Positions 1 through 28,493 of a DNA stretch of 28,493 nt are shown here, one piece after another. How positions within the stretch are numbered: position 1 is the first letter of the stretch; every line of letters begins with the position of its first letter. The position numbers and the translations under genes were made by a program. The notes under the pieces were generated by a model. That model saw only the letters and a list, made by a program, of their open reading frames with translations. It searched no databases and was not told the origin of the DNA. The DNA is taken from the IMG/VR virus record IMGVR_UViG_3300037264_002599, positions 1 to 28,493 of that record. One strand, 5' to 3'. Source of the DNA: a virus.

Positions 1-1514
1 ATATGTAGTTGCTCTAGACATTTTCGACTATAAATTTCGACTCCATCTTCACATAGATGATCCATTAATGCTTTATCTAAGTCAGGTTTATGTGTGGCTG
101 ATGTTGGGAAGCCAAGTTTCTTACTAACTTGTCCAGAGGGTGTCTTCATTCTATAAATATTAGTATAAGCTACATCATAATATAGTGAATTACAAATTGG
201 TATTCCAATGCCTGTGCGCTCTGGCACTACAAATGCATTGTTGTACCAGCGGGCTACATAATCGACCATCATGACTATAATGTTCGGTAATACCTTTATA
301 TTCAATTCGGCAACTTGTTCTTTAGTAACACAGTCAATGACCACTATGGCAGAGAAGTCTTCATCTTCACCAGATGAGAAGTCAACTCCTATAGAGTACG
401 TATGACCTGATGCGCCAGGTTTTATGATTCGACCATTTTCTATAAGATCTGGTTCTGGCTTTACCGGCTTGCGCCATATTTTTAGTTCATCTTCAAAGTC
501 AAGTTGTATCGTGTCACTACTGACTGGATGAACATAATCAACTTTACCGACTTTCCAATAGGTGTCACTTACTGTTGTTTCAATGTACTTTAATGCAGTA
601 GCAGGTAAGATTGTGTTACCTGACCCAATAAATTCAGCCAAAACCTCCTGACTGAATAGGTGTGCTTCACCACGTTGTTGCAATTGACGATATTGTTCCT
701 CTAGCCATGGACTCCAGTATTGACCCCATTTTTGGATTTCTTCTTTGGTTTCACACTTACGCATTCCGGCTGTTGGGCATATTGTACGATTCTTATTTGT
801 GAATTCATCTTGGTAGGTAATTTTCCAATCCATATCCCACCAATTAATATGGATTGGATAGAAATCATTTTGCCCTTTTTCCGCACCATCCCATGTCGAG
901 TGATACCAATTACCAACGCCCTTACATGTTGATATTACGATAACATTGCCACCGTGAACAAGTGTCTGTTGCCCTCCCGCCCACATCTCATCCATATGCA
1001 ACATGAATGCTGCCTCATCTAGAATAAACAGTGAAGATGATTCTGATCGCATGGTATTAGGGCTTGATGTAAGGCTTTTTATGACTGAACCATTTGGGAA
1101 ACCAACCGTGTGTTCATTCCATGCTCCACCGATTGCTTCTGGGTTTGGATTACCATATATCTCTTTAAATTCATCGGGGAGATACTCATATACCGTTTTT
1201 ACATTCTTTTTCAAGAATTCTTTAGCGTCTTCGTCACGCTTGCTAACAATAAGAATCTTCTTATGTGAGAAGAACATTGCGTACCATAATGCAAAAGCTC
1301 CGGTTAATGTTGAGATCCCACATTGTCTACATTTTCTGTAAATTGTATATCGATATTTCAGATATGCTCTGATTGAACTACGCTGGTATTTAAATAACCT
1401 AAATGGTAATATGCCTGCTTTTGGGTGTTTTATTTTGCAGAAGTTTTCTATGAAATATGTGGGACTAGACTGGCAGCGCTTAATAAGTAATGCCATTTGC
1501 TCAAGACGATTCAT
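1..1514 (-). CDS. Terminase large subunit (TerL, gp17-like), 3' end missing
   Basis: This is the DNA-packaging motor ATPase and nuclease, which cuts concatemeric DNA and pumps it into the prohead. I translated the minus strand from the ATG at 1514; the frame stays open to the window edge, so the C-terminus is missing. Visible parts: a Walker A-like segment CRQCGIST at residues 62-69, a Walker B segment SLFILDEAAF at about 162-171 with Asp-Glu, and a nuclease-domain start YSIGVDFSSGEDEDFSA typical of the RNase H-like fold. The Walker A segment lacks the usual GKT lysine; Lys61 sits before it, as in deviant Walker A terminases. The start overlaps the upstream gene by 14 bases, with AAGGA about 10 bases before the ATG. 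An alternative start is the ATG at 1496. The call rests on motifs and on the neighbouring small-terminase candidate. Confidence 0.92.
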   Translation of the reverse strand, partial: MNRLEQMALLIKRCQSSPTYFIENFCKIKHPKAGILPFRLFKYQRSSIRAYLKYRYTIYRKCRQCGISTLTGAFALWYAMFFSHKKILIVSKRDEDAKEFLKKNVKTVYEYLPDEFKEIYGNPNPEAIGGAWNEHTVGFPNGSVIKSLTSSPNTMRSESSSLFILDEAAFMLHMDEMWAGGQQTLVHGGNVIVISTCKGVGNWYHSTWDGAEKGQNDFYPIHINWWDMDWKITYQDEFTNKNRTICPTAGMRKCETKEEIQKWGQYWSPWLEEQYRQLQQRGEAHLFSQEVLAEFIGSGNTILPATALKYIETTVSDTYWKVGKVDYVHPVSSDTIQLDFEDELKIWRKPVKPEPDLIENGRIIKPGASGHTYSIGVDFSSGEDEDFSAIVVIDCVTKEQVAELNIKVLPNIIVMMVDYVARWYNNAFVVPERTGIGIPICNSLYYDVAYTNIYRMKTPSGQVSKKLGFPTSATHKPDLDKALMDHLCEDGVEIYSRKCLEQLH

Positions 1515-2082
1515 CAGCTAAATCATCCTTAACTGGTTGTGATAATAATGCTTCTAAATTAAGTGTGCCCTGTGCTGCTCCTCCACCAATATTAATTATT
1601 AAATCATTAGACTTGGCTGCTGACAATAATTTGGCTATTGAATCCATTGAACGTGGTGCGTTAGCATTAATCTCAGCTTTAGTCTGCAACAACCTAGCCC
1701 AGGCATCCAAATAAACACCAATACCTTTGGTGTTTCCATTTTGAATCATTTGATTTATCTGCGTCTGAACGATTTGTATTGCACTATTGGCCTGTTCACG
1801 ATCGGAGTGTTGATTATGAATTATTTCATTAACTGATGTGCCGAACAATTCAATTAGGCGTTTGAAGTTCTCATTAATATTATTCTTATCGTCTTGTGAT
1901 TCAACTAAGCTTGATGGTGGACGATTCGGCTCTGGTGTTATGGCTTGGATTAATGATGGTTCTATTAATGGTGGTACGATTGGAGCTGTTGATTGAGCTA
2001 CTGGTTGAGCTGGTGGTTCTTCCGGTGGTTCTGGCTCTGATACAGAGCTGAGTATTTCTATTAGTTCTTGATTTTGACTCAT
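1501..2082 (-). CDS. Probable terminase small subunit (gp16-like)
   Basis: A 193-residue protein directly upstream of terL, sharing 14 bases with it. The N-terminus is a Pro/Glu-rich, low-complexity linker (about residues 15-60). The C-terminal half is predicted helical, around residues 70-165, with a segment reading LDAWARLLQTKAEINANAPR and a glycine-rich INIGGGAAQG tail. T4 gp16 has a similar layout: a variable N-terminus, a helical core with a stretch like 'EVFATLMGQMTTTNREIL', and a late Asn/Ile-rich strand. Position next to terL and this layout suggest the DNA-recognition subunit of the packaging motor. No catalytic motif is expected. AGGAAA lies about 8 bases before the ATG, which overlaps the previous stop as ATGA. 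The identity is inferred mainly from context. Confidence 0.55.
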   Translation of the reverse strand: MSQNQELIEILSSVSEPEPPEEPPAQPVAQSTAPIVPPLIEPSLIQAITPEPNRPPSSLVESQDDKNNINENFKRLIELFGTSVNEIIHNQHSDREQANSAIQIVQTQINQMIQNGNTKGIGVYLDAWARLLQTKAEINANAPRSMDSIAKLLSAAKSNDLIINIGGGAAQGTLNLEALLSQPVKDDLADESS

Positions 2083-2690
2083 GATAACAATTTCCTGATC
2101 TCAACCAATTTATTTATGTTGTAATTGGGTGTTCTACCATTTTGCTGACAAATTAAATAGTCACCCTTTAGCGTCCAGCGTTGTGGTGAGGCTATTCGAC
2201 CAGTTTCATTTATTAGTATTCCATTATTTAATTTCCAACCACCTTTGCTAACCGCGATCATATGTTCAAGAAGTTCTTTTAATTCAGCTGCATATTTGAA
2301 ATCACGCAGTGACGTTTTGACAGGTGTGTTTTCTGTTAGTAATTCTTCAAGTTTATTGACGGTTGCGTTTAGATGTTCATTATATTTTTCGTTGTGGATT
2401 CTATTACCACCTCGACGTGGGTCATTGTTAGCGGTTTTCTTTGGCACTACTCTTCCTGTCATATGCACTGCTTTTTGATTTGTGGTTTTATGTCTCGTCT
2501 TACGATACATTTTTTCTAATGTCGATTTAGGTGTTGCTTCTGTAATCTCTTTATTGCCATTAACTGACATATAAGCCTCCTCTAAACCTTTGTCCATTTT
2601 AAATATGTCTTCTAGGGTTTGGCCTGTAGCGGCTAGATAAGAATCTAAGACTCGTTGGATTACTGCTGCTGCACGCTCAGTTATCTCCAT
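2079..2690 (-). CDS. Unknown protein between late sigma factor and small terminase
   Basis: A 203-residue protein I do not recognise. The middle (about residues 55-105) is strongly basic, with many Lys, Arg, Asn and His, suggesting nucleic-acid binding or a flexible linker. The flanks look helical. The C-terminus carries the segment WTLKGDYLICQQNGRTPNY. It is embedded in a close-packed minus-strand operon: its start lies inside the sigma-factor gene (14-base overlap) and its stop overlaps the next start as ATGA, so translation is probably coupled. Packaging or late transcription is the likely setting, but no function is assigned. Confidence 0.7.
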   Translation of the reverse strand: MEITERAAAVIQRVLDSYLAATGQTLEDIFKMDKGLEEAYMSVNGNKEITEATPKSTLEKMYRKTRHKTTNQKAVHMTGRVVPKKTANNDPRRGGNRIHNEKYNEHLNATVNKLEELLTENTPVKTSLRDFKYAAELKELLEHMIAVSKGGWKLNNGILINETGRIASPQRWTLKGDYLICQQNGRTPNYNINKLVEIRKLLS

Positions 2691-3606
2691 CCTGTTGTTC
2701 CTGATCCGTCGAGCGCCGTCGTACTGTATCGAATTCCTCGTTTATTGGTGAATCTGTAAATTCATAGCTCCTTAATCGACATAACTTCAGGAACGATGTT
2801 ATGGTTAAACGTGGTAAACTAGTTATTTCAACCAATTTACCAATTAGCCCCTCATGTGGTTTTTCATCCCCTAAATAAAGTTTGTCTAATGTATCAATTA
2901 TCTTGAGATAATCTTTGTTGTATTTGCATAGCGATCTAGCTTCCGTTTGGAAGCGTTCTAACATTTGTGCTCTCTGTACACGACGATGTTCTAGATGCTC
3001 TTGGAATAAGGGTCCATTTTTCTTGTCTCTATTCTCTTTCTTGATATGTGCTAGGATTACTGTGCGTGCGATTTGCGACCACAAGTTAAATAATCTCGAT
3101 TTGCCCCTATAATAAATCCGGTCAGGTTCTAATCGTATTCCACAGTGTTTACATTTGCCGATTTCAGCTACTACATTAACAGCTAGTATGAATTCGTCAC
3201 TGAGTTGTGAGTCGTTTGGTCTTAGTTTATTAAAACAACCTGAACAGTGTGGTCGTGCTTCGTATTTATATAATGCTCCTTCGATTTGAAGCCATGCGAC
3301 TTGAAATAAGTCTCCTATTGATGATTCTTCTTTACCTGGGTAGATTTGGCCTAGGTTATGTGCTTTGATTAATTGTCTGATTAATTCTGAGGCGTGTTCC
3401 ATTATCTGGTCACGTAACGATACATCAATACAGGCTCCTTCTACGTAGCGATACATGATTCGTTCTACTGCTTCGTTATCAAAATACCAGTTTGATTTGT
3501 ATTCTTCTCTTCGTTCGAAATCATCGACTTTTCGGGATACGGAATCTTGATTTGACGAATGCTTGGCCATCGATCTCTGTCCCACCAATAATGACTCTTG
3601 CGTCAT
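2677..3606 (-). CDS. Late-transcription RNA polymerase sigma factor (gp55-like)
   Basis: This protein probably replaces the host sigma factor on RNA polymerase to read late promoters, as T4 gp55 does. Evidence is a split sigma region-2-like core: YPGKEESSIGDLFQVAWLQI (about residues 89-108) and then SRLFNLWSQIARTVILAHIKKE (about 170-191), the pattern of the sigma-70 family 'DLxQxxxxG/A...FxxWxxxxAR' helices. Between these helices lies an inserted four-cysteine zinc-finger-like segment, C121-x2-C124 and C152-x2-C155. The length of 309 residues exceeds T4 gp55 (185). The ATG at 3606 lies 86 bases inside the helicase gene; an in-frame ATG at 3570 (MAKHSS) is preceded by GGGACAGAG and may be the true start. 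TATAAATA-like sites occur in front of several genes of the window. Confidence 0.75.
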   Translation of the reverse strand: MTQESLLVGQRSMAKHSSNQDSVSRKVDDFERREEYKSNWYFDNEAVERIMYRYVEGACIDVSLRDQIMEHASELIRQLIKAHNLGQIYPGKEESSIGDLFQVAWLQIEGALYKYEARPHCSGCFNKLRPNDSQLSDEFILAVNVVAEIGKCKHCGIRLEPDRIYYRGKSRLFNLWSQIARTVILAHIKKENRDKKNGPLFQEHLEHRRVQRAQMLERFQTEARSLCKYNKDYLKIIDTLDKLYLGDEKPHEGLIGKLVEITSLPRLTITSFLKLCRLRSYEFTDSPINEEFDTVRRRSTDQEQQDGDN

Positions 3607-5224
3607 AACCCATTCCCACTACGGCCTTCATGTTCTCCCTGGAATGCTTGTATAAATATTTATTATTCAGGAAGAAGAAACCGAAGACCCGTGCCCACCC
3701 CCTTTGATTCAACCTAACCGCTCGTCCTACCTTCTGTTCAAAGTCTGACCATTGCCCACCACCACCAACTATTATTAGATTCTCAACACCACCCTTCAGA
3801 TCCAACCCACGTTTTAGGATCTTGCTACCTATTAAACAAGTTAGTTGTCTGTCTTCAAATGACTGTATGTATTTACGACGTTCCGTCTTAGGAGTTCCTC
3901 CAAAAATAAATTTTGAATTAGGAATTATTTCTTGTAATGCATAGCCAAGTGGTTCAATTGGAGATGTATCAACAAGTATTAAAGTACCATCTTTCGGGAA
4001 AGCAGCAACGATGCTTGCAACTAACTGATGAAACGAATAACTCTCAACCATCTCCTCACGCATTGCAATATCATATGCTCGTGCATCTTCCTTGTCACCA
4101 TCCTCACCAACAGCAACCATACACACTTTAACCGATATAATCCTACCACGACCCTGGACCTCTTCACGCGTTGCCTCAACAATAATATTACCTAGGTTCT
4201 CTTTCAACAAGACTGCCTGAACAGGCTTAGTCTTATCAAATGGGGTTCCACTAAATCCGTATCGTCTGCGCCCATTAAAATAACGTCTAAACAGTTTCGA
4301 ATAATTAGTAGTCGTTGCCAGATCACATTCATCAACAATCAAAAGATCACACTTAGCAACCTCATCCTGAATTTGTTTAGCATGTTGATGTCTAGTGATA
4401 TAGGCATGCCGCACTCGCTCCCATTCAAAGTCAATACAATAATCAATTAATAATTGCAAATATTTGCCATATAGACGAGCAACACCAGTCGGATTATCAC
4501 ATAAAGAATCAGCTAACATTCGCGGAAACACATTAAATAAATGTTCATCACGACGCTTTGCCCAATCAATAGCACGCTTAGCTGCTTGATTAGCACTTAC
4601 CTTAACATTCTTCTTTTCTGGTTTTGACGGGCTACTAAGCGATTGTATACTACCAACTATTACTAGATTACCATCTGGTAGGTGGCCATGGCAGAACATA
4701 CCAATGTCATTATTATGGACTACGTCACGTGCTTCCAATCGTTGTACAATCTGCTCAAGAACAATTATTTGCTCTGTGATTATTACTGTCGGACAGCGGA
4801 ACATTTTAATCAATCCGCACATCTGCTCTGTTTTACCTGCGCCAGTTACGGCTGACACAATTCCAATTTCTCTATTACAACATATTTTCAAACATTTAAC
4901 TTGATATGGCTCCAGCTTAATACCTGGTATTAAATCCTCAGTAATCTGGTCCTCTTGTGGTGCTGGATATTGAGGTGCTTGCCTCTGATCAACTATTTCC
5001 AATGGAATATCATTAGCCTCGCAACAAATCTTCAATTCATCTAAAAATGGCAATGCTAACCGCTGTTCTTTGGTATTATAGCGCCGATACCATCCATCCC
5101 ACGGCCCTGCTATGTGGTAGGCACGTGGATCACGGACGCTGAAATGTGTGACAATGCTTTCTTCAGTACCCTGTGTAACTTGGTCTAGGTATATGAAATG
5201 GTTATCTACTATACGTGCCAGCAT
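3521..5224 (-). CDS. UvsW-like superfamily 2 DNA helicase
   Basis: An ATP-dependent SF2 helicase of 567 residues resembling T4 UvsW (503 residues), which rewinds and branch-migrates recombination intermediates and unwinds R-loops, shutting off origin-primed replication late in infection. Visible motifs: an N-terminal segment GPWDGWYRRYN (about 40-50) like the UvsW N-domain, motif I TGAGKT (127-132), a DECD box (298-301), motif III FSGTPF (324-329), and motif VI QKVGRAVRLNQRG in the C-terminal RecA-like domain. Between motifs I and II there is an extra helical, basic stretch (about 200-290). No clear Shine-Dalgarno precedes the ATG. It is part of the minus-strand operon and overlaps the sigma-factor gene downstream. 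The specific name UvsW rests on the N-domain resemblance and phage context. Confidence 0.85.
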   Translation of the reverse strand: MLARIVDNHFIYLDQVTQGTEESIVTHFSVRDPRAYHIAGPWDGWYRRYNTKEQRLALPFLDELKICCEANDIPLEIVDQRQAPQYPAPQEDQITEDLIPGIKLEPYQVKCLKICCNREIGIVSAVTGAGKTEQMCGLIKMFRCPTVIITEQIIVLEQIVQRLEARDVVHNNDIGMFCHGHLPDGNLVIVGSIQSLSSPSKPEKKNVKVSANQAAKRAIDWAKRRDEHLFNVFPRMLADSLCDNPTGVARLYGKYLQLLIDYCIDFEWERVRHAYITRHQHAKQIQDEVAKCDLLIVDECDLATTTNYSKLFRRYFNGRRRYGFSGTPFDKTKPVQAVLLKENLGNIIVEATREEVQGRGRIISVKVCMVAVGEDGDKEDARAYDIAMREEMVESYSFHQLVASIVAAFPKDGTLILVDTSPIEPLGYALQEIIPNSKFIFGGTPKTERRKYIQSFEDRQLTCLIGSKILKRGLDLKGGVENLIIVGGGGQWSDFEQKVGRAVRLNQRGWARVFGFFFLNNKYLYKHSRENMKAVVGMGYDARVIIGGTEIDGQAFVKSRFRIPKSR

Positions 5225-5259
5225 AATAGTTAAATACTTGTCTAAGGTGGTCTCTCAAT

Positions 5260-5697
5260 TCATTTGTGCTTAGGAGGTTTCTCTGGTGGTTTCTTTGGTG
5301 GTTTCTTTGTAGTTGCTCCTATATCACCTTCTCTAATTATTTGTGGCTGCAACCTAGGTGGTTTCTCAGGTGGTTTCTCAGGTGGTTTCTCAGGTGGTTT
5401 CTCAGGTGGTTTCTCTGGTGGCCCATCAGGTTTAACTGATACATCAAGCTTCTTTTGGAATGCCAATTGTAATTCAACTATTATTAATGCCATCTTACCT
5501 TTAATAATAACATCATCAAGTGTCATTATAATAAATTTCACTAATTCATCTGACATATTAACATATATTAAACTCTTATCCGCGAGCGCCTTTGATAATT
5601 CAATCACACGAAATGCATCGCTACCTTTTATTCCTGCTTCCGACATTATACTGCCTAGATGCTCACGTTTACGGTGATCAAGTTCGTAATAACCCAT
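5260..5697 (-). CDS. Small protein with PEKP tandem repeats
   Basis: A 145-residue protein of unknown function. Residues 1-80 look helical. From about residue 92 the sequence becomes a run of Pro-Pro-Glu-Lys units (P-E-K-P repeated about five times), then a short spacer, then three further K/E-P-P units ending in KPPKHK. Such Pro/Lys/Glu repeats form stiff extended linkers, like those in TonB-type proteins or phage structural spacers. The coding strand is chosen by the operon direction: the opposite strand is also open (Gly-Phe repeats), which is a side effect of the 12-base repeats. The next gene downstream starts 35 bases after its stop. Confidence 0.65.
   Translation of the reverse strand: MGYYELDHRKREHLGSIMSEAGIKGSDAFRVIELSKALADKSLIYVNMSDELVKFIIMTLDDVIIKGKMALIIVELQLAFQKKLDVSVKPDGPPEKPPEKPPEKPPEKPPEKPPRLQPQIIREGDIGATTKKPPKKPPEKPPKHK
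5273..5308 (-). repeat. 12-bp tandem repeat, 3 copies, in PEKP gene
   Basis: Three imperfect copies of GGTGGTTTCTYT (plus-strand reading), encoding K/E-P-P units at the C-terminus of the repeat protein. The first copy carries an A (GGAGGTTTCTCT). Confidence 0.85.
5357..5416 (-). repeat. 12-bp tandem repeat, 5 copies, in PEKP gene
   Basis: Five head-to-tail copies of GGTGGTTTCTCA (plus-strand reading); the last ends in CT instead of CA, and a partial GGTGGC follows. The first four copies are identical, which points to recent slippage-driven expansion. Each copy encodes one P-E-K-P unit on the minus strand. Confidence 0.95.
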
Positions 5698-5705
5698 GTT
5701 GATAT

Positions 5706-6182
5706 TTACTTTTTCAATAATGCTGCAATTCGTTCGAATGTATCAGCTACATCAGCCTTCTCACCTTCAGGTTTAGTACCTGCTTGTTGCAAATATTTAT
5801 CGAATTCTTGTCTAGTTGGGAAATGCTTACTAAGCTTTATTATTAACTGTTGGAGTGTTTCTTCTTCATCTTTTTTAGCACCTGCCTTACCTAATTGTGA
5901 CACTTCTGGTTCTGGTCCTTTTCCAACTGCCTTACTGCTTGGTAGTTGACTCGTTGGTGTCGGTGCCGCCGCAGTTGATGCTGATGCTTGTGTCGGCATT
6001 GCCGCTTGACTTGGTAAAAGTGCTTCAGTGATTGGAACCCTAACTAAAATATCGAAGTCCTCACCTTGTATCTTGAGATGATTGCCTTCAATTATCGCTT
6101 TATCCTTAATACCAGGCACGATGCTCTCTAGATATGGTAGTAACTTACGTAGACCATGCTGGTTTAAAAATGCTTTTGACAT
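5706..6182 (-). CDS. Unknown protein with Ala/Pro/Thr linker
   Basis: A 158-residue protein without a recognised family. Three parts can be seen: an N-terminal domain (1-52) with LRKLLPYLESIVPGIKD and an IIEGNHLKIQG strand; a low-complexity Ala/Pro/Thr/Ser linker (about 55-105); and a charged helical C-terminus (105-158). Its ATG overlaps the upstream stop as TAATG and an AGGTG Shine-Dalgarno sits just before, so it is translated with the preceding gene. A virion or assembly role is plausible from position only. Confidence 0.65.
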   Translation of the reverse strand: MSKAFLNQHGLRKLLPYLESIVPGIKDKAIIEGNHLKIQGEDFDILVRVPITEALLPSQAAMPTQASASTAAAPTPTSQLPSSKAVGKGPEPEVSQLGKAGAKKDEEETLQQLIIKLSKHFPTRQEFDKYLQQAGTKPEGEKADVADTFERIAALLKK

Positions 6183-6994
6183 TATGACACCTGAAGACTG
6201 AAGAATTTACTAACACGTGATTCACCATTTGGAAGACATACGGCGATCTGATATTGATATGTGCCCTTTAAAACGCGGTTACTATCGAACGTGTACTGAA
6301 GCACGAATGGATTAGACCGGTACGTGCCTTGTCGTAAACCAATTCTCATCGGTTCTCTATCAATCAAAAGTTCACAATTCTCTGTACGTAGCGTTATGAA
6401 TGCTCTTAGATGTGGTATTATTGGCGCTACTTTATTATACTCAAAATCATATAATGGTAACGGAGTTAAACCAACTTCCAAGGTTCGTACTTCTGGTTGG
6501 TTGAATTTAACATCGATTGGTTCAAACCCGAATCTAATGTTGGTAAGTCCATTGTCACAATAAAATCCATCTGGTAGTAACCAGAATTCATTACAGCAAC
6601 GTTGCCATCTGGTCTCATCGTCTAATACGGCATCAAGGTCAGATGCACTATCTGGTTCTTCGGGTATGTAGGACCATACATCAAAAAAGATGTCGGGCGT
6701 CGGTATGCCTTGTGCCGGTACGTCCCATATTAGGTGGAAAATGCCTGGTTTGATGTTGTTACTTGCATCATATTCGCGGGTTAATGGTGATGGGTATCCT
6801 GTTTCGTCTGGGTCTAGGATTGGGAATTCGGCGATTAGGTTTTCTTGTTGTACTGATGATTTGTAGATTTGGACTAGGCGTACGGCAAATGGGTCTGCTG
6901 GTACTCCGTTTTTATAGAATGTAATGTTTAGGTCTATTTGGCTGCCGAGTCTTCCGCTTACTCGTGGAAATGGTTCACTTCCCACTGTGCTCAT
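6182..6994 (-). CDS. Unknown, probable virion structural protein
   Basis: A 270-residue protein that looks mostly beta-stranded, with many aromatic residues and strands such as LVQIYKSS, FHLIWDVP, LKGTYQYQIAVCLPNG and FFSLQVS. The composition is typical of virion attachment or decoration proteins with immunoglobulin-like folds, but I cannot assign a family. A CC pair occurs near residue 133 (QRCCNEFW). The start has a good GGGAG 6 to 7 bases upstream. It begins the short group that runs into the helicase and packaging operon. Confidence 0.65.
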   Translation of the reverse strand: MSTVGSEPFPRVSGRLGSQIDLNITFYKNGVPADPFAVRLVQIYKSSVQQENLIAEFPILDPDETGYPSPLTREYDASNNIKPGIFHLIWDVPAQGIPTPDIFFDVWSYIPEEPDSASDLDAVLDDETRWQRCCNEFWLLPDGFYCDNGLTNIRFGFEPIDVKFNQPEVRTLEVGLTPLPLYDFEYNKVAPIIPHLRAFITLRTENCELLIDREPMRIGLRQGTYRSNPFVLQYTFDSNRVLKGTYQYQIAVCLPNGESRVSKFFSLQVS

Positions 6995-7025
6995 ATAGCA
7001 CTCCCAGGTCTAGGATATTTTTGAC

Positions 7026-7175
7026 CTATTTGTGCTTGTTATCGTTATCATCTTTAATTTTCTTATTTTCTTTGTTAATACGAGTTAAGAACCAATTTCT
7101 CTCTTCTGCTGTCATTGTGTTAATTTCAAATATAGAAAAATTACCATAACGTTTAAGAAGAAATTCTTGTTCCAT
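7026..7175 (-). CDS. Small baseplate-hub/tape-measure chaperone-like protein
   Basis: A 49-residue protein starting MEQEFLLKRYGNFS and containing the segment FEINTMTAEERNWFLTRINKE. Similar small proteins (a 'sITxxEIxxMTxeERxWxxxR' pattern) commonly follow the gp26-like baseplate hub gene in T4-type phages and correspond in position to the short partner of tail-assembly chaperone pairs. The frame stays open upstream through the last 68 bases of the gp26-like gene, so the product may also be made as a frameshift extension of it. The ATG at 7175 has only a weak GGAA about 8 bases upstream. Function is inferred from context. Confidence 0.6.
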   Translation of the reverse strand: MEQEFLLKRYGNFSIFEINTMTAEERNWFLTRINKENKKIKDDNDNKHK

Positions 7176-7194
7176 TAAGTGATTCCATTCTGCT

Positions 7195-8217
7195 TCACAT
7201 TCCCCCACGGAGCGTTGGACGAAAAAAGCTGTCGGTGAACGGCAACGGCATACGCATTTCATTTTGACAATGTGGGCAAGTCACAACAACATCCATATCA
7301 ATACCTGGTGCTTCATCATTCAAACACTTTCTAATAGCCGCAGTATCGACACCATGTAATTTCGATATAAACTGACTCAAAATATTTCTATCTTTAAGAC
7401 CATTAGCACTCACAACAACCAGATTTAAATTGGCTTCTATTGCATCATCAAGAACAACCGATTCAATAGGACTCGATGCCCCTGTCTTGGCATTTCTAAC
7501 TGGTGCTCCAATTGCCTTATCTCTGATTGCCTTCCGTTGATTAATAACCTGCATATCACGTCCACGCAAGAAACGAACATCAACCCACACCTCTCGTTTA
7601 GTAATTTCAGATGAATACGGCAGATTGATTCTGATCGGCTCGGTTGGATGTTTAGGAGCACGTATAGTGCCAGCAATCATGTTAAGATCATACTCATGGG
7701 TGCTTTGTTGTTTACAAGTATCACTTGTACATGTGATCATAAATTCATAATTATTACCATATGTAACACCACGAATGTAGAACAATAGGAACATTCTATC
7801 ACCATTTAAAAGATCAAGTGGATCAAATGGTGATGGGAATTTAATACAATTTTTATAAACATAATCAATCGATTGGTTAGTTTGTGCTAACCGTGCAGTT
7901 GCTAATATCTTTTCTGTGTAAATGGTCATCGGCCTAATCTGTACTTTGCCATCTGGGATTAATCCACCATAATAAATTCCCAAACTTGGTAACTGTATTT
8001 CCTCCCATGGTATTAATTCATCAGTTGATTTGTTAGCCAAGAATGAAATAATATCAGATGGACTAGTAGTTGGATTTAATTCATTACTAAAATCTGGTTT
8101 TGCGGTATGAACCATATGTTGTTGTTCTTTGGGTGACGATTCATCTTTAATTGGTATTGGTTTATTCGGCTGAACTGGTTGTTCGCCGCCTAATAAATTG
8201 ACTTCTTTTTCTGGCAT
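7195..8217 (-). CDS. Baseplate hub protein, gp26-like (T4_baseplate family)
   Basis: A 340-residue protein of the T4 baseplate hub family (Pfam T4_baseplate, gp26 type), needed to build the central hub or initiate the tail. Supporting features: an acidic, low-complexity N-terminus (1-60), the signature PWEEIQLPSLGIYYGG followed by KVQIRPMTIYTEKILATARLAQ, PFDPLDLLNGDRMFLLFYIRGVTYGN, and a C-terminus LPFTDSFFRP. Four cysteines in a split zinc-ribbon arrangement (CTSDTC and later CPHC) are present. The start has AGGAGA about 6 bases upstream. A run of five G just before the stop, with an overlapping open frame, suggests possible programmed frameshifting into the next gene. It heads a group with the tail-tube-like genes upstream. 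Confidence 0.8.
   Translation of the reverse strand: MPEKEVNLLGGEQPVQPNKPIPIKDESSPKEQQHMVHTAKPDFSNELNPTTSPSDIISFLANKSTDELIPWEEIQLPSLGIYYGGLIPDGKVQIRPMTIYTEKILATARLAQTNQSIDYVYKNCIKFPSPFDPLDLLNGDRMFLLFYIRGVTYGNNYEFMITCTSDTCKQQSTHEYDLNMIAGTIRAPKHPTEPIRINLPYSSEITKREVWVDVRFLRGRDMQVINQRKAIRDKAIGAPVRNAKTGASSPIESVVLDDAIEANLNLVVVSANGLKDRNILSQFISKLHGVDTAAIRKCLNDEAPGIDMDVVVTCPHCQNEMRMPLPFTDSFFRPTLRGGM
7202..7206 (-). other. Candidate frameshift site (G5 run) at end of gp26-like gene
   Basis: On the minus strand the gp26-like gene ends CGT GGG GGA ATG TGA. Slipping +1 (or -2) on the G run gives GAA TGT GAA GCA GAA TGG, which joins the frame of the small downstream protein. A tRNA-Gly in the P site can re-pair perfectly after a +1 slip. 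Phage tail chaperone pairs commonly use such slippage: -1 in lambda, and a reported -2 on a G-rich site in Mu. The alternative is separate initiation at 7175. Confidence 0.35.
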
Positions 8218-8249
8218 AATATTCTCCTATAAATGTCGGTATTATGTAC

Positions 8250-8257
8250 TATTTATG
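8250..8257 (-). promoter_or_regulatory. Candidate late promoter (CATAAATA)
   Basis: Minus-strand CATAAATA, seven of eight matches to the T4 late promoter TATAAATA, 33 bases upstream of the gp26-like start and overlapping the stop of the preceding tail-tube-like gene. AT-rich DNA makes chance matches likely. Confidence 0.3.
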
Positions 8258-8750
8258 TAACTTCTGCGTAATCGTATGCTAAAGTAACCGTTATGATTTT
8301 GGCATCAGAACTAGCATAAGACAATGGACCCTGAGCAATTGAAACAGGCCAAGAACCTTTTGCTGTAATTGTTTTAAGTGTATTACCTAAACCATCTTGT
8401 AACAGGAAAATACTATCTTGTTTATAATTAGAATGAACCTTGATTCCACCCTGGTTAGTATAGATCTTATCGCGCCATGCAATCAATTCTTTCAACGTGT
8501 CCATAGTATCATAGAAAGTAACACTGATATTTTCCCATTTTACTGATTTTGCGAATTTATAATAAATTAATCCACCAAGTATCTCTTGAACATCAATCTT
8601 GCTTTCTGGCAGAACCATCTCTCTCGCGAGCAATCGAACTGTTCTATCTGCTATTGGCCCTAACTGCTGTATCTCCCAACGATACTGCATAAGAACATCG
8701 ATTGTCCCCGGAGGCCCATTCCCACCACCATCAATATTAAATCCAGGCAT
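8253..8750 (-). CDS. gp19-like tail tube paralog (third copy)
   Basis: A 165-residue protein of the T4 gp19 tail-tube family. It begins MPGFNIDGGG, like its two upstream paralogs, and ends with the beta-strands IITVTLAYDYAEV, matching their IQTIEVTMRYDRA. The segment KWENISVTFYDT corresponds to their EPIKLVWYD. It is the most diverged of the three and lacks the RRKHRWLFETL motif, having YRWEIQQL instead. It may form a terminal ring or a hub-adjacent tube segment rather than the main tube. Its ATG overlaps the preceding stop (TAATG), so it is translationally coupled to the second copy. Confidence 0.75.
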   Translation of the reverse strand: MPGFNIDGGGNGPPGTIDVLMQYRWEIQQLGPIADRTVRLLAREMVLPESKIDVQEILGGLIYYKFAKSVKWENISVTFYDTMDTLKELIAWRDKIYTNQGGIKVHSNYKQDSIFLLQDGLGNTLKTITAKGSWPVSIAQGPLSYASSDAKIITVTLAYDYAEVT

Positions 8751-9268
8751 TAGAATCTCGCTGCTCTGTCGTATCGCATCGTAACTTCAATTGTCTGTAT
8801 TTCTGAATCTGCATAATCAACAGCATTCCAATTCACTTCAGCAGGCCAACAATTAAATATTTCCCAATTTTCATTGATTGATCCATCACCATCCAACATA
8901 GTAAGACGGCCTTTTTTCTTATATGATTCTGGTGGTGGAACATTGAGTTCATTAAAGAAATTGATAACCTTATTAACCCATTGCCAGATAGCATCAGATG
9001 AATCAACACCATCAGCCACATCGTACCAAACTAATTTAATCGGTTCCCAATAATGCCGACCCGCCAAATAAATACGTTCTTGTTTGTGATGAATCTCTGG
9101 TTGCTCTATGGTCAAATGTGGTCTGGTAGCTTCTTTTAAATAGGTTAAAATTTTCTTATCATCAACACCATCAAGAGTCTCAAATAACCATCGATGTTTT
9201 CTACGCGTCTCAACGAGATGGTTCGGCTGTTCTTTACCACCAACGCCACCTATATTGAATCCAGGCAT
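8750..9268 (-). CDS. gp19-like tail tube paralog (second copy)
   Basis: A 172-residue tail-tube family protein starting MPGFNIGGVG and carrying VETRRKHRWLFETL, HHKQERIYLAGRHYWEPIKL and a C-terminal EIQTIEVTMRYDRAARF. It is very similar to the first copy at 9313. The family polymerises as hexameric rings into the inner tube through which DNA is ejected. A strong GGAGG Shine-Dalgarno lies 4 to 5 bases upstream, and TATAAATA sits 15 bases before the start codon, suggesting it has its own late promoter. Confidence 0.82.
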   Translation of the reverse strand: MPGFNIGGVGGKEQPNHLVETRRKHRWLFETLDGVDDKKILTYLKEATRPHLTIEQPEIHHKQERIYLAGRHYWEPIKLVWYDVADGVDSSDAIWQWVNKVINFFNELNVPPPESYKKKGRLTMLDGDGSINENWEIFNCWPAEVNWNAVDYADSEIQTIEVTMRYDRAARF

Positions 9269-9283
9269 ATAACCTCCAAGTTA

Positions 9284-9291
9284 TATTTATA
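9284..9291 (-). promoter_or_regulatory. T4-type late promoter candidate (TATAAATA)
   Basis: A perfect minus-strand TATAAATA in the 44-base gap between two tail-tube genes. In T4 the gp55-programmed polymerase needs only this octamer. Transcription would start near 9278, giving a leader of about 10 bases that still contains the GGAGG ribosome binding site. The window also encodes a gp55-like sigma factor. Confidence 0.45.
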
Positions 9292-9312
9292 TGAAATGGT
9301 AAATGTCAACTA

Positions 9313-9843
9313 TTAGGCAGCGCGATTGGCTCGATCAATACGCATATTAACTTCAATCGTCTGAATTTCAGTGTCGGCGTAATCGAGTGTGTTCCAGTTA
9401 ATGTCCTGTGGCCAGCAACCAAACAATTCCCATGTTTCACTTGCAGTGCCATCACCCATTAACATTTGTAGCTTGCCATTTTTCTTATACTGATTTGGCT
9501 TGTTAACAGGAATGGTACCACGATGTATACCAGCTACACCATTCAGCCAATCCCACATCTCCCTAGAAACATCGGGAGACTGCTCACCATCATACCATAC
9601 CAGCTTGATTGGCTCCCAGGAATGCTTACCAGCAAAGTAAGCCTTTTCTTGATTGTGGTGCATTTCTGGTTCTTCAAATGTCGGATGTGGCCTAGTTGCT
9701 TCTTTCAGAATAACAAGCACCTCTGGAGCGAACTCACCAGCAGCAGCCTTACCTAGTGTCTGGAACAACCAGCGGTGTTTACGCCTGGTTTCTACAGTAT
9801 GATTCGGTCCTTGTCCGACACCACCAATTATGAATCCAGGCAT
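9313..9843 (-). CDS. gp19-like tail tube protein (first copy)
   Basis: A 176-residue protein of the T4 gp19 tail-tube family, beginning MPGFIIGGVG with VETRRKHRWLFQTL, HHNQEKAYFAGKHSWEPIKL and the C-terminal strand EIQTIEVNMRIDRANRA. It shares most of these segments with the second copy. Which copy builds the main tube cannot be decided from sequence; being first in the group and having good AGGAGA spacing argues for this one. It follows the protease gene and is followed by two paralogs in the same direction. Confidence 0.82.
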   Translation of the reverse strand: MPGFIIGGVGQGPNHTVETRRKHRWLFQTLGKAAAGEFAPEVLVILKEATRPHPTFEEPEMHHNQEKAYFAGKHSWEPIKLVWYDGEQSPDVSREMWDWLNGVAGIHRGTIPVNKPNQYKKNGKLQMLMGDGTASETWELFGCWPQDINWNTLDYADTEIQTIEVNMRIDRANRAA

Positions 9844-9869
9844 AGGTATGTCTCCTAATTATGTCTTAA

Positions 9870-10721
9870 TTATTTTTGCTGTGGCCCTACAAAACTGTTT
9901 ATATGATTTATAGGAACAAAATAAGACACGTTATTTGATATGCCATAGAACGCACTTCCAGGCACACGAACAACGATACCAACTAACTCACCAGTTCTTG
10001 CTAGATACACTGGTCCACCGGAATTACCAGGGAAAACAGGAGCACTACAATGCCACAGGAATGGAGCATCTTCATTCCAATCATTCCATTTAGCGGTTAA
10101 AGTGCCATTGCTACAATTTGGAGCCGACGTACCACATGGAAAACCAACAATATATAATCTATCATTAACATCCATTGTATCAACAGTGGCTATTTTACTA
10201 ATGGCGTGTGGTAACTCAATTGGGACGAATAATAATAATAGATCAGATTTATCATCGATTCGTGCTACTGTCGCTGTTGTCCAAACATTGACCCGTAGTT
10301 CATGATGACGTACTTGCACTTCAACAAAATTCTCATGCTCTTTCTCTTCCTCTTCAGGCTCCTCAAATCGACCTCGTGGTGAATGCACAAGATGTGCTGC
10401 TGATAACACAAAATGTTTTGATATTACCACCCCCGAACCATACCCAGATTTGGTCCTGATTGCAACTGTCGAATCTTTTATATGAGTTGGTAATTCTTCA
10501 ACAACTCGTGGTCGAACTATCATGTTTACTTTGACTTTATAATCTACCTTTAAACTTAGTGCATAAACTGCTATTATACCAACTATTAAAATTAGGAAAT
10601 AGATTAAATATCTGCTGTTAAGTAACTTAAATTTTCCCCATGTTTCAATTAATTTAGTCCAAATCCAAATTGGTTTTTTAACTTCGATGATCGGCCTCTT
10701 AAGCCCAATTATTCGCCTCAT
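9870..10721 (-). CDS. Membrane-anchored trypsin-like serine protease
   Basis: A chymotrypsin/HtrA-fold serine protease. Numbering from an upstream ATG at 10727, the catalytic residues are His112 (VLSAAH), Asp162 (DDKSDLLLL) and Ser236 (FPGNSGGP). A hydrophobic segment at about 41-58 follows a basic N-terminus, so the enzyme is probably anchored in the inner membrane with the catalytic domain outside the cytoplasm. A loop with many Glu (121-131) lies near the active site, and two Cys (198, 205) could pair. No PDZ domain follows; the protein ends soon after the last strand, unlike DegP. I chose the ATG at 10721 because AGGAG lies six bases before it, whereas it abuts the ATG at 10727. It differs from the usual phage prohead proteases (gp21/S14/U9 types). 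Confidence 0.8.
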   Translation of the reverse strand: MRRIIGLKRPIIEVKKPIWIWTKLIETWGKFKLLNSRYLIYFLILIVGIIAVYALSLKVDYKVKVNMIVRPRVVEELPTHIKDSTVAIRTKSGYGSGVVISKHFVLSAAHLVHSPRGRFEEPEEEEKEHENFVEVQVRHHELRVNVWTTATVARIDDKSDLLLLFVPIELPHAISKIATVDTMDVNDRLYIVGFPCGTSAPNCSNGTLTAKWNDWNEDAPFLWHCSAPVFPGNSGGPVYLARTGELVGIVVRVPGSAFYGISNNVSYFVPINHINSFVGPQQK

Positions 10722-10735
10722 GTTCATCTCCTAGG

Positions 10736-10783
10736 GGATGACCACCGCCATCCGTTGATACTAAAGGATGGGGGTGGTCATCC
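10736..10783. promoter_or_regulatory. 18-bp inverted repeat upstream of protease
   Basis: Arms 10736-10753 and 10766-10783 (GGATGACCACCGCCATCC and its near-complement) pair at 17 of 18 positions around a 12-base loop. On the minus strand the hairpin sits between the acidic-protein gene and the protease, ending just before the protease AGGAG. No T-run follows, so it looks more like an attenuator, RNA-processing or translation-control hairpin than a simple terminator. Confidence 0.6.
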
Positions 10784-10798
10784 TACGACACCACCATG

Positions 10799-11041
10799 TT
10801 ATTCATCCTGCTCGTCCTCATGCTCATCTTCATCTTCATCAGGTATTCCATTGCGAATTGCTTCAATTTCTTTTTCTAAGGAATCACGTATTGCTTCAAG
10901 ATCATCAAGATCATCTGATACGAACTCATTAAGTGATATTTCTAAATCGCGAATACCGAGTTGTTTAGAGGTATAACGTTCATCACATATAAGTGAGGCA
11001 AGATCAGCAATTGTTAACGTGACTTTAAGTAGTCTCTTCAT
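10799..11041 (-). CDS. Small acidic protein, unknown
   Basis: An 80-residue protein with a Leu-rich N-terminus (KRLLKVTLTIADLASLI), a long predicted helix with many Asp/Glu, and a C-terminal tail made almost only of Asp, Glu and a His (from about residue 69). Such acidic tails occur in DNA mimics and small regulators, but nothing specific can be shown. AGGTG is about 7 bases upstream of the ATG. It faces the plus-strand kdsA pair across a 142-base divergent region and is followed by the hairpin and the protease gene, possibly in one transcript. Confidence 0.6.
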   Translation of the reverse strand: MKRLLKVTLTIADLASLICDERYTSKQLGIRDLEISLNEFVSDDLDDLEAIRDSLEKEIEAIRNGIPDEDEDEHEDEQDE

Positions 11042-11183
11042 CGCAGCACCTGCTCATAAATTATTTTTACACATAAAATAAATAATTCCTCTTAATAATT
11101 AGTTAATTATCAGTAAAATATATCAGTCAATAGATAATCACGGGTGCAGTATTTCACATTCAACTACAACTAGGGAATCAAGC
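11042..11183. promoter_or_regulatory. Divergent AT-rich control region
   Basis: A 142-base non-coding gap between oppositely oriented genes, so it must hold promoters for at least one side. TAGATAAT near 11132 (plus) resembles a -10 element without a convincing -35. On the minus strand TTGACT is followed by GATAAT at a spacing of 13, which is too short for a classical sigma-70 promoter. AATAAATA on the plus strand near 11078 is one mismatch from the late octamer. No single promoter can be fixed. Confidence 0.35.
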
Positions 11184-11675
11184 ATGCATTATTGCGAGGC
11201 TCCCAATCACCCAGATCAATTTCATCAACGACCTTGGCTATTTCTAGCTGGTGGAATCACTAATTGTAGAGACTGGCAATCTGAATTAATTGAATTATTG
11301 CTACCAAATAAAGGCACCATATTTAACCCAAGACGCAAAGAATGGCCAATTAACAATCCGAGCGCATCAGAAGAGCAAATAAAATGGGAATATAAATATC
11401 TATGGCAAGCAGACATAATATCATTCTGGTTCAGTAAAGAAACATTAAATCCAATCGTTTTATATGAGCTTGGCGCACACTTAGTTAGAATTAAATCAAA
11501 ACAAGCTGGACCACCAATAATCATAATTGGTATAGAAGACGGTTACCAACGCACACAAGATATAATTATACAAACCAGTCTAATTATTGGTAAAGACATT
11601 GCCAACTATATAAACCGCTCCATATCACGACAAGCGGAAATCCTACATAAAATCTTACAACATTCACGAGGTTAA
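11184..11675 (+). CDS. Nucleoside 2-deoxyribosyltransferase-like protein
   Basis: A 163-residue protein of the nucleoside 2-deoxyribosyltransferase-like fold (Pfam Nuc_deoxyri_tr2 type). These enzymes transfer or hydrolyse the deoxyribose of nucleosides or nucleotides, acting in base exchange and salvage. Visible: a P-loop-like first strand FLAGGIT (20-26), NPRRKEWP (48-55), ASEEQIKWEYKYLWQADIISFWFS (61-84), and LNPIVLYELG (88-97), where Glu95 is the likely nucleophile and Asp77 a substrate contact. It is first of a plus-strand pair; the next gene starts one base after its stop. AGGGA lies 7 bases before the ATG. The substrate is unknown. Confidence 0.75.
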   Translation: MHYCEAPNHPDQFHQRPWLFLAGGITNCRDWQSELIELLLPNKGTIFNPRRKEWPINNPSASEEQIKWEYKYLWQADIISFWFSKETLNPIVLYELGAHLVRIKSKQAGPPIIIIGIEDGYQRTQDIIIQTSLIIGKDIANYINRSISRQAEILHKILQHSRG

Positions 11676-11676
11676 T

Positions 11677-12468
11677 ATGAAACCAATAATAATCGCCGGT
11701 CCATGTGTAATTGAAGACAATTGCTTAACAATAGCCAAAGAAATAGCCAAAATTGCGAAATCAACCAGGATCAAGATCATATTTAAAGCTTCTTATGACA
11801 AAGCCAATCGATCATCAGGTAAATCGTATAGAGGACCTGGTTTAATTGATGGTATTAAAATCTTAAATGAAATTAAACACTCAACCAAATTAGAAATATT
11901 GACAGACATTCATGAACCAGAACACGCACGATTAGTATCACAAGTAGCTGACATCATCCAAATACCAGCATTCCTATGCCGACAAACTGATTTATTAGTA
12001 GCTGCCGCCAAAACTGGTAAAACAATCAATATTAAGAAAGCACAATTTCTATCACCTAACGACATGATTAATCCAATTAATAAAGTACATTCAACCAACC
12101 GCAATAACATAATGATTACAGAAAGAGGAACCTGCTTTGGATACAACAATTTAATCAGCGACATGCGAAGTATTCCAATAATGAAAAAATTCGGATACCC
12201 TATCATTTATGATGCAACCCACTCAGTACAAATACCAGGAGGACTTGGATATGCTTCAAGTGGTAATAGAGAATTTATTGAACCATTAGCTATGGCCGCG
12301 ATTGCCGCTGGTGCAGATGGTTTGTTCGTTGAGACACACCCTAATCCAGACAAAGCACTCTCTGATGGCGCAAATATGCTACATTTAGATAAATTAGAAG
12401 AATTCATTATAAGAATAATAAAGCTTAAATCAGTTGTTGACCAGATGCCTTCTCTCTATAAGCTTTAA
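11677..12468 (+). CDS. kdsA: 3-deoxy-D-manno-octulosonate 8-phosphate synthase
   Basis: Condenses phosphoenolpyruvate with arabinose 5-phosphate to KDO 8-phosphate, the first committed step to KDO, the sugar joining lipid A to the lipopolysaccharide core. The 263-residue protein covers the whole TIM-barrel family length (bacterial enzymes 265-285). Signatures: FKASYDKANRSS (36-47), YRGPGL (51-56), ITDIHEP-like LTDIHEP (75-81), IPAFLCRQTDL (96-106), and KKFGYPIIYDATHSVQ (170-185). IAGPC places a Cys at position 10; with His182, Glu219 and Asp230 this gives the complete metal site of the metal-dependent class (as in Aquifex), not the Asn type of E. coli. GAGG precedes the ATG. Its last 44 bases overlap the uracil-DNA glycosylase gene tail to tail. 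All key residues are intact. Confidence 0.93.
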   Translation: MKPIIIAGPCVIEDNCLTIAKEIAKIAKSTRIKIIFKASYDKANRSSGKSYRGPGLIDGIKILNEIKHSTKLEILTDIHEPEHARLVSQVADIIQIPAFLCRQTDLLVAAAKTGKTINIKKAQFLSPNDMINPINKVHSTNRNNIMITERGTCFGYNNLISDMRSIPIMKKFGYPIIYDATHSVQIPGGLGYASSGNREFIEPLAMAAIAAGADGLFVETHPNPDKALSDGANMLHLDKLEEFIIRIIKLKSVVDQMPSLYKL

Positions 12469-13417
12469 TCAACGCACATAAATCACTAATATTTTCATTA
12501 AATTTTTGTCGCTTTTCCGGATCATTCGTATTTCGTGGTGATGGATGATAAACAGGATATACATCAACACCAAACTTGTCTGACTTTAGAATCTTCCCAA
12601 GATGATCGGACATGGTTAACTGTGGAAAGAACACGTTAAATGCAACTGAACCAAGTGTAATAACTAGAATTGGCCTTAACAAATTAACTTCCATCATAAG
12701 GATCGGCTCACAACGAGACATATATTCAGCTGATGGGCGCTCATTACCCAAACTATGACATTTAACACAATTGGTCACATAGAAATCCGATCTAGATAAA
12801 CCATTACGACCAATACAATCATCGAAAAACTTACCAGCCTCACCAACAAATGGCTTCCCCTGTAAACATTCATTAAACCCAGGGTTCTGACCCACAACCA
12901 TCCAACGAGCAGGATTCATCGTACTAAACACATGTGGATCGAACACTGTATTAAACTCATTACACAACTGCCTCCCAAGCGAACACATACTACAAGACCG
13001 CACCACATTACTCATCTGATACAACATCCGCATCACACGCTCTTGCCATTGCTCCTTCTTACCAGCATCATTTAAAGTAACTGGTATGGTTGGCGTAGTA
13101 AGCTCTGGTTGTCCACATAACTTACTCGGATCCCAATGAAAATTATTCAAACGCTCCATATCAGGATCAGTACGAATCCAACGATTAAGCTCCCACTTAA
13201 AAATTACATCATCAGACCCATCTTCATTGAATCTTATAATAACTGACTTAATATCAGATGGCACATTATCTAACATCTCTTTAAGAATTTCAGTAGGACC
13301 ATTAACCATACCAAAACCAGCATCGCCATTTGGTATACCAATACCGAACATTCGTTTACGTAAAATTTTACGTTGTGGACGAAGTCGCTCAGGTATGTAT
13401 TCAACTGGTTGCGACAT
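12425..13417 (-). CDS. Family 4-type uracil-DNA glycosylase with Fe-S cluster
   Basis: A uracil-DNA glycosylase superfamily enzyme that excises uracil from DNA. The catalytic domain occupies about residues 135-325: motif A VVGQNPGFNE (174-183) and KPFVGEAGKFFDD (188-200), FYVTNCVKCHS (212-222), and the C-terminal motif VYHPSPRN (289-296). Four cysteines suit a [4Fe-4S] cluster: C142-x2-C145, C220 and C236, the last pair 16 apart as in thermophilic family 4 enzymes. The first 130 residues are an additional domain I do not recognise (FNEDGSDDVIFKWELNRWIR). The HPSPRN motif is closer to family 1 HPSP than to the common family 4 HPA pattern. The gene is monocistronic on the minus strand, flanked by two plus-strand genes. 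Confidence 0.82.
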   Translation of the reverse strand: MSQPVEYIPERLRPQRKILRKRMFGIGIPNGDAGFGMVNGPTEILKEMLDNVPSDIKSVIIRFNEDGSDDVIFKWELNRWIRTDPDMERLNNFHWDPSKLCGQPELTTPTIPVTLNDAGKKEQWQERVMRMLYQMSNVVRSCSMCSLGRQLCNEFNTVFDPHVFSTMNPARWMVVGQNPGFNECLQGKPFVGEAGKFFDDCIGRNGLSRSDFYVTNCVKCHSLGNERPSAEYMSRCEPILMMEVNLLRPILVITLGSVAFNVFFPQLTMSDHLGKILKSDKFGVDVYPVYHPSPRNTNDPEKRQKFNENISDLCALIKAYREKASGQQLI

Positions 13418-13441
13418 CTAGATAAAATACAAAGATAGCAT

Positions 13442-13891
13442 ATGGGTCCATGGGCTATATCAATCCTCAGTAGCGTACCATCGGCACATCATTCCGCATT
13501 TAATAAAGCATATAATTGGCCACAGCGAATTTTCTATAATAAAGAATCAGATTGTATACGAGCAGTCGTAAACGGGGATAAAGCTGTAGCCACCGCTGAT
13601 AGTCAAGTACGATTTAATATAGTCGGCAATATACCATCAGGATTTGACATAATCGCTGGCATACCTAGTAATTTATCAGAAATATTCTATAATAAAGCAA
13701 ATGAAGATATTGCCAGATTATTAGAATGGGTAATAACAAATTTAGATCCTAAAGACGCCGAATTCCACTACATGTCTGGTATCATATTTGGGATCCCATT
13801 TCAAAATATTAGAGATTTCATTGATCAAAGCAATTATTATAATAAATCAGAAGCATTACAAGAACTCGACTCATTAATCAACACGCCCTAA
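13442..13891 (+). CDS. Unknown protein
   Basis: A 149-residue plus-strand protein without a recognised family. It has no signal peptide or transmembrane segment that I can defend. Segments include YNWPQRIFYNKESDCIRAVVNGDKAVATAD, a FNIVGNIPSGFDIIAGIP stretch, and a C-terminal helical part. The Shine-Dalgarno is weak (AAAGATAGC before the ATG at 13442). It starts 24 bases from the divergent glycosylase start and its last 18 bases overlap the phosphatase gene tail to tail. Confidence 0.6.
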   Translation: MGPWAISILSSVPSAHHSAFNKAYNWPQRIFYNKESDCIRAVVNGDKAVATADSQVRFNIVGNIPSGFDIIAGIPSNLSEIFYNKANEDIARLLEWVITNLDPKDAEFHYMSGIIFGIPFQNIRDFIDQSNYYNKSEALQELDSLINTP

Positions 13892-14395
13892 TTTAACGGC
13901 AAATCTTCTAATCAAATGCTCCTGAGTAAGAATAACAAGACCAAACCCCTTAGCCTCAACAATAGCATCATCAACATTCCAATTCTCAACGGCAATCCTA
14001 TAACAGGCAACCATTACCCCAGTACGACCTCTACCAGCCTCACAATGCACAAAAACCGGCTGATTAGAAACATCCTTGACTAATCGTATAAATTCTCTTA
14101 CTTGCTTAATAGTTGGCGCAGTATTATCAATAATACGAATCCTAGCATACTTAAAACCAAATTGCTTACACTCCTCAGCATCATCAGCAATCTTATTAGG
14201 TTCGGCACATAAATTAACAATTAACCTAACACCATCTCGCTTCAAAGCTCTATACTTATCAAGACTATCAAGCCTAGAACCACGCCACAGTATTGGCGAT
14301 ACACGAAACGCATAATGTTTAACTGGATACTTCAGTCCAACCAATTCCAATAAACCAATAATTGGGCCAATAATGCTTTTAAGCAATCGCATCAT
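13874..14395 (-). CDS. Dual-specificity/tyrosine phosphatase-like protein
   Basis: A 173-residue protein with the cysteine-phosphatase signature VFVHCEAGRGRTGVMVACYR: Cys118 nucleophile, Arg124, and the following Thr. Upstream GVRLIVNLCAEP and IRIIDNTAPT give the usual strand pair with Asp90 as candidate general acid. The fold is that of compact dual-specificity or PTEN-like phosphatases. Residues 5-20 are hydrophobic (LKSIIGPIIGLLELVG) and could form a membrane-associating helix. Targets cannot be told from sequence: phosphoproteins, phosphoinositides, RNA 5' ends or sugar phosphates are all possible. No clear Shine-Dalgarno precedes the start; a second ATG follows immediately. It lies 34 bases downstream of a tRNA-like gene. 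Confidence 0.82.
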   Translation of the reverse strand: MMRLLKSIIGPIIGLLELVGLKYPVKHYAFRVSPILWRGSRLDSLDKYRALKRDGVRLIVNLCAEPNKIADDAEECKQFGFKYARIRIIDNTAPTIKQVREFIRLVKDVSNQPVFVHCEAGRGRTGVMVACYRIAVENWNVDDAIVEAKGFGLVILTQEHLIRRFAVKLGRVD

Positions 14396-14429
14396 ATAAT
14401 ATATTTGTATGAATTATTAAGATCATATA

Positions 14430-14504
14430 TGGAGCGCTAGGGCCTGCATCGAGCAGCCCTCTCCCACCTGGAAAGTGAGCACATCGAGCCTATGCTTCTA
14501 GCGC
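14430..14504 (-). tRNA. tRNA-Gly(UCC)-like gene with encoded CCA
   Basis: The minus strand folds as a cloverleaf: 7-bp acceptor GCGCTAG/CTAGCGC, discriminator T and encoded CCA (14432-14430); short D arm GCAT/ATGT with GG in the loop; anticodon stem CTCAC/GTGGG with loop TTTCCAG, anticodon UCC; T loop CTCGATG. U73 agrees with bacterial Gly identity. Unusual points: A instead of U at position 8, a C where T54 is normal, and one extra base in the T stem (GGCTG/CAGGCC), so it could be degenerate. Its first bases overlap the stop codon (TAG, 14500-14498) of the homing endonuclease gene. Confidence 0.55.
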
Positions 14505-16066
14505 ACAAGATCATATACATATCTAAACTTCTTCCCACCCCAAACCTTTGAATAACCAAACTTATTACAATATTCAGTCTCCATCATAGACATCTGCTTA
14601 GCCTTATTCCACAAAGTTTTCTTGTGACAGATATAACCTCTATTATCAGCATACCAATAATCAGGCGAAACTTCACCATCAAGTCGCCAATTACTGGCCT
14701 TATAAATTGTCCCAAGATGATTATAGGTAGAATCAGCAAATGAAACTAAACACTTTACTTCTAATCTACTTTGTTTGACATAACCAATTGATTTGGCAAT
14801 TAAATAACTAGCAAAATTCTTAACCTGGTATTTAGGGTGAATGCAAAATCGAGATAATTCAAGAACCCCACTAAACTTATAACCCTGCTTTAACGCTACT
14901 TCCTGTCTCACCGGTATTGAGTATATGCAAACTGCTATAAGAACATCACCAAGATAGAAACCGAGATTAATACCAGATCTACCGATCCTGCCAGCATAAT
15001 GATATTTAGAAACAAATAACTCAGCTTCCTTAGCTTCAACAATTGACATCTTAATAAAATTAAAATCGAAATTTATAACTTCGATCTTCGATAATCCTAA
15101 CCAATATTTCAATGTCTCTATAATACGATCTTTAAAATTAAATTCATGCTCCCATAAATACTTTAAATCAAATTCTGAATAATAAGTTTTAAGATAAGTT
15201 GATTTCGATTTATCCTTACTGACTGTTTTAGGCAGAGAATGCCAATAATCACCCTGGACCTCAATTAACAACGGTCTAATTAGATCAACACTTGGTTGTA
15301 AATCAATGCGACAATCAATTTGATAAAATCCGATTGTAATTTCTTTCTTATATTCGATATTAAGATCATCTAAAATAGAATATAAGATATTCTGTTGCGT
15401 ACTTGGCCCCTTTAACATCTTTTGCAAATTCAATAATCTAATCTTAGACATCTTCTCTCTATATTCAGGATCTGACCAAACCTCATTCATTCTTTCTCTA
15501 AACTTCTCACTATGACGTAATTCATCCATTTTTCGACGATAAACATCAGTAGCTCTATATTTCTCGATCTTAGCACGATAATTAGGATCATCCCATTGTT
15601 TCTTACACCTATCAGAGAATGGTCTCTTAATCTTCTCTCTAAAACCTGGCTCAGACCACATAGCCTTAGAACAACTTGATATAGCATCTCTATTAATCGT
15701 TGCAAGCCATCGATTCTTATAAACAGGATCAGACATTAATATTTTATTCCTATCACTAACTAACTTACGCATCTTATCTGATTTAAGATGATTCAAGACT
15801 TTATTAGCTGATTCACTATCCCACAATTTCTTGGCATTCCTAGAACAAATCACTTTATTAATTGAACATTTATGACACGAGTACACACCACCATTTTTCC
15901 TAATCGTCTGAAGATGTGAACATAGTTTGATTATCTTGACGTTATTACACTTAGGACATTTAATAGGGACATCCATTTTAGTTGATGGAACAACATCCAA
16001 CTTATTATATTGAACATATTGTGAAAATAACCGATCATCTGATGAAACATCTATCATATAATTCAT
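14498..16066 (-). CDS. Vsr-like homing endonuclease fused to Mom-like acyltransferase domain
   Basis: A 522-residue multidomain protein. Residues 35-70 carry a zinc-finger-like C37-x2-C40...C64-x2-C67. Residues about 80-210 hold five repeats of a DNA-binding type resembling NUMOD3/IENR motifs (W-S-D-P-E-Y-R-E-K-M and variants near 112, 138, 159, 173, 197). Residues about 222-320 look like the Vsr/EDxHD nuclease fold: QIDCRIDL, LLIEVQGDYWH (267-276) and YLWEHEF (303-309). Residues about 340-520 resemble the GNAT-fold Mom family that modifies adenine in phage Mu: LELSRFCIHP, LVSFADSTYNHLGTIYKASNW and the end KKFRYVY. It starts just downstream of the sheath terminator. Two starts are possible (16066, or the ATG at 16057, better spaced from AGGA). 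Domain calls are from pattern recognition; the nuclease part is surer than the Mom part. Confidence 0.75.
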   Translation of the reverse strand: MNYMIDVSSDDRLFSQYVQYNKLDVVPSTKMDVPIKCPKCNNVKIIKLCSHLQTIRKNGGVYSCHKCSINKVICSRNAKKLWDSESANKVLNHLKSDKMRKLVSDRNKILMSDPVYKNRWLATINRDAISSCSKAMWSEPGFREKIKRPFSDRCKKQWDDPNYRAKIEKYRATDVYRRKMDELRHSEKFRERMNEVWSDPEYREKMSKIRLLNLQKMLKGPSTQQNILYSILDDLNIEYKKEITIGFYQIDCRIDLQPSVDLIRPLLIEVQGDYWHSLPKTVSKDKSKSTYLKTYYSEFDLKYLWEHEFNFKDRIIETLKYWLGLSKIEVINFDFNFIKMSIVEAKEAELFVSKYHYAGRIGRSGINLGFYLGDVLIAVCIYSIPVRQEVALKQGYKFSGVLELSRFCIHPKYQVKNFASYLIAKSIGYVKQSRLEVKCLVSFADSTYNHLGTIYKASNWRLDGEVSPDYWYADNRGYICHKKTLWNKAKQMSMMETEYCNKFGYSKVWGGKKFRYVYDLVR

Positions 16067-16081
16067 TCCTAGTAATTATTT

Positions 16082-16110
16082 AAAAAGGGAGGCTCATCAC
16101 CTCCCCTTTT
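16082..16110 (-). terminator. Rho-independent terminator after tail sheath gene
   Basis: Minus strand AAAAGGGGAGG, loop TGATGAG, CCTCCCTTTTT. A 6-bp GC-rich stem extended by A-T pairs and followed by a T-run, 20 bases after the sheath stop codon. Its near-symmetry (A-run upstream) would let it act in both directions. Confidence 0.85.
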
Positions 16111-16129
16111 AAATTCAAATACTTACTTA

Positions 16130-18994
16130 TTACTGAGTAGCGAGAACCACGCCACCGGCCTGAAGAACAGCCTCAGAACTAAAGCTAGCCTCTGTTCTAA
16201 GGACTACTAGATTTAGTTGAATGAATTCTGCTGCGCGCGTGGGCTTCAGGAAGTACGCAACGTGCAACTCATTGCGATCAATCCGTTCTGGCGTGTTATT
16301 TCTATCGTCGCAAACAACCGAAAAACCAGTCAATCCACGACGTGCCTGAATATCGGCAAGGAATGAGCTGCTAACATTCGCAACACGTGCTCGCGTGATC
16401 TTATCGTTAGGCTCAAACACGAACTGACGTAGGAAATTAATCGCATTCTTCTTAATGAAGATCAAGAGCATGCGGACATTAACGCGATCCAAAGCCGTAG
16501 CACGACGTTGTAGCGTCCTCTGACCCCATACCGTGATCCCGTCTTGCGGGAAATTCACAATCGCATTAACCGCATTTCCAGAACCATACATCAAATCGCG
16601 CTCACCCATACTCAGATCAACTTCTGTATCGAGTGGGGTCAGTAAGCGACCTCTATTCACACCAGCAGGAGCAAACCAAGTCTCAGCTACACGCTCAGTC
16701 CTAGCATAAACACCTGAAACATGGCCACTTGGTGGTGTAAAGATCGTACCACCATTAAATTGATCAAACAACTTCAACCATGGATGGTACAACGCACCAT
16801 AGCTTGAGTTAATTGCCTGAGCCAAATCACTGAAGAGGATACCGTTGTGCCAATCAACAACCTGTTGAGCACGTAGGCCAAATGGTGGATCAATGATGAA
16901 GAGACAATCACCACGCGTCTCACACATTCTCAAGCCCTGGCCAATTACCGCACCAGAACTAAATCCTGGGATGATGAGCAATGAAATGTCGAACACTTCT
17001 GGATTCTGGAATGCAAAGATGCCAGTCTCCAAATTCGGATTACCAATCACTGATCTATCAAGCTCAGAAGAGAATGACGGATCAGCCGGTATGCCATTTG
17101 CCGAACCAGTGAAGTCCTTACGGCTGAACGAACCAGGTACCCTAACCTCGAAATTGTCAGGATCATTCACTGGATCATTATTCAAGAAAGCAGGACGCGG
17201 TATCCACTGAACAAAACTATTACCATTCGGACCACCAAACTGGGAACCTTCATTGATCACGTTCCCAATATAGCGCTCATCGCGTGGATCGAAAGTCACA
17301 TCTTCAAATGCATCGACAGTCTGATTATTCTTGTCTTCAATGGTGACCTTAAAACGACCAGCAACATCACCAGCACCTTCACCTGCGCCGAATATATCCA
17401 GTGTAACCTTAAAATCATCAACCCAGGTACCGGCACTCTTCGCAACTAGCCATCCAACGATATTAGCAAAATATCCTGAATCAGCTGCACATTCATCACT
17501 GAATGCATCAACCTCGCAAGAGAGTGGGGTATTTGGCGTAACTGTACCAGCATCAGGCAGCAATACTCGTGAATCGCTGAATACCTGATATGCCCTCGTG
17601 TATGGGAATTGAATGCCAAGTTCTTCTGCGAAACGCAGAGTCTTGAAATGTGATCCATCGGCTTGCATTTTGAGCTGGTCGAATTGGTGATCAACCACTG
17701 TCTCAATGAAGACATGTGTTTCACCACCAGGAATTAACATTGCGAAGGAGCGCCAATAACGTTCACCTGTCTTAATACCACCAAGATGTATCGCATTGGC
17801 GATAGCAGCACCTGATTGATTCAAACCAACAGTGATACTGAATTCAATCTCGACGGTGCTGGCTTGACCAACTACTTCAATATTGACACGATTGTTCTCC
17901 GTAGTAATATCATATGGCTCTGTATTGGTCGAATGAAGGTGACTACGTGGGATGTCATAAGCATATAGAGTTTGTCCAACTTCTAAGGAAAATGCCTCTC
18001 TCGATATAAGTTGAATGTTCCTACCAGCAACATCAGTCGTAAAGCATACCGTATCGTCGTCCTGAGAAATCGCTCTGTATGGCTCTACACTCGAAATCAG
18101 TGTATTAATATCATCAGCGAAATCATCAGAATCGGTATAGGTAGAACCATCTGGGATCGTGTACTCAACCACTGATCCAGGATCTTGTCTATCAACATTG
18201 AAGGAGAACGTTCTATTGTCTGGTCGAACGGTGAATGTGAATGTATCGTTGGCTGCAATTGGGACTGACCCAGTTACAACAATAGCAAATACTAGTCCAT
18301 CGCCGATATCGATCAGTTCTGATGTGCCAGGAGTACCACTTTCCACTATTATATCGGCCAGTACCGTAGTGCCATCTGAATTACGAATGACCTCGAATGT
18401 TGCGCCATCCATTACGGAACCACCAGTAGCAGGTACATCGCTGGTGATCAATACTGTGAATGAATCATCAATTGCACCAGTGTAGCTGGTCAAACTGACA
18501 AAGCTCAGTGTGGCACTTACTGGTCCTGGGGTCGGGTCTACATCAATATCGTTATAATCAATATCAAACACAAGTGCCGAATGGAAAACAAGTGGAGCAT
18601 CGACACTAACTATTCTTGTGCAGATCTTACCGAAGTCAATTCCGGAGAATATCGCTATTCGTCCCCATCCTTTACCACGAGCACCTGAATTGTCGATACA
18701 AATGTCTGCTAATCCATCTGGTTGTCCTTCTTCGCATTCTACGCCGACCCGTAGAATCCATGCTCTTCCGCCATCTTCAAAGTAGGCTAGGACTGCATAG
18801 CCAAGGAAGCTCTCTGGGAATGGCTCGCCGAAGATGTCAATAAATTGTTGTGAGTTACCAACGAAGGTCGGGTCCTGGAGAGGACCTTTTTTGGCAGTTC
18901 CAATGAACGCGGGTGTTAGTGCGCCCGTGTTGGTTGGAATTGCGCTTAGATCAATCTCTCTAGGAAATACTCCTGGCGAAAGAAAGACTGCCAT
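16130..18994 (-). CDS. Contractile tail sheath protein (gp18-like)
   Basis: A 954-residue sheath subunit that polymerises around the tail tube and contracts to drive injection. The N-terminus FLSPGVFPREIDLSAIP and TPAFIGTAKKGPL...FGEPFPESFLGYAVLAYFEDGG are classic for the family, as is the C-terminal domain with ITVWGQRTL, NVRMLLIFIKKNAINFLRQFVFEPND and the final RNELHVAYFLKPTRAAEFIQLNLVV. It is about 300 residues longer than T4 gp18 (659). Extra beta-rich, Thr/Ser/Asp-rich stretches (roughly 140-330 and 500-560) look like surface insertions on the outside of the sheath. A strong GAGGAG sits 8 bases upstream and a terminator follows. The gene seems more GC-rich than its neighbours, fitting very high expression. 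Confidence 0.93.
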   Translation of the reverse strand: MAVFLSPGVFPREIDLSAIPTNTGALTPAFIGTAKKGPLQDPTFVGNSQQFIDIFGEPFPESFLGYAVLAYFEDGGRAWILRVGVECEEGQPDGLADICIDNSGARGKGWGRIAIFSGIDFGKICTRIVSVDAPLVFHSALVFDIDYNDIDVDPTPGPVSATLSFVSLTSYTGAIDDSFTVLITSDVPATGGSVMDGATFEVIRNSDGTTVLADIIVESGTPGTSELIDIGDGLVFAIVVTGSVPIAANDTFTFTVRPDNRTFSFNVDRQDPGSVVEYTIPDGSTYTDSDDFADDINTLISSVEPYRAISQDDDTVCFTTDVAGRNIQLISREAFSLEVGQTLYAYDIPRSHLHSTNTEPYDITTENNRVNIEVVGQASTVEIEFSITVGLNQSGAAIANAIHLGGIKTGERYWRSFAMLIPGGETHVFIETVVDHQFDQLKMQADGSHFKTLRFAEELGIQFPYTRAYQVFSDSRVLLPDAGTVTPNTPLSCEVDAFSDECAADSGYFANIVGWLVAKSAGTWVDDFKVTLDIFGAGEGAGDVAGRFKVTIEDKNNQTVDAFEDVTFDPRDERYIGNVINEGSQFGGPNGNSFVQWIPRPAFLNNDPVNDPDNFEVRVPGSFSRKDFTGSANGIPADPSFSSELDRSVIGNPNLETGIFAFQNPEVFDISLLIIPGFSSGAVIGQGLRMCETRGDCLFIIDPPFGLRAQQVVDWHNGILFSDLAQAINSSYGALYHPWLKLFDQFNGGTIFTPPSGHVSGVYARTERVAETWFAPAGVNRGRLLTPLDTEVDLSMGERDLMYGSGNAVNAIVNFPQDGITVWGQRTLQRRATALDRVNVRMLLIFIKKNAINFLRQFVFEPNDKITRARVANVSSSFLADIQARRGLTGFSVVCDDRNNTPERIDRNELHVAYFLKPTRAAEFIQLNLVVLRTEASFSSEAVLQAGGVVLATQ

Positions 18995-19032
18995 GGGTTT
19001 TTCTCCTCAAGCATGATACCCGTCACGATCAT

Positions 19033-19038
19033 ATTATA
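19033..19038 (-). promoter_or_regulatory. Candidate -10 element (TATAAT) upstream of sheath
   Basis: Minus-strand TATAAT within ATATAATAT, 39 bases before the sheath ATG, in the 67-base gap after the previous gene. No good -35 is seen at 16-18 bases. The same nine bases, ATATAATAT, recur upstream of the gene at 26998. Confidence 0.3.
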
Positions 19039-19061
19039 TTTGCTTTTCCGTGAACCATAAC

Positions 19062-19361
19062 TTACTTTGATTGTTTTTCAGCGTCGTATATAACCTGAAT
19101 TTTTTTCTGTTTCTGCAACCTTTCAACTTGACTAGTAAACAGACGACGTTTATCAAATGTGAAGCGTTGCCCCGGACCCAATCTTATGTCCTGTGCCCCA
19201 AAATAGAAATCAACACCCTTCGGTTGACGTTGATGAATTGGTATTAATTGTTTCGAAATATTTTCAATGACTATGTCTAGACCTTTTTTCTTTTGTTTCT
19301 CCACCTGCATTTCATGCATAGTGGGTGGACGCTTGGTTTGCTGTTGGTCTTGTTTATTCAT
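19062..19361 (-). CDS. Small basic protein, unknown, in tail gene cluster
   Basis: A 99-residue basic protein. It has a Gln/Lys-rich N-terminus, then DIVIENISKQLIPIH, VDFYFGAQDIRLGPGQRFTFD, and a C-terminal QVERLQKQKKIQVIYD. The beta-rich middle with 'LGPGQ' followed by a short helix and a last strand looks like a small structural domain, but I cannot name it. AAGGAG lies about 10 bases upstream and the ATG overlaps the preceding stop (TAATG), so it is coupled to the connector gene upstream. Confidence 0.6.
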   Translation of the reverse strand: MNKQDQQQTKRPPTMHEMQVEKQKKKGLDIVIENISKQLIPIHQRQPKGVDFYFGAQDIRLGPGQRFTFDKRRLFTSQVERLQKQKKIQVIYDAEKQSK

Positions 19362-20257
19362 TATGGGCGACTCCTTATTTGCACGAGTGGAAGGTCACTT
19401 TTAGCAGAGACTGTTTCCAATAAGTCTCCAACGCCAATCCCAGGCGTAGTAAGTACACCTCTTCCCTCACGCAAACTAGTTACTGTGCCGAGGATGCTTG
19501 GAACAATTTTCTCTGGTAGAGGCATCCATCCCTCCATAGTTATCGAATAATCATAACGCTTATTTTGACGCTGTTCTGGCGGCACATCATCATCAACAGC
19601 CATAGTGGTACCATTATACTTCAGAAATACACTACCACGTAGATATTCATCCTCCACTAAAAATTCAGCAACCGGGTTAAACCTACGTCTTACCTGATAA
19701 TTAACGTATTCTAGATCACGCTTATGCTCCGCCCAAACTGATAATGTATAATTTATAAGAGAAGGCACGGGCCTGTAGGTTAAGGCAATCCGACTTAATT
19801 CTTCATCAATAAATCGTTTAGCAATATAATGGTGATGTGCTGGGCTAAATTTCATAAAGTGGAATTCATCAGTCTCTCTACGAATCGCCATAACTGGCAA
19901 TGTGACACGACCATAGCGTAAATCTTGTGCCCAGATTAAATATGGCTTATCACCACCACTAATTCGTACTCCCATAATCCTAACACCATCTTTAGTTGGC
20001 ACTGGAACTCCTGAGAAATAATTCTTAAGACCACGATCCATCGTACGATGACCTTGTGGTAGTATCTCATGAACTTCTTCAGCAATATTAACATTCTGAC
20101 GCTCAAAGAATATATCATCTCTTGGCCTAGGATCATTAAAGCGTTGAAGAATAGCAGGTTTCGCTTCCAAACCATGACGATCTTTTGGATCAAACTGTTG
20201 GTTTGTCCATTTAACCGGAACAGCATCATCGTTAAACTCAAAATCGTAAATTGGCAC
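19361..20257 (-). CDS. Putative tail completion/sheath-stabilising protein (gp15-like)
   Basis: A 298-residue protein starting with GTG (GGGAG seven bases upstream). The segment INYTLSVWAEHKRDLEYVNYQVRRRFNPVAEF (about 167-198) resembles the T4 gp15 pattern in which a 'y.l.vwt.y..d..q....i...F.P' stretch precedes the C-terminal strands. An early part with FFERQNVNIAEEVHEILP and later SITMEGWMPLPEKIVPS support a connector-like protein. gp15 caps the tail and stabilises the sheath at the neck. The position between neck genes and the sheath fits. The similarity is from memory of the pattern and not decisive. Confidence 0.5.
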   Translation of the reverse strand: MPIYDFEFNDDAVPVKWTNQQFDPKDRHGLEAKPAILQRFNDPRPRDDIFFERQNVNIAEEVHEILPQGHRTMDRGLKNYFSGVPVPTKDGVRIMGVRISGGDKPYLIWAQDLRYGRVTLPVMAIRRETDEFHFMKFSPAHHHYIAKRFIDEELSRIALTYRPVPSLINYTLSVWAEHKRDLEYVNYQVRRRFNPVAEFLVEDEYLRGSVFLKYNGTTMAVDDDVPPEQRQNKRYDYSITMEGWMPLPEKIVPSILGTVTSLREGRGVLTTPGIGVGDLLETVSAKSDLPLVQIRSRP

Positions 20258-20268
20258 AATCCATCTCC

Positions 20269-20592
20269 CTATCCAATTTTCTTCTTATTTAATAAATTAA
20301 CAACATACGATTTGGACATCAACTGCTTATGAGCACTTTCAATAGCATGGGTATTGCGTTCCATTTCTCTTATTTTCTCACCTTTAGGATCATCTACTGT
20401 CGGTTCCACGACAATCGTTGCGGCATCAGGCGCGTACCTGATGCGCGGATTGAACTGTCCATTCGACTTCTCACGTATCCGCTTCTGTGCGTCCTGTGCT
20501 ATCGTAGTTATAACATCATTTTTAGCCTGACGGATTACATCTTTGGCAAGCCTTAATATGTCAGCACTATTCTTGACCTGAATTTTAGCCAT
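20269..20592 (-). CDS. Small basic helical protein, unknown
   Basis: A 107-residue protein, mostly helical and basic: ILRLAKDVIRQAKNDVITTIAQDAQKRIREK at the N-terminus, a short strand region ATIVVEPTVDD, and a C-terminal basic end (LLNKKKIG). No family recognised. GGTGA lies 5 bases before the ATG. It is placed between neck-type genes, so a small head-tail joining factor is possible. Confidence 0.6.
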   Translation of the reverse strand: MAKIQVKNSADILRLAKDVIRQAKNDVITTIAQDAQKRIREKSNGQFNPRIRYAPDAATIVVEPTVDDPKGEKIREMERNTHAIESAHKQLMSKSYVVNLLNKKKIG

Positions 20593-20615
20593 ACATCACC
20601 AATAGTATATTTGGA

Positions 20616-21230
20616 CTAACTCTTTTCGGTTCGGAAAGACACATCAATAGTCTGATCACCAGTAAGATTCTCAACTAAACATGACCAATATAACCAACGA
20701 TACTTGAAATTACCCGAATCAGATGCTTTAATAACCCTATACCGATCAACCCTATTATGAACACCCTCACGTATGTCTGGTATCTGAGCAACACTCATTG
20801 TATTATGTGGAACTATTAATATATCACCCTCTGAAATCATCCTTTTACCAACGGTCTGGAAAACATTGGCTCTAGAAAAATGCACTGTGGTCTGATTCTG
20901 AATATCAACACCATATCTAGTTAATTGAATATCGGCTGGAGCCGGTTCAAAGAAACCCTTTATTTTCTTACCAAATCGATAGGTTGGGTCAGCATCTTCA
21001 TCCCATACCTCATCTTTATTACCTTCATTCTGGGTTCTTTGGTAAATCGTGATCCAAGCCCCAGATAAATTTACTAATTCCTCAGCAAGACGCTCAGCAT
21101 ATGCAATGTCTGGGCTGTCATGATTATAGGATGATAATAGTGAATTTACTCGTTCTTGATCAAGACGAGGGTCTGGTAACTTATCAATCGAGATAAATTG
21201 TTGTTGTGGGTCAAAATCGTGAATAGCCAC
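20616..21230 (-). CDS. Putative neck protein (gp14-like)
   Basis: A 204-residue protein starting with GTG just 3 bases after the previous stop, with GGGG about 6 bases upstream. The central part KGFFEPAPADIQLTRYGVDIQNQTTVHFSRANV followed by ISEGDILIVPHN has the arrangement seen in T4-type gp14 neck proteins (an 'fG.ei.de.tf..s...f' strand pair followed by 'p.eGDliy.p'), and the last third carries strands YRVIKASDSGNFKYRWLYWSCLVENL. Neck proteins close the filled head and accept the tail. The neighbour at 21721-24025 is a gp13-like neck gene, the usual gp14 partner. The identification is tentative. Confidence 0.45.
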   Translation of the reverse strand: MAIHDFDPQQQFISIDKLPDPRLDQERVNSLLSSYNHDSPDIAYAERLAEELVNLSGAWITIYQRTQNEGNKDEVWDEDADPTYRFGKKIKGFFEPAPADIQLTRYGVDIQNQTTVHFSRANVFQTVGKRMISEGDILIVPHNTMSVAQIPDIREGVHNRVDRYRVIKASDSGNFKYRWLYWSCLVENLTGDQTIDVSFRTEKS

Positions 21231-21233
21231 ACA

Positions 21234-21695
21234 TTACCCCAATGAATTACTGTTCGGCCTCATTTTCGGATCACGCGTCGTCTTAAGCACATCTTGTTCA
21301 AGAACGCACCCACTAAAATTAAATCCTGAACATAAATCTCCGTCAATGGTCAATTTCTTAGATGATTCTTTAACTCTAGCATTTTCTTTCAAAATCCTAT
21401 AATAATCGGTCAAACACACTTTAGGACACTTATTAGCATTCGGTGGTGGACCATTCGGTAATTCAATGAAACGACCAGTCCCGCTCTGCCCCGCTGGTGT
21501 CAAAACACGCACAATCCTAGAACCAGGTATGAGGCGCAACACATCCGCAACTGGAATCACTGATGCGGCACAATTATTATTACGCAGCAAACTAGTTCCA
21601 GTTACTGATGACACAGGTTCACATCCCGGTACATTTATTACATTACCATTCATGATTTCAAGCTTATTTCTAATCATGATTTCTGATTTAGCCAT
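21234..21695 (-). CDS. Unknown protein in neck gene cluster
   Basis: A 153-residue protein, rich in Asn and Cys, that I do not recognise. Segments include NGNVINVPGCEPVSSVTGTSLL, LRLIPGSRIVRVLTPAGQSGTGRFIELPNGPPP, and six cysteines (about C25, C42, C89, C93, C122, C130), which could bind metal. GGTGAG precedes the ATG. It is located between the gp13-like C-terminal half and the gp14-like gene, so a virion connector function is likely but unproven. Confidence 0.6.
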   Translation of the reverse strand: MAKSEIMIRNKLEIMNGNVINVPGCEPVSSVTGTSLLRNNNCAASVIPVADVLRLIPGSRIVRVLTPAGQSGTGRFIELPNGPPPNANKCPKVCLTDYYRILKENARVKESSKKLTIDGDLCSGFNFSGCVLEQDVLKTTRDPKMRPNSNSLG

Positions 21696-21720
21696 AACTC
21701 ACCAGAGCACCAATTTAATC

Positions 21721-22338
21721 TCACCAAAGAATCGGACCCAACGGTTCACTAAGTAACAGGGCATCCTGAACTGCTTTATCTTTCTCAGCTTGCCCCTCGG
21801 TCCTTAGAGCATCGCCATTCAGGTTCAAAGAACCACCACCAGGCGCAGGTATATTACCAAATTTACTCCTAGAATTACCCAACATAATCTTAGCCTCCGC
21901 GACTAGCGCTCGCTTCAAAATCTCTCTAGCATGCGGTGAGCGAAATCGTTGAACCGTTGGAATATACTCGATAACAACTGGGAAACTACCGCGTGGTGTT
22001 GGAAATAACCTTATTTTGTTGTCTCCCTTAACCTCCCATTGTCCTTCAGTTGCGAGAATGCGTTGACTGAATTTCCTATAAGCTTGTAATAAATGGTAAT
22101 CAGTCAAGATATTCTGAATACCAGTTACGTTACCAACATTCGCTGCAAGACCAATCTTAAATAAAAAACGATCAAATGTGGTATCATATTGGATATTTTG
22201 TTTGCCACCAAGCTCGGTATATAGGTCCATAAATTCACGGTTATGTTCACTAGTGCCGAGAACTAGATGAGTAGTTTCATGAATAAGATCGTTAAAACTA
22301 GACGCGAAAATCAATCCACAATTGTGATCAGTTAACAT
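21721..22338 (-). CDS. gp13-like neck protein, C-terminal half, preceded by a mini C-intein
   Basis: A 205-residue protein whose first residues M-L-T-D-H-N then Cys look like the end of an intein (His-Asn) and the +1 nucleophile. It then continues as the C-terminal part of a T4 gp13-type head-completion protein: VTGIQNILTDYHLLQAYRKFSQRI, KIRLFPTPRGSFPVVIEYIP, and AEAKIMLGNSRSKFGNIPAPGGGSLNLNGDALRTEG ending LGPILW. Its own GAGGA Shine-Dalgarno seven bases before the ATG shows it starts here; the frame upstream is closed by a TGA a few codons earlier. The start overlaps the last bases of the endonuclease gene. Joined to residues 1-107 of the gene at 24025 it makes a full-length neck protein of about 306 residues. 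A HETTH...H motif occurs near residue 20. Confidence 0.8.
   Translation of the reverse strand: MLTDHNCGLIFASSFNDLIHETTHLVLGTSEHNREFMDLYTELGGKQNIQYDTTFDRFLFKIGLAANVGNVTGIQNILTDYHLLQAYRKFSQRILATEGQWEVKGDNKIRLFPTPRGSFPVVIEYIPTVQRFRSPHAREILKRALVAEAKIMLGNSRSKFGNIPAPGGGSLNLNGDALRTEGQAEKDKAVQDALLLSEPLGPILW
22321..22338 (-). other. Candidate six-residue C-intein (MLTDHN) before Cys+1
   Basis: Codons ATG TTA ACT GAT CAC AAT followed by TGT. The pair His-Asn then Cys is the C-terminal splice motif of inteins (block G). It aligns with the end of the N-terminal half (P-V-L-V-H, then stop), whose Asn is missing. Confidence 0.6.
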
Positions 22339-23287
22339 ACAATTTCCTCAAAACCAACTTATACAAAGTTGGCGCAAGACACTTGCTATAAAGATATTTG
22401 AATCCATCAATTGTATAATTCTTTAATTCATCATAGCTCTTAAAATAATAAGTGACTTGTTTTATGTCAGTTCGAGGTCTTGCTCTTATAAATTCATATC
22501 GCTCCTTTGCGTATCCATTCAATAACAGTTCCCATCCTTTAATCCTTTCCACATCTGAAATTAATCTAAATTTTTTACCTCGTTTTTCGGCCTCGCGTTC
22601 AGCATATAATCTCTTATCAGTTGGCATAACCACATATGACGGTTTCACTTCTACCCACTCATCTTTTAACGTAAAATCAATAGTGTATGTTCTTTGCTTC
22701 CCACTTATATGATCAACATATTTGATTCTTTCTGATTCATATGTCCAATTAACACCAGCTTGATCAAGATATAGTGTATATGTTAATTCCATAATTGATT
22801 TCAGATAAATTATTGGTCCATTCAACATCTGAAATTTAACTTTGTTGACTGAACGTGAATATTTATTTGTATGTTGACTTGGATGAACATAACCATGTTT
22901 TTCCAAATAACGTGATTGCCATGCACCAACCAATTGGTCATTTGATTTTATTAACCCAAATTGCTGAACATACTTCCTAACCGTAGAATAATGCACACCA
23001 ATCTTTTCGGCAATTGATTTGGTATCAAAATTCTTATTAATGTATTCATCGACAAGATATTTCTTGGTCAAGACATCTGATTTGGCGCAAACTTTCTTTC
23101 TATGCTTAATCTTGGCTATGTCTGAATGATTATAACGTGACGTATTAATACCAGCAGAACGTAGTTTCCTTTTTATTGTTACTTGACTGCATCGATAATA
23201 TTCGGCAAGATCAGATAGCGTCTTACCATTATTAAATCGGTCAACCAACTCATCTTTTGGTATATCAATTACATTCCATATTATCAT
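22328..23287 (-). CDS. Free-standing homing endonuclease, PD-(D/E)XK-like
   Basis: A 319-residue protein located exactly between the two halves of the neck gene. Residues about 10-50 and 75-115 are two helix-turn-helix units (TLSDLAEYYRCSQVTIKRKLR and SIAEKIGVHYSTVRKYVQ), suitable for DNA targeting. The central part has a PD-(D/E)XK-type nuclease pattern: Glu167 (SIMELTY), Asp204 (YTIDFTL) and Glu213-Val-Lys215 (WVEVKPS), followed by a helical region. It would cut intein-free alleles and promote its own spread. It is in a different frame from both flanking halves; its stop overlaps the start of the downstream half and its start lies 24 bases after the upstream stop. The ribosome binding site is weak. 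Group I introns are not visible around it, so it belongs to the split-intein element. Confidence 0.8.
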   Translation of the reverse strand: MIIWNVIDIPKDELVDRFNNGKTLSDLAEYYRCSQVTIKRKLRSAGINTSRYNHSDIAKIKHRKKVCAKSDVLTKKYLVDEYINKNFDTKSIAEKIGVHYSTVRKYVQQFGLIKSNDQLVGAWQSRYLEKHGYVHPSQHTNKYSRSVNKVKFQMLNGPIIYLKSIMELTYTLYLDQAGVNWTYESERIKYVDHISGKQRTYTIDFTLKDEWVEVKPSYVVMPTDKRLYAEREAEKRGKKFRLISDVERIKGWELLLNGYAKERYEFIRARPRTDIKQVTYYFKSYDELKNYTIDGFKYLYSKCLAPTLYKLVLRKLYVN

Positions 23288-23311
23288 AATCTATATTTGA
23301 CAGCAATTAAA

Positions 23312-24025
23312 TTAATGTACTAAAACTGGTTCGCCATCATATGCCACATACAAACATTGTGCCTGTCTCATAGCAACAGCATAACTATCAATCATACCAC
23401 CATCCTTAACTGAGATTATCTGAGATTTGTGGTCAATCCCAACCAAAACATCGTTCAATTCTAATTCATCATTATTTAACCATCGATTCTTATTCAAGCA
23501 GAATATCGGATGATTAACAGTCGCAACTAATGTCCCATATTCATGAACAAGCTGCCTTGCTTGTTGTAAATGCTTTGAATTCCTCTTGTAAATTATTGCT
23601 TTCCTATTTCCGTATGGAGTCTTTGCTTTCCAATGTGGTTTCCATTCTGAAATTTCTTGAAGTCGATTATCCTTGTCAAGGATTTTTGTGGCTTTTGGAA
23701 AACAGAAGAGGAAGCTCTCAGCTCCAAAGATATCACCAATCCTCGTAGTTGCTGGATCCCATTTGACATCCTTTATCCAATAAGCGTCTGGTGGTAGATC
23801 ATATTCTGTTACTAGTGGTTGTGTGTAGAAGTACGCGTATTTCTCTTCTAGTGGGAAGTATTGAGCAATAAAATCACCAGTTACCCGGATTGCTTGTTCT
23901 AATTGTGGTTCTGTTAATTCGACCATTACGACTGGATGTCCAAGTTGAGATAGGACCTCGAACTTGATTGGATCTGATGGCAATTTCAAAACCACCGGTA
24001 ACTGTTCAGGTCCAATTATGGCCAT
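23312..24025 (-). CDS. gp13-like neck protein, N-terminal half, fused to Hint/intein domain
   Basis: A 237-residue protein. Residues 1-107 are the N-terminal part of a gp13-type neck protein: LSQLGHPVVMVELTEPQLEQAIRVTGDF, VTEYDLPPDAYWIKDV, and the end IGDIFGAESFLF. Residues 108-237 form a complete intein-like domain: Cys108 with FPKATKIL (block A), GTLVATVNHPIFC at about 164-176 with the Thr-x-x-His of block B, NDELELNDVLVG, and a last strand CLYVAYDGEPVLVH (blocks F/G) that stops at the penultimate His. The C-terminal Asn and the rest of the neck protein lie in the gene at 22338. I chose the ATG at 24025 because GGAGA is seven bases upstream; a longer frame begins at 24079 without a ribosome binding site. 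Confidence is for the intein and neck assignment together. Confidence 0.82.
   Translation of the reverse strand: MAIIGPEQLPVVLKLPSDPIKFEVLSQLGHPVVMVELTEPQLEQAIRVTGDFIAQYFPLEEKYAYFYTQPLVTEYDLPPDAYWIKDVKWDPATTRIGDIFGAESFLFCFPKATKILDKDNRLQEISEWKPHWKAKTPYGNRKAIIYKRNSKHLQQARQLVHEYGTLVATVNHPIFCLNKNRWLNNDELELNDVLVGIDHKSQIISVKDGGMIDSYAVAMRQAQCLYVAYDGEPVLVH
23315..23704 (-). other. N-intein / Hint domain (130 residues)
   Basis: Codons for residues 108-237 of the N-terminal half. Block A begins C-F-P-K-A-T-K-I-L; block B carries A-T-V-N-H-P; the end is G-E-P-V-L-V-H then TAA. No endonuclease domain is inside; the endonuclease is a separate gene just downstream. Confidence 0.75.
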
Positions 24026-24064
24026 AAAATTCTCCATTAATATTTTTGAGATAGATACAAGTAA

Positions 24065-24757
24065 ATGGACCCACAGCACTTGTACAACGCATCCTTTAGA
24101 TTCAATGCTAAGTATACTGATGTATTATACCCACGTATTGCATTAGCAGTTTTTGAAATGGTATTAACTGGTAAATGGGCCGAAGGTAATCCAGAGCAAG
24201 CTATTGATATGATTTTACATGATTGGTTGAATAATTTAAAGAATCGTAATGATTATATAGAAAGACTACGATCGACATTACAAGAAGATAGACATATTAT
24301 GGAGTGCACAATTTTACGACTTAATTATGCTGCTTTATTAGTTGAAGATTTCGATATGATCACGATTCATACTGGTAGACAGAGAGCGTTACCATTTACT
24401 AGTCTTGCTGAGCATGTTCAGACTGAATATGGTCTTGCTTATGCTGGTAAGAATGCTAGCGAAATGACCCTTGATGAAATCGAGGATCAAGCAAATAACT
24501 TTTATAAGTATAAAAAAGTTATTAAACAACGTAAGATCGGGGTGCCAGATGAAAAGCGTGCATATATTAAGAATAAAATTCTTGAATTAGGTTTCGTCTT
24601 CATTGAAGACTTAAATTTAGTATATTCAAGACTCAATCAATATCTACATGGTAATTATGAAACATCAATTATAGCTCGCCTTGCTTATTTGGCAGTAATG
24701 AATGGTGATGATCTTAGATCGGGAAATGTACCCCGCCTACCCCATATATATGATTAG
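24065..24757 (+). CDS. Unknown protein on plus strand
   Basis: A 230-residue, mostly helical protein. Segments: YPRIALAVFEMVLTGKWAEGNPEQAIDMILHDWLNNL near the N-terminus, a charged middle LDEIEDQANNFYKYKKVIKQRK, and a C-terminal LARLAYLAVMNGDD-like part. No family recognised. It is a lone plus-strand gene beside the fractured neck gene, divergent from it by 39 bases, and overlaps the minus-strand gene at 24714 by 44 bases tail to tail. Its ribosome binding site is weak (ACAAGTAA). A control function is conceivable from the orientation, but not shown. Confidence 0.6.
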   Translation: MDPQHLYNASFRFNAKYTDVLYPRIALAVFEMVLTGKWAEGNPEQAIDMILHDWLNNLKNRNDYIERLRSTLQEDRHIMECTILRLNYAALLVEDFDMITIHTGRQRALPFTSLAEHVQTEYGLAYAGKNASEMTLDEIEDQANNFYKYKKVIKQRKIGVPDEKRAYIKNKILELGFVFIEDLNLVYSRLNQYLHGNYETSIIARLAYLAVMNGDDLRSGNVPRLPHIYD

Positions 24758-25211
24758 CTGCTTCAATTCTGATTACCTTATACCCAGTTGATGCTTCAAT
24801 TGTATTCTTTAAATCAACCACAAGACTGTCGAGTTCAGAATCTGGAATTCTATTTGAGTTATTTGATGCGCCAACGCCAATCTTATATTCACCAGCATTT
24901 ATTACTCTACGTTCACCAACTGGTGCTTTTGGAAATGTGTTACGAGCACAAGCATGGCCACTGATTGTTAGTCTCGCTGTTTTGTTACCAAATTGTGGTG
25001 TGAATGCTACTGGTTTGGTTATATCAGTTACTACACCACACATTGCTAGTAATGCATCTTCAATTGAATTGGCTTCTTTTTCAAGATCACGATAAGTCTC
25101 GAATCGTTTCCCTTTTACTGGTACTATTTTTAGGGATGCTGTGAATGGTACATGTTTAGTAAATGGTATGTGAAATGCTTTACCGGGGGCTTCTGAGAAT
25201 GTCGTTGGCAT
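24714..25211 (-). CDS. Unknown protein
   Basis: A 165-residue protein with FHIPFTKHVPFTASLKIVPVKGKRFETYRDLEKEA, a central LTISGHACARNTFP part, and a C-terminal YKVIRIEAANHIYGVGGVHFPI. The mixed alpha/beta composition and its place downstream of a hairpin and a GC-rich gene suggest a structural or assembly protein, but no family is recognised. GGTGG lies about 8 bases before the ATG. Confidence 0.6.
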   Translation of the reverse strand: MPTTFSEAPGKAFHIPFTKHVPFTASLKIVPVKGKRFETYRDLEKEANSIEDALLAMCGVVTDITKPVAFTPQFGNKTARLTISGHACARNTFPKAPVGERRVINAGEYKIGVGASNNSNRIPDSELDSLVVDLKNTIEASTGYKVIRIEAANHIYGVGGVHFPI

Positions 25212-25228
25212 TTTTAGGCCACCATAGA

Positions 25229-25262
25229 CAGAGCGGTGAACGTTGTATCGTTCACCGCTCTG
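25229..25262. terminator. Perfect 14-bp inverted repeat after GC-rich gene
   Basis: Arms 25229-25242 and 25249-25262 (CAGAGCGGTGAACG and its exact complement) around a six-base loop, 22 bases after the stop of the gene at 25285. A very stable RNA hairpin. No T-run follows on the minus strand, so it may act as an RNA-end stabiliser or processing site rather than a classical terminator. Confidence 0.65.
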
Positions 25263-25284
25263 GTCCAGTAGCTATGCTGCCAGT

Positions 25285-25674
25285 TTAGACGACGAAAGCG
25301 TCTGACGGGCAAGCATCCCGCAGTTCGCCGTACAAATCGTCGGCTTTGTTGGCCAGCGTCTTCTGAATTTGAACTTCTCGCGGATTTCCAACCATCCGCA
25401 CTGGGAAGTCCAAACCAGCCACTGCAGCGTATACGTCCGGTAGCGAACAAGTCGCACGCGGCGATACAACCACAGGGTGACCAAAGCGGAACGCATCCGT
25501 CTTGAACGCATCACGAGTCTCGACCACCTGCACCTCTTCACCCGGTACGCTCACATAGAATGAGTCGAATGGGGTGGTTAGATGCTTGATCGAGGTATGC
25601 CGTCTGTTGTCCTTGACGGCTCGCGCTCGACGAAGTACCGAGATCGTGGTATTTGCTGGTTGAGCTGCGCCCAT
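25285..25674 (-). CDS. Unknown protein with GC-rich codon use, probably highly expressed
   Basis: A 129-residue protein without a recognised family: ISVLRRARAVKDNRR, FDSFYVSVPGEEVQVVETRDAF, FRFGHPVVVSPRATCSLPDVYAAVAGLDFPVRMV, and a C-terminal DACPSDAFVV. The G+C content is clearly higher than the surrounding genes and third positions are mostly G/C, like the sheath gene. It has a strong AAGGAG Shine-Dalgarno seven bases upstream, a small hairpin before that (25693-25717), and a stable hairpin after it. This arrangement is typical of abundant structural proteins, for example a head or tail decoration protein. Overlapping open frames on the same strand are shadows caused by the GC content. Confidence 0.7.
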   Translation of the reverse strand: MGAAQPANTTISVLRRARAVKDNRRHTSIKHLTTPFDSFYVSVPGEEVQVVETRDAFKTDAFRFGHPVVVSPRATCSLPDVYAAVAGLDFPVRMVGNPREVQIQKTLANKADDLYGELRDACPSDAFVV

Positions 25675-25692
25675 TTGAGTCTCTCCTTCATT

Positions 25693-25717
25693 GATCCCAG
25701 ATTAATCTCTGGCGATC
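25693..25717 (-). promoter_or_regulatory. 5' leader hairpin
   Basis: GATC(G)CCAGA...TCTGGGATC on the minus strand, about 9-bp stem with a short loop, immediately upstream of the AAGGAG of the gene at 25674. Likely stabilises the mRNA 5' end or tunes translation. Confidence 0.4.
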
Positions 25718-25759
25718 AATTTATTTTTGCGTAGAATTGGGGTTACGAAATCTAAATTA

Positions 25760-26434
25760 TTAACTCAATATCCCAAATTTAGACCTATTACTGGTTGGCT
25801 GTGCATCCTCATCTTTCGGCAAATCCTTAAGATCAACCTCACCAGAAGCTGTCGAACCAAGTGCTGATTGTGGCGAGTCCTGAATTGGCGACTCTTCCTT
25901 CTCAAACTTCTTCTCTTTAAAAATCCAATCATCCTGAATTGGAATATATTGATCAGCTGCTTTAATAAGCTCTCCAGCAGTTGAACGCTCAAAACTGTAC
26001 ACCTCAACCCTACAACCACACAATTTAAGTGCTTCAGCCAACGGAGTAAAGTCTCCATCACCGGACACAAGTGCAATAGTATCAAGCCGATTAGCCATCG
26101 ACATTACATTAACGGTCAACCCGACATTCCAATCACCTTTGGCACTTCCCCTACCACCATCACTATCTTGTCTTATGCGTAGTTCTTTAATACGCAGTTC
26201 ATAACCAAGCCTAGTCAACGCTTCATGGAAACCAGTTTGATTTATTTCAGGTTTCTGGACAATATAAGCAATAGCACGGATTAGCTGTCTATCGCCAACT
26301 ATTTCTCTGAGTAACTTACCATAATCAAGTTTACTCTGATGAAGCAATTTGGCAGAATAGAACATATTTTGTACATCAACAAAAACACCAATACGCTGTG
26401 CAAAAGACTTAGCTATAGACCCACTGCCGTTCAT
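25760..26434 (-). CDS. NYN/LabA-like (DUF88) putative ribonuclease
   Basis: A 224-residue protein of the NYN domain (PIN-like fold), the family of LabA and DUF88 proteins. It starts with AQRIGVFVDVQNMFYSAK (Asp20, Asn23), continues with KGDWNVGLTVNVMSMANRLDTIALVSGDGDFTPLAEALKLCGCRVEVYSF, giving Asp101, Asp126 and Asp128 as the acidic metal-binding set of PIN-type nucleases, and ends with a charged, disordered tail (about 175-224). Family members cut or bind RNA. AGGAGA is 7 bases upstream of the ATG. It follows the gene at 26444 by 9 bases and is probably co-transcribed with it. Confidence 0.8.
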   Translation of the reverse strand: MNGSGSIAKSFAQRIGVFVDVQNMFYSAKLLHQSKLDYGKLLREIVGDRQLIRAIAYIVQKPEINQTGFHEALTRLGYELRIKELRIRQDSDGGRGSAKGDWNVGLTVNVMSMANRLDTIALVSGDGDFTPLAEALKLCGCRVEVYSFERSTAGELIKAADQYIPIQDDWIFKEKKFEKEESPIQDSPQSALGSTASGEVDLKDLPKDEDAQPTSNRSKFGILS

Positions 26435-26443
26435 TGTAATCTC

Positions 26444-26998
26444 CTATTCCGGATGACGCGCCTTATCCCATGGTATGGCCTTAAATACACCAATTGCCCA
26501 GGGCACCAACATACTTTTAACTGTGTTACGACCAGCTTCCTCCAACCAATTCTTAGCAACTGAACAATCAAAAAGAATTGCCTTCTCCGAAGTATCGGAA
26601 CCGCCATGTGATGCAAAGTATCTATGACAAAACAAATTTGCTGGTATTTTGTTATCAGGTAATCTATTTCCCTTCCAATCTGGAGCAAGATATTCACGAG
26701 CCGCATCAAAAAACACTCTGTCTGATTCAAACCATAAAAAGACACTAACATCGTCATGATCACTTATCTTATCTTCTTGAATACCATCGACTGTACGAAT
26801 AAATGAACTGTTCCCTACTATGATCATCGCATCAGTTAAATATTTATGTCTAAGTTCACGATATGCCCACAAAATAGCTTCTGATTCATCAGATGTTTGT
26901 TGTTCAACGTTAGCTGGTATACCACGGGCATCAGATAACGCCTTAAGTCGTTTACCGACATTTTCAATACATAAAAGCTTACGAATAACCTTATCCAT
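26444..26998 (-). CDS. Unknown protein
   Basis: A 184-residue protein I cannot assign. Segments: IRKLLCIENVGKRLKALSDARG, AILWAYRELRHKYLTDAMIIVGNSSF, ISDHDDVSVFLWFESDRVFFDAAREYL, and a C-terminal NWLEEAGRNTVKSMLVPWAIGVFKAIPWDKA. GGGGG lies 7 bases before the ATG and TATAAT lies 19 bases before it. It is followed by the NYN-type gene, suggesting a two-gene unit. A small enzyme is possible, but no catalytic motif is convincing. Confidence 0.6.
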   Translation of the reverse strand: MDKVIRKLLCIENVGKRLKALSDARGIPANVEQQTSDESEAILWAYRELRHKYLTDAMIIVGNSSFIRTVDGIQEDKISDHDDVSVFLWFESDRVFFDAAREYLAPDWKGNRLPDNKIPANLFCHRYFASHGGSDTSEKAILFDCSVAKNWLEEAGRNTVKSMLVPWAIGVFKAIPWDKARHPE

Positions 26999-27016
26999 TC
27001 AAATTCCCCCACATAT

Positions 27017-27022
27017 ATTATA
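27017..27022 (-). promoter_or_regulatory. Candidate -10 element (TATAAT) upstream of 184-residue gene
   Basis: Minus-strand TATAAT within ATATAATAT, in the gap after the gp6-like gene. The same nine bases precede the sheath gene. No clear -35. Confidence 0.25.
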
Positions 27023-27044
27023 TCGTATATAAATGCATTAAAAA

Positions 27045-28493
27045 TTATTTCCCTACAGGCGGGACTTTGAAGTTGCCTGGTTCAAAGAAGAACTTCAAGC
27101 TAACCTCGCCAAGTGTAATCACCTCATTAAAGCCAATACCTTTAGACGCAGGATCAGCAATTTTATTCGTCTGAATAATATCATCAGCTGGATCGAAGAT
27201 GTCAATATATCTAACCCCAGGTATCGTCTGAAGTACATTATATAAATTAGAGAGATAAAAAGCAACACTCATATCGAAATTATTAATATCAAAGAACTCC
27301 GTGATTGCCAACTGGACAGCTGCTTTCACAGTACCGGCATCCGCATTTCTACTCATAACCACTGTAGCCGTTACATTAATCGGCTTAATCGCCCCGTTAA
27401 ATACACGCACCTCATCAGTAAGGACGTTAATTTCTTCAAAAAACGTAATTAAACCTTGCTTTAAACCCGTACTCGGTAAAACAGGAACATTACCAGGCCC
27501 TTCAGCAAGCACATATAATTCAACTATATTCCTATTAATAAAATTAGTCTTAAGCTCCTCAACCGCAGCTTCCTCACTGGTCGCTGCACATACCAACCGC
27601 ACAACCGATTCTAAATCTTGGTCTACACCGGTACGTAACGTACCAATTGCCTTAGCAACTGCACCAAATACAGGGTGCCTAAATTGTTTAGCAAGCAACC
27701 CATAATCCTCACCTGTCACAGCATTTTGCTGAGTGGCAAATTCACGCGGTGCTCTATTCTTAGCCTGTTCAATAGTTTCCTCATCAGTACCACCAGACGA
27801 TGGGAATGGGTTTCTAAATAAGACCTCAACCGCTGCTGAAACTGGGGCTTGTGGTGAAATGGGCCTAGTCTCATTAATAGTATTGGCAGCTATGCGACCA
27901 CGAACACCACCACCAGTCCTAAAAATAACTGTTATAAGTTGACCCGCCAATGGCGCTTTACCACCTCGATCATTTCCAAATTGTATTCGAGTTGTATCAC
28001 CCAAATGCTTAACTTCATAAACCTCATCATTAGCATCTGATTTCTCAATAATATCAACACGTTGCCAAATCCTAACTTCTGATCCTGTGTTTACATCAAC
28101 TCTAATAGGCTCATCGAGCACATTTGGCAACACAATATCAACAAATTGATTAGGACCACCAGTAGCGGTCACAGTAAGTGGCGTATTAATAATACCCTCT
28201 ACACCATGGGCTATTATGCCACGCTTTCCTGGTGGCACAACAATTGATGATGTGAAATCACCAGGAGTCCTGAAGATCTCATAATTAACCGGTGTATTAT
28301 CTGGGCCAGATAAGGTAAACTTTGTTCCTGCAGGAATTCGAATTTCAACGGGTAATGGTACTGCGACACTGACTTCAATATCAACCACAGCAGGCGTTGC
28401 ACGGAGGATCTTCTGATTTATTAACTCTAAATGTTGATTGACAGCTTCTTTGGTCTGAGCGGTTGATATGAATGCTTCATCAATCAATATATC
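27045..28493 (-). CDS. Baseplate wedge protein, gp6-like (baseplate J family), 5' end missing
   Basis: At least 480 residues of a baseplate wedge protein of the gp6 / baseplate J type. The frame is open to the window edge (codons GAT ATA TTG precede the first possible TTG), so the N-terminus lies outside. Visible family segments: VEIRIPAGTKFT, TRIQFGNDRGGKAPLAGQLITVIFRTGGGVRGRI, TQQNAVTGEDYGLLAKQFRHPVFGAVAKAIGT, and the C-terminal region around DMSVAFYLSNLYNVLQTIPGVRYIDIFDP. T4 gp6 forms the ring that holds the wedges and triggers sheath contraction. The stop at 27045 is followed by a 46-base gap before the next gene. Confidence 0.85.
   Translation of the reverse strand, partial: DILIDEAFISTAQTKEAVNQHLELINQKILRATPAVVDIEVSVAVPLPVEIRIPAGTKFTLSGPDNTPVNYEIFRTPGDFTSSIVVPPGKRGIIAHGVEGIINTPLTVTATGGPNQFVDIVLPNVLDEPIRVDVNTGSEVRIWQRVDIIEKSDANDEVYEVKHLGDTTRIQFGNDRGGKAPLAGQLITVIFRTGGGVRGRIAANTINETRPISPQAPVSAAVEVLFRNPFPSSGGTDEETIEQAKNRAPREFATQQNAVTGEDYGLLAKQFRHPVFGAVAKAIGTLRTGVDQDLESVVRLVCAATSEEAAVEELKTNFINRNIVELYVLAEGPGNVPVLPSTGLKQGLITFFEEINVLTDEVRVFNGAIKPINVTATVVMSRNADAGTVKAAVQLAITEFFDINNFDMSVAFYLSNLYNVLQTIPGVRYIDIFDPADDIIQTNKIADPASKGIGFNEVITLGEVSLKFFFEPGNFKVPPVGK

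Follow-up and report, generated by a model that had tools for sequence, protein, structure and literature searches.

A predicted Cys-type KDO-8-phosphate synthase gene as recent cargo in a myovirus lineage

Why would a phage carry a gene for the synthesis of KDO, a sugar of bacterial outer membranes, among the genes for its virion? The question arises from an IMG/VR virus record, a phage fragment of 28,493 bases classed as a virus and analysed here over its whole length (the window). The majority of its genes lie on the minus strand, and the plus-strand open reading frame at 11677–12468 had been read in an earlier note as a complete KDO-8-phosphate synthase gene, kdsA, in a phage structural region. 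The setting proved to be as described—kdsA is flanked on both sides by phage genes (T4-type baseplate protein, sheath and baseplate J). The features that bear on the question are as follows.

7195–8217, minus strand: T4-type baseplate protein
11184..11675, plus strand: nucleoside 2-deoxyribosyltransferase-like gene (PF15891, 2.5e-16)
11668..11671, plus strand: GAGG, likely kdsA ribosome-binding site (by eye, without a tool score)
11677..12468, plus strand: kdsA, 3-deoxy-8-phosphooctulonate (KDO-8-P) synthase, 263 aa, ATG start, Cys-type site (family scores, alignments, predicted structure)
12425..13417, minus strand: uracil-DNA-glycosylase (UDG)-superfamily gene (PF03167), convergent to kdsA
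16130–18994, minus strand: tail sheath, 954 aa
27045–28487, minus strand: baseplate J-like protein

The deoxyribosyltransferase-like gene and kdsA stand in tandem on the plus strand, with the stop of the former 1 nt ahead of the kdsA ATG and the GAGG within its final codons, 5 nt from that ATG; given this spacing and this motif, the two genes are probably translated together. At the other end, the 3′ ends of kdsA and the UDG gene overlap by 44 nt. A promoter and terminator scan gave no signal above shuffled background, and Rfam returned no RNA family in the window.

The open reading frame exceeded the cut-offs of two NCBIfam KdsA models (NF003543, 7.7e-116 and 385.9 bits, cut-off 242; TIGR01362, 2.9e-113 and 377.3 bits, cut-off 314) and scored 272 bits with a third, NF009109, under its cut-off of 457. 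At these scores, chance is excluded as the source of the KdsA family match. We also considered the two families with which clustering, by the earlier note, would refute the KdsA reading, and rejected both: DAHP synthase-type models reached just 83–140 bits against cut-offs of 268–700, and no sialic-acid synthase model matched at E ≤ 0.01. PHROGs held no real family for the protein (top match E 0.005). The closest PDB relative by sequence was the Aquifex aeolicus KDO-8-P synthase (KDO8PS; 2.5e-84). An AlphaFold2 model built from 28 aligned sequences (pLDDT 92.3, pTM 0.91) was compared with known structures using Foldseek, and all 50 PDB chains listed were KDO8P synthases (best TM 0.93, rmsd 1.5); the KDO8PS TIM-barrel fold is thus confidently predicted for the window protein. 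The full-length frame of 263 residues, the family scores and the predicted fold all bear out the reading as a complete KDO-8-phosphate synthase.

The four metal ligands that had been proposed, Cys10, His182, Glu219 and Asp230, were recovered as the aligned metal-ligand columns (C10, H182, E219 and D230), which are invariant in alignments of 8 rows (A1) and 28 rows (A2). In the accessible text of PMC3052366, the ligands of metallo KDO8PS are Cys, His, Glu and Asp, and the non-metallo class has Asn in place of Cys. Across a 153-row alignment, the key position holds Cys in 73/73 viral rows (window included) and 79/80 other rows, counts that are no census of the metallo and non-metallo classes, since the bacterial rows were picked for nearness to the query (the 80 nearest, 79 with a complete ORF). 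Only one row departs from this, L008 (Acinetobacter), in which the position holds Asn. By its residues, window KdsA falls in the metallo (Cys) class, and from the Cys at the key position we infer metal dependence. All 16 labelled ligand and substrate-site columns, under catalytic labels drawn from A. aeolicus work, carry an invariant or common KDO8PS residue, the K-A-N-R-S-S stretch included.

How the gene came to lie at this site was addressed through relatives of the phage. A sheath-protein scan yielded 80 loci, and TIGR01362 was searched in 75 of those records (25 + 50). The closest sheath relative, with a sheath 93% identical, is the 129-kb record G005 (locus L009), in which a deoxyribosyltransferase-like gene 82% identical to that of the window meets the convergent UDG gene directly, without kdsA. 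The terminal bases of kdsA at its stop codon fall in a stretch common to G005, ctataagctttaat, so that kdsA at its 3′ end reads through the opposite strand of the UDG gene terminus. On the downstream side, the insertion is bounded by the 3′ end of the UDG gene (12425..13417). At three other loci (L013, L014 and L021), the UDG gene adjoins the same kind of baseplate gene, with neither kdsA nor the deoxyribosyltransferase-like gene, so that kdsA is absent from all four comparable sites (L009, L013, L014 and L021). The model matched in 2 of the 75 other sheath-group records (G013 and G019), in both of which kdsA lies far from the sheath genes; many of these records are fragments, making whole-record absence weak evidence and the four comparable sites stronger. 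Taken as sequence comparisons, these data indicate that kdsA is a recent cargo gain in a myovirus lineage, and the simplest order would have the deoxyribosyltransferase-like gene arriving first and kdsA after it. The base composition of kdsA (GC 0.356, GC3 0.27) is in line with that of neighbouring genes. The idea that deoxyribosyltransferase and kdsA form a functional unit finds no support, given that the sister phage G005/L009 has only the deoxyribosyltransferase-like gene; when the window copy of that gene was made into a profile, it had no match in the other kdsA loci examined. A pattern scan of viral contigs returned no relatives of the UDG gene, but tblastn on the collected loci did find some.

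Other parts of the window hold genes of separate interest. A minus-strand gene at 14498–16066 encodes a protein of 522 aa that ends in a Mom-family domain (PF25680, 100 bits, cut-off 27) and has an N-terminal half without a family; tblastn matched it in 22 loci beyond the window, several adjoining the sheath gene of relatives, and it is absent from the corresponding place in L009. The minus-strand gene at 13874–14395 encodes a dual-specificity/PTP-like phosphatase matched best in Pfam by a family of phosphatases that takes its name from polymorphic toxin systems, and L009 has no copy beside its sheath. A third minus-strand gene (21721–24079), intact in L009 (246 aa), is split into an N piece (23312–24079) and a C piece (21721–22338) with a TnsA/HTH-like endonuclease ORF (22328–23287) between them; the same order of N piece, endonuclease and C piece recurs in L018, L072 and L081. 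By eye, the extra residues trailing the N piece resemble an intein N half, and the C-side junction looks non-canonical.

The relatives of KdsA itself were gathered from several scans. A first viral scan gave four loci with 49–54% identity to window KdsA, an alignment-based viral scan gave at least 534 stretches, of which the best 80 were retained, and a genome scan gave 80 bacterial kdsA loci. Window KdsA is 48–57% identical to the 27 other rows of A2, and the top identity among the 152 other tree rows, 57% over 256 columns, is to a bacterial (Gastranaerophilales) KdsA. For the careful tree, 79 of 153 rows were kept, with G019 and the Synechococcus phage S-SCSM2R dropped as long branches and the remainder thinned. 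In this tree, the window paired with the viral locus L125 (support 99/83), and the pair was joined by G013 and by LR756500, a huge phage (96/89); support for where this clade sits deeper in the tree was poor (14/75), with a bootstrap that had not settled. An unthinned quick tree of all 153 rows again placed the window with G013 and L125 (SH-aLRT 83, unstarred), and placed LR756500 beside G019, in a grouping flagged for its long branches. The L125 record has no detectable sheath homologue, and the KdsA clade therefore spans phage groups. KdsA has likely passed from phage to phage.

Several of the collected loci deserve mention in their own right. In L125 (IMG/VR 3300002052_000634, 8522–10786), kdsA directly follows genes for a BT1/MFS-type transporter and a PQ-loop protein. 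L110–L119 encode viral KdsA with a fused C-terminal extension of ~200 residues, adjoining cupin-like and GT29-like genes; the extension of L110, the only one tested, had no NCBIfam match. Two sets of candidates were discarded as phage kdsA. L008 (CAKLQF020000008.1), labelled Acinetobacter phage MD-2021a, carries pyrG–kdsA–eno together with catabolic genes and looks like bacterial chromosome; the Listeria, Staphylococcus and Enterococcus records and one 'Bacteriophage sp.' record gave no evidence of a phage kdsA, the match being just 27–29% identical.

The earlier note had advised a search for KdsB, KdsC and KdsD elsewhere in the genome, and none of these occurs in the 28,493-base window. KdsC was found in 0/26 records searched. 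Partners do occur in some relatives: G013 encodes a KdsD-like SIS-CBS protein ~11 kb from kdsA (202.7–202.9 bits against a cut-off of 203.7), with no KdsB or KdsC in its 98-kb record; in LR756500, the ~2 kb after kdsA hold kdsB, which passes the TIGR00466 cut-off, and a gene for a KdsD-like SIS protein, which falls short of its own; kdsB adjoins kdsA in S-SCSM2R; L002–L004 have kdsB-like, cupin and GT29-like genes beside it; and in one group of viral contigs, it adjoins a QueD-like gene and a neighbour without assignment. Of 87 kdsA loci treated as viral (the chromosomal-looking L008 included), 12 had kdsB-like, 2 KdsD-like, 1 KdsC-like, 20 GT29-like and 22 cupin genes; the figures for the 79 bacterial loci were 31, 35, 29, 0 and 0, respectively. 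In kdsA-bearing viral records of ≥20 kb, a KdsB-type CTP_transf_3 domain was present in 3/44 and a KpsF-type (KdsD-type) protein in 2/44, the two being partial matches that fell short of the cut-off. Viral kdsA thus commonly stands alone, a pattern that suits the feeding of a host pathway better than a complete phage pathway and counts against more ambitious readings.

On balance, we regard the gene as probably encoding a catalytically competent Cys-type KDO-8-P synthase that serves as auxiliary metabolic cargo and feeds the host KDO pathway; the activity, metal use, expression, flux and benefit supposed here are predictions. As is typical of auxiliary metabolic genes, it is a metabolic gene amid phage genes with variable presence among close relatives. 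The phage enzyme would condense phosphoenolpyruvate (PEP) and arabinose-5-phosphate (A5P) to KDO-8-P, with A5P, PEP, KdsC, KdsB and transferases provided by the host. In a Gram-negative host under infection, phage KdsA would enlarge the KDO-8-P pool, from which host KdsC together with host KdsB (replaced in certain other phages by a phage KdsB) would make CMP-KDO, to be used in LPS or a different surface glycan. The benefit may be an envelope kept under construction through a long infection, or an altered surface. KdsA is not generally held to be rate-limiting, so more KDO through KdsA alone would not obviously be useful. Among named phages, the sheath is matched best by Microcystis phage Mel-JY01 and Bacillus phage SP-15, with just 33–40% of the protein covered, too distant for a host assignment. 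The boost to LPS core synthesis envisaged in the earlier note is a plausible conjecture, indirectly favoured by relatives with KdsD-like or KdsB genes and glycosyltransferases.

Other outcomes for the product have to be weighed against the supply of a host pathway. Phage-made KDO might serve to alter the LPS core or the capsule, so that superinfection is blocked or adsorption is changed, as the custom glycan programme suggested by the kdsB-like, GT29-like, cupin and other glycosyltransferase-like genes around kdsA in other phages would have it, and the accessible text of PMC5332604 cites an earlier proposal in which the LPS genes of phages alter the make-up of the cell surface; we consider this unlikely for the window, in which kdsA is unlinked to such a cluster and the annotated ORFs include no recognised glycosyltransferase. 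Less likely again is the incorporation of KDO, or of a sugar like it, into the phage itself, as a glycan of the virion or as a modification of DNA bases. The Mom-family domain gene (14498–16066) and the deoxyribosyltransferase-like gene of the same region speak for such a fate, as do the KdsD-like genes in G013 and LR756500, but no window gene is known to attach KDO to DNA or protein, and the sister phage G005/L009 has the deoxyribosyltransferase-like gene without kdsA. With nothing tying kdsA to DNA modification, the hypermodified base that the earlier note had raised finds no support; we know of no KDO-modified DNA. Comparably improbable, in our estimate, is a bolder proposal built on the tree, in which a phage-specific KdsA lineage (window, L125, G013 and LR756500) would spread between large phages that are not related to one another and serve as a dedicated module for KDO supply, accompanied in some by a phage KdsD-like isomerase and KdsB; its product would enter a KDO glycan defined by the phage, on the virion or the infected cell, rather than ordinary host LPS.

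The gene itself could also be misread. A KdsA-like enzyme of changed specificity, acting on another sugar phosphate to give a different 3-deoxy-ulosonate phosphate, might be supposed from an identity of just 48–57% to the A2 rows; each labelled substrate-site column has a residue that is invariant or common in KDO8PS, and two KdsA models score over their cut-offs with DAHPS-type models under theirs, which leaves this very improbable. That a bacterial kdsA was fused to a phage contig during assembly is a reading to which we give next to no credence. The contig is metagenomic and kdsA is single-copy cargo, but the flanks match the sister phage to both edges, the stretch at the kdsA stop codon is common to both, GC and GC3 fit the neighbours, and the 152 other KdsA rows include no near source (top identity 57% over 256 columns).

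If the enzyme is active, the locus would be an added case, placed through an empty-site comparison, of a phage gaining a KDO-committing enzyme, and the KdsD-like isomerase of G013 suggests that the route from ribulose-5-phosphate to KDO-8-P can be phage-encoded. Whether a phage requires additional KDO flux to maintain or alter the outer membrane in infection thereby becomes open to testing.

One of the closest known counterparts is A. aeolicus KDO8P synthase (PDB 1fwn and related), a Cys-type metallo enzyme that matches the window protein at 2.5e-84 over residues 3–255, with ~52% identity in structural alignment, the same metal ligands and the same predicted fold; it is a bacterial housekeeping enzyme, whereas the window gene is phage cargo with a predicted activity. 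Viral kdsA is already in print: PMC5332604 describes a complete environmental viral genome with KdsA, and PMC10653327 and PMC11018836 include kdsA in lists of viral auxiliary metabolic genes. In the accessible text of these three papers, marine viral kdsA, like that of the window, lies on viral contigs and is read as LPS or glycan metabolism, and the phage group, insertion site and phage KdsA clade of the window do not appear. The parts of the open-licence literature on viral kdsA that we consulted contain no characterised phage KdsA enzyme. A mention of kdsA in PMC12837969 was set aside, as it stands in a table of many virulence-type gene names, unlike a phage gene list. Among individual phages, S-SCSM2R (PQ898602) has a named host and an annotated KdsA; unlike the window, it has KdsB alongside and glycosyltransferase genes within ~10 kb, and its KdsA is just 40% identical to window KdsA (A1) and forms a divergent long branch. 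The KdsA of LR756500 shares the window clade in the thinned tree (48% identity, A1), but its gene belongs to a large cluster of sugar genes that also encodes KdsB and a KdsD-like SIS protein, whereas window kdsA stands alone. The gene class is thus known in viral genomes; what is new is the recent gain indicated at this site, the phage KdsA grouping and the relatives in which kdsA keeps KdsD-like or KdsB company.

Follow-up and report, generated by a model that had tools for sequence, protein, structure and literature searches.

Homing endonucleases, which cut DNA, and DNA hypermodification have mostly been studied separately, and a phage gene that appears to unite the two raises the question of what a cutting and a modifying domain do for each other in a single chain. 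Such a gene lies in IMG/VR record IMGVR_UViG_3300037264_002599 (positions 1-28,493, i.e. the whole stretch of 28,493 nucleotides that was analysed, hereafter the window). The original prediction, made from the letters alone, was of a homing endonuclease fused to a Mom-like DNA-modification domain. Is the C-terminal domain a genuine Mom, does the gene behave as a homing gene, and do the two activities belong together?

An intact nuclease-Mom fusion

The gene is an intact open reading frame with an ATG start, in the frame originally given (Table 1), and the AlphaFold2 model of its product, built with 35 family members as input, has a mean pLDDT of 85.2. The N-terminal part starts with the zinc finger that had been foreseen, here a knuckle of the form C37-x2-C40 ... 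C64-x2-C67. The 'five NUMOD3-like repeats' that were said to follow stand in part: residues 70-220 contain three strict W-x-[DE]-x2-[YF]-[RK] units (mean 0.025 and maximum 1 in the shuffled stretch, n=1000), and further, looser units can be found by eye, but Pfam NUMOD3 gave no match to the window protein at E<=1 (the PA5oct relative scores E 0.059). By analogy with the usual make-up of homing endonucleases, the repeat region presumably binds DNA. GerD and other Pfam matches to the helical repeats were rejected as chance. The PHROG family 3339, annotated 'homing endonuclease', matches the protein nearly over its full length (E 7.4e-17, residues 41-518, profile positions 71-533 of 536). A defence-system identity was rejected, as the sole PADLOC match was to 'homing endonuclease' (E 4e-4).

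Table 1. Features of the fusion gene and its neighbourhood (window coordinates)
Feature	Position	Strand	Evidence and remarks
Nuclease-Mom fusion CDS	14498..16066	-	522 aa, stop counted in; ORF call, Pfam/PHROG profiles, AlphaFold2 model
Zinc knuckle CPKC...CHKC, residues 37-67	15866..15958	-	Cysteines 37, 40, 64, 67; model pLDDT by blocks
Helical repeat region, W-x-D-P-x-Y-R units, residues 75-215	15422..15844	-	Motif count and model; DNA binding presumed
EDxHD/Vsr-type nuclease domain, residues 222-330	15077..15403	-	Profile, alignment, predicted fold
Mom domain (GNAT fold), residues 336-522	14501..15061	-	Pfam, PHROG, alignment, predicted fold; S420 = Mu Mom S124
Tail sheath gene, upstream neighbour of the fusion, presumed homing neighbourhood	16130..18994	-	phrog_23 tail sheath, E 6.6e-78
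Hairpin with T run, terminator-like, between sheath and fusion genes	16087..16105		Similar hairpin after the sheath gene in L102
Segment missing from L102 (fusion and phosphatase genes)	13879..16128		DNA comparison; L102 sheath protein 93% identical
Dual-specificity-type phosphatase gene, downstream of the fusion	13874-14395	-	Best Pfam Tc-R-P, E 5.3e-22; also missing from L102

The nuclease core is made of D251, the stretch E269-x-Q-G-x-Y-W-H276 and E306. A profile relation links the domain to I-Bth0305I (PDB 3r3p, E 1.3e-11), and the predicted fold of the isolated domain (pLDDT 93.4) is closest to the same structure (Z 12.8), Vsr scoring Z 11.0 (1cw0). Residues, profile and fold hence all bear out a core of the Vsr/EDxHD type, and the nuclease signature DEGWHDKE is found in 33 of the 35 distinct fusions of the window type.

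The identity of the C-terminal domain is equally clear. Pfam Mom (PF25680) matches residues 340-520 with E 1.3e-28 (100.5 bits, cut-off 27.1) and PHROG 1384, 'Mom-like DNA modification protein', with E 2.3e-31. The predicted fold superimposes on Mu Mom (8bv8) with Z 19.1 and an rmsd of 3.4 over 179 aligned residues, the next best being other GNATs at Z 14.6; in a Foldseek search, 8bv8 was also the closest structure (E 2.4e-11). That entry is titled as the inactive mutant S124A of Mu Mom; alignment of Mu Mom (241 aa) with the 8bv8 chain puts the mutated serine at residue 124, and its counterpart in the window protein is S420. The original prediction placed Mom at residues 340-520, to be checked by profile search and structure prediction; both confirm it, together with the signature residues, and the claim survives the search for its main weakness, a lack of Mom/GNAT similarity, since that similarity is strong. 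Open reading frame, profiles and predicted folds agree, far above chance, that nuclease and Mom are joined in one chain.

We defined a Mom signature of ten positions (356, 357, 403, 406, 420, 445, 452, 455, 459 and 481 in window numbering), which reads HYERSDGYNH in the window protein. The same ten residues are found in 28/35 distinct window-type fusions, a set that omits L041 and L044 (run off the contig), L042 and L089 (broken frame) and 13 near-duplicates. The remaining seven differ at position 459 alone (G for N459), H356, Y357, E403, R406, S420, D445, G452, Y455 and H481 being invariant. Among 13 stand-alone Moms hand-picked from the search matches, Mu included, 11 read HYERSDGYNH and two have T for S. 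A separate reading of Mom copies from phage records (39 stretches, 38 from eight records and one from RaK2; L193 and L219 dropped for wrong frame, L220 unused) gave H356, Y357, R406, D445, G452 and Y455 in 37/37 readable copies, position 403 being E or D and position 420 S or T. Within the window-type family, mean pairwise identity is 0.441 for Mom, 0.400 for the nuclease and 0.206 for the N-terminal part. The Mom domain is under purifying selection in both clades of the family described below (dN/dS 0.05-0.20, from few usable pairs with small counts, mostly of the Hef clade, the two window-type pairs being nearly identical or saturated). The intact signature suggests that the Mom domain of the window protein is catalytically competent. 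In one 280-aa frame (L203, record G005) the nuclease is shortened and H276 changed to Y, with a nearly intact Mom signature (HYERSDGYNN); the nuclease may be decaying there while Mom is retained, in keeping with a Mom that does not depend on its nuclease.

A large family with two nuclease classes

A unique fusion could be ruled out, at least 194 relatives being present among 600 pattern stretches listed from viral contigs. When viral contigs were queried with the Mom domain, 323 of 388 stretches encoded relatives; window-type and Hef-type fusions are common in these contigs and abundant in large phages, while one scan of bacterial and archaeal genomes gave few close relatives (six loci, one of them on the contig binned as Lokiarchaeota that is described below). 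The 80 loci kept from the Mom-domain query comprise 72 with an EDxHD domain (69 best matched by the window-type profile, three by the Hef-type profile), six with an HNH region (five by profile, L277 by eye) and two cut by contig ends. Another window-type fusion, of 1272 aa and much longer than the others, lies directly after a tail sheath gene (L105:8940-12758).

Mom is joined to HNH nucleases in at least eight sequences (L208, L209, L213, L215, L277, L280, L285 and L289), which come from large phages and carry tandem HNH/endonuclease VII-like regions beside Mom. Four of these proteins have matches to Mom as well as to HNH endonuclease families in PHROG, of which phrog_2255 scores best (E 1.3e-47). 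When 69 Mom rows were placed in a tree, the HNH fusions nested in the window-type fusions: the eight form a group with two other EDxHD rows (support 100/99), which joins a set of window-type rows (99/95). This nesting implies that Mom has passed from one nuclease class to another, in a direction that depends on the root.

Two clades of EDxHD fusions emerge. The groups 'near' (window-type) and 'Hef' were first set by search rank and the tree then agreed, 'near' needing two label changes. A branch supported 100/99 sets off the Hef clade, and the window protein lies outside it, in the sister fusion clade; the tree is unrooted and fits one fusion event as well as two. The window's clade keeps nine of the ten signature positions in all its 35 distinct members, whereas the Hef clade has lost parts: Y357 is replaced in 37/37, so that none reads HYERSDGYNH, although most other positions are mostly kept.

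The Hef family carries an altered Mom

Relatives of the fusion are annotated Hef-like in RaK2, CP30A and PA5oct, and Tequatrovirus LH2 encodes a 522-aa relative exactly between the ribonucleotide reductase alpha and beta genes (nrdA/nrdB). According to the available parts of two reports, hef of phage U5 occupies the nrdA-nrdB position (PMC3322345) and its product cleaves nrdB (PMC2988022). How far does the Mom domain extend into this family? Of 43 Hef-clade proteins, 24 were matched (E<=1e-3) by a profile of stand-alone Moms and 38 by the Mom profile extended with window-type sequences (LH2 with E 5.3e-6); none of the 43 reversed sequences matched in either search. Judged from these sequence matches, the Hef family ends in a Mom domain that has decayed or been altered. 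The LH2 signature, HLERSNSY-H, is broken, with N in place of the aspartate, a change of D445 shared by RPN226, Octan, PM2 and SdyM006; in the T4-type members, Mom is eroded and the nuclease signature intact. The GenBank record of Octan names a 'putative nuclease/acetyltransferase protein'. Hef of phage U5 is also reported to cut the DNA of its carriers. This and the broken Mom of LH2 in the hef position make it seem that members of the wider family home without self-protection, and the erosion of the signature in the Hef clade means that self-protection is not general for the whole family.

Genomic site and mobility

Downstream of the sheath gene the window and its relative L102 part ways: DNA similarity stops right after the sheath stop codon and restarts about 2250 bases on in the window and 53 bases on in L102. 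The phosphatase gene is missing there too, so L102 does not show a site that lacks the fusion gene only. The same site is occupied repeatedly. In 75 sheath loci from viral contigs (80 less L113, L161, L168, L169 and L170, where the contig end cuts the sheath gene), the tube gene follows within 400 bases in 46, a Mom/Hef-type nuclease gene comes first in 11, the tube gene comes after other genes in 11, the contig ends too soon in four and neither gene is found in three. The 11 occupied sites hold nine window-type genes (L136, L137 and L139 are near copies) and two Hef-type genes, one of which has no Mom match at E 1e-5. A fusion-family gene also adjoins the sheath gene in PA5oct and CP30A, and a phage-like contig binned as Lokiarchaeota has the same sheath-fusion gene order.

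Copies are numerous and unevenly spread. Mom matches occur in 25 of 26 phage records, up to eight per record and 82 in all (some copies being common to G001 and G012); of these, 79 fall within open frames of at least 441 aa. Besides a fusion, RaK2 encodes a Mom in a frame of 208 aa. Among 21 records of phages with the window's sheath family, 11 have a Mom match and 10 have none. Related genes adjoin nrdA/nrdB, gp23/gp24, gp39/gp52, uvsX-type, RNA polymerase and sheath genes. The 'homing endonuclease' of the original prediction is thus supported by where the gene lies, by its patchy occurrence in several copies and by the Hef-like names of relatives, and the fusion gene behaves like a mobile free-standing homing endonuclease gene.

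Other features of the window

At about 14420-14500 (minus strand), the last codons of the fusion gene and the bases downstream can form a cloverleaf-like fold of about 76 nt ending in CCA. ARAGORN found no tRNA there, the sole Rfam match was to another family (E 0.59) and the folding z-score was -1.26; tRNA or Rfam RNA was rejected for the window as a whole, none reaching the gathering score. A promoter scan found 9 where 10.5 were expected. A 1564-base insertion (22141-23704) interrupts a head-tail connector-type gene, and the corresponding site is precisely empty in L102 (2767/2768) and L106 (1100/1101). It contains an ORF for a TnsA-like HTH endonuclease (22328-23287), and a Hint/intein-like stretch was seen, by eye only, at the end of the upstream ORF, which has no match in Pfam, PHROGs or NCBIfam; the insertion is a candidate split intein, fractured gene or something else. 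At 11677-12468 (plus strand) lies a gene of the DAHP synthetase I family (PF00793, E 2.3e-67), an unexpected phage cargo in a region without match in L102.

A possible role for Mom beside its nuclease

The best explanation, to which we give a probability of roughly one half, is a free-standing mobile homing gene, sister to the Hef-like genes, whose catalytically competent Mom marks carrier DNA as self. Target recognition, in or close to the conserved tail sheath gene, would fall to the variable zinc-knuckle and repeat modules; the EDxHD nuclease would cut this target in genomes without the fusion gene, and repair would then copy the fusion gene in behind the sheath gene, where it now stands. 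Mom, if it acts like its Mu homologue, would add a carbamoylmethyl-type group to DNA adenines. It would most likely work with its own nuclease: carrier DNA would be marked as self and escape re-cutting even though the insertion leaves the target undestroyed, and the unmarked DNA of competitors would stay cuttable. The computed basis for this proposal is (i) domain identity, (ii) fold, (iii) signature retention, (iv) mobile distribution, (v) same-site occupation and (vi) the exchange of Mom between nuclease classes. The original hypothesis, a self-protecting homing element or a one-protein restriction-modification-like system, can be reconciled with the Mom signature being intact in the window's clade.

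Mom could instead be useful cargo: it would modify adenines genome-wide and counter restriction, and the homing endonuclease would pay rent with it, the two activities being uncoupled. Mu Mom does protect DNA from restriction (available parts of PMC6483171), and both the intact signature in the window's clade and the shortened frame that keeps most of it beside an eroded nuclease can be read this way. However, up to eight copies in a record, each with an intact Mom and a different N-terminal part, exceed the needs of one genome-wide modifier, Mom occurs in these large phages almost only in long fused frames, and nearly half of the records with the same sheath family do without a Mom match. We therefore regard cargo as rather unlikely, while keeping it as the strongest competitor. 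A genome with several nucleases that each keep an intact Mom speaks more for a nuclease-tied role than for one genome-wide modification, without proving it; nor is retention of Mom in every copy a proof, as a mobile selfish gene may be the sole copy in a genome.

A classic one-chain restriction-modification system, in which Mom marks the phage DNA genome-wide while the nuclease destroys, at many sites and without homing, the DNA of the host or of superinfecting phages, has been proposed in print for the Mom-REase fusions of jumbo phages (Iyer et al. 2021, PMC7824862), and nuclease and Mom signatures are indeed both intact. Yet occupation of the same site beside conserved genes, relatives without the gene and long variable N-terminal modules are homing traits, and T4-type members combine an eroded Mom with an intact nuclease signature, making this account improbable. 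Slightly less probable still is a Mom inactive as modifier and retained as a DNA-binding or positioning module of the endonuclease, which is plausible for the Hef clade (universal loss of Y357, N at D445 in the five phages named above, and a domain nonetheless under purifying selection) but sits badly with the window's clade, where the signature is kept, including the equivalent of Mu S124.

An active modifier coupled to its own nuclease, which would mark self against non-self, hence remains our preferred reading. A wider and more tentative proposal, which we would hold as conceivable but somewhat against the odds, is that Mom serves phage homing endonucleases as a portable module for self-recognition, which the EDxHD and HNH classes have exchanged. 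Carriers would hold several nuclease-Mom pairs with different targets, each marking its own target, i.e. single-polypeptide, site-specific selfish restriction-modification elements, and the T4-type Hefs would be descendants or sisters whose marking activity was lost.

If Mom marks the target of its own nuclease, these genes would be restriction-modification elements pared down to a single chain, and the marking would account for the way in which free-standing homing genes that spare their target avoid self-cutting. The comparison also gives an identity, a decayed Mom, to the C-terminal part of Hef-like endonucleases, and it points to homing genes, rather than agents of genome-wide anti-restriction, behind many of the Mom matches in large phages. 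With its apparently intact Mom domain, the window protein offers a direct test of whether a selfish gene of this kind protects itself.

Comparison with known systems

Fusions of Mom domains to REase-fold nucleases, and their restriction-modification reading, are already known (Iyer et al. 2021, available parts of PMC7824862), so that the window protein joins a known family. In literature searches for Mom joined to homing endonucleases and in the available parts of PMC7824862, PMC2988022, PMC10448857, PMC5219037, PMC3322345, PMC3296691 and PMC6083498, neither HNH-Mom fusions nor a Mom in Hef were found, and a Mom-nuclease fusion appears in the first of these alone. What is new here is the link to the Hef-like homing family, the distinction of clades with intact and decayed Mom, the joining of Mom to HNH nucleases and the finding that the sheath site has been occupied repeatedly.

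Four systems serve for comparison. The fusions of jumbo phages, with a Mom of the GNAT superfamily and a REase-fold nuclease, probably are the window protein's family; they are read as restriction-modification, the words 'homing' and 'Hef' occurring 0 times in the available text (Iyer et al. 2021, PMC7824862). I-Bth0305I and Vsr share the EDxHD/Vsr-type nuclease fold with the window protein but differ in that the matched chains are nuclease parts alone, with no Mom domain. Mu Mom shares the fold, the signature residues and the serine S124 (S420) with the window protein but, unlike it, stands alone without a nuclease. The Hef-like homing endonucleases (U5 Hef; RaK2, CP30A, PA5oct and LIMEstone; PHROG 3339/559) are likewise free-standing, with a variable N-terminal part, an EDxHD-type nuclease, a C-terminal domain homologous to Mom and genes that adjoin conserved genes. 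In these, Mom is eroded (Y to I, L, M or F, mostly N to G, and D to N in the T4-type members read), whereas the window protein, in the other clade, has kept it.

What the first reader, a model, noticed from the sequence alone, without database searches (positions are those of the whole stretch)
21721..24025. Fractured neck gene: split intein with a free-standing homing endonuclease between its halves
The gene at 24025-23312 encodes the N-terminal part of a gp13-like neck protein fused at Cys108 to a 130-residue Hint domain (block A C-F-P-K-A-T-K-I-L, block B T-V-N-H). The gene at 22338-21721 starts with an intein-like C-terminus (H-N then Cys) and encodes the rest of the same neck protein. A PD-(D/E)XK-like endonuclease gene in another frame fills the space between. 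Fractured genes with split inteins and endonuclease genes are known from phage and metagenomic sequences, but I know of none in a neck gene with this split point. Trans-splicing would join E-S-F-L-F to C-G-L-I-F.
Basis: partly seen in the sequence, partly recalled or inferred. Interest (0 to 1): 0.92.

Follow-up and report, generated by a model that had tools for sequence, protein, structure and literature searches.

The report
Split neck gene: Hint plus metalloprotease
In several groups of uncultured phages the gene for a virus neck protein is cut in two at one exact spot; one half carries a self-processing intein-like domain that lacks its last residue and the other half starts with a small metalloprotease-like domain, which points to an undescribed way of cutting out, and probably joining, the two protein halves.

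Summary
The gene really is fractured, the N-half really carries a Hint (intein) domain, and an endonuclease gene lies between. In 66 uninterrupted homologues the protein reads ...ESFLF|N[VI]GN... The true C-extein therefore starts at Asn67 of the C-half, not at Cys7 after 'HN', and the joined protein would be 246 residues, not 306. The first 66 residues of the C-half are not an intein C-fragment. They are a small HExxH...H domain resembling WLM/SprT/minigluzincin metalloproteases. The Hint in the N-half is already complete: it aligns to whole inteins up to their penultimate residue and lacks only the terminal Asn. I found 12 distinct fractured lineages, 11 of them with both halves on the contig. 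All 11 pair a Hint ending at that same column with the metalloprotease-like domain; neither occurs in the 66 intact genes. The motif E..H...H is kept 12/12 (first ligand His 10, Asp 2), as is a junction motif hydrophobic-[AGS]-x|Asn. Proposed mechanism: the Hint activates SFLF as a thioester; the protease domain frees the Asn amine; direct aminolysis joins the halves. Cleavage without ligation is not excluded. I found no description of such a pair.

The parts
23705..24025 (-). N-extein: residues 1-107 of the gp13-like neck protein, ending ...GDIFGAESFLF
   Evidence: 92% identical to the N-part of the uninterrupted gene in L011/L002; continuous with NVGNV in 66 uninterrupted homologues
23312..23704 (-). 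Hint domain (130 aa, Cys1 ... VLVH, then stop TAA): complete intein fold lacking only the terminal Asn
   Evidence: VIA Z 14.3, rmsd 2.2, 121 residues, model 108-237 on Mtu RecA intein 1-439; Z 11.2 on Npu DnaE, chain range -1..136; aligned set A14 of 11 lineages all ending at the same column
23510..23521 (-). Hint block B T-V-N-H (residues 169-172); N-H invariant in 11 of 11 lineages
   Evidence: alignment A14
22328..23287 (-). free-standing endonuclease gene, 319 aa: HTH motifs plus TnsA-like PD-(D/E)XK domain
   Evidence: Pfam Tn7_TnsA-like_N E 6.5e-5, HTH_23 E 5.3e-5 (both just below Pfam's cut-off); phrog_8446 HNH endonuclease E 7e-10 over the HTH part; orthologues between the halves in L001 and L020, 58% and 50% identical
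22141..22338 (-). 66-aa HExxH...H metalloprotease-like domain at the N-terminus of the C-half
   Evidence: weak Pfam WLM and SprT-like matches in 6 and 4 of 12 members; profile matches minigluzincin 4jiu E 0.0083, WLM protease 5jig, MJ1213; E, H, H invariant in 12 of 12 lineages
22243..22281 (-). metal-binding motif H20-E21-T-T-H24-x7-H32
   Evidence: alignment A15; about 0.6% chance per shuffled domain
22141..22149 (-). proposed cleavage motif L-A-A just before Asn (hydrophobic, [AGS], mostly [AGS])
   Evidence: P3 hydrophobic 12/12, P2 in AGS 12/12, P1 in AGS 10/12, background AGS 20%
21721..22140 (-). C-extein: NVGNVTGIQN... to the stop, 139 aa, rest of the neck protein
   Evidence: 96% identical to the uninterrupted gene in L048 (=L002); head-tail adaptor Ad2 phrog_211 E 8e-5; T4 gp13 match weak, E 0.001

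Best explanation
A mobile, two-part protein-processing element interrupts a gp13-like neck gene exactly between SFLF and Asn-Val-Gly-Asn. Part 1, on the N-half, is a complete Hint domain without its terminal Asn. It should perform the intein N-S (or N-O, where residue 1 is Ser) acyl shift and so hold the N-half as a (thio)ester. Part 2, on the C-half, is a minigluzincin-like domain that should cut its own C-terminal junction and expose the alpha-amine of Asn. That amine, brought close because the two neck fragments fold together, attacks the (thio)ester and forms a normal peptide bond, giving the 246-residue neck protein. The endonuclease gene between the halves provides homing. SHOWN: the anatomy, the exact junction, the Hint fold, the strict pairing of the two domains, the conservation of catalytic-type residues, and repeated gain or loss at one site. 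INFERRED: Hint activity, zinc binding, self-cleavage, ligation, homing. A further guess: the Hint ends at its penultimate residue because the extein's own invariant Asn fills the vacant Asn pocket.
For: Junction: 66 intact loci (40 non-redundant) read SFLF|N[VI]G[NQ] without interruption. Pairing: all 11 lineages with both halves have a Hint ending in H or K plus stop and an HExxH-like domain; among records searched with the profiles, intact ones have no copy at this gene. The Hint is complete but for Asn. The junction motif and a near-constant 29-37 residue distance from the third metal ligand to the junction fit specific self-cleavage. dN/dS in L004 versus L039 is about 0.12 (Hint) and 0.16 (protease domain), with dS near saturation. 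Precedent for ligation by the free amino group without a +1 nucleophile: type A BIL domains (PMC4031507). Precedent for a minigluzincin's own C-terminal tail lying in its active site: proabylysin (PMC5557861). Scattered distribution: 8 changes of state on the extein tree, at least 3 forced by strong branches.
Against: No activity has been shown. Two lineages (L057=L058, L061) have DExxH instead of HExxH, so zinc chemistry is not certain everywhere. The protease-like profile match is weak (E 0.008; Pfam below cut-off), and the C-half model is poor (mean pLDDT 48.9). Hint and protease domain are exchanged between lineages (L001 versus L004: Hints 18%, protease domains 77% identical), so a tight joint active site is unlikely. 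Type A BILs mostly cleave rather than splice. The element is known only at one site in one gene.
Confidence: 0.5

Rival explanations
1. Self-removal without ligation. The Hint hydrolyses off the N-half, the metalloprotease domain cuts itself off the C-half, and the two neck fragments work as a non-covalent pair in the virion.
For: +1 is Asn, not a nucleophile; Hints without terminal Asn and without +1 nucleophile (type B BIL) are known to cleave uncoupled from splicing (PMC4031507). Free exchange of modules between lineages suggests each part works alone.
Against: If two pieces suffice, plain stop and start codons would do and both domains should decay. Instead both are kept in 11 of 11 complete lineages, apparently under purifying selection, and the junction residues of both halves are kept exactly.
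Confidence: 0.27
2. Conventional split intein: the C-half supplies an intein C-fragment whose terminal residue is the Asn of AAN|VGNV, which cyclises and cuts after itself.
For: The ends 'GFAAN' and 'GLAAN' resemble intein ends, and the 'IIYDSLLD' stretch of one subgroup faintly resembles block F (sequences; the comparison is from memory).
Against: The Asn is invariant in uninterrupted genes, so it belongs to the extein; +1 would be Val or Ile; the N-half Hint already holds the last strand up to the penultimate residue; the block-F-like stretch is absent in other subgroups.
Confidence: 0.08
3. One reading: splicing at FLF|CGLIF, leaving a 60-residue insert in the neck protein.
For: An H-N-C triplet occurs at residues 5-7 of the window's C-half.
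Against: H-N-C is not conserved in any other fractured lineage; the insert would put an HExxH domain inside the neck protein, absent in all intact homologues.
Confidence: 0.02
4. The HExxH domain is a non-catalytic docking or chaperone domain, or cuts something else (for example the Hint), and the Hint alone does the chemistry.
For: DExxH in two lineages; weak family scores.
Against: E, H and H are invariant while almost nothing else is; the domain always abuts the junction, with a small-residue motif at a near-constant distance.
Confidence: 0.1

Closest known systems
Fractured genes with split inteins and free-standing endonucleases (Dassa et al. 2009, cited in PMC6892783; phage MIJ3 DNA polymerase example)
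   Same: Host gene split in two, Hint on the N-half, endonuclease gene between the halves, phage and metagenomic setting
   Different: The MIJ3 case has intein blocks F and G with a Ser +1 on the C-half (block G GNNILVHNS). Here the Hint is whole except for Asn, and the C-half carries a metalloprotease-like domain.
Bacterial intein-like (BIL) domains, types A and B
   Same: Hint fold, no nucleophilic +1 residue; type A can ligate through the free amino group of the C-fragment (PMC4031507)
   Different: Type A ends in His-Asn and cuts its own C-junction by Asn cyclisation; here Asn is absent and the C-junction seems to be handled by a second domain on another chain.
Minigluzincins and WLM/SprT proteases (proabylysin 4jiu, Wss1, MJ1213 selecase)
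   Same: Small HExxH plus third His as in Wss1; in proabylysin the C-terminal tail lies in the active-site cleft (PMC5557861)
   Different: Fused directly in front of half a phage structural protein; 65-103 aa; DExxH in two lineages.
Hedgehog autoprocessing (Hog) domain, 1at0
   Same: Uses only the Hint N-S acyl shift with an outside nucleophile (PMC7664689); the model aligns at Z 13.7
   Different: Proposed nucleophile is the amine of a protein half, not cholesterol.

Membership tests
Canonical (class 1) intein, cis or naturally split | Hint fold | tested here: met
   VIA Z 14.3, rmsd 2.2, 121 residues
Canonical (class 1) intein, cis or naturally split | Cys or Ser at position 1 and block B with N-H | tested here: met
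   C1 in 9 and S1 in 2 of 11 lineages; N-H invariant
Canonical (class 1) intein, cis or naturally split | terminal Asn (or Gln/Asp) in block G | tested here: not met
   All 11 Hints stop at the penultimate position, H or K
Canonical (class 1) intein, cis or naturally split | Cys, Ser or Thr at +1 of the C-extein | tested here: not met
   +1 is Asn in all lineages by alignment with intact genes
Canonical (class 1) intein, cis or naturally split | C-fragment completing the Hint fold on the C-half | tested here: not met
   The N-half holds the whole fold; the C-half has an HExxH-like domain instead
Fractured gene with free-standing endonuclease | host gene split in two and continuous in relatives | tested here: met
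   66 intact homologues
Fractured gene with free-standing endonuclease | endonuclease gene between the halves | tested here: met
   Present in all 11 complete lineages; shortened in L047
Fractured gene with free-standing endonuclease | protein trans-splicing | not testable with these tools
   needs expression
WLM/SprT/minigluzincin metalloproteases | HExxH plus third His | tested here: inconclusive
   HExxH...H in 10 of 12 lineages, DExxH...H in 2
WLM/SprT/minigluzincin metalloproteases | family profile score above the curated cut-off | tested here: not met
   Pfam WLM 15.6-19.3 bits against 26; SprT-like 21.1 against 25.6 in the tables shown
WLM/SprT/minigluzincin metalloproteases | fold | tested here: inconclusive
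   C-half model too poor, block pLDDT 30-71 in this domain
Type A BIL domain | C-terminal His-Asn | tested here: not met
   Asn absent in all 11
T4 gp13-like neck protein (exteins) | sequence profile match to gp13 | tested here: inconclusive
   E 0.001 to T4 gp13 chains over two short segments; phrog_211 head-tail adaptor E 8e-5

The most novel reading that the evidence does not exclude
A new class of protein ligation: a Hint domain that makes the thioester and a separate metalloprotease domain on the other polypeptide that makes the free amine, replacing both the +1 nucleophile and Asn cyclisation, and spread as a homing element through phage neck genes.
Probability: 0.45. Interest if true: 0.95.

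Novelty: new variant of a known kind. Interest (0 to 1): 0.87.

Why it matters
Every splicing intein class known to me cuts its C-terminal junction by cyclising its own last residue. An element in which that step seems to be handed to a protease domain on another chain would be a new route to protein ligation, would explain Hints without Asn next to half-genes, and could give a ligation tool that needs no cysteine or serine at the joint. It also shows that 'fractured genes' are not all split inteins and gives a sequence signature by which more can be found.

Tried and rejected
RNA-level joining: no Rfam match up to E 0.5 in 20500-25300, and the space between the halves is filled by the endonuclease gene. 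Assembly error: excluded by 12 lineages with the same arrangement. Other host genes: Hint and protease profiles found no second copy of the pair in the 53 record searches made with each; the other Hints there that I read are ordinary cis inteins with HN-S or HN-C. Cultured phages: no relative of the Hint or the endonuclease beyond weak partial matches; the KX853510 and MSW-3 hits are unrelated inteins in other proteins. The bacterial-genome hit L127 lies in a NADH dehydrogenase operon and is false. Recent homing between the window and its nearest intact relative L002: extein DNA identity of 84% and 79% is little different from the neighbouring gene, 79%. Structure search with the C-half gave no match to a protease, only mostly helical matches below Z 7 over residues 128-205; the protease-like part was barely tested, so nothing is excluded. 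The block-F-like stretch in one protease subgroup was considered as an intein C-part and rejected (see rivals).

Full report
OBSERVATION. On the minus strand three open frames follow each other: 24025-23312 (237 aa), 23287-22328 (319 aa) and 22338-21721 (205 aa). The first and third together hold a phage neck-type protein (phrog_211 head-tail adaptor for the third; weak match of uninterrupted homologues to T4 gp13, E 0.001). The middle one has helix-turn-helix motifs and a TnsA-like nuclease domain. So a split gene with an endonuclease gene in it is real.

WHERE THE GENE IS SPLIT. Uninterrupted homologues settle the joint. The closest, L002, reads ...RIGDIFGAESFLF NVGNVTGIQNIL.... A scan with the C-terminal part gave 80 loci. 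In the set of 84 entries tabulated (some are repeat fetches of one contig), 66 (40 after removing those over 95% identical) are continuous at this point, 16 are fractured and 2 entries (one contig) carry an ordinary cis intein. In every fractured locus whose N-half is held, its extein ends at SFLF, and the C-half resumes at N[VI]GN.

THE HINT HALF. Residues 108-237 of the N-half were modelled at pLDDT about 62-88 and match inteins over their whole length (VIA Z 14.3, rmsd 2.2 on Mtu RecA intein residues 1-439; Z 11.2 on Npu DnaE, chain range -1..136; Z 13.7 on the hedgehog domain). From general knowledge of these inteins (not tested here) residues 440 and 137 are their terminal Asn. So this Hint is not split: it is complete up to the penultimate residue and lacks only the Asn. 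The same holds in all 11 lineages for which both halves are on the contig: all end at the same alignment column with His or Lys followed by a stop codon, keep Cys or Ser at position 1, and keep N-H of block B. Ordinary inteins elsewhere in the same group of phages keep His-Asn followed by Ser or Cys.

THE OTHER HALF. The 65-103 residues in front of the C-extein carry HExxHx6-7H. Across 12 lineages only M1, E, H and H are invariant; the first ligand is His in 10 and Asp in 2 (L057=L058 and L061). Members match Pfam WLM (6) or SprT-like (4) weakly, below the cut-offs, and a profile of the set finds the minigluzincin proabylysin first (E 0.008), then WLM proteases and MJ1213. The three residues before the junction are hydrophobic, then A/G/S in 12 of 12 (background 20%), then mostly A/G/S. 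The distance from the third metal ligand to the junction is 29-37 residues throughout. Such a motif right at the joint is what a cutting site would look like.

THE PAIRING. Lineages with both halves: window, L001, L020, L003/L004, L039, L015+L005, L047, L057=L058, L061, L062, L076. L092 has the C-half only, because its contig begins there. L037 is a near copy of L003/L004 with the N-half only, where its contig ends. Hint and protease-like domain always come together and neither is found at this gene in uninterrupted records. On the extein tree the fractured state needs 8 changes, at least 3 forced by well supported branches, so the element comes and goes at exactly one codon boundary. The two domains are exchanged between lineages: L001 and L004 share 77% identity in the protease domain but 18% in the Hint. 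The gap between the halves ranges from about 1 kb to about 5 kb, always with an endonuclease gene. In L004 versus L039 dN/dS is about 0.12 for the Hint, 0.15 for the endonuclease and 0.16 for the protease domain (dS is near saturation, so these are rough).

HOW IT MOST LIKELY WORKS. The +1 residue is Asn, so the usual transesterification cannot occur, and there is no terminal Asn to cut the C-junction. A known way round exists: in type A BIL domains the free amino group of the C-fragment attacks the thioester directly (PMC4031507). What is missing here, the release of the C-fragment's amino group, is just what a protease domain fused in front of it could do, and in proabylysin the protein's own C-terminal tail lies in the active site (PMC5557861). 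I therefore propose: Hint thioester at SFLF, protease cut at A-A|N, aminolysis, ligated neck protein. The exchange of modules suggests that the neck fragments themselves bring the ends together. Ligation is inference (confidence 0.5). Cleavage of both domains without ligation is the main rival (0.27). If that were enough, simple stop and start codons would serve, and the long retention of both domains would be hard to explain.

KNOWN OR NEW. Fractured genes with split inteins and free-standing endonucleases are known (Dassa et al. 2009, seen here only as cited in PMC6892783). A Hint without Asn paired with a metalloprotease-like domain I did not find in nine text searches of open papers, which do not cover most subscription journals. 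It fails three defining tests of a canonical split intein. I file it as a new variant of a known kind; if ligation is shown, the mechanism would be categorically new.

LIMITS. Everything rests on sequence and one partly good model. The phages are uncultured. The protease fold is inferred from a short motif and weak profiles. The element was found in one gene only, and the collection scans are limited to pattern-based candidates.

Noticed in passing
L006 1849-2976 (same contig as L050): An ordinary cis mini-intein interrupts the same neck gene four residues upstream (FGAE|CLRG...FVVHN|SFLFNIGN), an independent Hint at almost the same site.
   Followed up: partly
L001 4276-6666 versus L004 3429-6588: Protease-like domains 77% identical while the Hints on the other half are 18% identical (one Cys1, one Ser1): the two modules have been exchanged by recombination.
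   Followed up: yes
L057 4040-4789, L061 5930-6706: First metal ligand of HExxH is Asp (DExxH) while E and both other His remain; whether such a site binds zinc is worth testing.
   Followed up: no
window 14498-16066 (-): 522-aa protein matching homing-endonuclease phrog_3339 and Mom-like phrog_1384 next to the tail sheath gene: probably another mobile endonuclease.
   Followed up: no
window 24065-24757 (+): 230-aa open frame on the opposite strand directly upstream of the N-half, without family match.
   Followed up: no
L035 3584-4936 (KX853510.1): Protein annotated as head morphogenesis looks like a deoxycytidylate deaminase interrupted by an intein; the annotation seems wrong.
   Followed up: no
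window 16130-18994 (-): Tail sheath protein of 954 aa matched end to end by a 496-position profile (phrog_23), so a large part of it is inserted sequence.
   Followed up: no
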